NCBI GenBank assembly: GCA_017619975.1
Contig: JAFZRH010000018.1
Coordinates: 1-38,604, forward strand
Reading direction: 5' to 3'
Source: Lachnospiraceae bacterium
GTDB taxonomy: Bacteria > Bacillota > Clostridia > Lachnospirales > Lachnospiraceae
DNA length: 38,604 nt
Each line of letters starts with the position of its first letter. Positions within the stretch are counted from its first letter, which is position 1. The notes below the pieces were generated by a model. That model was given only the letters and a program-made list of their open reading frames with translations, was not told where the DNA came from and ran no database searches. The position numbers were made by a program, and so were the translations under genes. This document shows positions 1 to 38,604 of the stretch, piece by piece.

Positions 1-870
1 AGTCTTTCCTTCGGCCCAGATCTTCTCCATTTCGTCAGGCGTCACGCAGGAGGCGACGCGGTCGGCGAATTTCTCCATCTGACGGTGAAAACTCAGCCGG
101 TTCTCCTCGTAATAGGCGATCGCGTCCGGCCCGCGCAGTTCATCGGGAATAAAGATCGCGTACAGCTGGGCCCAATGGACCTCCGGCGGAATCGTCGACA
201 GGGTGAGCACATGGATGGGATCGTCCAGCGTATCCGGACCTCCCGTGCGGTGACGGGTCCATCGGGTCAGGGTATCACAGTGCAGATCGATCAGAGCGTA
301 GGGAAATCTTGTCTCCATCATTCCTCCTTCGCCGGCTCCGGGGCCGGTCTTTGCCGTTCTCGCTTTCTCCAGCAGCGTCTGGATGAAATCGTGCTTCATC
401 GCCGTATAGCGGCTTCGCTCCTCCGGAAAGCGCGCCGCCAGCGTTTCTTTTAAGGCGGCGTAGGCCTGCGCGTCCTCCGGGTGGGTGCGCAGGTAATCCC
501 GCAGGCCGACGTAATCTTTCCATTCTTCCGAATCGCGGAGCACGGCGTGAACGTGATGCGTGACCAGGTCCCCGTCCCCGCAGACGTAAAGATACTGCCC
601 GGGATGATCCTGCCCCCGAAAATGAAAGCCGTTTTTCTCCAACTCACCGTTCCGGGTCAGGAGCGTGTCGAAATCCGTGACGGCAACCGCGAGGTCTATG
701 ATCGGCTTGGCACAGAGGCCCCGGACCGCCGTGCTTCCGACGTGCTGCGCGTCGGTCAGCGTGCCCGGCAGGATCTCCTTCAGCTTCGCGATGGTCTCCT
801 GCGCGGCCGTTTCCCATTCGCGGCTGTGAGGCTCCAGCGCTACAGTCCCGCGTCGTAATCCCAGTTTCAT
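1..870 (-). CDS. GrpB-family protein running in frame into an M19 dipeptidase domain (partial, open at left edge)
   Basis: The frame is open from the ATG at 870 to the window edge, 290 codons with no stop. Residues 1-~180 match the GrpB/UPF0157 family (nucleotidyltransferase-like fold): HVGSTAVRGLCAKPIID at 43-59, then a C-terminal KHDFIQTLLEKA typical of the family's end. GrpB proteins are about 170-180 residues, so this domain is complete. After a short Gly-rich linker, residues 184 onward begin a second protein, with IDLHCDTL at 194-201 as in zinc dipeptidases of peptidase family M19 (His-X-Asp metal ligands). The start has a good SD (AGGGAGA, 7 nt before ATG). Seen: the uninterrupted frame. 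Inferred: either a real fusion, or two genes whose separating stop is missing. An internal SD before codon 184 favours separate initiation of the dipeptidase. The C-terminal part of the dipeptidase lies outside the window. Confidence 0.85.
   Translation of the reverse strand, partial: MKLGLRRGTVALEPHSREWETAAQETIAKLKEILPGTLTDAQHVGSTAVRGLCAKPIIDLAVAVTDFDTLLTRNGELEKNGFHFRGQDHPGQYLYVCGDGDLVTHHVHAVLRDSEEWKDYVGLRDYLRTHPEDAQAYAALKETLAARFPEERSRYTAMKHDFIQTLLEKARTAKTGPGAGEGGMMETRFPYALIDLHCDTLTRWTRHRTGGPDTLDDPIHVLTLSTIPPEVHWAQLYAIFIPDELRGPDAIAYYEENRLSFHRQMEKFADRVASCVTPDEMEKIWAEGKT
316..330 (-). promoter_or_regulatory. Internal ribosome binding site and ATGATG start for the M19 dipeptidase
   Basis: On the minus strand GAAGGAGGA is followed directly by ATGATG, in the same frame as the GrpB domain upstream. 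The second ATG is 4 nt from the SD core. This is the arrangement expected of a stand-alone downstream gene, yet no stop codon precedes it in the GrpB frame. It makes independent translation of the dipeptidase plausible. Confidence 0.6.
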
Positions 871-1066
871 TGATCTCTCCCTGAAATATGCAGTCCAGCC
901 GCCGCGAGTCGGAAGTCGCTCTGCTGACCAGGGGTTTTCTGATAAATGGTCTCGTTCTCTCAACAAGTGCGCTTATTATCGCATGTTTCGAGCGGATTAT
1001 TGCCTTTTCTGAGCATTTTATAACATCCAAGAGGAAAAAACAAGGATTATCGGCCAACAAGAGATC

Positions 1067-1186
1067 CTGATAGTTGTTCAGAGTTGCTGGGGAGTTGTTG
1101 CAAGCTGCCTTGTGGATGATGAAAGATGTAAAAACATCCTCCAACGAGTTGCCTTCGAGTTCTTCAGTGCGGATTCTGAGCTTCAT
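1067..1186 (-). pseudogene. Remnant of a tyrosine recombinase/integrase N-terminus
   Basis: A well-formed start (AAGGAGG 9 nt before an ATG at 1186) opens a frame whose first 40 residues resemble the SAM-like core-binding domain of phage integrases: LEDVFTSFIIHKA followed by SPATLNNYQ. The frame stays open past 1067, but the similarity stops abruptly and no catalytic domain (R..HxxR..Y) follows, so this is a truncated 5' fragment. It sits just downstream of tRNA-Thr, a classic integration target. The rest of 871-1325 holds no other recognisable gene: the upstream piece (1187-1325) and the piece between the remnant and the GrpB gene (871-1066) look like unassigned, more AT-rich DNA, which fits leftover foreign sequence. 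Confidence 0.55.
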
Positions 1187-1325
1187 TTGTGACCGCCTCC
1201 TTGCAGTTTTTCGAGGCAAAAATAATCCGCACAAAACTCTGCTCAATACGAACGCCGAGACCGGATTACTGCATTTCATGCTCTCAGATTGCACAATGCA
1301 GAAAACCCTGATACAATAAGCAAAA

Positions 1326-1354
1326 CAAAAGCCCCAAGGCGTTTCCCTCGGGGC
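1326..1354 (-). terminator. Intrinsic terminator after tRNA-Thr
   Basis: Read on the minus strand, GCCCC-GA-GG and CC-TT-GGGGC pair around a GAAACG loop and are followed by TTTTGTTTT. It lies 9 nt past the tRNA 3' end. Confidence 0.75.
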
Positions 1355-1362
1355 AACAAAAA

Positions 1363-1435
<73 letters not shown>

Positions 1436-1454
1436 ACGCGAACGCGCAATCGTC

Positions 1455-1483
1455 ACTATACACGAAGCAGGACAGCTTGTCAA
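1455..1483 (-). promoter_or_regulatory. Promoter of tRNA-Thr
   Basis: On the minus strand TTGACA, 17 nt, TATAGT, ending about 20 nt before the tRNA 5' end. Near-consensus sigma-70 (SigA) promoter. Confidence 0.8.
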
Positions 1484-1529
1484 GAACTTTTTCAAGAAAG
1501 TTTTCTTTTTTCGTTATTCGGGGAAGCGC

Positions 1530-1558
1530 TTGAGAGGTATCGGGCTTCGGAGTATAGT
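1530..1558 (+). promoter_or_regulatory. Promoter of the GNAT acetyltransferase gene
   Basis: TTGAGA, 17 nt, TATAGT, 54 nt upstream of the ATG at 1613. It is divergent from the tRNA-Thr promoter. Confidence 0.7.
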
Positions 1559-1612
1559 AATCGGTGGAACAAGGACGATCAGAGTAAGAATCCCGGGCAG
1601 GAGGAGAGAATC

Positions 1613-2164
1613 ATGAACCACTGCGGAACACAGACCATTGAGACCGAAAGGCTGTTGCTGAGGCGTTTTTCTGCCGATGACGCGGAGGCCATGTACGCCA
1701 ACTGGGCGTCGGATCCCGAGGTGACGAAATTTCTGACGTGGCCCACGCACGGCAGTGTCGAAGTTACGAGAGCCGTGCTGAAGGACTGGGTCTCAGCCTA
1801 CGCGCAGAATAACTATTATCAGTGGGCGATCGTCCTGAAGGAACATGGAAGCGGCCCGATCGGAAGCATCAGCGCCGTGAAGGTGGATGACGGGATCGCC
1901 AAGGCGGAGATCGGCTATTGCATGGGAAAGGAATGGTGGCACCGGGGGATCATGTCGGAGGCCCTGAGGGCGGTGATTGATTTCTTCTTCGACAGGGTGG
2001 GGATGAACCGCATTGAGTGCCGTCATGACCCGAGAAATCCGCATTCCGGCCAGGTCATGAAAAAGTGCGGCATGGTCTATGAAGGCACGATGCGCAGCGC
2101 GGACAGAAACAACCAGGGCATTTGTGATCTGTGTTACTATGCCCTGCTGCAATCGGATCGGTAA
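1613..2164 (+). CDS. GNAT-family N-acetyltransferase (RimJ/RimL type)
   Basis: 183-residue cytosolic acetyl-CoA-dependent acetyltransferase. The start ETERLLLRRFSADDAEAMY is the usual RimJ/RimL-type opening. The middle GYCMGKEWWHRGIMSEALRA (about 103-122) holds the acetyl-CoA-binding region, where the usual Q/RxxGxG/A signature is represented by HRGIMSEA. HSGQVMKKCGMVYEG near 144-158 is the conserved 'N.aS..v..k.GF..eG' element with H in place of N. AGGAGGAG lies before the ATG. It has its own promoter and a strong terminator at 2181-2240, so it is monocistronic. Substrate unknown: relatives acetylate ribosomal proteins, antibiotics or small amines, and nothing in the context decides. Confidence 0.9.
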   Translation: MNHCGTQTIETERLLLRRFSADDAEAMYANWASDPEVTKFLTWPTHGSVEVTRAVLKDWVSAYAQNNYYQWAIVLKEHGSGPIGSISAVKVDDGIAKAEIGYCMGKEWWHRGIMSEALRAVIDFFFDRVGMNRIECRHDPRNPHSGQVMKKCGMVYEGTMRSADRNNQGICDLCYYALLQSDR

Positions 2165-2180
2165 AGAATTGCTATATTTC

Positions 2181-2240
2181 GAAGAGCCTGCGGAGACCGC
2201 GTTCCCTTTTCGGATCACGTTTCCGCAGGCTCTTTCTTTT
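2181..2240 (+). terminator. Terminator after the GNAT gene, overlapping the 3' end of tadA
   Basis: GAAGAGCCTGCGGA (2181-2194) pairs with TCCGCAGGCTCTTTC (2222-2236), followed by TTTT. The 27-nt loop is long. The right arm lies within the last codons of the convergent tadA gene. Confidence 0.7.
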
Positions 2241-2703
2241 CCTCTTTCAGCCGCCGGCGGAGATCGACGAAGAAGTCCGAGAGGAGAGCGCTGCATTCCG
2301 CTTCCAGCACGCCGCGCGTGATCTCGACCTGGTGGTTGAACTGCGGCATCTGCAGGATGTTGAGCAGGGATCCCGCGCAGCCGGCTTTGGGATTCATCGC
2401 GCCGATCACGACCCGATCGATGCGGCTCTGCACCAGCGCGCCGGAGCACATCTGGCAGGGCTCTAAGGTCACATACATGGTGCAGCCTTCCAGCCGCCAG
2501 TCGCCCAGTTTCCGGCTGGCACGGTCGATGGCGGTGATCTCCGCGTGCGCGAGCGTGGAATGCTTGTGCAGGCGCTCGTTGAAGCCGCGCGCGATGATCT
2601 TCCCGTCACAGACGATCACGCAGCCGATGGGGATCTCCCCGATCGCGGCGGCGCGTCGGGCCTGATGAATGGCTTTTTTCATGAATTTCTCGTCTGTAGT
2701 CAT
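2215..2703 (-). CDS. tadA: tRNA-specific adenosine deaminase TadA
   Basis: 162 residues, cytidine/deoxycytidylate deaminase fold. TadA converts A34 to inosine in the tRNA-Arg(ACG) anticodon. Zinc and catalytic motif HAE at 53-55 (catalytic Glu55) and PCQMC at 82-86 (Cys83 and Cys86) are intact. IPIGCVIV near 25-32 and NERLHKHSTLAHAE are typical TadA. The start is placed at 2703 (MTTDEKF), since GAGG lies 5 nt upstream; an in-frame ATG six codons earlier (2721) has no SD. The SD belongs to a double-hairpin repeat (2709-2757). The window also contains a tRNA-Pro with A34, a possible second substrate. Confidence 0.95.
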   Translation of the reverse strand: MTTDEKFMKKAIHQARRAAAIGEIPIGCVIVCDGKIIARGFNERLHKHSTLAHAEITAIDRASRKLGDWRLEGCTMYVTLEPCQMCSGALVQSRIDRVVIGAMNPKAGCAGSLLNILQMPQFNHQVEITRGVLEAECSALLSDFFVDLRRRLKEEKKEPAET

Positions 2704-2708
2704 AGAAA

Positions 2709-2757
2709 CCTCATCCGTCACGGCTTCGCCGTGCCACCTTCCCCAGAGGGGAAGGCT
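2709..2757 (-). repeat. Double-hairpin intergenic repeat, copy 1 (supplies the tadA SD)
   Basis: On the minus strand: hairpin 1 CCTTCCCC-TCT-GGGGAAGG (2737-2755), then hairpin 2 CACGGC-GAA-GCCGTG (2719-2733), then ACGGATGAGG whose GAGG is the SD of tadA. The same order (hairpin, GAA-loop hairpin, GGATGAGG) recurs at 30284-30323 and 37059-37212. Confidence 0.8.
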
Positions 2758-2782
2758 GTTTCATCCGTAACAACAAAAAATG

Positions 2783-2810
2783 AAAAAAGCACGTTCCTGC
2801 GTGCTTTTCC
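2783..2810 (-). terminator. Terminator of the Gly-His-Gln-Lys tRNA cluster
   Basis: Minus strand GAAAAGCACG and CGTGCTTTTTTC pair around CAGGAA, giving a stem ending in a T run directly after tRNA-Lys. Confidence 0.8.
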
Positions 2811-2883
2811 TGAGCGATGCGGGACTCGAACCCGCGACAACTTGATTAAAAGTCAAGTGCTCTACCGCCTGAGCTAATCGCCC
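2811..2883 (-). tRNA. tRNA-Lys(TTT)
   Basis: Acceptor GGGCGAT/ATCGCTC (one G-U), D arm TTAGCTCAGGCGGTAGAGC, anticodon stem CTTGA/TCAAG with loop CTTTTAA (anticodon TTT), T loop TTCGAGT, discriminator A, no encoded CCA. Last gene of the four-tRNA cluster. Confidence 0.95.
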
Positions 2884-2929
2884 ATTCCGGTTAAGGATCC
2901 TGAGCTTGCCCGGGGAGGCAGGTGACTAA

Positions 2930-3001
2930 CTGGGCTAGCTGGATTCGAACCAGCGAGTGCAGGAGTCAAAGTCCTGTGCCTTTCCGCTTGGCTATAGCCC
3001 A
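2930..3001 (-). tRNA. tRNA-Gln(TTG)
   Basis: Acceptor TGGGCTA/TAGCCCA, anticodon stem CAGGA/TCCTG with loop CTTTGAC (anticodon TTG), T loop TTCGAAT, discriminator G. No encoded CCA. Confidence 0.95.
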
Positions 3002-3005
3002 AGAG

Positions 3006-3080
3006 GGTGGGTGGTGGGACTCGAACCCACGACCTTCAGAACCACAATCTGACGCGCTAACCAACTGTGCTAAACCCACC
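3006..3080 (-). tRNA. tRNA-His(GTG)
   Basis: Anticodon stem TCAGA/TCTGA with loop TTGTGGT gives anticodon GTG. The coordinates include the extra 5' G (G-1) opposite C73 that marks tRNA-His. The acceptor 5' strand GTGGGTT faces CACCCAC, leaving a T7-C66 mismatch at the base of the stem; everything else pairs. No encoded CCA. Confidence 0.93.
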
Positions 3081-3125
3081 GTATTCTTCCCGCGCGCCGG
3101 ACAAGTCCTGGGCTACCGCGAGGGA

Positions 3126-3196
3126 AGCGGGCGATGGGAATCGAACCCACGTGTCCAGCTTGGAAGGCTGGTGTTCTACCATTGAACTACGCCCGC
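3126..3196 (-). tRNA. tRNA-Gly(TCC)
   Basis: 71 nt. Acceptor GCGGGCG/CGCCCGC, anticodon stem CCAGC/GCTGG with loop CTTCCAA (anticodon TCC), T loop TTCGATT, discriminator T. First gene of the cluster; a consensus promoter lies 21 nt upstream. Confidence 0.95.
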
Positions 3197-3216
3197 GCTT
3201 CAAAAGCGCATCACGC

Positions 3217-3246
3217 ATTATAGTATATTGATAAAGCGCTTGTCAA
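3217..3246 (-). promoter_or_regulatory. Promoter of the four-tRNA cluster
   Basis: Minus strand TTGACA, 18 nt, TATAAT: both hexamers are perfect consensus, as expected for stable RNA genes. Confidence 0.85.
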
Positions 3247-3314
3247 TCACTTTTTTAAAGAAAATCCGGGATTCTTCCTTACTTCCTCAAAAATGACGGC
3301 CGCGTTTTTCCCGC

Positions 3315-3343
3315 TTGCGCCGTACCGGGATCCTTGCTATACT
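3315..3343 (+). promoter_or_regulatory. Promoter of the gene at 3430, extended -10 type
   Basis: TTGCGC, 17 nt, TATACT preceded by TGC (extended -10 TGCTATACT). A GC-rich leader of about 80 nt follows. The same TGCTATACT string recurs before degV and the GH3 gene. Confidence 0.65.
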
Positions 3344-3429
3344 GCTGAGGGAGCGCCGGCCGGCCCCGGACCGACAGCGGGCGGGAACGGCAGAAACGGC
3401 AAAGGCCCGGCATACAGGAGGAAGATGGC

Positions 3430-3771
3430 ATGAAGGTGATAGATGTTCTGGAAGGATACTTTGCGGCGGAATGCACCGCGAACGGACGGCCGCGCCATGC
3501 GGCCAAGGTCTGTCTGACCGCGACGAGCGACGCGGGGCAGATCACGTATGAATGGCTGATCTCGTTTTTCCCGCACGACGACGACGAGGATTTCGCCGTC
3601 AGCTACGATGCCGTCGTCAGCCGGACGGTCTTTGCGGGCAAAGGCCGCCGCTCCAAAAAGAAGGAAGAGGCTTTCTTAAAGGACTGGGAAGCGGTCTGCG
3701 ACGAGCTGGCTGCGGAGCTGGAAGGGAAGATCTTCTGGGAGCAGCCGCTGCGGGAGATCAGACGGGGCTGA
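3430..3771 (+). CDS. Hypothetical protein, 113 aa
   Basis: I do not recognise a family. The product is a small, soluble, acidic/mixed protein with no signal peptide or membrane segment: an N-terminal part with strand-like character (MKVIDVLEGYF, ITYEWLISFFP), a PHDDDEDF acidic stretch near 48-55, and a Lys-rich helix (GRRSKKKEEAFLKDWEAV) followed by a Glu-rich helix. The frame is supported by AGGAGG 8 nt before the ATG, codon use like its neighbours and a promoter at 3315-3343. It precedes the ABC transporter genes by 51 nt and probably shares their transcript, but no functional link can be shown. Confidence 0.75.
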   Translation: MKVIDVLEGYFAAECTANGRPRHAAKVCLTATSDAGQITYEWLISFFPHDDDEDFAVSYDAVVSRTVFAGKGRRSKKKEEAFLKDWEAVCDELAAELEGKIFWEQPLREIRRG

Positions 3772-3822
3772 TGAAAAGTTCCGTCTGCGGAAGAATCAGA
3801 CTATTACGGGAGAAGACAGACT

Positions 3823-4572
3823 ATGCTGAACGTATCGCATGTTACGAAGAAATACGGAAAGACCGTTGCCTGCCGGGACGTGAGCTTCCATCTGGAGCCG
3901 GGCAGCGTGACCGTCCTGCTGGGGCCGAACGGCGCCGGCAAGAGCACGATCATGAAATCGATCATCGGCTTTCTGCGCTATGAAGGGGAGATCCTGGTCG
4001 CGGGATACCCGAACAAGAGCGTGGAAGCGCGGCGGATCCTGGGCTATGTTCCGGAGCTGCCGTCCCTGTATCCGAATCTGACGGTCTGCGAGCATATGGA
4101 GTTTCTGGCCAGAGCGTACCGTCTGACGGATTATAAAGGGCGGATCGAGGATCTGCTGACCCGTTTTGAGCTGGACGACAAAAAGAAGAAGTTCGGCGAC
4201 GAGCTTTCCAAGGGCATGCAGCAGAAACTGAATCTCTGCCTGGGCTTACTTCCGGATCCGGAGATGCTGATGATGGACGAGCCGATGATCGGCCTGGATC
4301 CGCATGCGATCAAGCAGCTGAAGCTTGCCATCGAGGAGATGCGGGAGCGCCGCAAAACCATGCTGATCAGCACGCATATCATCGACAGCGTAGACATGCT
4401 TTGGGACCGCGCGCTGATCATGCAGGACGGCGGGATCCGGGCGAATGTGACGCGCCGCGAGCTGGAAGCTTCTGGCAAGAGTCTGGAAGAGCTGTTCTTT
4501 GAGGTGACCGAGAACGTATCCCGTGAGGATATGTCGCATCCCGCGGAGAGCGGCGCGGAGGAAAACGCGTAA
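3823..4572 (+). CDS. ABC transporter ATP-binding protein
   Basis: 249 residues, complete nucleotide-binding domain that powers the permease encoded 1 nt downstream. Walker A GPNGAGKST (33-41), ABC signature ELSKGMQQK (near 127-135), Walker B EMLMMDEP with catalytic Glu, D-loop GLDP and H-loop STH are intact. The C-terminal ~40 residues are acidic and variable. Resembles ATPases of export-type ABC systems such as YtrB/EcsA. Substrate is not identifiable. ATG with GGGAGAAG upstream. Confidence 0.93.
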   Translation: MLNVSHVTKKYGKTVACRDVSFHLEPGSVTVLLGPNGAGKSTIMKSIIGFLRYEGEILVAGYPNKSVEARRILGYVPELPSLYPNLTVCEHMEFLARAYRLTDYKGRIEDLLTRFELDDKKKKFGDELSKGMQQKLNLCLGLLPDPEMLMMDEPMIGLDPHAIKQLKLAIEEMRERRKTMLISTHIIDSVDMLWDRALIMQDGGIRANVTRRELEASGKSLEELFFEVTENVSREDMSHPAESGAEENA

Positions 4573-4573
4573 G

Positions 4574-6241
4574 ATGAAGCTTTTTTTCTACTATGTCTTT
4601 CACAGCGCGAAGAATGCCTTAAAGAAGCTGTTCAAGACCTGGGTGCTGGTCTTTATCGTAGTCATGCTGGCCGGCGGGCTGCTGGTCGGCGGGACGATCG
4701 GGATCCTTCTGAAAAATGCGATCCCGGACGGGACGGAAGAACCCGGCCTCGAACAGCAAGATCCCGACTGGCAGGAGGAGCCCGGGCAGGAGATTCTGCC
4801 GGAGGATCCGGCAGAGGAAGTCCCCGTCACGGACGTTCTGGAGCTTGCGGCCGGCGCGGTCATCCTGATCGTCTTTGTCATCGGGATCCTCGGCGCGGAC
4901 AAGAGCGGCGCGCAGATCTTCCAGCCGGCGGACGTGACGCTTCTGTTTTCTTCGCCGATGAAGCCGCAGTCCGTTCTGATGTTCCGGACGATGACCCAGA
5001 TCGGCGCTTCGATCGTTTTCGTGCTGTATATGATGATTTTCCAGATTCCGAATCTGGTCCGGAACGCGGGCTTTGATCTCTGGATCGTTCTGGCGATCCT
5101 GGTGGGGCTGATCCTGATGCTGGGCATCTCCCAGCTCTTAAAGATGCTCTGCTTCGTGGCGGGGTCGGTCCGTCCGGCCTTAAAACGGAACCTGCGGCGC
5201 ATCGTCTATCTGGTGATCGCCGCGATCGGGCTGGGACTGTACTTCTTCAAACAGAGCAGCGGTCTCGGCTGGTGGGAGGCGGTGCTCGGATATTTCAACG
5301 CGCCGGCGACCCGCTTTATCCCCTTCTGGGGCTGGATCAAGGGCTTTGTGATGTTCGCGGCGGAACGGAACCTGACCGGCGCGCTGCTCTGTCTGGCGGC
5401 GGTCCTTCTGGGCGGCGCGTTTCTGGCCTGGCTCACCTGGCACATGCAGGCGGATTTCTATGAAGAAGCGCTGCAGAAGACGTCAGAAAAGGCGGAACTG
5501 CTGGAGGCGGCCCAGGCGAGCGGATCCGGCATCGCGCTCATCCGGCGGAAGAAAGACCGCAGCGAGAAACTGCGCCGGAATGAATTTAACCGGGGGCAGG
5601 GGGCATCCGTCTTCTTTCACAAAGCGCTTTATAACCGCTTCCGCTTTGCGCACCTGGGGATCTTTACAAAGACGCTGGAGTTTAATCTGGCCGTCTGTCT
5701 GGGCGCGGCGCTGTTCTGCCGTCTGATCGTCGGAACCGAAAGCTATCTGCCCGTTGTGCTGATCCTGGCGTTCCTGACCTTCTACCGGAGCCTCGGCAAC
5801 TGCCTTAAGGAAGATACCCAGATGTGGTACTTCCACATGATCCCGGAGGATCCGTGGGCCAAGCTCATGTGCTCGCTCGGCGGCGATATGATGAACTGCC
5901 TGCTGGATACGTTCCCGCCGCTGCTGATCGCGCTGCTCGTGCAGAGAGCTCCGCTGTATCCGGCTTTGCTCTGGATCTTTGTCATCGTTTCGGTCACGGC
6001 CTATGCCACCAGCGTGGGAACCTTTATCGATATGTCGGTAAACGTCAACGCCGGCAAGACGCTGAAGGCGATGGTCCAGGTGGTTTTTCTCTATTTCGGC
6101 CTGCTGCCGGATGCGGCCATCGTAGGGCTCCTGCTTCTTCTGAAGCTGCCGCTTCTGGCCGTGCTGGCGGTTACGCTGTTCAATTTTGCGCTGAGCGCGC
6201 TGTTTCTGTTCTTCGCGTCTCTGACGATGGGGAAAAAGTAA
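4574..6241 (+). CDS. ABC exporter permease subunit (putative ABC exporter family)
   Basis: 555 residues, membrane partner of the upstream ATPase. The start is ATG 4574 (MKLFFYYVF), 1 nt after the ATPase stop; the SD GGAGG lies inside the end of the ATPase gene. One membrane span (about 22-45) is followed by an extracytoplasmic Pro/Glu/Asp-rich stretch (about 50-85), then several more spans. DVTLLFSSPMKPQSVLMFR (near 121-139) and a central basic cytoplasmic region (LIRRKKDRSEKLRR) are typical of the 'putative ABC exporter' family. ATPase and permease are translationally coupled. Substrate unknown. Confidence 0.85.
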   Translation: MKLFFYYVFHSAKNALKKLFKTWVLVFIVVMLAGGLLVGGTIGILLKNAIPDGTEEPGLEQQDPDWQEEPGQEILPEDPAEEVPVTDVLELAAGAVILIVFVIGILGADKSGAQIFQPADVTLLFSSPMKPQSVLMFRTMTQIGASIVFVLYMMIFQIPNLVRNAGFDLWIVLAILVGLILMLGISQLLKMLCFVAGSVRPALKRNLRRIVYLVIAAIGLGLYFFKQSSGLGWWEAVLGYFNAPATRFIPFWGWIKGFVMFAAERNLTGALLCLAAVLLGGAFLAWLTWHMQADFYEEALQKTSEKAELLEAAQASGSGIALIRRKKDRSEKLRRNEFNRGQGASVFFHKALYNRFRFAHLGIFTKTLEFNLAVCLGAALFCRLIVGTESYLPVVLILAFLTFYRSLGNCLKEDTQMWYFHMIPEDPWAKLMCSLGGDMMNCLLDTFPPLLIALLVQRAPLYPALLWIFVIVSVTAYATSVGTFIDMSVNVNAGKTLKAMVQVVFLYFGLLPDAAIVGLLLLLKLPLLAVLAVTLFNFALSALFLFFASLTMGKK

Positions 6242-6244
6242 AGC

Positions 6245-6273
6245 TTTCGTTTTCGGATGCTTTTTGCTATACT
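6245..6273 (+). promoter_or_regulatory. Probable extended -10 promoter of degV
   Basis: TTTGCTATACT at 6263-6273 gives an extended -10 (TGC TATACT). The -35 at 17 nt spacing is weak (TTTCGT). It sits right after the permease stop, 47 nt before the degV ATG. Confidence 0.5.
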
Positions 6274-6319
6274 GTCTGATACGGCGGCAGTTTTTTTGCC
6301 GGCCGGCAAGGAGATTATT

Positions 6320-7180
6320 ATGCGGGAAATCAGAATCATGGCCGACGTCAACGCGGATACGACGCCGGAATTTGTTGAAAAAGAAAACATCGGCATCATG
6401 CCTCAGTACTATCATTTCAATGACGGCGTGATCTACGGAGACGGCAACGGATTAAAGACGCAGACCTTCTTCGACCGTCTGGCGAGCGGCGAGAGAGCCT
6501 ATTCCATGGGCTGCAATCCGGACCGCGTCCACGGCATTATGGAGCAGGCAGTGCTGGACGGCTGTGATATTATCGTCTACATGGCTTCCTCCGACTGCAG
6601 CGGCAGCTACAATACCGTGCGCGTAGAGGCGGAGAGTCTCATGGGGCAGTACAAGGATGCCCGCATCTATGTAATGGATTCCCGCCTGGAGTGCGCGCCG
6701 ATCGGCCTTCTGGTGAAGCAGGCGGTCGCTTTGAAGAAGGCGGGCAGGAGCTTCGATGAGATCGTCCGGATCACGGAGGAATTAAAGAGTACTGCCAACG
6801 TCTTTTTCCTGGTAGATCATCTGGACTATCTGGTGCGCGGCGGCAGGCTTTCCCCTATCAGCGGCGCCGTCGGGACCGTCCTCAACATCAAGCCGATCCT
6901 GTATTTTGAAGACGGGAAGATCGTTCCCTTCACCAAGGTCCGTGGCCGGGCCGCAGGCAAGAAAAGAATCATGGAACAGTTGGGAAAGCTGGATCCGAAG
7001 ACAACCGTCTGTTCGGTCGTGCATACCGTGGCGGAAGAGGAGGCGAAAGCCTTTGCCGAACAGATCGAGCAGGAACTCGGCCTGAAGGTGGTCAGCATCG
7101 ACGAGGTCAACCCGACCATCGGGGCGCACGCGGGGCATAACGCGATCGGCGTGGCCTACTGCGGCACCGCGGAACGGTAA
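6320..7180 (+). CDS. DegV family fatty-acid-binding protein
   Basis: 286 residues, usual DegV length. DegV/FakB proteins hold a fatty acid for phosphorylation by FakA. The N-terminal IMADVNADTTPEF is a variant of the 'i.tDStaDl' start; ASSDCSGSYNTVRVEAE (about 91-107) is the acyl-carboxylate binding 'SSglSGTYqsA' motif with D for G; LVRGGRLSPISGAVGTVLN and KPIL follow as usual. The start at 6320 is chosen because AAGGAG precedes it; an in-frame ATG 21 codons earlier overlaps the promoter. No fakA-like gene is in the window. Ligand unknown. Confidence 0.9.
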   Translation: MREIRIMADVNADTTPEFVEKENIGIMPQYYHFNDGVIYGDGNGLKTQTFFDRLASGERAYSMGCNPDRVHGIMEQAVLDGCDIIVYMASSDCSGSYNTVRVEAESLMGQYKDARIYVMDSRLECAPIGLLVKQAVALKKAGRSFDEIVRITEELKSTANVFFLVDHLDYLVRGGRLSPISGAVGTVLNIKPILYFEDGKIVPFTKVRGRAAGKKRIMEQLGKLDPKTTVCSVVHTVAEEEAKAFAEQIEQELGLKVVSIDEVNPTIGAHAGHNAIGVAYCGTAER

Positions 7181-7233
7181 GCGTTCGGGCGGATTTTTGA
7201 AAAGCTGTCGGATCAGGGAAAGGGATACAAGAC

Positions 7234-7638
7234 GTGGAAGAGCATTACGAACACAGCTGCGAAGAAGAGCATGAGCACAGCCATGCGGACGGCACGGTGC
7301 ATACGCATACGCTTCCGGACGGGACGAGCTATACCCATACGCATGAAGACGGGAGCCATGCCCACGGCCACACGCACAGCCATACCCAGACGGAGGCGGT
7401 GCTGCGGCGTCTTTCCCGCGCGATCGGCCATCTGGAAGCCGTAAAAAAGATGGTGGAGAACGGCCGCGACTGCTCGGAGGTCCTGGTGCAGCTGGCCGCG
7501 GTGCGCGCGGCACTCGGTTCTACCGGCAAAGTGATCTTAAAGGATCACATGGAGCACTGCATCGCGGATGCGGTGCGGGACGGCGATGCAAGCGCCATCG
7601 AAGAGCTCGAAAAAGCCATCGATCAGCTGCTGGTGTAA
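7234..7638 (+). CDS. CsoR-type metal-sensing repressor with a His-rich N-terminal extension
   Basis: 134 residues. Residues 53-134 form the all-helical CsoR/RcnR/FrmR (DUF156) DNA-binding domain. Cys80, His105 and Cys109 have exactly the spacing (25, 4) of the Cu(I) ligands Cys36/His61/Cys65 of Mycobacterium CsoR, so copper is the best guess. The first ~52 residues are an extension with about 17 His (repeated HTH, HGH, HSH), likely metal-binding. Start is GTG with an AGGGAAAGGG purine run. Lies 53 nt after degV. The metal P-type ATPase at 12050, also His-rich, is 4.4 kb away and separated by minus-strand genes, so regulation of it is only a possibility. Confidence 0.88.
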   Translation: MEEHYEHSCEEEHEHSHADGTVHTHTLPDGTSYTHTHEDGSHAHGHTHSHTQTEAVLRRLSRAIGHLEAVKKMVENGRDCSEVLVQLAAVRAALGSTGKVILKDHMEHCIADAVRDGDASAIEELEKAIDQLLV

Positions 7639-7721
7639 GGGCCATTGGGGGGCCATTGGGGACGGTTCCTTTTGACAAAAACAGTGCCAAAAGGAACCGT
7701 CCCCTTTGGCACTGTTTTTTT
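7639..7721. repeat. Interlocked palindromic element between convergent genes; doubles as terminator
   Basis: Two overlapping inverted repeats: GGGGACGGTTCCTTTTG (7658-7674) with its exact complement at 7688-7704, and AAAAACAGTGCCAAA (7677-7691) with its exact complement at 7705-7719. The right arm of the first overlaps the left arm of the second, so only one can form at a time, or they interlock. The second ends in a T run on + and an A run at its left (T run on -), giving a bidirectional terminator. A direct repeat GGCCATTGGGG precedes it. GGGGACGGTTCC palindromes of this type recur in many bacterial genomes as REP-like repeats. Confidence 0.8.
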
Positions 7722-7738
7722 AAAAATTGCTTTACGCT

Positions 7739-9397
7739 TCAGCGGTCGCAGAGTTCTTCGGGCGACGGCGCGACGGGCTCGGCCCAGGCGTGGAAGTGCC
7801 GCATCGGCAGGGTCCGCCCGAAGGTGATTTTTAAGTTCGGGATCGTGTCGCGGTCTTTGTGCAGCTGCGCCGCCGCCGCGATGATGTAGTCCATGTGCTG
7901 CTTGGAATACTGGCTGCGGTTGATGGCCAGCCGCACCACGTTGCAGACTTCGGCCTGCTGTTCCGGCGTCTTTAAGTCGTATTCCATGGAGAAGTCGCCC
8001 AGCTCCGAGCAGCGGATGCCGTAGCGGTGGATCATCTCTAAGGAGAGCGCCTGGCCCGCGAAGCTTTCGTGCCCGCGCTTATAGTCGAAAAACTTGTCCA
8101 CGTCGATGTACACGCCGTGGCCGCCGGCCGGCAGCACCACGGGGACGCCGGCCTCATGCAGCCCTTGGGCCAGGTATTCGCACTGCCGCACGCGCTCGTC
8201 CTGATATTCAAAGCGCTGCTCCTCGTAGAGCCCCTGCGTTAAGGCCATGATGTCATGGCCGCTCATGGCGCCGTAGGAATCGTTGCCGTAGGCCGAGATC
8301 TGGCGGACCTTTAAGAGGTGCCCGATGTCCGTCTTCACGCTGCCGTCCTCATTGAACTCGGAGAAGTATTTCCAGAAATAGCCTTTGTCGCGGAAGGCGA
8401 GCAGCCCGCCCATGTTGGCGTGGCCGTTTTTCTTTAAGGAGGCGCTGACCACGTCGAAGCAGGAGAACATCTCCTTCGCGATCTCCGGGATCGTCCTGTC
8501 CCGGTAGCCTTCCTCGTTCATCTTGATGAAATAGCAGTTTTCCGCCCAGCGGGCGCCGTCCATGACGTACGGAATGCCGTAGCTGTGCGCGATCTCGGCA
8601 ACGGCGCGCATGTTGGACATCGAGACCGGCTGGCCGCAGACGGAATTGTTCGTGACCGTCGTATAGATGAGCGGCACGTTTTCCGGCCCGACCGCGTCGA
8701 TAAGCTGCCGCAGCTTGTCCAGATCCATGTCGCCCTTGAAGGGATTCTTCTCATAGCGGCCGCCTTCCGGCACCTCGAAGAGCAGTTCCTTGTGGTAGAG
8801 GTTGCGCGGCACGGAGCCCATCTGCTTGATGTTGCCTTCCGTGGTATCAAAGTGAGCGTTGGAGGGGATCGTAAAGGCCTTGCCGGGGTGGCGTCTGGCC
8901 AGGATCGGCTTGATAACGTCGAAGAGCAGCGCTTCCGCGCAGCGGCCCTGCGGCAGGATGAAGGTGTTGGGGCGTTCCAGCTGATAGGCGCCGCCGTTGA
9001 AGAAGCCGCCCTCCGAGTCCACCAGCCAGACCTCGTCCATCATCTTCTGGACGTCGTCCCGGTCCACGCCGTTCCGCAGGTAGTTGATGAGGCGCTTCTG
9101 ATCGTTCCCGCGTTCGAACACGTCGCGGAAGGCGTCCAGCAGCACGTAATAGCCTTTGTTGCGGCCGTAGGATTCATCGCCCAGGAACATGGCGGCCCAC
9201 TGCATGTCGGTCATGGCGGTGGTGCCGGAATCCGACAGACAGTCGATATAAAGCAGACCGGCCGGGAAGGCAAATTCGTTGAAATGCGTCGCTTCCAGCG
9301 CTTTCCAGCGCTGCTCGGCCGTGACAGAAGGCAGCTGGCGCGTGACAAAAGTACATGACTTCGGGGCTTCCACGGGAAGCGGAAACTGATGGTTCAT
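7739..9397 (-). CDS. tnaA: Tryptophanase (beta-eliminating lyase), long form
   Basis: 552 residues against about 470 in E. coli TnaA. PLP enzyme splitting tryptophan to indole, pyruvate and ammonia. Matches along the whole length: LSDSGTTAMTDMQWAAM (54-70), GDESY (73-77), HFDTT (182-186), TNNSVCGQPVSM (249-260), MDGARWAENCYFIK (279-292), PLP lysine in SASLKKN (322 or 323), and RHF near the end, equivalent to the H463 region of TnaA. About 50 extra residues (95-146) lie between GYYVLLDAF and the PQGRCAE loop. Tyrosine phenol-lyase is the alternative; the RHF tail and overall match favour tryptophanase. SD GGAGG, own promoter 9441-9469. No tnaC-like leader peptide or aromatic permease was seen. 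Confidence 0.9.
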   Translation of the reverse strand: MNHQFPLPVEAPKSCTFVTRQLPSVTAEQRWKALEATHFNEFAFPAGLLYIDCLSDSGTTAMTDMQWAAMFLGDESYGRNKGYYVLLDAFRDVFERGNDQKRLINYLRNGVDRDDVQKMMDEVWLVDSEGGFFNGGAYQLERPNTFILPQGRCAEALLFDVIKPILARRHPGKAFTIPSNAHFDTTEGNIKQMGSVPRNLYHKELLFEVPEGGRYEKNPFKGDMDLDKLRQLIDAVGPENVPLIYTTVTNNSVCGQPVSMSNMRAVAEIAHSYGIPYVMDGARWAENCYFIKMNEEGYRDRTIPEIAKEMFSCFDVVSASLKKNGHANMGGLLAFRDKGYFWKYFSEFNEDGSVKTDIGHLLKVRQISAYGNDSYGAMSGHDIMALTQGLYEEQRFEYQDERVRQCEYLAQGLHEAGVPVVLPAGGHGVYIDVDKFFDYKRGHESFAGQALSLEMIHRYGIRCSELGDFSMEYDLKTPEQQAEVCNVVRLAINRSQYSKQHMDYIIAAAAQLHKDRDTIPNLKITFGRTLPMRHFHAWAEPVAPSPEELCDR

Positions 9398-9440
9398 GAA
9401 GGGAGACCTCCGTATTCGGTTTTCTGGATCTTACAGTGTC

Positions 9441-9469
9441 ACTATAACACAAAAGAGGGGGCTTGTGAA
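9441..9469 (-). promoter_or_regulatory. Promoter of the tryptophanase gene
   Basis: Minus strand TTCACA, 17 nt, TATAGT, about 44 nt before the ATG. The -35 sits in the loop of the terminator hairpin 9451-9480. Confidence 0.65.
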
Positions 9470-9480
9470 CCCCCTCTTTG
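9451..9480 (-). terminator. Hairpin between the PAP2 and tryptophanase genes
   Basis: AAAGAGGGGG and CCCCCTCTTT form a perfect 10-bp stem with a 9-nt loop; a short T run (TTTT) follows on the minus strand. Probably ends the PAP2 transcript; it overlaps the tryptophanase promoter. Confidence 0.6.
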
Positions 9481-9531
9481 CATGCGGGACCGCGAACGGC
9501 TCCGTGAATCTTCCGGACAGACGGGACCGCG

Positions 9532-10455
9532 TCAGGCCTTCTTTTTCTTTTCCACCAGCTTAAACAGCATCGGGTAAACACCCAGGCAAAGGAAAATCAC
9601 CACCGCATAGCGAAGGACCCGGACCGCGAAGGCGGCCGGAGTGCCGGAGGAGAGGAAGGCGGAAGAAAACGGCATCTTCAGAACGGTATTGAAGCCGAAG
9701 AAGACCGCGATGCCGCCGATCAGCCGCAGGATCATGAAAAGCGGGTTCCGGGTGTTTTCGAAATTCACGTATTTCCGCTCGAACAGATCGCCGGCCGCCA
9801 TGCCTAAGAGCATGCCGAAGGAGGAATAATAGTCGTTCGTCGTGCAGTAGAACATCCCGGGCACGGCGATGGCGATCAGGACCGCATAAAGAAGCCAGCG
9901 TTTTTGGATCTTCCTTTCCAGCAGGGCGACGACGAGCATCGCGATCACGCCCAGCGTCCAGCCGGCCAGCACGTCGGTGGGATAGTGCACGCCGAGGATA
10001 AAGCGGGAGACGCCGACCAAAAAGACCAGCACGATCACGGTGACCGTCAGCCAGCGCTTCTTTAAGGTCCGGGCCGCCGCACCGTAGGTGGCTGCCGTGG
10101 ACGCGGAGTGTCCGCTCGGGAAGGAATAGCCCTGCGCCGCCACGTCCATGATGTCGGCGCCCGAGTCCACCGGTTTTAAGCATTTGACGTTGCTGTGCGC
10201 CATATAAGGGCGCTGCCGCAGCGCAATGTTCTTCACCATGGGATTCCAGACCGAGATGGTGAGCAGGCTTAAGCCAACGGTCGCGCCGGCCCGCTTGTCC
10301 CAGCACCAGTACAGAAAGCCCAGGATCGCGACCAGAAAGAGTTCTTCGCCGAAGTTGGAGATAAACGCGGCGAGGGAGGCCCCGAAGGAACCGAGATTTG
10401 CCTGAAGCCACTCAATCAGAGCCGGCTCCCATTCGAAATAAAAGATATTGCCCAT
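9532..10455 (-). CDS. PAP2-family membrane phosphatase
   Basis: 307 residues, integral membrane. The three acid-phosphatase motifs are intact: KNIALRQRP (K-x6-R-P), PSGHS, and SRFILGVHYPTD (SR-x5-H-x3-D). These face the outer side in undecaprenyl-pyrophosphate or phosphatidate phosphatases. Several hydrophobic spans flank and follow the motifs; the C-terminal ~100 residues add three or four spans not needed for catalysis. Such enzymes recycle lipid carriers used for peptidoglycan and teichoic acid, which suits the envelope genes nearby; the substrate is not provable. The start at 10455 has only a weak SD (GGCTTGAG). Divergent from the GH3-like gene. Confidence 0.9.
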   Translation of the reverse strand: MGNIFYFEWEPALIEWLQANLGSFGASLAAFISNFGEELFLVAILGFLYWCWDKRAGATVGLSLLTISVWNPMVKNIALRQRPYMAHSNVKCLKPVDSGADIMDVAAQGYSFPSGHSASTAATYGAAARTLKKRWLTVTVIVLVFLVGVSRFILGVHYPTDVLAGWTLGVIAMLVVALLERKIQKRWLLYAVLIAIAVPGMFYCTTNDYYSSFGMLLGMAAGDLFERKYVNFENTRNPLFMILRLIGGIAVFFGFNTVLKMPFSSAFLSSGTPAAFAVRVLRYAVVIFLCLGVYPMLFKLVEKKKKA

Positions 10456-10487
10456 GTCTCAAGCCTTTCACGAAAAGATCTGTTTAT

Positions 10488-10517
10488 ACTATAGCACTGC
10501 GGGACGAGTTTTGACAA
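10488..10517 (-). promoter_or_regulatory. Promoter of the PAP2 gene
   Basis: Minus strand TTGTCA, 18 nt, TATAGT with TGC before the -10 (extended -10). Confidence 0.65.
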
Positions 10518-10522
10518 GAGGA

Positions 10523-10570
10523 GCGGGACAGTTTTCCGAAGGCAACAAGCGGGGCAGTTTTCCGAAGGCA
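10523..10570. repeat. Tandem 22-bp repeat between divergent promoters
   Basis: Two copies (10523-10544 and 10549-10570) differ at one base in 22: GCGGGACAGTTTTCCGAAGG and GCGGGGCAGTTTTCCGAAGG, each followed by CA. Period 26. It lies directly upstream of the PAP2 -35 and about 28 nt upstream of the GH3 -35, so it could be a shared regulator site or a simple local duplication. Confidence 0.75.
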
Positions 10571-10597
10571 CGATCCCGCCGGAGTTCGTTTTTTCGC

Positions 10598-10626
10598 TTG
10601 CTCTGCCCGGATTTCGGTGCTATACT
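10598..10626 (+). promoter_or_regulatory. Promoter of the GH3-like lipoprotein gene
   Basis: TTGCTC, 17 nt, TATACT with TGC before it. The start point is expected near 10633, which excludes the ATG at 10617 and supports the GTG at 10656. Confidence 0.7.
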
Positions 10627-10655
10627 TCCATATATTGTATGTCGGGAGGCCTGCC

Positions 10656-11936
10656 GTGGGAAGAAAATACAAAATGTGGACAGGGATCGCGCTGGCGCTG
10701 CTTCTTGTCCTGTCGGGCTGCGGACGGAGCGAGACGCAGGAGAGCACGGCATCTCCTACGGTCCCGCCGTATCTGCTGCCCTCCGGGCAGGCTTCTTCCT
10801 CTTCTGCGGAAGAGACGGAATCCGACGGGATCTACCTGGTGCCGAATGCCGCGGCCGTCCTTTCGGAGGAGGAGCTGCAGAAAAAAGAGAGCGCCCGGGA
10901 ACGCGCAGCTGCCATCGCGGCGGAAATGACGGAAACGGAGCTGATCTGTCAGCTTATGATCGTATATCCGGAAGCGGTCAGCCCGGAGATCACCGCGGTC
11001 GATGCCGCAGGGAATCTGCTGCAGGAATATCCGGTGGGCGGTCTGCTGCTGCGTTCGCAGAACGCGGAAAGCGAAGAACAGCTGCAGACGCTGATCAGGG
11101 ATCTGCAGAAGGCCTCCGCCGTGCCGCTTCTGATCCTGGCGGAAGAGGAGGGGGGCCGGACGGTCACCTTTATGAAAACGCTGGAGCAGCCGACGGTCCG
11201 CAATATGTTCAGCTACCGGGGAGACGGTCTGGCCAGAGCCTTCCTTAACGCGCAGCAGCTGGCCGAGAATCTGGCATCGCTCGGCATCAACGCGGATCTG
11301 GCTCCCGTCACGGACGTCTGGAGCGATCTGGAAAACCGCAATATCGGCGAGCGCGCTTACGGAGACTCTTTTGTCAAAACTGCGGAGCTGATCGCGGAAG
11401 CCGTGAAAGGCTTCCACTCCCGGAAAACGATCTGTACGCTCAAGTATTTCCCCGGCAGCGGAGAAGCGGTCCCTCTCGAGAAAAAAAGCCCGATCGCGGT
11501 CCTGAACAAGTCGGAGGCGGAGCTTCGCCGCGGAGAACTGATTCCCTATGCGGCGGGGATCGCGGCCGGCGCGGATATGGTCATGATCGGAAATCTGCAG
11601 CTGCCGCAGCTGGATCCGAACAATCTGGCGCCGTTTTCTTCGAAGGTCGTGACCGGTCTGCTGCGGGAAGAGATGGGTTTTGACGGGGTGATCATCACGG
11701 ATCTTCTGTATCCGATTCTGAGCGAGCAGTTCCTCTCGCCGGAACTGGCCGGCCTGAAAGCCCTGATGGCCGGCTGCGATCTGGTGCTGTGTCCTTTGAC
11801 GGATGAAAGCGCCTTTGAAGAATACTTTACGGTTCTTCTGGCGGCGCTGGAAGCAGAAAACATCACCCGGGAGCGCCTGGAAGAGAGCGTCATCCGGGTC
11901 CTGACTTTAAAGATCCTGTACGGGATCCTGCCGTAG
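10656..11936 (+). CDS. Glycoside hydrolase family 3-like lipoprotein with a degenerate active site
   Basis: 426 residues. GTG start with GGGAGG 6 nt upstream; a lipoprotein signal peptide ends in LSGC (Cys22), then a Ser/Glu/Pro-rich linker to about 80. The rest is the GH3 N-terminal barrel as in NagZ-type beta-N-acetylglucosaminidases: LAEEEGG (161-167), LAPVTDVWSD (215-224), NIGERAYGDS, LREEMGFDGVIITD with nucleophile-position Asp349. However, the KHFPGHG motif reads KYFPGSG (263-269) and the NagZ catalytic Asp-His dyad (D-x-H) shortly after is absent (EKKSP). Family knowledge says that loop provides the acid/base, so activity may be altered or lost. Anchored outside the membrane; peptidoglycan or glycan binding are possible roles. 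Confidence 0.85.
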   Translation: MGRKYKMWTGIALALLLVLSGCGRSETQESTASPTVPPYLLPSGQASSSSAEETESDGIYLVPNAAAVLSEEELQKKESARERAAAIAAEMTETELICQLMIVYPEAVSPEITAVDAAGNLLQEYPVGGLLLRSQNAESEEQLQTLIRDLQKASAVPLLILAEEEGGRTVTFMKTLEQPTVRNMFSYRGDGLARAFLNAQQLAENLASLGINADLAPVTDVWSDLENRNIGERAYGDSFVKTAELIAEAVKGFHSRKTICTLKYFPGSGEAVPLEKKSPIAVLNKSEAELRRGELIPYAAGIAAGADMVMIGNLQLPQLDPNNLAPFSSKVVTGLLREEMGFDGVIITDLLYPILSEQFLSPELAGLKALMAGCDLVLCPLTDESAFEEYFTVLLAALEAENITRERLEESVIRVLTLKILYGILP

Positions 11937-11970
11937 ATCTCTAAATTTTTATAAAACAGCGCCGGATCCC

Positions 11971-11999
11971 TTGACAACGGCCGGGACCGGCGCTATACT
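11971..11999 (+). promoter_or_regulatory. Promoter of the metal P-type ATPase
   Basis: TTGACA, 17 nt, TATACT; perfect -35. Followed at once by the operator-like palindrome 12006-12033. Confidence 0.8.
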
Positions 12000-12005
12000 T
12001 CAGAC

Positions 12006-12033
12006 AAACATATGAACAAATAAGCATATGTTT
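12006..12033. promoter_or_regulatory. Operator-like palindrome in the leader of the P-type ATPase
   Basis: AAACATATG (12006-12014) and CATATGTTT (12025-12033) are exact inverted repeats around ACAAATAAG-type spacer sequence. The left half reads ATATGAACA, close to the ATnTGAACA half-site of ArsR/SmtB-family metal repressors. It starts 7 nt after the -10, at the likely transcription start, where a bound repressor would block initiation. No ArsR gene is in the window. Confidence 0.6.
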
Positions 12034-12049
12034 TCAAAGGAGTAAAGCC

Positions 12050-14221
12050 ATGAACCGGGAAGAAGAGACCGAAGATCTGAAACAAAACGTTCCGGAAGAA
12101 ATAGAAGAGCATCATCATCACCAGGAAGAAGAGGAGGATGACGAAGAATGCACCTGCCATCATCCGCATCACTGCCATTATGACGAGGATGATGACGACG
12201 ACGAACCGCATTTCGAACTGGGCTGCAGCTGCGGGCACTGCCATCATGAACACGTGCATGAGCATGAACACGGGCATGAGCATGAACACGGGCACCGCGG
12301 TCATGAACACAGCCACGGGCATGCCCACGGCGAAAAGCATCACGAGGACGAGGACGACGAAGCCCATGAAAAAAGAGAAAAGCTGGAGCTGATCCTCGGC
12401 GCGGGACTGTTCGTCCTCGCGATCGTCCTGCACTTTATCTTGCGGGAAGAAAGCTACAGCTGGCCGCTCATCGGGATGCTGGTGCTGGCTTATCTGATTC
12501 TGGGCAAGGACGTTCTGCTGACCTCCGTAAAAAACATTGCTCACGGCGAGATCTTCGACGAGAACTTCCTGATGAGCATCGCGACGCTGGGGGCGTTTGT
12601 CATTCAGGAGTATCCCGAGGCGGTCGGCGTGATGCTGTTCTTCCGCGTGGGCGAGATGTTTGAAGACCTCGCGGTGGAACGCAGCCGGAAAAAGATCCTG
12701 GAAACCGTGAACCTGAAGGCCGAGACCGTAACGCTTTCGGACGGCAGCGTGATTCCCGCCAAAAAGGCGAAGGCCGGCGATTTGTTCCTGGTCAGTCCCG
12801 GCGACCGCGTCCCGCTGGACGGGGTGATTTTAGAGGGCGAAAGCTTTCTGGATACCTCCGCGATCACCGGCGAACCGGTCCCGGTCCGCGTTGAGCCCGG
12901 CACGGAGATCCTGGCGGGCTGCGTGAATACGCAGGGTCTGCTGACGGTCCGCGCCTTAAAACCGCTGTCCGAATCCATGACCAGCCGGATCCTGCGTTCC
13001 GTGGAGGAGGCGCAGGAGCAAAAACCGCAGATCGAGCATTTCATCACGCGCTTTGCCCGCGTGTATACACCCATTGTGGTGGGACTGGCGCTGTTCGTGG
13101 CGCTTGCCATGCCGCTGATCACCGCGCAGCCGTTTAAGCCCTGGCTCTACACCGCCATCAGTTTTCTGGTCATGAGCTGCCCCTGCGCGCTGGTGGTGAG
13201 CGTGCCGCTCGCCTTTTTCTGCGGCATCGGGACGGCTTCCGGCCGGGGCATCCTGTTAAAGGGCGGCGCGGCCATCGAAGCGCTGTCGAAAGTAAAAGCC
13301 GTGGTGCTGGACAAGACGGGAACGATTACGGAGGGCAGCTTTGCCCTGCAGGAGATCCGGGCGCTGGGTGATCTGAAAGAAGAGAAGATCCTGCAGCTCG
13401 CGGCAGCCTGCGAGCAGATGAGCCGTCATCCGATCGGACAGAGCATCGTGACGGCGGCGAAGGAGCGGGGACTCAAGATCCCGGAAGCGGCGGAAATGAC
13501 CGAGACGGCCGGCCGCGGCGTGAAAGCGCTGGTGGAAGGCCGCCGGGTTCTCTGCGGCAGCCGGAAACTCCTGGAAGCGGAAGGGATCGCCGTAAGCGGC
13601 CTTCCCGAAGCCGCAGGCACGCAGGTGCTCCTGGCGGCGGACGGTGACTTGAAGGCAGCGCTGATCATTTCGGACGCGGTCAAAAAAGACGCGGCGGCGT
13701 CCCTGAAAGCCCTAAAAGCCATGAATTTAACGCCCGTCATGCTGACCGGCGATCATGAGGCTTCCGCCAGGCGGATCGCGGAAGAGGTCGGGATCGATGA
13801 GGTCCGCGCCGGCCTGCTGCCGGAAGAGAAGCTGTCCGCGATGCAGGCCGTGCGGCAGAAGAGCGGCAGCGTTCTCTTTGTCGGCGACGGCTTGAATGAC
13901 GCGCCTGTGCTGGCCGGCGCTGACGTCGGGGCTGCCATGGGAGACGGCGCGGACGCGGCCATCGAGGCAGCGGACCTGGTTTTTATGAATTCCAACGTCA
14001 GCGCGATTCCCGAAGCGATCACGCTCTCCTACCGGGCTATGCGCATTGCCCGGGAGAACGTGATCGGCGCGCTGGCGATCAAGATCATCGTCATGCTCCT
14101 GGGCATCACCGGGATCTATTCCAATATGTGGCTGGCCGTCTTCGCCGATACCGGCGTGCTGTTCCTCTGCATTTTGAATGCGCTGCGCCTTCTGCGCTGG
14201 AAAAAAACGGGAAAGTCTTGA
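12050..14221 (+). CDS. Zn2+/Cd2+-type P1B ATPase with a His/acidic N-terminal domain
   Basis: 723 residues, heavy-metal efflux pump. Residues 1-~110 lack the usual CxxC metal domain and instead are a His/Glu/Asp/Cys-rich tail (HHHH at 21, CTC, repeated HEHEHGH). Then: membrane spans from about 113; ITGEP (272-276, actuator); CPC (377-379) in the transport helix; DKTGT with phosphorylated Asp421; SRHPIG; GDGLNDAPV. The last helices carry K in ALAIK and D in AVFADTG, as in ZntA, which indicates divalent Zn/Cd/Pb rather than Cu. AAAGGAG before the ATG. Own promoter and probable metal-responsive operator. Confidence 0.92.
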   Translation: MNREEETEDLKQNVPEEIEEHHHHQEEEEDDEECTCHHPHHCHYDEDDDDDEPHFELGCSCGHCHHEHVHEHEHGHEHEHGHRGHEHSHGHAHGEKHHEDEDDEAHEKREKLELILGAGLFVLAIVLHFILREESYSWPLIGMLVLAYLILGKDVLLTSVKNIAHGEIFDENFLMSIATLGAFVIQEYPEAVGVMLFFRVGEMFEDLAVERSRKKILETVNLKAETVTLSDGSVIPAKKAKAGDLFLVSPGDRVPLDGVILEGESFLDTSAITGEPVPVRVEPGTEILAGCVNTQGLLTVRALKPLSESMTSRILRSVEEAQEQKPQIEHFITRFARVYTPIVVGLALFVALAMPLITAQPFKPWLYTAISFLVMSCPCALVVSVPLAFFCGIGTASGRGILLKGGAAIEALSKVKAVVLDKTGTITEGSFALQEIRALGDLKEEKILQLAAACEQMSRHPIGQSIVTAAKERGLKIPEAAEMTETAGRGVKALVEGRRVLCGSRKLLEAEGIAVSGLPEAAGTQVLLAADGDLKAALIISDAVKKDAAASLKALKAMNLTPVMLTGDHEASARRIAEEVGIDEVRAGLLPEEKLSAMQAVRQKSGSVLFVGDGLNDAPVLAGADVGAAMGDGADAAIEAADLVFMNSNVSAIPEAITLSYRAMRIARENVIGALAIKIIVMLLGITGIYSNMWLAVFADTGVLFLCILNALRLLRWKKTGKS

Positions 14222-14246
14222 AGAAACGCGCTCAAACAGGTATAAT
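14218..14246 (+). promoter_or_regulatory. Promoter of the envelope operon (14291-23741)
   Basis: TTGAAG, 17 nt, TATAAT. The -35 overlaps the stop codon of the ATPase gene. It is the only promoter I can point to for the eight closely spaced genes that follow. Confidence 0.75.
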
Positions 14247-14252
14247 AATTCT

Positions 14253-14280
14253 TCAAGTATACTGATCTTTCAGTATTTGA
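14253..14280. promoter_or_regulatory. Inverted repeat at the start of the envelope operon transcript
   Basis: TCAAGTATACTGA (14253-14265) and TCAGTATTTGA (14270-14280) pair apart from two bulged bases, 7 nt after the -10 and abutting the SD (GAGGAG). It could be an operator or an mRNA hairpin that limits access to the SD. Confidence 0.5.
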
Positions 14281-14290
14281 GGAGTCCTGA

Positions 14291-16954
14291 ATGACCTTTT
14301 TTCATATGATATATCAATTGCTGATAGGACCGCTGGAGCTGCTGTTCGAAACGGTTTACGGCATTGCGCAGCTGATTCTCGGGAAACCCGGCTTTTCCAT
14401 CATTCTGATGAGTCTGGTCATGAATCTGCTGCTGCTGCCGCTGTACAAACGGGCGGACGCGATCCAGGCGGAGCAGCGTGAAAAAGAAAAAAGTCTGGCG
14501 CATTGGGCGGGTCATATCAAAAAAACGTTCCGCGGTGACGAACGGTATATGATCCTTCAGACCTATTACCGCCAGAACGGATACAAACCGTTTCACGTCT
14601 TAAAGGGGTCTCTGCCTCTTCTTCTGGAGATCCCCTTTTTCATTGCGGCTTATCATTTCCTCTCCAATCTGCAGGAACTGAAAGGGACGGCCTTCGGCCC
14701 GATCTCGGATCTCGGTTCGCCGGACGATCTGCTTCGGATCGGCACGCTCACGCTGCATCTTCTCCCGGTTCTGATGACGATTATCAATGTGATCTCCAGC
14801 GCGATCTACACCAAAGGCTTTTCGCTGCGGGACAAGATCCAGCTCTACGGCATGGCCCTGCTCTTTCTGATCCTCTTATACGAATCCCCTGCCGGTCTGG
14901 TCCTGTACTGGACGCTGAACAATCTCTTTTCCCTGATCAAGAATATCGTGCAGAAGATCGCCGAAAAGCTGCGGAACAAAAAGGCCCGTCCGCTGGCGGA
15001 AGGAGCGGCTGTCGTCCGGGCAAAGGCGGACCGTTCGTATAACGGCCTGTTCCTGTCCGGCTGCGCTTTCCTGACCTTGCTGACCGGCGTCCTGATCCCT
15101 TCGACCCTGGTCCTGGCTTCCCCTTCGGAATTTGTTCTGATGTCGGAATTCCGCTCCCCGCTGGTCCATGTCTTCAGCGCTTTTCTGCTGGCCGCCGGTC
15201 TGTTTCTGATCTGGTTCGGCATCTTTTACTATCTGGCGGGAGCGAAAGGCAGAAAAGCCTTTGCTTTCCTGGTCTGGCTCTTCGCCGGTGCTGCCACAGT
15301 CAACTACATGTTCTTCGGGACCGACCTCGGCAATATGTCCGCCGAACTGAAATACGACGTTTCTCCGGTCTTCGGGTCCCCGCAGATATTGCTGAACTTC
15401 GGCATCCTGCTTCTTCTGGCCGGTCTGATGGCTCTGCTGTGGTTCAAACAGAAGAAACTGGTCCGCGGTCTGTATATCGTCCTGATCCTGGCCGTCACGG
15501 GCATGGCCGGCATCAATCTGATCAACACGCAGAAACAGCTGCCTCAGATCCGGAAGGTCGTCTACAACGTGCCCGACGATCTGGCTCATTTCACGCTGAG
15601 CCGCAACGGAAAGAACGTCATCGTCATCATGATGGACCGCGCGGTCAGCGCCCTGGTGCCCTACCTTTTCCAGGAGAAGCCGGAGCTGACGGAGCAGTTC
15701 GAGGGATTTACCTTCTATCCCAACACTCTTTCCTACGGACCGGTCACCAATATCGCTTCGCCGGCCTTGTTCGGCGGATACGATTATACGCCGGAGCGCA
15801 TGAATGCCCGTTCTACGGTAAAGATCGCGCAGAAACATGACGAGGCGCTGAAGCTCATGCCGGTCACCTTCTATAACGCCGGATACGACGTGACGCTCTG
15901 CGATCCGACCTATGCCGGCTACAGCTGGTTCCCGGATCTTTCCGCCTTTGACGAATATCCGGGCATGCATACCTATATTACCAATGAAGGCCAGTTCTCG
16001 CTGTACGGCAAGGAGGGACAGAGCGTCAAGATGACGAAGCTCTGGGAACGGAATTTCTTCTGCTACAGTCTGATGAAGGTCTCTCCGGTCGCGCTGCAGC
16101 CTTTCCTGTATCAGGAGGGATCCTACTATAAAACGGAATCGGCCGTGGAACTGACGCAGCTCTGGTACGGCATGTCGATCGCCAAGGGGCTGCATCAGCC
16201 GTTCCTGAACGCCTACTCCGTCCTGTGCTCCCTGCCGGCCATGAGCCGCATCAGCGACGGGGACGACAACAATTTTATGATGATGGTCAACTACACCGCG
16301 CATGAACCGAATCTGCTGCAGGAACCGCAGTATGAGCCGCAGCAGGAGGTCAACAACCTCCTGTATGATGCGAATCAGAGCCGCTTCACCGTGAACGGCC
16401 GGACGCTGCGGATCGAGCAGATCAGCCAGATGGCGCATTATCACGTCAACATGGCGGCGCTGATCCGGCTGGGCATCTGGATGGATTTCCTGCGGGAAAG
16501 CGGCGTCTACGACAATACGCGCATCATTATCGTGGCGGATCACGGACGGGATCTGGGCGTGCTGGACGAAATGAAGTTCGGTACGGAAGATTACGAGGAC
16601 GTGATGGTCTACAATCCGCTGCTGCTGGTCAAAGACTTTAATGCGCCGAAAGAGCCCTGCGTCACCGACGATCGCTTTATGACCAACGCGGATACGCCGA
16701 TCCTGGCTTTTGACGGGCTGATCGAGGATCCGAAGAATCCGCTGACAGGCCTTCCGGTCACGGATGAACTGAAATATGTCCCGCAGCAGCACATCTTTTT
16801 CTCGGACATTTACTCAACGGTCAAGAATAACGGAACGGTCTTCCTGCCGGGGACCTGGCTGACCATGGACGGATACGATCTCTTCGATATGAGCAGCTGG
16901 CATACGGTGGGAGAAAAGCCGGACTTTACGGCAGATTCGGAAGGGAGCCGGTAG
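14291..16954 (+). CDS. YidC/Oxa1-like domain fused to a sulfatase/LTA-synthase-fold domain
   Basis: 887 residues. Residues 1-~235 resemble YidC/Oxa1 insertases: membrane spans, a basic cytoplasmic hairpin (about 53-85), PLLLEIPFFIAAYHFLS, then GLVLYWTLNNLFSLIKN as in the last YidC helix. The groove Arg of YidC (SpoIIIJ Arg73) is Asn45 here, in SLVMNLLLLP. Four or five more spans follow to about 415. The outer domain (about 430-830) is alkaline-phosphatase superfamily: NVIVIMMD (metal Asp), SYGPVTNIASPALFGG with a candidate Thr/Ser nucleophile, and IIIVADHGRDLG with Asp-His metal ligands. LTA synthases of this superfamily transfer phosphoglycerol. The next gene is a glycerophosphotransferase, so a role in teichoic-acid-like polymer assembly is inferred. 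Not the main insertase, I suspect. Confidence 0.85.
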   Translation: MTFFHMIYQLLIGPLELLFETVYGIAQLILGKPGFSIILMSLVMNLLLLPLYKRADAIQAEQREKEKSLAHWAGHIKKTFRGDERYMILQTYYRQNGYKPFHVLKGSLPLLLEIPFFIAAYHFLSNLQELKGTAFGPISDLGSPDDLLRIGTLTLHLLPVLMTIINVISSAIYTKGFSLRDKIQLYGMALLFLILLYESPAGLVLYWTLNNLFSLIKNIVQKIAEKLRNKKARPLAEGAAVVRAKADRSYNGLFLSGCAFLTLLTGVLIPSTLVLASPSEFVLMSEFRSPLVHVFSAFLLAAGLFLIWFGIFYYLAGAKGRKAFAFLVWLFAGAATVNYMFFGTDLGNMSAELKYDVSPVFGSPQILLNFGILLLLAGLMALLWFKQKKLVRGLYIVLILAVTGMAGINLINTQKQLPQIRKVVYNVPDDLAHFTLSRNGKNVIVIMMDRAVSALVPYLFQEKPELTEQFEGFTFYPNTLSYGPVTNIASPALFGGYDYTPERMNARSTVKIAQKHDEALKLMPVTFYNAGYDVTLCDPTYAGYSWFPDLSAFDEYPGMHTYITNEGQFSLYGKEGQSVKMTKLWERNFFCYSLMKVSPVALQPFLYQEGSYYKTESAVELTQLWYGMSIAKGLHQPFLNAYSVLCSLPAMSRISDGDDNNFMMMVNYTAHEPNLLQEPQYEPQQEVNNLLYDANQSRFTVNGRTLRIEQISQMAHYHVNMAALIRLGIWMDFLRESGVYDNTRIIIVADHGRDLGVLDEMKFGTEDYEDVMVYNPLLLVKDFNAPKEPCVTDDRFMTNADTPILAFDGLIEDPKNPLTGLPVTDELKYVPQQHIFFSDIYSTVKNNGTVFLPGTWLTMDGYDLFDMSSWHTVGEKPDFTADSEGSR

Positions 16955-16955
16955 G

Positions 16956-18212
16956 ATGAAAAGCTTTCTGCTGTATATCGATCCCGGAACCGGGAGCATG
17001 CTTTTTACCATCCTGATCGGCGTTCTCGGCACCGCCTTTTATCTGCTGCGGGGGCTTCTGGTCAAGCTTCATTTCTGGCTCTCCGGCGGAAAAGGCGAGA
17101 AAAAGAGCGATCAGGAGCGGATCCCTTTTGTGATCTTTACCGACAGCCGCCGTTACTGGAACCTGTTCGGGCCGGTCTGCGATGAGTTTGAGAAGCGGGG
17201 ACAGAAGCTGGTATACATGACGGCTTCCGCCGATGATCCCGCACTGCAGCAGCACTACGAACATGTCCGCTGCGAATTTATAGGAGAAGGCAACAAAGCG
17301 TTTGCCAGGCTGGGCTTTTTAAAAGCTGACGTACTGCTTTCCTCTACGCCCGGTCTGGAGGTTTATCAGTGGAAACGTTCGAAGGACGTGAAATGGTACG
17401 TTCACGCTCTTCACGCCGCCAGTGACGTGACGGCTTACCGGATGTTCGGCATCGACTATTACGACGCCCTGCTGCTTTCCGGCGCGTATCAGATCGATCA
17501 GGTCCGTCAGCTGGAGAAGCTCCGGAACCTGCCCGAAAAGGAAGTGGAGCTGGTCGGCGTTCCTTTTCTTGACAGCATGAAAAAGCGGCTGGAAGAATCT
17601 GCCCCCCTGCCGCCGCATCCCGTGACGGTCCTGCTGGCGCCGACCTGGGGACAGAGCGGCATTTTAAGCCGCTACGGGGCGAAGGCGATCCGCTCGCTCC
17701 TTAACACCGGCTATCATATCATCGTGCGCCCGCACCCGCAGTCCTTCACTTCGGAAAAGGAGATGCTGGAGCGGCTGATGGCGGAGTTCCCGGAAAGCGA
17801 TCAGCTGGAGTGGAACCGCGATAACGACAACTTTGAGGTCCTGCGCCGCTCCGACGTGATGATTTCAGACTATTCCGGCGTCATTTTCGACTACTGCCTG
17901 ATCTTTGACCGGCCCGTGATCTATGCGGACACTTCTTTTGATAAATCGCCCTATGACGCCGCCTGGCTGGACGAGGAGCTTTGGACCTTCCGGACGCTGC
18001 CAAAGATCGGACACGCACTGAAGGAAGAGGATTTCGATTCGATCAAAGAGGTGGTCGACGGGATGATCGGCAATCCGAAATACCGGGCCGCCATTGAGGC
18101 GGCCCGGCAGGAGACCTGGTGTCATATCGGGGAGGGAGCCGCCCGGATTGCTGACTATATGATCCGTAAACAGGCCGAACTGAAGGAAGCGGCCGTGAAG
18201 AAGCACGGCTGA
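16956..18212 (+). CDS. CDP-glycerol glycerophosphotransferase family protein (TagB/TagF-like)
   Basis: 418 residues. A single N-terminal span (about 12-33) anchors it; the remainder is the GT-B-like glycerophosphotransferase domain that adds glycerol-phosphate from CDP-glycerol to teichoic acid or a linkage unit. Recognisable: HALHAASDV (active-site region with His), LLAPTWGQSG, HIIVRPHPQS and SDVMISDYSGVIFDY (TagF-like HPxxD/E and SDxS elements). Starts 1 nt after the stop of the YidC-sulfatase fusion, so expression is tightly coupled. Shorter than TagF (about 740), close to TagB (about 380). Priming versus polymerising activity cannot be told. Confidence 0.88.
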   Translation: MKSFLLYIDPGTGSMLFTILIGVLGTAFYLLRGLLVKLHFWLSGGKGEKKSDQERIPFVIFTDSRRYWNLFGPVCDEFEKRGQKLVYMTASADDPALQQHYEHVRCEFIGEGNKAFARLGFLKADVLLSSTPGLEVYQWKRSKDVKWYVHALHAASDVTAYRMFGIDYYDALLLSGAYQIDQVRQLEKLRNLPEKEVELVGVPFLDSMKKRLEESAPLPPHPVTVLLAPTWGQSGILSRYGAKAIRSLLNTGYHIIVRPHPQSFTSEKEMLERLMAEFPESDQLEWNRDNDNFEVLRRSDVMISDYSGVIFDYCLIFDRPVIYADTSFDKSPYDAAWLDEELWTFRTLPKIGHALKEEDFDSIKEVVDGMIGNPKYRAAIEAARQETWCHIGEGAARIADYMIRKQAELKEAAVKKHG

Positions 18213-18229
18213 TAAAAGGAGAGAAAGCT

Positions 18230-18805
18230 ATGGCAGGAAAGATCATTCTGGCGTCCAATTCGCCGCGCCGGAAACAGCTTTTAAAGATGGCGGGGATCCG
18301 CTTTACCGTGATCCCGAGCGACGTCCCGGAGATGGTGCCGTCCTTTATTACGGATGAGAACCGCGCGCAGTTTCTGGCGGAGCTGAAGTCCTCCGCGATG
18401 AGCGTTTTTCATCCGAAGGATATCATCATCGGGGCGGACACGACGGTGCTCTGCGAGGGGCGGCTGTTGGGCAAGCCGAAGACGGCGGAAGAAGCAAAGG
18501 AGATGCTGCGCTTTCTGTCCGGCAAGGTGCATACGGTCCGGACCGGCGTCTCGCTGATTTACAACGATATGGAGGACGCGGACAGCTTTACCTCGGAGAC
18601 GAAGGTGGAGTTCTATCCGCTGACGGAAGAGCAGATCGAGGAATATGTAGCCAGCGGCGAGCCGATGGACAAGGCCGGCGCCTACGGGATCCAGGGCCTG
18701 GGCTGCACGCTGGTGAAGCGCATCGAAGGGGATTACTATACCGTGGTCGGCCTGCCGATCGCGGAGGTGGTGCGCCGACTGAAAGCCCACGAAAAAGAGG
18801 AATAG
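18230..18805 (+). CDS. maf: Maf-family nucleoside triphosphate pyrophosphatase
   Basis: 191 residues, full length. Hydrolyses dTTP/UTP (and modified nucleotides) to the monophosphate and pyrophosphate; overproduction of Maf affects septation in Bacillus. Conserved motifs: LASNSPRRKQLL (7-18), GADTTV (catalytic Asp), GKPKTAEEA, SGKVHTVRTGV, YVASGEPMDKAGAYGIQG. SD AAAGGAGAG before the ATG, 17 nt after the preceding gene. Its place inside an envelope operon is a common Firmicutes habit (maf near shape and division genes). Confidence 0.95.
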   Translation: MAGKIILASNSPRRKQLLKMAGIRFTVIPSDVPEMVPSFITDENRAQFLAELKSSAMSVFHPKDIIIGADTTVLCEGRLLGKPKTAEEAKEMLRFLSGKVHTVRTGVSLIYNDMEDADSFTSETKVEFYPLTEEQIEEYVASGEPMDKAGAYGIQGLGCTLVKRIEGDYYTVVGLPIAEVVRRLKAHEKEE

Positions 18806-18822
18806 GGGAGGAGAAGAACAGC

Positions 18823-20067
18823 ATGAACAGGAAACAGCTGCGGCAGATTTTAAAAGACACGGATTTTGTCCACACAAGCGGCAGCCCGGAAGAACTGAAA
18901 GTTGCCGAGTATTTAAAGGCCCGCTGTGAAGAGCTGGGCGTTAAGGCCCGGCTGGAAGCTTTCCCGGTGGAGATGGCCGACGTCAAAAGCGCGTCCCTTC
19001 GCATCAGGACCGCCGGCGGCCGGGAGCAGGAGATCCCCTGCATAGGCTACCGTCTCTGCGGAAACGGCAGCATCGAGGCGCCTTTCGTCTATCTTCCCAA
19101 TACCGATCCGGCTTCCTTAAGTCAGATCAAAGGAAAGATCGTCCTGCTGGATGTCGGCGTCGGTATTTTTACCTATCAGGATCTGAGGAAGGGCGGCGCC
19201 GTGGGCATCATTACCTATGACGGCAACGTACACTATGCGGACCGCGACATTGATGCGAAGGAACTGCGGCCGTACGTCGCACAGGGAACAAAAACCCTGG
19301 CTGTCAATATCAATGCCAAGGATGCTTTCGCCCTTGTAAAGAGCGGCGCGGTCAGCGCAAAGATCGAAGTAAAGCAGGAGGAGACGAGCGGTGAATCGCA
19401 CAACGTGATCGCCGAGCTGCCCGGAGAAAGCGACGAATGGATCGTCCTGACGGCGCACTACGATACAACGCCCCTGTCTCACGGATCCTACGACAACATG
19501 ACCGGCTGTCTGGGTCTGCTTTCGGTGATGGATGCGCTGAAGGACCGGAAGCACCGCTACGGCCTGCGCTTCATCTTCTGCGGCAGCGAGGAGAGGGGCC
19601 TGCTCGGCTCCAAGGCCTACGTCGCGGCGCATGAAGCGGAGCTGGAGAAGATCGCGCTGAACATCAATCTGGACATGATCGGCACATACATGGGAAAATT
19701 CATTTCCTGCGTGAGCGCGGAAGAGGCGCTGGTACAGTTCGTGCGCTACTTCGCTTCGATCCGCGGCTTCGGGATCGCGGCCCGTCAGGGCGTCTATTCC
19801 AGCGATTCCACGCCGTTTGCGGACAAGGGCGTGCCGGCGCTGTCTTTCGCGCGGATCGCGGGACCGGCACAGGCGACCATCCACAATCGCTACGATACCC
19901 CGGCGCTGCTCTCCGACGGGCAGATCGTAAAAGACAGCGCCTTCATCACAGACTTTGTGCGTATCATGGCGGACGCCGTCAAGTGTCCGGTCAAGCGGGA
20001 GATTCCCGAAAAGGTAAAGGCGGATCTGGACAACTATCTCGGCCGCAAGCGGAAAGAAGAACCGTAA
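18823..20067 (+). CDS. M28-family zinc peptidase with a PA-like insert
   Basis: 414 residues, no signal peptide, so cytosolic as written. The M28 (aminopeptidase Y) core is clear: LTAHYDTTP (first metal His/Asp), GSYDNMTG (bridging Asp), CGSEERGLLGSKAY (catalytic Glu pair), NINLDMIGTY, and TIHNRYDTP (last His). A PA-like segment (about 100-185: KGKIVLLDVGV, GGAVGIITYDG) is inserted before the catalytic part. SD GGGGAGGAG. It sits between maf and pgsB in one direction with gaps of 17 and 27 nt. Trimming of gamma-glutamyl or amino-terminal peptides is possible, but the lack of an export signal argues against action on secreted polymer. Confidence 0.9.
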   Translation: MNRKQLRQILKDTDFVHTSGSPEELKVAEYLKARCEELGVKARLEAFPVEMADVKSASLRIRTAGGREQEIPCIGYRLCGNGSIEAPFVYLPNTDPASLSQIKGKIVLLDVGVGIFTYQDLRKGGAVGIITYDGNVHYADRDIDAKELRPYVAQGTKTLAVNINAKDAFALVKSGAVSAKIEVKQEETSGESHNVIAELPGESDEWIVLTAHYDTTPLSHGSYDNMTGCLGLLSVMDALKDRKHRYGLRFIFCGSEERGLLGSKAYVAAHEAELEKIALNINLDMIGTYMGKFISCVSAEEALVQFVRYFASIRGFGIAARQGVYSSDSTPFADKGVPALSFARIAGPAQATIHNRYDTPALLSDGQIVKDSAFITDFVRIMADAVKCPVKREIPEKVKADLDNYLGRKRKEEP

Positions 20068-20079
20068 AAGAACCGTAAA
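20058..20079. repeat. Adjacent 11-bp duplication at the M28 gene stop
   Basis: AGAACCGTAAA occurs twice head to tail; the first copy contains the stop codon TAA of the M28 gene. It fills most of the short gap before pgsB, whose own SD (AGAAAGA) is weak. Confidence 0.7.
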
Positions 20080-20094
20080 CAGAAAGATACCGTT

Positions 20095-21249
20095 ATGAAT
20101 AAAACGGAGATCCTGATTGCCATCCTGGGAAGCGGCTTCCTGATCTATCTGATCCGGGAGGCTTTTCAGGTGCGCGCGGACAGGAAAAAACTCACGCACG
20201 TCATTTATGTGAACGGAACGCGCGGCAAGTCCACCGTGACCCGCATGATCGCGGCCGGGCTTTCGGCCGGCGGTCATAAGGTCATGTGCAAGACCACCGG
20301 GACGCTGCCTATCGCAATCTATCCGGACGGTCATCAGGAAGAGGTGCACCGCCGCGGACCGGCCAACATCCGCGAGCAGATCCGGTATCTGCACATCGCG
20401 GCAAAGGAAGGGGCGGACTGCCTGGTCATCGAATGCATGGCGCTTTTGCCGGAATATCAGCGGATCTCCGGGAAAAATATGCTGCACTGCGATATCGGGG
20501 TGATCACGAACGCGCGGCTCGATCATATGGACGTGATGGGGGATACGCGCGGGGAGATCTTAAGCTGCCTCATGGAAATGCTGCCGGAAAAGGGACAGAT
20601 CTTTACGGCAGAGCAGGATTTCAGGGAGATGTTCGAGGCCCGCGCGAAGAAGCTGGACAGCTTGCTGACCGTCTCCGACGAGCATACGCTGGGGGATCTG
20701 CCGGGGGCCGAGGCGCTGGATTTTCCGGAAAACGTCGCGCTGGCGCTGTCGGTCTGCGAAGCCGTCGGCGTGGAGAGGAAGACGGCTTATCAGGGCATAG
20801 AAGGCTTTATCCGCGATCCGTACGCGCTGTCGGTCTTCAGGGGCAGCAATACGGTTTTCGTCAACGCGCTTTCGGCCAACGACGTGAGCTCCACGCAGAT
20901 GATCTACGAGAAGATCCGGAGCGGTGAGGAAGAGGAACTGGTGATCCTGATCAACAACCGGGGGGACCGTCCCGCCCGCGCGAAGGATATGGCCCGGCTG
21001 GTCGGCGTGATGCAGCCGGCGAAGGTCTGGATCCTGGGAGACAATCAGAACGCGCTGGAGGCGCTTTGCCGAAAAGCGGCGCCGAAGGCGGAACTGACGG
21101 GGTATTCGGCGGCCGAAGAAGTCCCGTTCGCCAGCGACAGGCCGCGTCTGATCCTGGCGGTCGGCAACATCAAGAACGAGGGCATCCGTCTGGTGGAACG
21201 GGCCAAAAACGAGCTGGAGCTTACGGAGGGAGTCGGGTATGTACAGTGA
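20095..21249 (+). CDS. pgsB: Poly-gamma-glutamate synthase PgsB/CapB
   Basis: 384 residues, normal for PgsB (about 390). ATP-dependent amide ligase of the Mur-ligase superfamily that extends poly-gamma-glutamate together with PgsC. N-terminal membrane helix (about 5-22), P-loop NGTRGKST (40-47), MCKTTGT, RRGPANIREQ, VIECMALLPEYQ (metal-binding Glu region), GVITNARLDHMDVMG (the TNxxxDHxD-type element), and NNRGDRPARA in the C-terminal part. Ends 11 nt inside pgsC, typical coupling. Folylpolyglutamate synthase-like activity is excluded by the membrane helix and the PgsC neighbour. Confidence 0.95.
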   Translation: MNKTEILIAILGSGFLIYLIREAFQVRADRKKLTHVIYVNGTRGKSTVTRMIAAGLSAGGHKVMCKTTGTLPIAIYPDGHQEEVHRRGPANIREQIRYLHIAAKEGADCLVIECMALLPEYQRISGKNMLHCDIGVITNARLDHMDVMGDTRGEILSCLMEMLPEKGQIFTAEQDFREMFEARAKKLDSLLTVSDEHTLGDLPGAEALDFPENVALALSVCEAVGVERKTAYQGIEGFIRDPYALSVFRGSNTVFVNALSANDVSSTQMIYEKIRSGEEEELVILINNRGDRPARAKDMARLVGVMQPAKVWILGDNQNALEALCRKAAPKAELTGYSAAEEVPFASDRPRLILAVGNIKNEGIRLVERAKNELELTEGVGYVQ

Positions 21250-21661
21250 GATTGTGATCGTCGGCATTCTGATCGCCGTGATCTTTTCGGAGATCAGCGG
21301 CTATTCCACCGGCGGCCTGGTGGCTCCGGTCTATCTCGCGTTAAATCTTACGGATCCCTGGCGGATCGCTTTCTCGCTGCTGATCATTCTCGCGGTCTGG
21401 GGCGCGGACCGGCTGATCGGAAAATTTCTGATCCTTTACGGAAGACGCCTCTTTGCCGTCAACGTGGTCCTCACTTTCGCTCTGTCCTGGCTGGTCGGTG
21501 CGGTCGGCATTTTCCCCTTCGGGATCCGCGTGATCGGCTATATTGTGCCGGCGCTCATCGTACGGGATCTGGAACGGCAGGGCTTCGCGAAGACCGGGCT
21601 GGCGCTCGGGATCTGCACGGCGCTCTGCGCGCTGGCGCTTTTATGGGTCGGCATGCTATGA
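21239..21661 (+). CDS. pgsC: Poly-gamma-glutamate synthesis protein PgsC/CapC
   Basis: 140 residues, four or five membrane spans. Starts as PgsC does: SEIVIVGILIAVIFSE, then GYSTGGLVAPVYLAL, RRLFAVNVVLTF and GYIVPALIVRDLERQG, all family hallmarks. Partner of PgsB in the membrane synthase complex. SD GGAGGGAG; overlaps pgsB by 11 nt, and its stop TGA overlaps the next ATG (ATGA). Confidence 0.93.
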   Translation: MYSEIVIVGILIAVIFSEISGYSTGGLVAPVYLALNLTDPWRIAFSLLIILAVWGADRLIGKFLILYGRRLFAVNVVLTFALSWLVGAVGIFPFGIRVIGYIVPALIVRDLERQGFAKTGLALGICTALCALALLWVGML

Positions 21662-22677
21662 AGCGGCCGCGCTGTCAAACAAATCCGTTTGTTTTCTGTT
21701 GCCTGATGCTCTGCCTGATGCCGCTGCTTTTTGTTTTTTCCGGCTGCGGGCAGGATCCGGATAAACTGCCGTATGCGAAGGTCATGGAAAAAGCGGCCCG
21801 GCTGCATACGGAAGCCACCCGGCTGATCCGGGAAGAAAAGGCCGCCCGCGGGATCCCCCTTTCGGAAGAAGACAAGCTGGGGATCGGTCTTCTGGGCGAG
21901 GATTTTACGGCCATCATGACGACTTCGGCAGGTCTGCCCGAAAAGCGCACGTCCCAGCTGCCGGATTTCGCGGCGCTTGCCGTGCATTACTTTTATGAGG
22001 CCGGGCTGAAAAAAGGCGACGCAGTCGGCGCGAATTTTTCCGGCTCCTATCCGGGCTTCAATCTGGCGGTGCTCTGCGCGGCCGAGGTGATGGGCCTGGA
22101 TCTGCGCTATACGACTTCCGTCGGTTCGTCGGCTTACGGCGCGAACAATCCGGGCTATACCTTTCCGGAAATGGTGAAAACCCTGTACGACGCGAAGCTG
22201 ATCTCCCGGATGCCGGTGCTGGTGACGCTGGGCGGCAAGGGAGATATGGGCCTCAACATGATGGCCTACGTGCTGGAAGAGGAAGAAGACCTGAAGGCGG
22301 TCGAAGACATGAAGGCGCGCCTGATCGAAAACGGGCTGGCACCGGCGAATATCGAAAGCTTCGCGCAGGACATTGCCCTGCACGAAGAACTGTACGGGGA
22401 CATCAAAGCCTTTGTCAACGCCGGCGGCAACGGACTGGGTCTCGGGGCTTCGGAGGACAGCTTTATGTTAAAGGCCGGCAACGGCCTTCTGAAGCCGCAG
22501 CCGGTAGAAATCACGGCCCGCAGCGGCCTTACGGAACGTTATCTGGCCAAAGGCCTGCCGACCATCCATCTGCTCGCGGCGGGGAAACTCTGTGAAGAGA
22601 GCGGGATCCCCTTTGATCCGGATGAGCTGCCTGAGATCGGGACTTCGGGCGTGTATTACAGGAGGGACGCGAAATGA
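21658..22677 (+). CDS. pgsW: Poly-gamma-glutamate system protein PgsW, lipoprotein paralogue
   Basis: 339 residues. The start at 21658 gives a 4-nt ATGA overlap with pgsC. The signal peptide ends in a lipobox VFSGC, so the protein is predicted to be a lipoprotein on the outer face. The body shares with the next gene: GIGLLGEDFT, KRTSQLPDFAAL, GDAVGANFSGSYPG, MGLDLRYTTSVGSS, NAGGN, and a GLPTIHLL segment near the end. PgsW occurs in Pgs loci that lack parts of the Bacillus pgsBCAE set; its biochemical role is unknown to me. No PgsA/CapA gene is present in this window. Confidence 0.85.
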   Translation: MKRPRCQTNPFVFCCLMLCLMPLLFVFSGCGQDPDKLPYAKVMEKAARLHTEATRLIREEKAARGIPLSEEDKLGIGLLGEDFTAIMTTSAGLPEKRTSQLPDFAALAVHYFYEAGLKKGDAVGANFSGSYPGFNLAVLCAAEVMGLDLRYTTSVGSSAYGANNPGYTFPEMVKTLYDAKLISRMPVLVTLGGKGDMGLNMMAYVLEEEEDLKAVEDMKARLIENGLAPANIESFAQDIALHEELYGDIKAFVNAGGNGLGLGASEDSFMLKAGNGLLKPQPVEITARSGLTERYLAKGLPTIHLLAAGKLCEESGIPFDPDELPEIGTSGVYYRRDAK

Positions 22678-23741
22678 CGAAACGCAAGCAATTCGGATAT
22701 GCGCTCCTGCTGCTTGCTTTAACGGCGGCGGCGCTCCTGATCTATCTGACCGGCCGCCGGATCCGGCTGCCCTATGCCGACGAGATGGACGCGGCCTCCC
22801 GCCTGCACGTTCAGGTCGTGGAAGCGGTCAAAGAAGAACGGCTGGCCCGCGGATACGAACTGGTGCCGGAGGACCGGCTGAAGATCGGGCTTCTGGGCGA
22901 AGAGATCACGGATATCACCACTTCGCTGGGCAATCTGGAAGCGAAGCGGACGTCGCAGCTGCCGGATATGGCGGCGCTTTTCGTGCGTCTTCTGCATGAA
23001 GCGGGCGTTCAAAAAGGCGATACGATCGGCGCGAGCTTTTCGGCTTCCTTCCCCGGCGCGGATCTGGCGCTGCTCTGTGCGGTCGATGTGATGGGCCTAA
23101 AGATTATTTACAGCGCGACCATCGGCGCTTCCAACTTTGGCGCGACGCTGCCCGGCTACGTTCTGCCGGAGATGATAGGGACCGCCGTGGATGCCGGTCT
23201 TTTATCGACGATACCGCAGATGGTTTCTCTGGGCGGCGACGAAGACCGCGGCAAAAACATGATCGGCGTGCTGCTGGAGGAAACGGAAGAGATCGACGCC
23301 ATGACCGCGCGGCTGCGGGAAGAAGGCTTTACCCTTCTGGAATTTGACAGCTTTGAAGCGGATATCGCCTACCGCATGGAGCAGATGGGGGACATTGCTG
23401 CCTTCGTGAACGTCGGCGGCAACATCCTGGGCATCGGCAACAACGAAGCGTCACTGTCTTTCGGACAGGGCCTTCTGAAACCGTCGCAGCCGGCTTTAAG
23501 CGCCAAAAGCGGCCTGGTGGAACAGTATCTGGCGCTGGGCGTGCCGACGATCCACTTCTTAAATCTGAAGCAGCTCTGCGCGGAAAAAGGGGTGCCTTTT
23601 GATCCCGTGAGCGTGCCGGAGATCGGAAGCAGCGAGGTCTATTACAGTCACGATTATTCCAAAGCGGCCATCGCGGCGGCCGGCCTTTTCACGCTGGGAG
23701 CCTGCGTCGTAATCGAGCGGAAAGAAAAAAAGAGGCTGTGA
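22674..23741 (+). CDS. pgsW: Poly-gamma-glutamate system protein PgsW, second paralogue (membrane-anchored)
   Basis: 355 residues, tandem paralogue of the preceding protein with the same core motifs (KIGLLGEEIT, KRTSQLPDMAAL, GDTIGASFSASFPG, NVGGN, GVPTIHFL). Unlike the first copy it has an ordinary N-terminal membrane anchor (about 7-26) without a lipobox and an added C-terminal membrane span (about 328-347) with a basic tail. The start overlaps the previous stop (ATGA). Its stop codon lies inside the left arm of the inverted-repeat element at 23734, so the element's insertion may have fixed the present C-terminus. Last gene of the envelope operon. Confidence 0.83.
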   Translation: MTKRKQFGYALLLLALTAAALLIYLTGRRIRLPYADEMDAASRLHVQVVEAVKEERLARGYELVPEDRLKIGLLGEEITDITTSLGNLEAKRTSQLPDMAALFVRLLHEAGVQKGDTIGASFSASFPGADLALLCAVDVMGLKIIYSATIGASNFGATLPGYVLPEMIGTAVDAGLLSTIPQMVSLGGDEDRGKNMIGVLLEETEEIDAMTARLREEGFTLLEFDSFEADIAYRMEQMGDIAAFVNVGGNILGIGNNEASLSFGQGLLKPSQPALSAKSGLVEQYLALGVPTIHFLNLKQLCAEKGVPFDPVSVPEIGSSEVYYSHDYSKAAIAAAGLFTLGACVVIERKEKKRL

Positions 23742-23899
23742 AAAAACGGCATCCCGTGTCATTCTGAGCGACGGCAAAAGCCATTGCTTCTGCCGGAGTC
23801 GAAGAATCTTTTCTCTTGCAGCAGTAAGAGAATTCGCCCTTCGGGCGAAAGATCCTTCGCTATGCTCAGGATGACACATTCCGGTGTTTTTTCACAGCC
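23734..23899. repeat. 166-bp inverted-repeat element (MITE-like) between convergent genes
   Basis: Both ends carry GGCTGTGAAAAAAC (14 identical bases), 8 unmatched bases, then GTGTCAT plus CTGAGC, in inverted orientation: 36-nt arms. Inside, GTCGAAGAATC and a TTCGCCC-TTC-GGGCGAA-type hairpin occur. The GTCATTCTGAGC...GAAGAATC words are a repeat type seen in many Firmicutes genomes. No coding capacity. Its A/T-flanked arms can end transcripts from both sides. It contains the stop codon of the second pgsW. Confidence 0.8.
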
Positions 23900-23928
23900 C
23901 GTTTTCCTATAAAAGTGGGGGAACCGGT

Positions 23929-25260
23929 TTACGGCGCGATGTCCAAAACGGTGCCCATAAAGATCGGAACATTGTCCTGATCCAGAATCAGGTATACGAA
24001 GGGGCGGTCCAGGACCACCTCTTTTTGATCGGGATAGACCGGCGCCGCATTCTTCCGCATGGTGACGGCCGTGACGGCGGCGGCCCGCGTGCCCTCGCTG
24101 TCCACGTCGATATGCGTCTTGTGGATCACCCGGTCGATGGACAGAAGATAGCTGTCCGTGATGCCGGAGAAATCGGCGAGCGCAAAGGCGCCCGGCATGC
24201 CGAGCGCGGCCAGGCTGTCCGCCAGATCGGCCTTGAAGTCATAGGAAAATTTCGGCAGCCCGATGAAGACGGGGACGTCCTGCTGCGAACCGAGCAGGTT
24301 TAAAAGCCTCTTCTCATTTAAAGCGCGCACGAAGTCTCCGAGGCTGTCCGTCTGTCTGGGAAGAAGCGCAACGAAGGAATAACCGCCCGCGTAGTCCTTG
24401 CGGAAGCCGGTGCAAAGATCATCCTCCAGGTACGCGTTCTCGGAAGCCTGCATGAGGCTGACCTTGCGGAGCGTATGATCTTCGGTCACGAAGAGGGCCT
24501 CCTTCCGGACTTCGTTTTCGTCAAAGGGGACGCTCCATTTGGCTTCCAGACAAAGCGCGTTCAAGAGGACCATCACGTCGTTGGGCGAGAGAAAGTCCAG
24601 GATCTCCGGGATCATATGGTCCGTGTTCAGGTCGGCCCACTGATTGATGTCCCGTAAGGTCGCGTCGTCAAAAGGCGCCTTGCGGATGGCCGCCGAGAAA
24701 TGGTCCACGTTCGTCTGCAGGAAGCTGTCCTTTACGATAAAGCCGGGTTCGTCCTTGAACCAGATCGCGTTGGCAAAGCGCAGCGTCACGCTGTCGGAGG
24801 CCTTCGCCAGATTCCGGTACCACGCCGCCTGATAGGCGTTCAGATCGGCCAGCTTCAAGCTGCCGCCGAGTACCCGCTCCATCTCGGCCAGCGTCTCGCC
24901 GGCGGCGCCGTTGGCCGTCATCGTAAGAGCGGTCATGACCGAAAGAGGAGAGACCAGCAGGTTGCTGCCGGACTGTTCCTCACCCAGCTTCTGCAGGAGA
25001 AGCGTACCGAGCCGGAGCAAAGCGCCGGCGAAGGCTTCATCCGTCTCTTTTTCTTCCACGGGCTGCGCCGTGAAGTTTTCCAGAAGATCCGCGGCCTGCA
25101 CCTTGCCCGGCGCGATCGGAAGGCCGCTCTGAGACGCTCCGGCCTCGGCGCTGCCGTTTTCCGTCCCGGCGGATTCTGCGCCGCAGGCCATGAGAGAAAG
25201 CAGCAGGGCGAAAACGCAGAGCAGGGAAGTTATTTTTTTCAGGGGAGAAGAGTACTTCAC
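23929..25260 (-). CDS. Serpin-family lipoprotein 1
   Basis: 443 residues. GTG start at 25260 with AAAGGAG upstream (an in-frame ATG 14 codons earlier lacks an SD). The signal peptide ends LSLMAC, a lipobox, followed by a linker to about 60, then the whole serpin fold: LVSPLSVMTALTMTANGA (breach/shutter region), FANAIWFKD, DINQWADLNT, ALCLEAKW, LPKFSYDF, DRPFVYLI. The reactive-loop hinge GTRAAAVTAV is rich in small residues, as in inhibitory serpins. Counting from the hinge puts P1 near Asn in MRKNAAP, with Arg-Lys at P3-P2. Displayed on the cell surface, it would trap serine or cysteine proteases covalently. Downstream of serpin 2 by 67 nt, probably co-transcribed. Confidence 0.92.
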   Translation of the reverse strand: MKYSSPLKKITSLLCVFALLLSLMACGAESAGTENGSAEAGASQSGLPIAPGKVQAADLLENFTAQPVEEKETDEAFAGALLRLGTLLLQKLGEEQSGSNLLVSPLSVMTALTMTANGAAGETLAEMERVLGGSLKLADLNAYQAAWYRNLAKASDSVTLRFANAIWFKDEPGFIVKDSFLQTNVDHFSAAIRKAPFDDATLRDINQWADLNTDHMIPEILDFLSPNDVMVLLNALCLEAKWSVPFDENEVRKEALFVTEDHTLRKVSLMQASENAYLEDDLCTGFRKDYAGGYSFVALLPRQTDSLGDFVRALNEKRLLNLLGSQQDVPVFIGLPKFSYDFKADLADSLAALGMPGAFALADFSGITDSYLLSIDRVIHKTHIDVDSEGTRAAAVTAVTMRKNAAPVYPDQKEVVLDRPFVYLILDQDNVPIFMGTVLDIAP

Positions 25261-25295
25261 GGTTTGAGATCTCCTTTCTGTTTCAGCATAGGCAG

Positions 25296-25312
25296 GGGAC
25301 ATCGTCTGTCCC
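25296..25312. other. Small hairpin between the two serpin genes
   Basis: GGGACA and TGTCCC pair around a 5-nt loop; no T run follows on either strand, so it is not a clear terminator. It may be an mRNA processing or stability element in a two-gene transcript. Confidence 0.45.
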
Positions 25313-25327
25313 GGCGAAAGGCGGCCG

Positions 25328-26725
25328 TCAGTCGCCCAGCTCAGTCACCGTGCCGATGAAGAGCGGCAGGCTGTTTTCACTGTCAACGATCATATAGACG
25401 AAGGGACGGTCCAGATAGACCTCATGGATCTCTTCCGGTCTCGGCACAGCCGTGGCTCCCACCACCATGACGGCGGTCACGGCCGCGGCCCGGGTGCCTT
25501 CGTTGTCCACGTCGATATGGGTCTTGTGCAGAACGTCGCTGATCATAAAGCCGGCGTCGCGGCTGCTTTGACCGATGCCGCCGAACTGCGCCCGGTCGGT
25601 GAAGGCCTGTTCCATACCCAGCGCTTTCAGAGCCTCGACCAGGGACTGATCGTAATCGTAACTGAATTTCGGCAGTTTGATATTGACTTTCTCGTACTTC
25701 GGCTGCGTCAGGAGCGCGCTTAGTTTTTCTCCGGTCAGGGACAAGACGAATTCATTGAAATCCACGCCTTCCTCGGGCAGCAGCGCCACAAAACGGTAGC
25801 TTCCGCCGGCGTACGGCTTCATGAAGCCCCGGCAGGTCGCGTCGGAAAGATAGATCCGCTCCTGCGCGGTCATCTGGTCCACCGTTTTCGTCTGTCCGCT
25901 TAAGCCGGTGAAGCTGTCCGGGTGAACGTTGTATTCGCTGTCGAAGGGGCTGGCCCATTTGGCTTCGAAGACCAGCGCGTTGATCAGCACCATGCGGGCG
26001 GATTCATCCAGATCGTTCAGAAGGGAAGGGATTATATCGTGCGTATGCGCGGCGACCCACTGGTTGATGTCGCGCACCGTCGTCAGGTCGAAAGGCGCTT
26101 TATAGACGCCTGCCCCGTAATAGTTCACGTTTTTCTGCAGAAACTCTTTATTGACCGCAAAGCCTTCCATATCTTTAAACCAGATGGAATTGGCAAAGGC
26201 GAAGGAGGCTTCGTCGCTGTCCGGCAGCGCATTCAGATAGGTGTGCAGATAGGCGTTCAGATCGTCCAGCGTCAGGCCGGCGCCGCACAGGACCGACTCC
26301 ATTTCCCGGAGCGTTTCCTCCTCCGCACCGTTCGCCGTCATGGCGAGGGCGGTCAGGATCGAAAGCGGGGAGATGAGCGTCGTTTTATTGCCGCCGTCCC
26401 GGCTGTAGATCTGCGTGAAGATCTCGGCAGCAAAGCGGAACAGATCTTCCCGGAAGCGCGCGTCCGCCGGCGCTTCCGCAACGCTCTCGGCGGTAAAGCG
26501 CTCCATCAGATCGGCCGCTTCCGCCTTGCCGATAATGACGGGAGACGGAACGCTGCCGGCGGTCGTGGGAACCGTGGGATCAAGCGGATCCGGGCTTTCG
26601 GTCCCGGAAGCAGAGCCGGCCGGTTCAGTGACAGGTATTTCTCCCGCGCCGCAGGCGGCCAGCGAGAGAAGAAGCGGGAGGGTCAGAAACAGGGCAAAAG
26701 CCCGGCGGATCACAGTCTTTTTCAT
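25328..26725 (-). CDS. Serpin-family lipoprotein 2
   Basis: 465 residues. ATG with AAAGGAG upstream. Signal peptide with lipobox LAAC, then a Ser/Thr/Pro-rich linker to about 75, then a complete serpin domain (LISPLSILTALAMTANGA, FANSIWFKD, DINQWVAAHT, ALVFEAKW, LPKFSYDY, DRPFVYMI). The hinge GTRAAAVTAV is the same as in serpin 1, but the scissile region reads MVVGATAVPRP, putting P1 near Ala, with Val at P3-P4: elastase-like preference is the natural reading. So the two neighbours share a scaffold and differ in bait. First gene of the pair, divergent from ftsK. Confidence 0.92.
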   Translation of the reverse strand: MKKTVIRRAFALFLTLPLLLSLAACGAGEIPVTEPAGSASGTESPDPLDPTVPTTAGSVPSPVIIGKAEAADLMERFTAESVAEAPADARFREDLFRFAAEIFTQIYSRDGGNKTTLISPLSILTALAMTANGAEEETLREMESVLCGAGLTLDDLNAYLHTYLNALPDSDEASFAFANSIWFKDMEGFAVNKEFLQKNVNYYGAGVYKAPFDLTTVRDINQWVAAHTHDIIPSLLNDLDESARMVLINALVFEAKWASPFDSEYNVHPDSFTGLSGQTKTVDQMTAQERIYLSDATCRGFMKPYAGGSYRFVALLPEEGVDFNEFVLSLTGEKLSALLTQPKYEKVNIKLPKFSYDYDQSLVEALKALGMEQAFTDRAQFGGIGQSSRDAGFMISDVLHKTHIDVDNEGTRAAAVTAVMVVGATAVPRPEEIHEVYLDRPFVYMIVDSENSLPLFIGTVTELGD

Positions 26726-26922
26726 ATCGGGAATACTCCTTTCCGGTTGTTTGCGTTTTGTCTTTTCCGAAGCCGCCAGGCAGCTTCATCACACACAATA
26801 CAAAACAGAAAGCGAAAATGTTGCAGGCGCCTTTTTCCTGTCGGGATCCGGGGCTTTTTTCTGCGCTGTCCGCGGATCAAAGATGGGAAGACCGAACAGA
26901 CGGTCGAAAAAACAGAAAAAAC

Positions 26923-26951
26923 TTCCCAAATGAGGAAAAGTGCGCTATAAT
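26923..26951 (+). promoter_or_regulatory. Promoter of the ftsK-murE-murF-priA-def group
   Basis: TTCCCA, 17 nt, TATAAT; a good -10 with a moderate -35, 38 nt before the TTG start of ftsK. The remaining divergent region (26726-26922) must also hold the serpin promoter, but I see no convincing hexamer pair on the minus strand. Confidence 0.6.
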
Positions 26952-26989
26952 AAAACCAACTATGCACATCATATACCGGAGGTTGAATT

Positions 26990-29900
26990 TTGGCAAGTTC
27001 TGTCACGAATAAAAAATCATCTTCATCGAAAGGAAAGAGCGGACAGGCTTCTGCTTCGGCGAGACGGCCTTCCTCCGCCGGAAAGAGAAGCACGTCTTCC
27101 CGCAGTACGGCGACCCGCTCCGGCGGCAGCCGGAACGCGAGGGGGCAGAGCAGCAAAGCGGCGGCCAAAAACGCGCAGATCAACCGGGATCTCTGGCTTC
27201 TGTTCTATTTGGCTCTCGCCGCCCTGCTTTTCTTAAGTCTGCTGGGGCTGATCGGCCGCGTCGGTTCTTTCCTGGCGTCCGTTCAGTTCGGGCTGTTCGG
27301 CAGCATGGCTTATCTCTTCCCGTTCCTTCTGCTGGGACTCGCCGCGTTCGGCATGGTCAATATGAAACGCTATCCGACCAATACCTGGCTGAGGATCCTG
27401 CTGGCGCTTCTCACTTTCAGCTTCCTCTGTGCGCTGGCGGAGATGGTAGGCAATGACGGCGTGTTCCTGCGGACTTTAAAGGAATACTACGCCGTGGGCC
27501 GGGGCAGCCGTCTGCACGGCGGCCTGTGCGGCGGTTTCTGGTGCCGGATGTTTCTGGGCGCCTTCGGCAAGCTGGGCAGCTATGTGATCCTGTTTGTTCT
27601 TTTCCTGGCCGGACTGGTCTTAACGCTCGGCCGGGCGATCTTAACGCCGCTCGGCTTAAAGAGCCGGGAGGTCGCCTACGCCATCAAGGATGAAACAAGA
27701 CGCTACCGGGCGGAGAGTGAAGAGCGCCGCCTGATCGCGGAACGCCGCTCGGAAGAAAGGCTGATGCGCCGGGCGGAAGAGCGGGAAGCCAAGGCCCGCG
27801 AGGCGGAAGCGAACCGCAACGAGATCTTAAAAGAGCTGGATGCGCGCATGGAAGCGCGCAAGCGCCTTCAGAAAGAAAATACCATTCGGCTGGATGCGGT
27901 CAGGACCGAAACGCCGGCGGCCGCTCCGAAAGGCATATCGGACAGAATCAGCGATACCTTCCTGGGAACGGCCGGGAAATCGAAAAAAGCAGAATCCGGG
28001 ACCGGGAAAACCGCGGAAAAGGCGGCGGCAAAGCCGGCGGACGGCCAGATGAGCCTGGACCTGGATCCGAAGAAGGAACTCGGAGGCGCTCCGGTGCTGC
28101 CGGCCGGCGCAAAGCTGGATCAGCTTTTAAAAGAGATGGACGAGCACGCGGTCTCCGTGCAGAAGGAAAACCGAACTTTAAGCGAGCTGGATGAACTGGA
28201 GGAGGTCAAGTCTTCTCCGAAGATCAGCCGGAAGCCTTTCTTAAAGCCGGCGGATACTTCCGCGCGGCGCGGCGTAACGATCTATGAACCGGCTGCGGAG
28301 AAAAAAGAAGACCGTCCCGCGGAGGAGACGGTCCCGCAGGATGATTTCCGGGAGCTCCTGAACAGTCCGGAGGAGGCGGCAGAACGCCGGCCGGATCTGG
28401 ACGCGGCTTTCTCGGAATATGAACGCAGTAAAGAGGCGGCAAAATCCGCCGTCAAAAAGCCGGCTTCCCTGCGCCGGCCGGCACCGCTTACGGAGCTGGA
28501 AGAAACCTTGCAGAATACGGATCTGCTGGATCTTTCGGACAAGCCGGCGGATGCTGTTGCGGATAAGCCCGCGTCGGCCCCCGCCGCAGCGGAACCGGAA
28601 GCCGAACCGAGCTGGGAAGATCCCCGCGAGCAGTTAAAGAAGATCCGGGATGACAGTATTTTCCGGCAGGAGAGCGATAAGAACACCAGCGGAAATCAGG
28701 GGCGCGTCCTTTCGCGGCCGGCTTCGGAAGCTTCCCGGAAAAGCAGTCCGGGCTATCAGCAGGCCAGCCTGCCCCTGAGCAGTTCCGGCCTGCCGGATCC
28801 CAAGGAACCGCCGAAGAAAGAATACAAACTGCCGAACATCAACCTTCTGACCCGGGGAAAATCCGGCAATACCATACAGGAAAGCACGCTGCAGCAGACG
28901 GCGGATCTTCTGGAGGAGACGCTGCGCAACTTCGGCGTGGAGGTCTCCGTGACTGACGTTTCCTGCGGCCCGTCCGTCATCCGCTACGAATTAAAACCGG
29001 AGATGGGCGTTAAGGTCAGCCGCATTTCCGCGCTGGCGGACGACATCAAGCTGGCGCTCGCGGCGGCCGAGATCCGCATCGAAGCGCCGATCCCCGGCAA
29101 ATCCGCCGTGGGCATCGAAGTGCCGAACCCCGAAAAACAGACGGTCTATCTGCGGACCATCCTGGAGAGCGAAGCCTTTAACCGCTTAAGCTCCAAGATC
29201 GCTTTTGCGGTCGGGCAGGATATCGGCGGGCAGATCATCGTGGCGGATCTGGCGAAGATGCCGCACCTTCTGGTAGCCGGCACCACCGGCTCCGGCAAAT
29301 CCGTCTTCCTGAACTCCCTGATCTTAAGCATCCTCTACCGCGCCAAGCCGGAAGAGGTGCAGATGATCATGGTGGACCCGAAGAAGGTCGAACTGGTGGA
29401 TTACAACGGCATCCCGCACCTTCGGATCCCGGTGGTCACCGAGCCGAATCTGGCGGCCGACGCTTTAAACGGCGCGGTCAAGGAGATGACGGGCCGCTAC
29501 AAGAAGTTCGCGGACTTAAACGTGCGCGACATCAAGAGCTACAACGCCAAGATCCGGGAGAATCCCGAGGAATACAGCGACCGCGAGATCCTGCCGCAGA
29601 TCGTGATCATTGTGGACGAGTTCGCGGACCTCATGATGACGGCTTCCAAGGACGTCGAGCAGGCGGTGGTCCGGCTGGCGCAGCTGGCGCGCGCGGCGGG
29701 CATCCATCTGGTGATCGCGACGCAGCGGCCGACGGCCAACGTCATCACCGGCCTGATCAAATCCAATATCCAGTCCCGCGTAGCCTTAACGGTGGCTTCC
29801 GGTCTGGATTCCCGCACCATTCTGGATATGAACGGCGCGGAGAAGCTGCTCGGTCACGGCGATATGCTGTTCTACCCGACCGGCTACGCGAAACCCATCC

Positions 29901-30277
29901 GGGTCCAGGGCTGCTGGGTCACGGATCAGGAGATCGAAGCGGTGACCAATTTCTGGAAGAAGCAGGGAGCGGTCACGGAAGAAGAGATGAAGAAGCAGAG
30001 CTACACCTGGATGAACGATCCCGTCGAGCGGGAGAACCCCGTCGAAGACGAGCGGGATGAAATGTTCCTCAAGGCGGCGGAATACATCATTGACAGCGAA
30101 AAGGCTTCCATCGGCAACCTGCAGCGCGTTTTCCGCATCGGCTTCAACCGCGCGGCGCGCATCATGGACCAGCTGGCGGACGCCGGCATCGTCGGCAAGG
30201 ACGAGGGCACCAAGGCCCGGCAGATCATGCTGGACCGCGGCCAGTTCGAGGACTGGAAGCGGGACAACGGGTATTAA
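26990..30277 (+). CDS. ftsK: DNA translocase FtsK/SpoIIIE
   Basis: 1095 residues, larger than Bacillus SpoIIIE (787). TTG start with GGAGG 7 nt upstream. A Ser/Arg/Lys-rich cytoplasmic head (1-~62) leads into four membrane spans (about 65-225), a charged coiled-coil region (about 235-300, RRAEEREAKAREAE), and a long low-complexity Ala/Pro/Glu linker (about 300-600). Then the motor: alpha/beta domain from about 620, Walker A GTTGSGKSV (about 763), Walker B IVIIVDEFADLM, and RPTANVITGLIK. The C-terminal winged-helix gamma domain (KAAEYIIDSEKASIGNLQR) reads KOPS/SRS-type sequences. It pumps DNA across the closing septum. Confidence 0.96.
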   Translation: MASSVTNKKSSSSKGKSGQASASARRPSSAGKRSTSSRSTATRSGGSRNARGQSSKAAAKNAQINRDLWLLFYLALAALLFLSLLGLIGRVGSFLASVQFGLFGSMAYLFPFLLLGLAAFGMVNMKRYPTNTWLRILLALLTFSFLCALAEMVGNDGVFLRTLKEYYAVGRGSRLHGGLCGGFWCRMFLGAFGKLGSYVILFVLFLAGLVLTLGRAILTPLGLKSREVAYAIKDETRRYRAESEERRLIAERRSEERLMRRAEEREAKAREAEANRNEILKELDARMEARKRLQKENTIRLDAVRTETPAAAPKGISDRISDTFLGTAGKSKKAESGTGKTAEKAAAKPADGQMSLDLDPKKELGGAPVLPAGAKLDQLLKEMDEHAVSVQKENRTLSELDELEEVKSSPKISRKPFLKPADTSARRGVTIYEPAAEKKEDRPAEETVPQDDFRELLNSPEEAAERRPDLDAAFSEYERSKEAAKSAVKKPASLRRPAPLTELEETLQNTDLLDLSDKPADAVADKPASAPAAAEPEAEPSWEDPREQLKKIRDDSIFRQESDKNTSGNQGRVLSRPASEASRKSSPGYQQASLPLSSSGLPDPKEPPKKEYKLPNINLLTRGKSGNTIQESTLQQTADLLEETLRNFGVEVSVTDVSCGPSVIRYELKPEMGVKVSRISALADDIKLALAAAEIRIEAPIPGKSAVGIEVPNPEKQTVYLRTILESEAFNRLSSKIAFAVGQDIGGQIIVADLAKMPHLLVAGTTGSGKSVFLNSLILSILYRAKPEEVQMIMVDPKKVELVDYNGIPHLRIPVVTEPNLAADALNGAVKEMTGRYKKFADLNVRDIKSYNAKIRENPEEYSDREILPQIVIIVDEFADLMMTASKDVEQAVVRLAQLARAAGIHLVIATQRPTANVITGLIKSNIQSRVALTVASGLDSRTILDMNGAEKLLGHGDMLFYPTGYAKPIRVQGCWVTDQEIEAVTNFWKKQGAVTEEEMKKQSYTWMNDPVERENPVEDERDEMFLKAAEYIIDSEKASIGNLQRVFRIGFNRAARIMDQLADAGIVGKDEGTKARQIMLDRGQFEDWKRDNGY

Positions 30278-30283
30278 AGCATT

Positions 30284-30323
30284 CCTTTTAAAGGGGAGGA
30301 CCGCCGAAGGCGGTGGATGAGGT
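30284..30323 (+). repeat. Double-hairpin intergenic repeat, copy 2 (supplies the murE SD)
   Basis: Hairpin 1 CCTTT-T-AAAGG (30284-30294), GGGAGG, hairpin 2 ACCGCC-GAA-GGCGGT (30300-30314), then GGATGAGGT (30315-30323), whose GAGG lies 6 nt before the murE ATG. Same order and GAA loop as copy 1 with different stem bases. Confidence 0.8.
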
Positions 30324-30328
30324 AACAT

Positions 30329-31846
30329 ATGAAACTTTCACAACTTACGGAACGGTATGCCTGCCATCTTCTTCGCGGCTCTCTGGAGACCAAGATCAGC
30401 GACGTGGTCTTTGATTCCCGCAAGGCCGGTCCCGGCACCGTTTTCATCGCCATCAACGGCTTCCGCACGGACTCGCACAAGTTTTTAAAACAGGTCGCCG
30501 AAAAAGGCGCCTCCGCGGTCGTGATCGAGAAAGACTGGGAGGAACTTCCGGAAGAGACGCGGGAAGCCCTTATAACGGGCGGCCAGACCGTTCTGAAAGC
30601 CGCGGACGGGCGCGAAGCGCTGGCGTACCTTTCCGCCGCGCTCTTCGGCTATCCCACCGAGGAACTGACCGTCATCGGCATCACCGGGACCAAGGGCAAG
30701 ACGACCACTTCCTATATGCTGGCGGCGATCCTGGAAGAAGCCGGATACAAGACCGGCCTGATCGGGACCAACGAGATCCGGACCGGAAAGCGCGTCTTTG
30801 CCTCCCACAATACGACGCCGGAGCCGTACGACACGCAGTGCTTCGCCCGCGAAATGGTAGAGGCCGGCTGCCGCTGTCTGGTCATGGAGGTCTCCTCCAC
30901 CGGCATCAAATATCACCGGGCGGACGCGATCGACTTCGATCTCGGCATCTTTACGAATATTTCGCCGGACCACATCGGCACGCTGGAACATCCGGACTTT
31001 GCGGACTATCTGGCCAACAAGGCCAAGCTTTTCTCGCGCTGCCGGGTGGGTCTCTTCAACCGCGACGATGAAAAGCTGCCGGAATTCCTGGCAAAAGCAA
31101 GCTGCCAGATCAACACCTTCGGCATAAGGAACTTGAACCCCTCCCCGTATCCGGACTTTTCGGCTTCGGATCTGAAGTTTAAAAAACGGGACGGCGTTCT
31201 GGGCACCGAGGCGGTTTTCCGCGGGCCTGAAGAAAGCTTTGACGTCTTCGTCGGCATGCCGGGCGATTTCAACGTCGCGAATGCGCTCGGCGCGGCGGCC
31301 GCCGCCCGCCTCTTAGGCATCCGGCCGGAAGCAATCCGAAAAGCGCTGGCGAAGATCCGCGTGACGGCCCGCGTGGAGGTCCTCTATTCGAGCGATTTTG
31401 CGACGGTCATGCTGGACTACGCCCACAACGGCGTTTCCGCCACGGCACTTTTTACCATGCTGCGGGATTACGATCCCGGCCGCATCGTGGTCATCTTCGG
31501 ATCGGAGGGCGGCCGCGCGCAGGTCCGCCGGCAGGAGATGGGCGAGGTCTGCGGTAAGCTCGCGGATTTCTGCATCTTAAGCTCGCAGAACCCGGATTTC
31601 GAGCCGATCGAGGACATTTTCCGCGATATTCATGTGTATCTGGATCCGACAGGTACGCCCGCCGTGGATATTGCCGACCGGCGCGAGGCCATCCGCTACG
31701 CCCTGCGGAACGCGCAGAAGGGCGATTTCATCGCGGTGATCGGCAAGGGACAGGAAGATTATGAACTGGTCAAAGGGGTCCGCTACCCCTGGTCGGACCG
31801 GGATGAAATAGAAGCGGCCCTGAAGGAACTGGGCTGGAAGGAGTAA
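30329..31846 (+). CDS. murE: MurE-type UDP-MurNAc-peptide ligase with divergent specificity motifs
   Basis: 505 residues, full MurE length. MurE adds the third residue to UDP-MurNAc-L-Ala-D-Glu. Present: FDSRKAGPGTVFIAI, P-loop GITGTKGKTTT (117-127), NTTPEP, EVSSTG (187-192), FTNISPDH (208-215), NKAKLF with the lysine that is carbamylated (230-235), LDYAHN (362-367). Unusual: the GGDRD/KRP block reads GSEGGRAQVRRQEMG (391-405), and the meso-DAP signature DNPR reads SQNPDFEP (419-426). That pocket binds the incoming amino acid, so the substrate may not be meso-DAP, or this is a second MurE-like enzyme. 1 nt before murF; SD from the repeat upstream. Confidence 0.85.
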   Translation: MKLSQLTERYACHLLRGSLETKISDVVFDSRKAGPGTVFIAINGFRTDSHKFLKQVAEKGASAVVIEKDWEELPEETREALITGGQTVLKAADGREALAYLSAALFGYPTEELTVIGITGTKGKTTTSYMLAAILEEAGYKTGLIGTNEIRTGKRVFASHNTTPEPYDTQCFAREMVEAGCRCLVMEVSSTGIKYHRADAIDFDLGIFTNISPDHIGTLEHPDFADYLANKAKLFSRCRVGLFNRDDEKLPEFLAKASCQINTFGIRNLNPSPYPDFSASDLKFKKRDGVLGTEAVFRGPEESFDVFVGMPGDFNVANALGAAAAARLLGIRPEAIRKALAKIRVTARVEVLYSSDFATVMLDYAHNGVSATALFTMLRDYDPGRIVVIFGSEGGRAQVRRQEMGEVCGKLADFCILSSQNPDFEPIEDIFRDIHVYLDPTGTPAVDIADRREAIRYALRNAQKGDFIAVIGKGQEDYELVKGVRYPWSDRDEIEAALKELGWKE

Positions 31847-31847
31847 G

Positions 31848-33233
31848 ATGGAGCTTTCGATCCGTGAGATCTGTTCGATCGTGGGCGGGATCCTGCTCTG
31901 CGGCGACGCGGACACTGTGATCCGCCACGTGAGCTTTGATTCCCGGAAGATGGAGGGAGACGACCTGTTCGTCCCGACGCTCGGCGCCCGGGTGGACGGG
32001 CACGATTTTATCGACAGTGCGTTTGCAAACGGGGCGGCCGCGACCCTGACCTCCCGCACCGGCAAGGTGACGGGAACCAGACCGTACGTTTTCGTGCAGG
32101 ATACGCAGAAAGCGCTGGAAACGCTGGGCAAGTACTACCGCCATCTGTTTAAGGGCCGGGTGATCGGCATCACCGGGAGCGTCGGCAAGACCACGACCCG
32201 GGAACTGACCAAGGCGGCCCTGTCCGCCGGCGGGAGCGTCACCGGCAGCATCAAAAACATGAATAGTCAGATCGGACTGCCCGTGGTGCTCTGTCACATG
32301 GATCAGGAAGCGGATTACGCTGTCATGGAGATGGGGATCAGCGATCCCGGCGAGATGCGGCCGCTGGTGGACATGGTGCAGCCGCACACGGTCATCGTGA
32401 CCAATATCGGCGTCGCGCACATGGAGCAGCTGGGCAGCCGCGAGGGGATCTGCCGTGAAAAGATGCATATCGCGGACGATCTGGGCCCGGAAGATACCGC
32501 CATCTTAAACGGCGAGGAGCCGCTGCTGATCCCGTACAGTAAGAGCCTGCCCTGCCGTGTTCTGACCTTCGGCCTGCATCCGGACATGGACGTGTACGCG
32601 CAGGATATCGTGGATGGAGAGACCGCCAGCTTCACGGCCTGCTTCCGCGTCCCGGCGGGCGGCGTCCGGGAGATCCCGGTCACGCTTTCCATTCCCGGCG
32701 TCCACAACGTGATGAACGCTCTGGCAGCGCTGGCCGCTGCCTGGGCGGAAGGCATAAAACCCGAAAAAGCGGCGGAAGCCGTGGAACGCTACGGCGGCTT
32801 TTCACGCCGCCTGGAGCGCGTGCAGATCGGGCGCTTAAAGCTGATCGACGACTCCTACAATGCCGCGCCGCCTTCCATGAAGGCCGCGCTGGCCGTGCTG
32901 GAGAAGGCGCAGGGAAAAAAGCGCATCGCCCTTCTGGCGGATATGCTGGAACTGGGGCCGCAGGAGGCGGCCATGCACCGCGAGGTCGGCGAATATGCCG
33001 CGGCGCTGCCGCATATCGATCTCTTTATTACGCTGGGGACGCTGATCCGGAACCTGGAGCGGCCGTTAGTGGAAGCCCGCCGCCCGGTCTTCCATGCGGA
33101 TACCGTGGAAGAAGCCGAAAAGATCCTGACCCGTCTGGCGGAGCCGGGCGACGTGGTGCTCTTAAAGGGCTCCAACGGCATGCATCTGGATCAGGTGCGG
33201 GAAGCCCTGACAAAAGAAGAAAAATTCGCTTAA
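31848..33233 (+). CDS. murF: UDP-MurNAc-tripeptide--D-Ala-D-Ala ligase MurF
   Basis: 461 residues, usual length. Adds D-Ala-D-Ala to UDP-MurNAc-tripeptide in the last cytoplasmic precursor step. FDSRKMEGDDLFVPT, P-loop GITGSVGKTTT (about 106-116), NMNSQIGLP (the N-x-NN-x-IG region), MGISDPGEM, TNIGVAHMEQLGSREGI, DDSYNAAPPSM, LADMLELG and LLKGSNGMHLD are all in order. Starts 1 nt after murE with GGAG overlapping the murE stop. Confidence 0.95.
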   Translation: MELSIREICSIVGGILLCGDADTVIRHVSFDSRKMEGDDLFVPTLGARVDGHDFIDSAFANGAAATLTSRTGKVTGTRPYVFVQDTQKALETLGKYYRHLFKGRVIGITGSVGKTTTRELTKAALSAGGSVTGSIKNMNSQIGLPVVLCHMDQEADYAVMEMGISDPGEMRPLVDMVQPHTVIVTNIGVAHMEQLGSREGICREKMHIADDLGPEDTAILNGEEPLLIPYSKSLPCRVLTFGLHPDMDVYAQDIVDGETASFTACFRVPAGGVREIPVTLSIPGVHNVMNALAALAAAWAEGIKPEKAAEAVERYGGFSRRLERVQIGRLKLIDDSYNAAPPSMKAALAVLEKAQGKKRIALLADMLELGPQEAAMHREVGEYAAALPHIDLFITLGTLIRNLERPLVEARRPVFHADTVEEAEKILTRLAEPGDVVLLKGSNGMHLDQVREALTKEEKFA

Positions 33234-33246
33234 TGAGGTTTGTCCA

Positions 33247-35226
33247 TTGCCGCTGTATGCTGATATCATTGTAAATATTTCCGCATCGGACCTGGATCGG
33301 AGCTTTCAGTACCGGATCCCGGAAGAGCTGCGGGAGATTATCCGCCCGGGCAGCCGGGTGGATATTCCGTTTAACCGGCGGCAGATCAGCGGTTTTGTGG
33401 TGGGCCTTTCCGAACTCCCCGCAATCGACGAGGAGAAGATTCTGCCGATCACGGGCCTTTCAAAGAAGAGCGTACCGGTGGAAGACCGGATGATGGCGCT
33501 CGCCGCCTGGATGCGGGACCGCTACGGCTGCACCATGAATCAGGCGCTGATGACGGTCCTGCCCGTGAAGAAAGCCGCCAAACGCGGAAAAACAAAGGTC
33601 GAAGGACCGGCGCTCCAGGACGTGGCTCCGGCGGCTGCCCCGCCGTTAAACGCCGCGCAGGCCGCCGCCGCGCAGGCCATCCATACGGAGATGCGGGGGC
33701 AGAACCGTCCCAGCCTCCTGTTCGGCGTGACCGGCAGCGGCAAGACAGAGGTCTATATGGCGGTCATCGAAGAGATGCTGAAGGAGAAAAAGCAGGTCAT
33801 CCTGCTGATTCCCGAGATCGCCCTGACCTACCAGAACTTAAAGCGCTTCTACGCCCGCTTCGGCGCTCGGATCGGCGTCATCAACTCCCGCCAGTCCGCG
33901 GGGGAAAAATCCGAGACCGTAGATAGGGCGAAGAAAGGGCAGATCGACCTGGTGATCGGACCGCGCTCCGCACTCTTTACCCCGATGCCGCGCCTCGGCC
34001 TCATCATCATCGACGAAGAGCATGAAGAAAGCTACCGCAGCGAGCTCTCGCCCCGCTATCACAGCGTGGAAGTCGCGGAGAAGCTCTCGGCGCTTTCCGG
34101 CGCCGGTCTGGTCCTGGGCAGCGCGACGCCTTCGCTCGAAAGCTTCTATAAAGCAAAAAACGGCCGGTATCAGCTCCTTGAGCTGCGCGGCCGGGCGGTC
34201 CCCGAAAGCCGCCTGCCGGCCGTGTACGTCGTAGACCTTCGGCAGGAGATGAAGGAAGGCAACAAGAGCATCTTCAGCCGCCTCTTGCGGGAAAAGATAG
34301 AAGAGCGGCTGGCCCGGCAGGAGCAGATCATGCTGTTCTTAAACCGGCGCGGCTACGCGGGCTTCGTATCCTGCCGCTCCTGCGGCAAAGCCTTAAAATG
34401 TCCGCACTGCGACGTCGGCCTGACCTATCACAGAAACGGCTTTCTGAAGTGCCATTACTGCGGCTTTCAGATCCCCTTCCCGGATAAGTGTCCGGCCTGC
34501 GGTTCTCCGTATATAGCGGCCTTCGGGACCGGCACGCAGAAGGTGGAAAGCATCGTGCAGAAAGCGTTCCCGCAGGCGAAGGTCCTGCGCATGGACGCCG
34601 ATACCACGAAAGGCAAGGAAGGGCACAGCCGCATCCTGTCCGCGTTTTCGCATCAGGCCGCCGATATCCTGGTCGGTACGCAGATGATCGTCAAAGGCCA
34701 CGATTTTCCCCGGGTGTCTCTGGTGGGGATCCTGGCGGCGGATCTTTCGCTCTACAGCTCGGATTACCGGGCGGCCGAGCAGACTTTTGAGCTCCTGACC
34801 CAGGCTTCCGGCCGCGCGGGGCGCGGCACGCTGGCCGGCGAGGTCGTGATCCAGACCTACAGCCCGGAGCATTATGCGGTGGTCACTGCCGCCGCGCAGG
34901 ATTACGAAGCGTTTTATGCGGAGGAACTGCCCCGCCGTGAACTTCTGCACTATCCGCCGGCCGGCGGCATGCTTTCCGTCACCGTCAGCGGGGCGGACGA
35001 AGCGGAGAACGAGACTTTTGCCAAAGAACTGGCCGAGCGAATCCGGGCAGAATATACCGCTTCCGGCGCCGACGTGATCGGTCCGACGGCGCATTTCCGC
35101 AGCAAAGTGCAGGACATTTACCGACAGCAGCTGTTCGTCAAGCATCCGGACAAAGCTATCCTGCAGAAGATCCAGGAGATGACCCGAGAAACGGGCGGCG
35201 TCCGCATCCAGACCGATATCTTTTAA
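33247..35226 (+). CDS. priA: Primosomal replication helicase PriA
   Basis: 659 residues, shorter than E. coli PriA (732). Restarts collapsed replication forks. TTG start with TGAGG upstream. Order: N-terminal 3'-DNA-binding domain (about 1-100), Walker A GVTGSGKTE, DEEHEESY (DEAH-type box), a zinc-binding insertion with paired CxxC (CRSCGK, CPHC, CHYCGF, CPACGS), then helicase motifs GTQMIVKGHDFPRVSLVG and QASGRAGRG. Follows murF by 13 nt and precedes def; priA-def is a frequent Firmicutes order, but no fmt follows here. Confidence 0.95.
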   Translation: MPLYADIIVNISASDLDRSFQYRIPEELREIIRPGSRVDIPFNRRQISGFVVGLSELPAIDEEKILPITGLSKKSVPVEDRMMALAAWMRDRYGCTMNQALMTVLPVKKAAKRGKTKVEGPALQDVAPAAAPPLNAAQAAAAQAIHTEMRGQNRPSLLFGVTGSGKTEVYMAVIEEMLKEKKQVILLIPEIALTYQNLKRFYARFGARIGVINSRQSAGEKSETVDRAKKGQIDLVIGPRSALFTPMPRLGLIIIDEEHEESYRSELSPRYHSVEVAEKLSALSGAGLVLGSATPSLESFYKAKNGRYQLLELRGRAVPESRLPAVYVVDLRQEMKEGNKSIFSRLLREKIEERLARQEQIMLFLNRRGYAGFVSCRSCGKALKCPHCDVGLTYHRNGFLKCHYCGFQIPFPDKCPACGSPYIAAFGTGTQKVESIVQKAFPQAKVLRMDADTTKGKEGHSRILSAFSHQAADILVGTQMIVKGHDFPRVSLVGILAADLSLYSSDYRAAEQTFELLTQASGRAGRGTLAGEVVIQTYSPEHYAVVTAAAQDYEAFYAEELPRRELLHYPPAGGMLSVTVSGADEAENETFAKELAERIRAEYTASGADVIGPTAHFRSKVQDIYRQQLFVKHPDKAILQKIQEMTRETGGVRIQTDIF

Positions 35227-35250
35227 CTAGAACAAAACGAGGTGTTGACC

Positions 35251-35730
35251 ATGGGAATCCGTACCATCCGTGAAATAGGAGACGATATCCTGCGCAAGCA
35301 TTCCAAACCGATCAAGGAGATGACGCCGCGCATCCGCCAGCTGATCAAAGACATGTTTGAGACCATGTACGACGATAACGGCGTGGGTCTGGCCGCGCCG
35401 CAGGTCGGTATTTTAAAGCGACTTTTCGTGATCGACTGCTGCGACGGGGAAGAAGGCGCTCCGAATCCGTACGTTTTCATCAACCCGGAGATCCTGGAGA
35501 CCCGCGGCGAAGTGACGGATACCGAGGGCTGTCTTTCCGTGCCCGGCCGATTCGCCCCGGTGCCCCGCCCGGAATGGGTGAAGGTCCGTGCGCTGGACAA
35601 AAACATGCAGCCGTTCGAACTGGAAGCGGAAGGGCTGCTCGCCCGCTGCATCTGCCATGAGAACGACCATCTGGACGGCATCCTCTACGTCGATAAGGCC
35701 ACCGGCCCCGTCGAGTATGTGAAGGAATAA
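35251..35730 (+). CDS. def: Peptide deformylase
   Basis: 159 residues. Removes the formyl group from nascent N-termini. Active-site motifs GVGLAAPQVG (44-53), EGCLSVPG (92-99, metal ligand Cys94) and HENDHLDG (136-143, metal ligands His136/His140, catalytic Glu137) are intact; HEnDH is the usual HExDH. Start at ATG 35251: GAGG lies 8 nt upstream; an in-frame GTG at 35242 overlaps that SD and is rejected. 24 nt after priA. Confidence 0.96.
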   Translation: MGIRTIREIGDDILRKHSKPIKEMTPRIRQLIKDMFETMYDDNGVGLAAPQVGILKRLFVIDCCDGEEGAPNPYVFINPEILETRGEVTDTEGCLSVPGRFAPVPRPEWVKVRALDKNMQPFELEAEGLLARCICHENDHLDGILYVDKATGPVEYVKE

Positions 35731-35757
35731 AAATCTTAATATTCCTCAAAAAAACGC

Positions 35758-35786
35758 TTGACAGCTCCCGAAACGGATGCTATCAT
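35758..35786 (+). promoter_or_regulatory. Promoter of infC-rpmI-rplT
   Basis: TTGACA, 17 nt, TATCAT, with TGC before the -10. A ~135-nt structured leader follows. Confidence 0.8.
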
Positions 35787-35789
35787 ACA

Positions 35790-35915
35790 CAGGCAATTGA
35801 TTTAAAGCAGAGTGACACTCTCACCTGATCACAAAAGGTGCATCGGGTTACGGAACGGGCTTAAGGCCCGAGGAGTGGGTGTCTGCTGCGCCCGCTTTTT
35901 TTATGCGGCATGCAA
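35790..35915 (+). ncRNA. L20 leader (ribosomal protein autoregulatory leader)
   Basis: In the expected place of the Firmicutes L20 leader, between the promoter and infC. It contains a CGGGC-TTAAG-GCCCG hairpin (35856-35870) and an intrinsic terminator (35875-35902). In Bacillus, L20 binds such a leader and promotes termination, matching operon output to free L20. The assignment rests on position, the terminator and general resemblance; the binding-site fold was not computed. Confidence 0.75.
35875..35902 (+). terminator. Leader terminator (attenuator) before infC
   Basis: GTGGGTG and CGCCCGC pair (two G-U) around TCTGCTG, followed by seven T. It ends 26 nt before the infC start, so it controls read-through into the operon. 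Confidence 0.8.
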
Positions 35916-35928
35916 GAGGAGGTTTACC

Positions 35929-36438
35929 ATCGCAACCGAATTATTGATCAATGATCAGATCACAGACAAAGAACTGCGCATTATCGGCAGTCACGGCCAG
36001 CAGATCGGCATCCTGAGCCTGAACGAGGCTCTGCGCCTGGCGGAAGAAGAGGAACTGGACCTTGTCCTGATTGCTCCTCAGGCGAAACCGCCCGTTGCCA
36101 AGATCATCGATTACAGCAAGTATCGCTACGAACAGGCCCGCAAGGAAAAGGAAGCCAAGAAAAAGCAGAAGGTCATCGAACTCAAGGAGGTCCGCTTATC
36201 CCCCAATATCGATGACAACGATTTAAAGACCAAAGCTTCCGCTGCCCGCCGTTTCCTGGAAAAAGGAAACAAGGTGAAGGTCAGCCTGCGCTTCCGCGGC
36301 CGGGAAATGAGTCATATCAACGAGACGAAGCACGTTTTGGATGAGTTCGTGGCGCAGCTGAGCGACATTGCGGTGGTAGACAAGCCCTCCAAGATGGAAG
36401 GGCGGAGCATGATCGTCATATTAAGCGAGAAGAAGTAG
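35929..36438 (+). CDS. infC: Translation initiation factor IF-3, ATC start
   Basis: 169 residues counted from an ATC codon at 35929; AGGAGG lies 6 nt upstream and no ATG, GTG or TTG is as well placed. infC genes of Firmicutes and Proteobacteria use AUU/AUC starts, which IF-3 itself discriminates against, giving autoregulation. [16 protein letters not shown] is the canonical N-terminus; [21 protein letters not shown] is the inter-domain helix; [12 protein letters not shown] lies in the C-domain. An in-frame ATG at 35812 lies in the leader and is rejected. First gene of infC-rpmI-rplT. Confidence 0.95.
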
Positions 36439-36463
36439 ATTAATCATTAGGAGGACACTCAAG

Positions 36464-36658
36464 ATGCCGAAGATGAAGACAAAGAGAGCTGCTGCCAAGC
36501 GGTTCCACAAAACCGGTACGGGCCAGCTGAAGAGAATGAAGGCTTACAAGAGCCATATCCTGACCAAGAAGTCGACCAAGCGCAAGAGAAATCTGCGGAA
36601 GGCCACCATTACCGACCCGACCAACGCGAAGGTAATGCAGCGCATTCTGCCCTACTAA
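36464..36658 (+). CDS. rpmI: 50S ribosomal protein bL35
   Basis: 64 residues, very basic. [19 protein letters not shown] is the family N-terminus. SD AGGAGG before ATG. Between infC and rplT as in most Firmicutes; 25 nt after infC. Confidence 0.97.
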
Positions 36659-36676
36659 AGAAGGAGGTCGAGAACA

Positions 36677-37036
36677 ATGGCAAGAATTAAAGGAGCTCTC
36701 GGAGCAAGAAAAAGACATAATCGCGTGCTGAAGCTGGCGAAGGGTTACCGCGGCGCCCGCTCCAAGCAGTACAGAGTTGCCAAGCAGACCGTCATGAAGG
36801 CCTTAAGCACCGCCTATGCCGGCCGCAAGCAGAAGAAGCGTCAGTACCGTTCCCTGTGGATCGCCCGTATCAACGCGGCGGCCCGCCTGAACGGCCTGTC
36901 CTACAGCCGTTTCATGTACGGCTTAAAGCTGGCGAACGTCGAGCTGAACCGCAAGGTTCTGGCCGATATGGCCGTCAACGATGCGCAGGGCTTTGCCGAT
37001 CTGGCCAAGCTGGCGCAGGAGAAGCTGAGCGCTTGA
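36677..37036 (+). CDS. rplT: 50S ribosomal protein bL20
   Basis: 119 residues, basic. [20 protein letters not shown] then [15 protein letters not shown], and [21 protein letters not shown] in the C-terminal globular part, all canonical. Assembly protein of the large subunit and, through the leader, repressor of its own operon. SD AAGGAGG, 18 nt after rpmI. Its 3' end is followed by a structured repeat rather than a plain terminator. Confidence 0.97.
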
Positions 37037-37050
37037 TAAGGCAGCAGGGT

Positions 37051-37220
37051 GGCACACAGCCTTCCCCTCCGGGATGCAAAACGCCGAAGCGCTGCCTGTG
37101 GCAGATGAAGCGAGGTGTTTTGCTTGACATCGTCCGAAAAAGCGACAGAATGGAAGCTTTTTCGCTGACGATGGAATAAGGGACCGCCGACGAAGTCGGT
37201 GGTGGATGAGGTTGTGTGCC
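37051..37220. repeat. Composite structured repeat after rplT (double-hairpin repeat, copy 3, with inserted hairpins)
   Basis: Outer ends GGCACACA (37051-37058) and TGTGTGCC (37213-37220) are exact inverted repeats. Within: AGCCTTCCCCTCCGGG (37059-37073) equals the left side of hairpin 1 of copy 1; GCAAAACGCC pairs with GGTGTTTTGC (37076-37085/37114-37123) enclosing CTGCC-TGT-GGCAG; a second 16-bp stem joins 37128-37143 to 37156-37173 with a 2-nt bulge; then hairpin 2 ACCGCCGAC-GAA-GTCGGTGGT (37183-37203) and GGATGAGGT (37204-37212). So the repeat has received about 105 nt between its hairpins. No gene starts at its SD-like tail. Only a small non-convincing frame lies here. Confidence 0.75.
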
Positions 37221-37273
37221 CCCGCGCCTTTTGGCAAAGCAGTTGGCGATCCGCAAAAAAAGCGCGAAACCGC

Positions 37274-37302
37274 TTGACAGAGCGGTCCCGGTATGATACA
37301 GT
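37274..37302 (+). promoter_or_regulatory. Promoter of tRNA-Pro
   Basis: TTGACA, 17 nt, TACAGT, 11 nt before the tRNA 5' end. Perfect -35, moderate -10. Confidence 0.7.
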
Positions 37303-37312
37303 ATCGGTGCTT

Positions 37313-37386
37313 CGGAGCGTGGCTCAGTTTGGTAGAGCGTCCGGTTAGGGACCGGGAGGTCGCAGGTTCGAATCCTGTCGCCCCGA
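37313..37386 (+). tRNA. tRNA-Pro(AGG)
   Basis: Acceptor CGGAGCG/CGCCCCG with one A4-C69 mismatch and the C1-G72 pair typical of bacterial tRNA-Pro; D arm GCTC/GAGC; anticodon stem TCCGG/CCGGG with loop TTAGGGA, so the anticodon is AGG (37347-37349), reading CCU and, if deaminated to IGG, also CCC/CCA. T loop TTCGAAT, discriminator A. Bacterial tRNA-Pro genes normally carry TGG, GGG or CGG; A34 is unusual. No encoded CCA. Confidence 0.93.
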
Positions 37387-37388
37387 CT

Positions 37389-37413
37389 ATCCTGCCTTCG
37401 GTGGGATTTTTTT
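37389..37413 (+). terminator. Terminator after tRNA-Pro
   Basis: ATCCTGCC and GGTGGGAT pair (two G-U) around TTC, followed by a run of seven T. Confidence 0.75.
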
Positions 37414-37447
37414 ATAGATCGGCTTCGGCACCGTCGAAGCATAACCT

Positions 37448-37521
37448 GTGCCTGTAGCTCAGCAGGATAGAGCAACGGCCTTCTAAGCCGTGTGTCGGGG
37501 GTTCGAATCCCTTCAGGCACG
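37448..37521 (+). tRNA. tRNA-Arg(TCT)
   Basis: Acceptor GTGCCTG/CAGGCAC, D arm GCTCAGCAGGATAGAGC, anticodon stem ACGGC/GCCGT with loop CTTCTAA (anticodon TCT, AGA/AGG codons), T loop TTCGAAT, discriminator G. No encoded CCA. No clear promoter in the 34 nt after the tRNA-Pro terminator, so it may rely on read-through. Confidence 0.94.
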
Positions 37522-37529
37522 TTTTTTGT

Positions 37530-37597
37530 GGGAATCGCTGACCCTCAAAATATGACGAAATAGCGTCATTTTTGAGAATGTGCGATTCCTTTTTTTG
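37530..37597 (+). terminator. Long nested terminator after tRNA-Arg
   Basis: GGAATCGC/GCGATTCC, CTCAAAA/TTTTTGAG and TGACG/CGTCA nest into one long stem followed by seven T. Confidence 0.8.
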
Positions 37598-37758
37598 TGC
37601 TCATTTCAGAGGGGTCAATAACAAACGGGGTAAAACACATGCGATGGCAATAATGGCCGAATCAGGCCCTTTTTCTATTTCGAGCCCTGTTTGCGGAATA
37701 ACTCGTACTGCTCAGAACCCACGACGGGAAGGATAAACTGATGCGTCAACATTGCTAA

Positions 37759-37775
37759 ATCACAGGATTTGTGAT
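37759..37775. promoter_or_regulatory. Perfect inverted repeat upstream of the last gene
   Basis: ATCACA-GGATT-TGTGAT, 50 nt before the ATG at 37825, with TTGCTA just upstream as a possible -35. It could be an operator. The rest of 37598-37824 holds no gene I can support; a GGCC-GAATCA-GGCC hairpin with CTTTTT at about 37656-37676 is a weak terminator candidate. Confidence 0.45.
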
Positions 37776-37824
37776 ACTTTTTATGTGTTGAGAGAAGGTT
37801 TGCTTTCGAAAGGATGAAGACACT

Positions 37825-38463
37825 ATGAAACACATCGCGCAGGCTCCCCGCAACACTTCAGGTCCTTCAGCGAAGAATGATTCAAAAGGATATCCCTGGA
37901 CTGCCGCAAAAGCAACGCCGCAAACGGAAAAAAAGAAGGGCGGCTGTCTGCCGAAGCTGATAGCCGTGCTTTTAGTTGCGGCGCTCCTTTTTACCGGTTT
38001 TGTTGAGCCCGGTTTTTTTAAACGCCCGCCTGTCAACAACGTTATAAATACAGGAACCAGCACGTCTGATAACATCAGCAACGTCGTCGAATCAGAAAAC
38101 AATCCGGATAATGTCGTTCCCGGAGATCTCAGCGGATATGGCAACAGCAAAGAAATCGCAATGTCACCGTGCGACGGGGTCTTCGTGTCTGCCCCGAAGG
38201 ACGCTTTTCTGCAGGACACAGAGATCAGGATCCAGCCCATAACAGAAGCAGACGAAACCCTGCTCAATACGGTGGCTGAACTGGAAAAAGAAAGGGTAAG
38301 GGCCATTGCGGCCTTTGAGGTGGACGCGGGTCTTGAAGACGACGAGGTAATCCCCGGAACCTATACTGTCAGCATAGACCTTGATAAACTGAATGTAAAC
38401 GAGAGCCTTTATGATTATCTTGTCGCTTACCGGGTGGCGGACGACGGAACCTATTATCAGTAA
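37825..38463 (+). CDS. Hypothetical membrane-anchored protein, interrupted by an in-frame stop
   Basis: 212 residues to a TAA at 38461. N-terminal 40 residues are hydrophilic and Lys/Pro-rich, followed by one membrane span (about 43-62, PKLIAVLLVAALLFTGF), then an extracytoplasmic Asn/Ser/Asp-rich linker (70-105) and a folded-looking domain with strands (DGVFVSAPKDAFLQDTEIRI, VIPGTYTVSIDLDKLNV). No family recognised. The same frame continues open after the stop to the window end, with coherent sequence, so the TAA probably cuts a longer gene. AAAGGA about 12 nt before the ATG. Codon use looks more AT-rich and less biased than the core genes to the left. Confidence 0.7.
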   Translation: MKHIAQAPRNTSGPSAKNDSKGYPWTAAKATPQTEKKKGGCLPKLIAVLLVAALLFTGFVEPGFFKRPPVNNVINTGTSTSDNISNVVESENNPDNVVPGDLSGYGNSKEIAMSPCDGVFVSAPKDAFLQDTEIRIQPITEADETLLNTVAELEKERVRAIAAFEVDAGLEDDEVIPGTYTVSIDLDKLNVNESLYDYLVAYRVADDGTYYQ

Positions 38464-38604
38464 GCAACCAGAGTCGAAAACGGAAAGCTCATTTATTCCA
38501 CAGACCAGAACAGCATCACGGTGGTTGCGGTAGTAGAGGTCGGGCTTCTGATCGTTTTTGGCACTACAATGGTCGTGATGTGGGCCAAAAACATCAGCGA
38601 AGGC
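38464..38604 (+). other. In-frame continuation beyond the stop (partial, runs off the window)
   Basis: 47 codons after the TAA at 38461 read ATRVENGKLIYSTDQNS and then a hydrophobic segment ITVVAVVEVGLLIVFGT, with no further stop. VENGKL-Y-STDQNS looks like the natural end of a beta domain leading into a membrane span, which suggests one original reading frame. No start codon with an SD is seen directly before it. Confidence 0.6.

Follow-up and report, generated by a model that had tools for sequence, protein, structure and literature searches.

A YidC-like domain fused to an alkaline-phosphatase-superfamily domain, and its TagF-like partner, as a candidate module for cell-surface tailoring

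The window (the whole stretch of DNA analyzed, 38,604 nt) contains a gene in which a YidC-like domain is joined, through five membrane spans, to an extracytoplasmic domain of the alkaline phosphatase (AP) superfamily, and which is directly followed by a gene for a TagF-like enzyme. About half of the related loci hold genes that make, import or CTP-activate an amino-alkyl phospho or phosphono group (hereafter supply genes), and a swapped layout also exists in which it is the TagF-like enzyme that carries the YidC domain. We propose, with a probability of roughly one half, that the fusion and its partner belong, as two of its proteins, to a three-part module attaching such groups to the cell surface, the candidates being choline phosphate, 2-aminoethylphosphonate (AEP) and possibly ethanolamine- or aminopropanol-phosphate. 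The presence of supply genes beside about half of the relatives suggests an unrecognised route for decorating surfaces with small charged groups. No title or abstract in the open-access literature searched describes the combination of a YidC-AP protein with a TagF-like enzyme.

Architecture and conserved residues of the fusion

The fusion is read in a single unbroken frame (Table 1). Its N-terminal part exceeds the curated cut-off of the Pfam 60KD_IMP model (84.2 bits against 35, residues 34-220), and residues 441-759 score 22.1 bits with the Pfam Sulfatase model, slightly below the cut-off of 25. By profile comparison the AP sequence is distant from every solved member, and the family's AP part matches sulfatase and LtaS structures; these matches and the invariant catalytic-type residues support its assignment to the AP superfamily. 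The Thr nucleophile and metal-ligand set of LtaS/EptA-type AP phosphotransferases is present and invariant in 50 of 50 sequences, the roles of T486, D449, H671, D750 and H751 being assigned by analogy with LtaS-type enzymes. In type I sulfatases, the motif Cys or Ser is converted to formylglycine; neither residue is found at the presumed nucleophile position of the fusions, which is Thr in all 50. The alignment comprises the fusion of the window and 49 others, retained from 52 longer than 780 aa after omission of three truncated at the end of their locus, and leaves aside the fusion of one outlier genome (G052), whose AP part is far more divergent and gives no Sulfatase match.

Five predicted spans precede the outer domain, an arrangement that resembles LtaS-type transferases by hydropathy, and this region can be aligned with the membrane part of both stand-alone AP proteins examined (n=2). 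A scan for related loci recovered 39 loci holding 52 homologous ORFs longer than 780 aa, distributed among Lachnospiraceae, Oscillospiraceae, Treponema/Spirochaetia and Desulfovibrio/Mailhella, so the join is neither accidental nor an assembly artifact. The union of a YidC-like domain with a sulfatase-fold domain, claimed in an earlier note on this DNA, is thus borne out by the 60KD_IMP match, the invariant AP residues and the recurrence in relatives.

Judged by sequence identity, the YidC portion (residues 1-224) is the best-conserved section of the family, with a mean pairwise identity of 54% compared to 29% in the five-span region and 40% in the AP domain. The domain contains many invariant residues, and the Trp of its LYW motif (W207) is identical in 50 of 50 sequences. 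A Pfam score far under that of the housekeeping YidC (89 versus 154 bits) would suit a mere membrane anchor left from a chance fusion, an explanation made highly improbable by this conservation, by the retention of the domain across distant groups and by the existence of another, separate fusion that joins YidC to the partner.

Table 1. Features of the fusion gene and its partner, in positions of the window
Feature	Position	Strand	Details
CDS, YidC-like domain + five membrane spans + extracytoplasmic AP-superfamily domain (type I fusion)	14291..16954	+	887 aa
YidC/Oxa1 domain, residues 34-220	14390..14950	+	PF02096
Asn45 codon, YidC groove position	14423..14425	+	N 25, S 18, T 6, Y 1 (50-row alignment)
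Five TM-like segments, residues 251-414	15041..15532	+	hydropathy
AP-superfamily domain, residues 441-759	15611..16567	+	Sulfatase Pfam, below cut-off
D449, predicted metal ligand	15635..15637	+	invariant 50/50
T486, predicted nucleophile	15746..15748	+	invariant 50/50
H671	16301..16303	+	invariant 50/50
D750-H751, predicted metal ligands	16538..16543	+	invariant 50/50
Partner CDS, TagF-like, proposed CDP/CMP-headgroup phosphotransferase	16956..18212	+	PF04464, 418 aa
YIDPGTGS motif, partner's N-terminal hydrophobic stretch	16974..16997	+	Y7, D9, P10, T12, G13 invariant 32/32

The TagF-like partner and the supply genes

The partner starts 1 nt past the stop codon of the fusion. It shares with TagF/TarF glycerol- and ribitol-phosphate transferases a PF04464 match over its C-terminal half (57.1 bits, above the cut-off of 22.1) and RPHP and SDxS-type motifs, and differs from them in being short, in its hydrophobic N-terminus bearing YIDPGTGS, and in the CDP-glycerol supply of its hosts, since the glycerol-3-phosphate cytidylyltransferase model TIGR01518 is passed in 4 of 40 fusion genomes, with weaker matches in 24 of 40. 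A TagF-like gene is present in 31 of the 39 fusion loci, less than 300 bp away in 26, and in 29 of the 31 loci that remain once the 8 with less than 6 kb of total flank are excluded. Of the eight partnerless loci, L032 alone has full flanks; the other seven break off near the fusion on one side or both. Among 150 genomes of the family, own included, the partner (E<1e-100) and the fusion (E<1e-70) occur in the identical seven. Leaving out the window's own genome, the partner is found in 6/6 fusion genomes and 0/143 others (Fisher p 7e-11, or 5e-10 if an 88-aa YidC-like fragment without partner in G081 is scored as a fusion), many of the genomes compared being drafts that may be incomplete. The phylum-wide search scored two candidates per genome at E<=1e-40. 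Both the domain order and the neighboring gene are conserved in other genomes.

The same note took the neighbor for a CDP-glycerol glycerophosphotransferase. Adjacency and membership in the PF04464 family stand; CDP-glycerol or teichoic acid as the substrate is not supported, given that TIGR01518 has no match in the window genome, an absence that is not certain because the assembly is 94% complete, and that the neighborhoods described below point to choline phosphate, AEP and similar groups. A teichoic-acid-like unit, in which the partner would polymerise glycerol phosphate from CDP-glycerol and the fusion would export or modify the polymer, could draw on the PF04464 match, on the profile matches of the partner to the TagF-like polymerase Cps3D and, weakly, to TarL, on LtaS among the profile matches of the AP part, on the TIGR01518 counts in fusion genomes, and on the PF01467-type cytidylyltransferase found beside the partner in G052 and L057. 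It is opposed by the window genome's lack of a TIGR01518 match, by a score of only 21.4 bits with the TarF model NF041712 (cut-off 550), and by the cytidylyltransferases adjoining fusions, most of which either resemble LicC/PntC or are joined to AEP or CobD-like enzymes. We regard this unit as quite improbable and rejected CDP-glycerol chemistry as the main reading.

Supply genes for choline phosphate, AEP or a related amino-alkyl phosphate were found in 20 of the 39 fusion loci and 19 of the 31 well-flanked ones, compared to 0 of 14 housekeeping-yidC control loci (p 6e-5). The probes came from the window genome and from seven loci (L027, L032, L033, L046, L058, L061 and L062); because those loci supplied them, the test was repeated with the seven omitted, leaving supply genes in 12 of 24 fusion loci (p 0.001). 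The genes are of choline type (choline kinase, LicC, EamA), of AEP type (PEP mutase and phosphonopyruvate decarboxylase with AEP transaminase or PntC; AEP-uptake genes), or encode a cytidylyltransferase fused to a CobD-like enzyme. L192 is scored as holding supply genes at exactly the 75-bit threshold. As evidence against the proposed module, no supply gene was found within the 38.6-kb window, nor at 19 of the 39 fusion loci, including L030, L040, L049, L055 and L060, each with 6-8 kb on both sides.

The head group of the window genome is most likely choline phosphate. This genome carries LicC/choline-kinase genes on two contigs, and PEP mutase, present in only 14 of 40 fusion genomes, was not found in it. 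G548 and G549, the closest relatives found, each show a single match to LicC; LicD, TIGR01518 and PEP mutase give none there. The prediction that partner clades would track the head group mostly failed, the partner tree hardly sorting by labels that were assigned per locus by the analyst: the AEP label requires 7 changes against 8.6 when shuffled (as low in 106/500 shuffles), the CobD-like label 5 against 4.7, and the choline label 4 against 7.0 (as low in 5/500).

TagF-like enzymes usually have lipid-linked glycans of the cytoplasm as their substrates, which lends some weight to a different division of labor, in which the partner would act in a LicD-like manner on a cytoplasmic glycan and the AP domain would only move, trim or remodel head groups outside. 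Further weight comes from some loci, every one of Treponema type, where glycosyltransferase, SIS, GHMP-kinase and sugar nucleotidyltransferase genes are present in addition (clusters c4, c5, c6 and c8, each in 6-7 of 46 compared loci). Taken alone, this explanation does not account for a YidC domain being joined to the outer enzyme in one layout and to the inner enzyme in the other, and we consider it doubtful.

A second fusion and the groove of the YidC domain

Within the order, 22 of 295 genomes show the swapped layout, and in the three examples scanned both the YidC and TagF-like domains exceed their Pfam cut-offs. We read 23 swapped loci, from 21 of the 22 order genomes (G827 omitted) and from G135 and G086. 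Supply genes are present in 13 of them, and an AP protein was detected in 9 by probes taken from L121, L123, L125 and L126, two of the nine (L123 and L126) matching by construction because they gave probes; 4 further loci have a neighbor with only an SDHG/ADHG motif. Since the swapped fusion often has an AP protein of its own adjoining it and supply genes of the same kinds, the YidC, TagF-like and AP components look like parts of one three-part module. Homologues lacking the sulfatase part, which the earlier note had named as evidence against its interpretation, are thus real: they are the YidC-TagF fusions, which often adjoin a separate AP protein, and we read them as support for one shared pathway.

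By sequence, the core domain of the fusion is that of YidC/Oxa1 insertases. Unlike them, it forms a clade apart in our tree, is fused to a phosphotransferase, and has a housekeeping counterpart elsewhere in the genome. A common clade of the AP-fused and TagF-fused lineages is rejected (p-AU 0.011); since five housekeeping rows and one fusion row of the tree are long or gappy, two independent recruitments of YidC into the same pathway are likely, not proved.

Asn45 of the fusion aligns with a residue of Bacillus halodurans YidC2 that we take to be its groove Arg, so the replacement described previously is confirmed, and the basic residue is missing from all 50 aligned fusions. Doubting insertase function on this ground did not hold up: the groove column in 16 housekeeping YidCs, those of related genomes, is a gap in 2 and otherwise K in 7 (including the window genome's own), Y in 4, N in 2 and Q in 1. 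With 7 of 14 readable housekeeping YidCs lacking a basic residue, this residue is a weak criterion for an insertase, and we rejected Asn45 as the mark of a dead one. In PMC8920935, the evidence on groove charge cuts both ways, as E. coli YidC tolerates its loss when residue 517 is polar or aromatic, and the Arg is needed in S. mutans YidC2, whose equivalent position is Trp. We infer that W207 of the fusion corresponds to residue 517.

The compatibility of the groove residue with insertion, together with the known handling of proteins by YidCs, leaves room for a dedicated insertase or chaperone that would serve the module's own proteins (for instance the AP membrane part or the partner's hydrophobic hairpin) and transfer no lipid; a built-in chaperone would likewise be expected to appear as a YidC domain joined to one partner or the other. 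This role appears unlikely to us because the YidC domain is the best-conserved part of the fusion and because the window genome already has a second, standard YidC with rnpA and jag adjoining (rnpA-yidC-jag), which also answers the objection that the fusion might be the only YidC of the genome. Furthermore, the apparent double recruitment to one pathway asks for a pathway-specific reason. The earlier suggestion of a YidC part at the service of the outer catalytic domain is supported and may well hold.

Proposed route and relation to known systems

LicC makes CDP-choline, and LtaS-type enzymes use a lipid donor. In the tailoring route that we favor, a cytidylyltransferase (LicC, PntC or a relative) would form CDP-choline or CMP-aminoethylphosphonate in the cytoplasm. 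The membrane-associated TagF-like enzyme would then move the group from its CMP carrier onto a membrane lipid, the YidC-like domain would pass the lipid headgroup outward through a hydrophilic groove open to the lipid, and the AP domain would take the group onto T486 and deliver it to an acceptor on the outside, which is probably a glycan. We infer these last three steps, as well as the lipid and the acceptor. It is a tentative idea, to which we give somewhat less than even odds, that two independent recruitments made a YidC/Oxa1 domain the component that passes the lipid in such a surface-tailoring machine, the TagF-like enzyme loading, YidC carrying across and AP delivering. A preprint describes lipid scrambling by E. 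coli YidC in vitro (PMC10491306), and another study describes the catalytic Thr and five-span layout of LtaS (PMC4192460).

Like transferases of the LtaS/EptA/PptA type, of which EptA is an AP-superfamily headgroup transferase, the fusion has five membrane spans followed by an outer AP domain with a Thr nucleophile. These enzymes move small phospho groups to surface acceptors, as we propose for the fusion, which differs from them in its extra N-terminal YidC domain, its TagF-like partner and its link to CMP/CDP-activated head groups. PptA is presented as an AP-superfamily ChoP transferase in the accessible part of PMC10434233.

The module resembles the Lic-1 pathway (LicA, LicB, LicC, LicD) in that choline kinase, CDP-choline and EamA transporter genes are neighbors at several loci, and departs from it in using a TagF-like enzyme and a YidC-AP protein and in being associated with other head groups too. 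LicD was not recognised in the 39 scanned fusion loci with one LicD probe, yet it adjoins the fusion in G467 (L120) and lies near it in G395 (L118). Given this and its presence in 19 of 40 fusion genomes, among them that of the window, we do not hold the module to be a replacement for LicD, which could itself use CDP-choline or CMP-AEP.

With the phosphonyl tailoring (Pnt) pathway, the module shares PEP mutase, decarboxylase, transaminase and PntC as neighbors. Surface choline phosphate and phosphonates bear on host contact and phosphorus cycling, and the hosts of the module are bacteria of animal-gut and other samples. The module offers candidate enzymes for the phosphonate transfer step that follows C-P bond formation, a step common to choline phosphate. 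If the idea of a lipid-passing YidC domain is correct, the insertase fold would have a task other than handling proteins, and the transfer step so far lacking in bacterial phosphonate tailoring would be supplied. The module also makes testable whether the lipid-scrambling YidC fold serves that use in nature. In the available text of PMC6697681, PntC makes CMP-AEP, the later tailoring steps are called enigmatic and LicD-like phosphotransferases are named; that text contains none of the words YidC, sulfatase, CDP-glycerol or insertase. One genome carries two fusion-partner pairs (L118 and L119), one in a same-strand run of AEP genes and the other beside choline genes.

The YidC-AP fusion and its TagF-like partner

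The protein encoded by the fusion gene of the window combines a YidC/Oxa1 domain (residues 34-220, 84.2 bits in Pfam) with a Sulfatase match (residues 441-759) that, at 22.1 bits, lies below the Pfam cut-off of 25, the two being separated by five transmembrane-like segments (residues 251-414). The arrangement C-terminal to the YidC domain, five membrane spans (5TM) followed by an outer domain of the alkaline phosphatase superfamily (AP), resembles that of LtaS (extract of PMC4192460). Alignment of 50 fusions revealed invariant residues D449, T486, H671, D750 and H751, and mean pairwise identity was highest in the YidC part (54%), followed by the AP (40%) and 5TM (29%) parts.

A pattern-based scan of genome contigs yielded 39 fusion loci, with source record titles naming Lachnospiraceae, Oscillospiraceae, other Clostridia, Treponema/Spirochaetia and Desulfovibrio/Mailhella; 14 contain two to five fusion genes, complete or partial. 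Counting the window genome itself, the fusion was detected in 7 of 150 genomes of its family (E<1e-70) and in 3 of 398 genomes of a phylum sample (E<=1e-40, two candidates scored per genome); it was also found in 55 of 118 genomes of the family around a Treponema-titled genome. Three to five fusions each occur in the spirochaete-type loci L044, L046, L051 and L053, and L046 additionally carries SIS, GHMP-kinase and NTP-transferase/HAD genes with the appearance of sugar-nucleotide synthesis.

The gene that the earlier note placed 1 nt past the fusion is TagF-like (PF04464). This partner is present in 31 of the 39 loci, less than 300 bp away in 26, and seven of the eight partnerless loci end at a contig edge near the fusion, the exception being L032. 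With a threshold of E<1e-100, matches to the partner profile in the family's 150 genomes were confined to the window genome and precisely the six others that carry the fusion (p = 7e-11 for co-occurrence, own genome left out); three weaker matches (E 1e-57 to 1e-61) are swapped fusions, in which YidC is joined to the TagF-like enzyme instead. In genome G004, the partner gene lies within a run of 2-aminoethylphosphonate (AEP) genes devoid of the fusion (L114).

The groove residue

The reuse of a YidC domain proposed in the earlier note presupposed a separate YidC, and a second copy, adjoined by rnpA and jag, is indeed present elsewhere in the window genome. The note's argument that Asn45, which in the alignment falls on the groove Arg of B. 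halodurans YidC2, speaks against insertase function did not hold up. Asn (25), Ser (18), Thr (6) and Tyr (1) occupy this position in the 50 aligned fusions, and non-basic residues are also found among 16 housekeeping YidCs drawn from fusion-bearing and related genomes (Lys 7, Tyr 4, Asn 2, Gln 1, gap 2; rnpA and jag homologues both present in 13 of these loci, jag alone in the other three), that of the window genome having Lys. Published mutant data are mixed: E. coli YidC tolerates charge loss when residue 517 is polar or aromatic, and Arg73 is required in S. mutans YidC2, which has Trp at the site matching 517 (extract of PMC8920935). Because housekeeping YidCs vary here and literature results differ, Asn45 is a poor guide to insertase function. 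Swapped-layout proteins have Lys (16), Arg (6) or a gap (1).

Six housekeeping YidCs of the window's family (rnpA-yidC-jag loci L136 and L138-L142) have Tyr or Asn at this position, termed strictly conserved and positively charged in the same extract of PMC8920935. At L135 (G109:C21), the housekeeping yidC reads as two pieces with an in-frame TAG, either an assembly error or a real change.

Supply genes and the swapped layout

Genes making, importing or CTP-activating choline phosphate, AEP or related groups (supply genes) lie in 20 of the 39 fusion loci (see table), and the main probes detected none in the remaining 19. Names were assigned from representatives by Pfam and NCBIfam scans, in which PEP mutase, decarboxylase, AEP transaminase and PhnS2 scored above, and PhnU2 and CobD below, NCBIfam cut-offs. 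PF01467-type cytidylyltransferase genes directly precede the partner in L057 and lie between partner and fusion in the divergent locus of genome G052. Neither supply genes nor the partner occurred in 14 control stretches of 12.5-18 kb at housekeeping yidC genes; fusion genomes contributed 13 of these stretches and a swapped-layout genome the other. The difference (19 of the 31 fusion loci with at least 6 kb of total flank versus 0 of 14 controls, p = 6e-5) persisted upon removal of seven probe-donor loci (12 of 24 versus 0 of 14, p = 0.001). Two fusion-partner pairs coexist in G395, a genome of the window's family: the first (L118) is part of a gene run, all on one strand, that includes CTase, transaminase, PEP mutase and decarboxylase genes, and the second (L119) is adjoined by choline-type genes on the opposite strand. 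LicD adjoins the fusion in genome G467 (L120) and lies downstream of AEP genes in L118.

Fusions of a cytidylyltransferase with a CobD-like (threonine-phosphate decarboxylase-like) enzyme, which recur beside both YidC fusion types and also occur in L108 and L126, are candidates for the synthesis and activation of ethanolamine- or aminopropanol-phosphate.

Coordinates and loci of the features discussed
Feature	Locus and position	Strand	Remark
YidC-AP fusion ORF	window, 14291-16954	+	887 aa
Mur-ligase-like gene, then genes up to poly-gamma-glutamate system protein	window, 20095-23741	+	TIGR04332, 261.7 bits
Choline kinase with or without LicC or EamA transporter	L027, L033, L036, L037, L042, L054, L063		
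PEP mutase, phosphonopyruvate decarboxylase and PntC-transaminase	L046, L048, L064		
AEP-transporter-like genes	L032, L044, L045, L050, L058, L061		
Cytidylyltransferase fused to CobD-like enzyme	L051, L059, L062		
The same fusion in L062	L062, 3557-5617	+	
Lone cytidylyltransferase	L035		
LicC-choline kinase beside NCS1-type permease	L095, 6240-8024	-	Pfam: cytosine/purines for permease
LicC-choline kinase beside NCS1-type permease	L121, 6510-8294	+	
LicC-choline kinase beside NCS1-type permease	L122, 7004-8770	-	
LicC-choline kinase beside NCS1-type permease	L127, 2032-3801	+	
LicC-choline kinase beside NCS1-type permease	L128, 128-1897	-	
Stand-alone 5TM AP protein	L121, 2421-4115	-	

In the swapped layout, the YidC domain and the TagF-like enzyme form one protein, both scoring above Pfam cut-offs in all three proteins scanned. 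It occurs in 22 of 295 genomes of the order, after subtraction from 25 genomes with matches of three (own included) covering the TagF part only. Supply genes of the same kinds as at fusion loci are found in 13 of 23 swapped loci, and a separate 5TM AP protein was detected by probe in nine (two of which were probe sources); in four further loci the neighbour, 551-569 aa long, carries an SDHG/ADHG motif but matches no Pfam family above cut-off. Alignment of two separate AP proteins with the window family showed matching stretches in the membrane part, where the AP domain starts and in the DHG region. Since each fusion type forms one clade in the YidC-domain tree (100/100) and the union of both is rejected (p-AU 0.011), two recruitments of the YidC domain are probable, although long branches in the tree call for caution. 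The strongest sign of a process common to all three parts is that the YidC domain is joined in one layout to the inner enzyme and in the other to the outer one.

In L121 and L188, choline-type or AEP genes are accompanied by stand-alone 5TM AP proteins; the two AP genes of L188 suggest that a supply system can serve multiple acceptors.

Candidate headgroup and proposed mechanism

No supply gene lies within the 38.6-kb window, and TIGR01518 (glycerol-3-phosphate cytidylyltransferase) and TIGR02320 (PEP mutase), above cut-off in 4 and 14 of 40 fusion genomes, respectively, gave zero matches in the window genome. Its LicC-like genes are located on contig 58, together with LicC-kinase, BCCT transporter and LicD genes, and on contig 46, where an NCS1-type permease adjoins a LicC-kinase. 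Relatives of the latter kinase at 74% identity were found among the 150 family genomes in G022 and G109 only, both fusion genomes (next best 38%). The kinase-permease pair likewise occurs in G548 and G549, whose fusions come closest to the window's among those found (81% and 69% identity); its LicC-kinase is their sole LicC match, and LicD, TIGR01518 and PEP mutase had no match in either. By elimination, and from draft genomes, this makes choline phosphate the likely headgroup of the window genome. The NCS1-type permeases beside the LicC-choline kinases in the table may be choline importers in these genomes.

A three-part module could be envisaged in which headgroups are attached to an outer acceptor via a lipid. 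CDP-choline and CMP-AEP are cytoplasmic, so the outer AP enzyme would need a different donor, which the TagF-like enzyme could produce and the YidC groove could pass; the donor of LtaS is a lipid (extract of PMC4192460). E. coli YidC scrambles lipids in vitro (extract of PMC10491306, preprint), which would fit such a passage. This lipid step has the least evidence. Three findings speak against the mechanism: the partner tree hardly sorts by headgroup, 19 of the 39 loci gave no supply gene with the main probes, and 19 of the 40 fusion genomes also have LicD. The parts are already known; no description of YidC, AP and TagF-like parts combined was found in the accessible portions of the open-access literature. 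The paper defining PntC leaves open the steps after it (extract of PMC6697681).

Close downstream of the window's fusion, the genes from the Mur-ligase-like gene onwards likely form a poly-gamma-glutamate operon.
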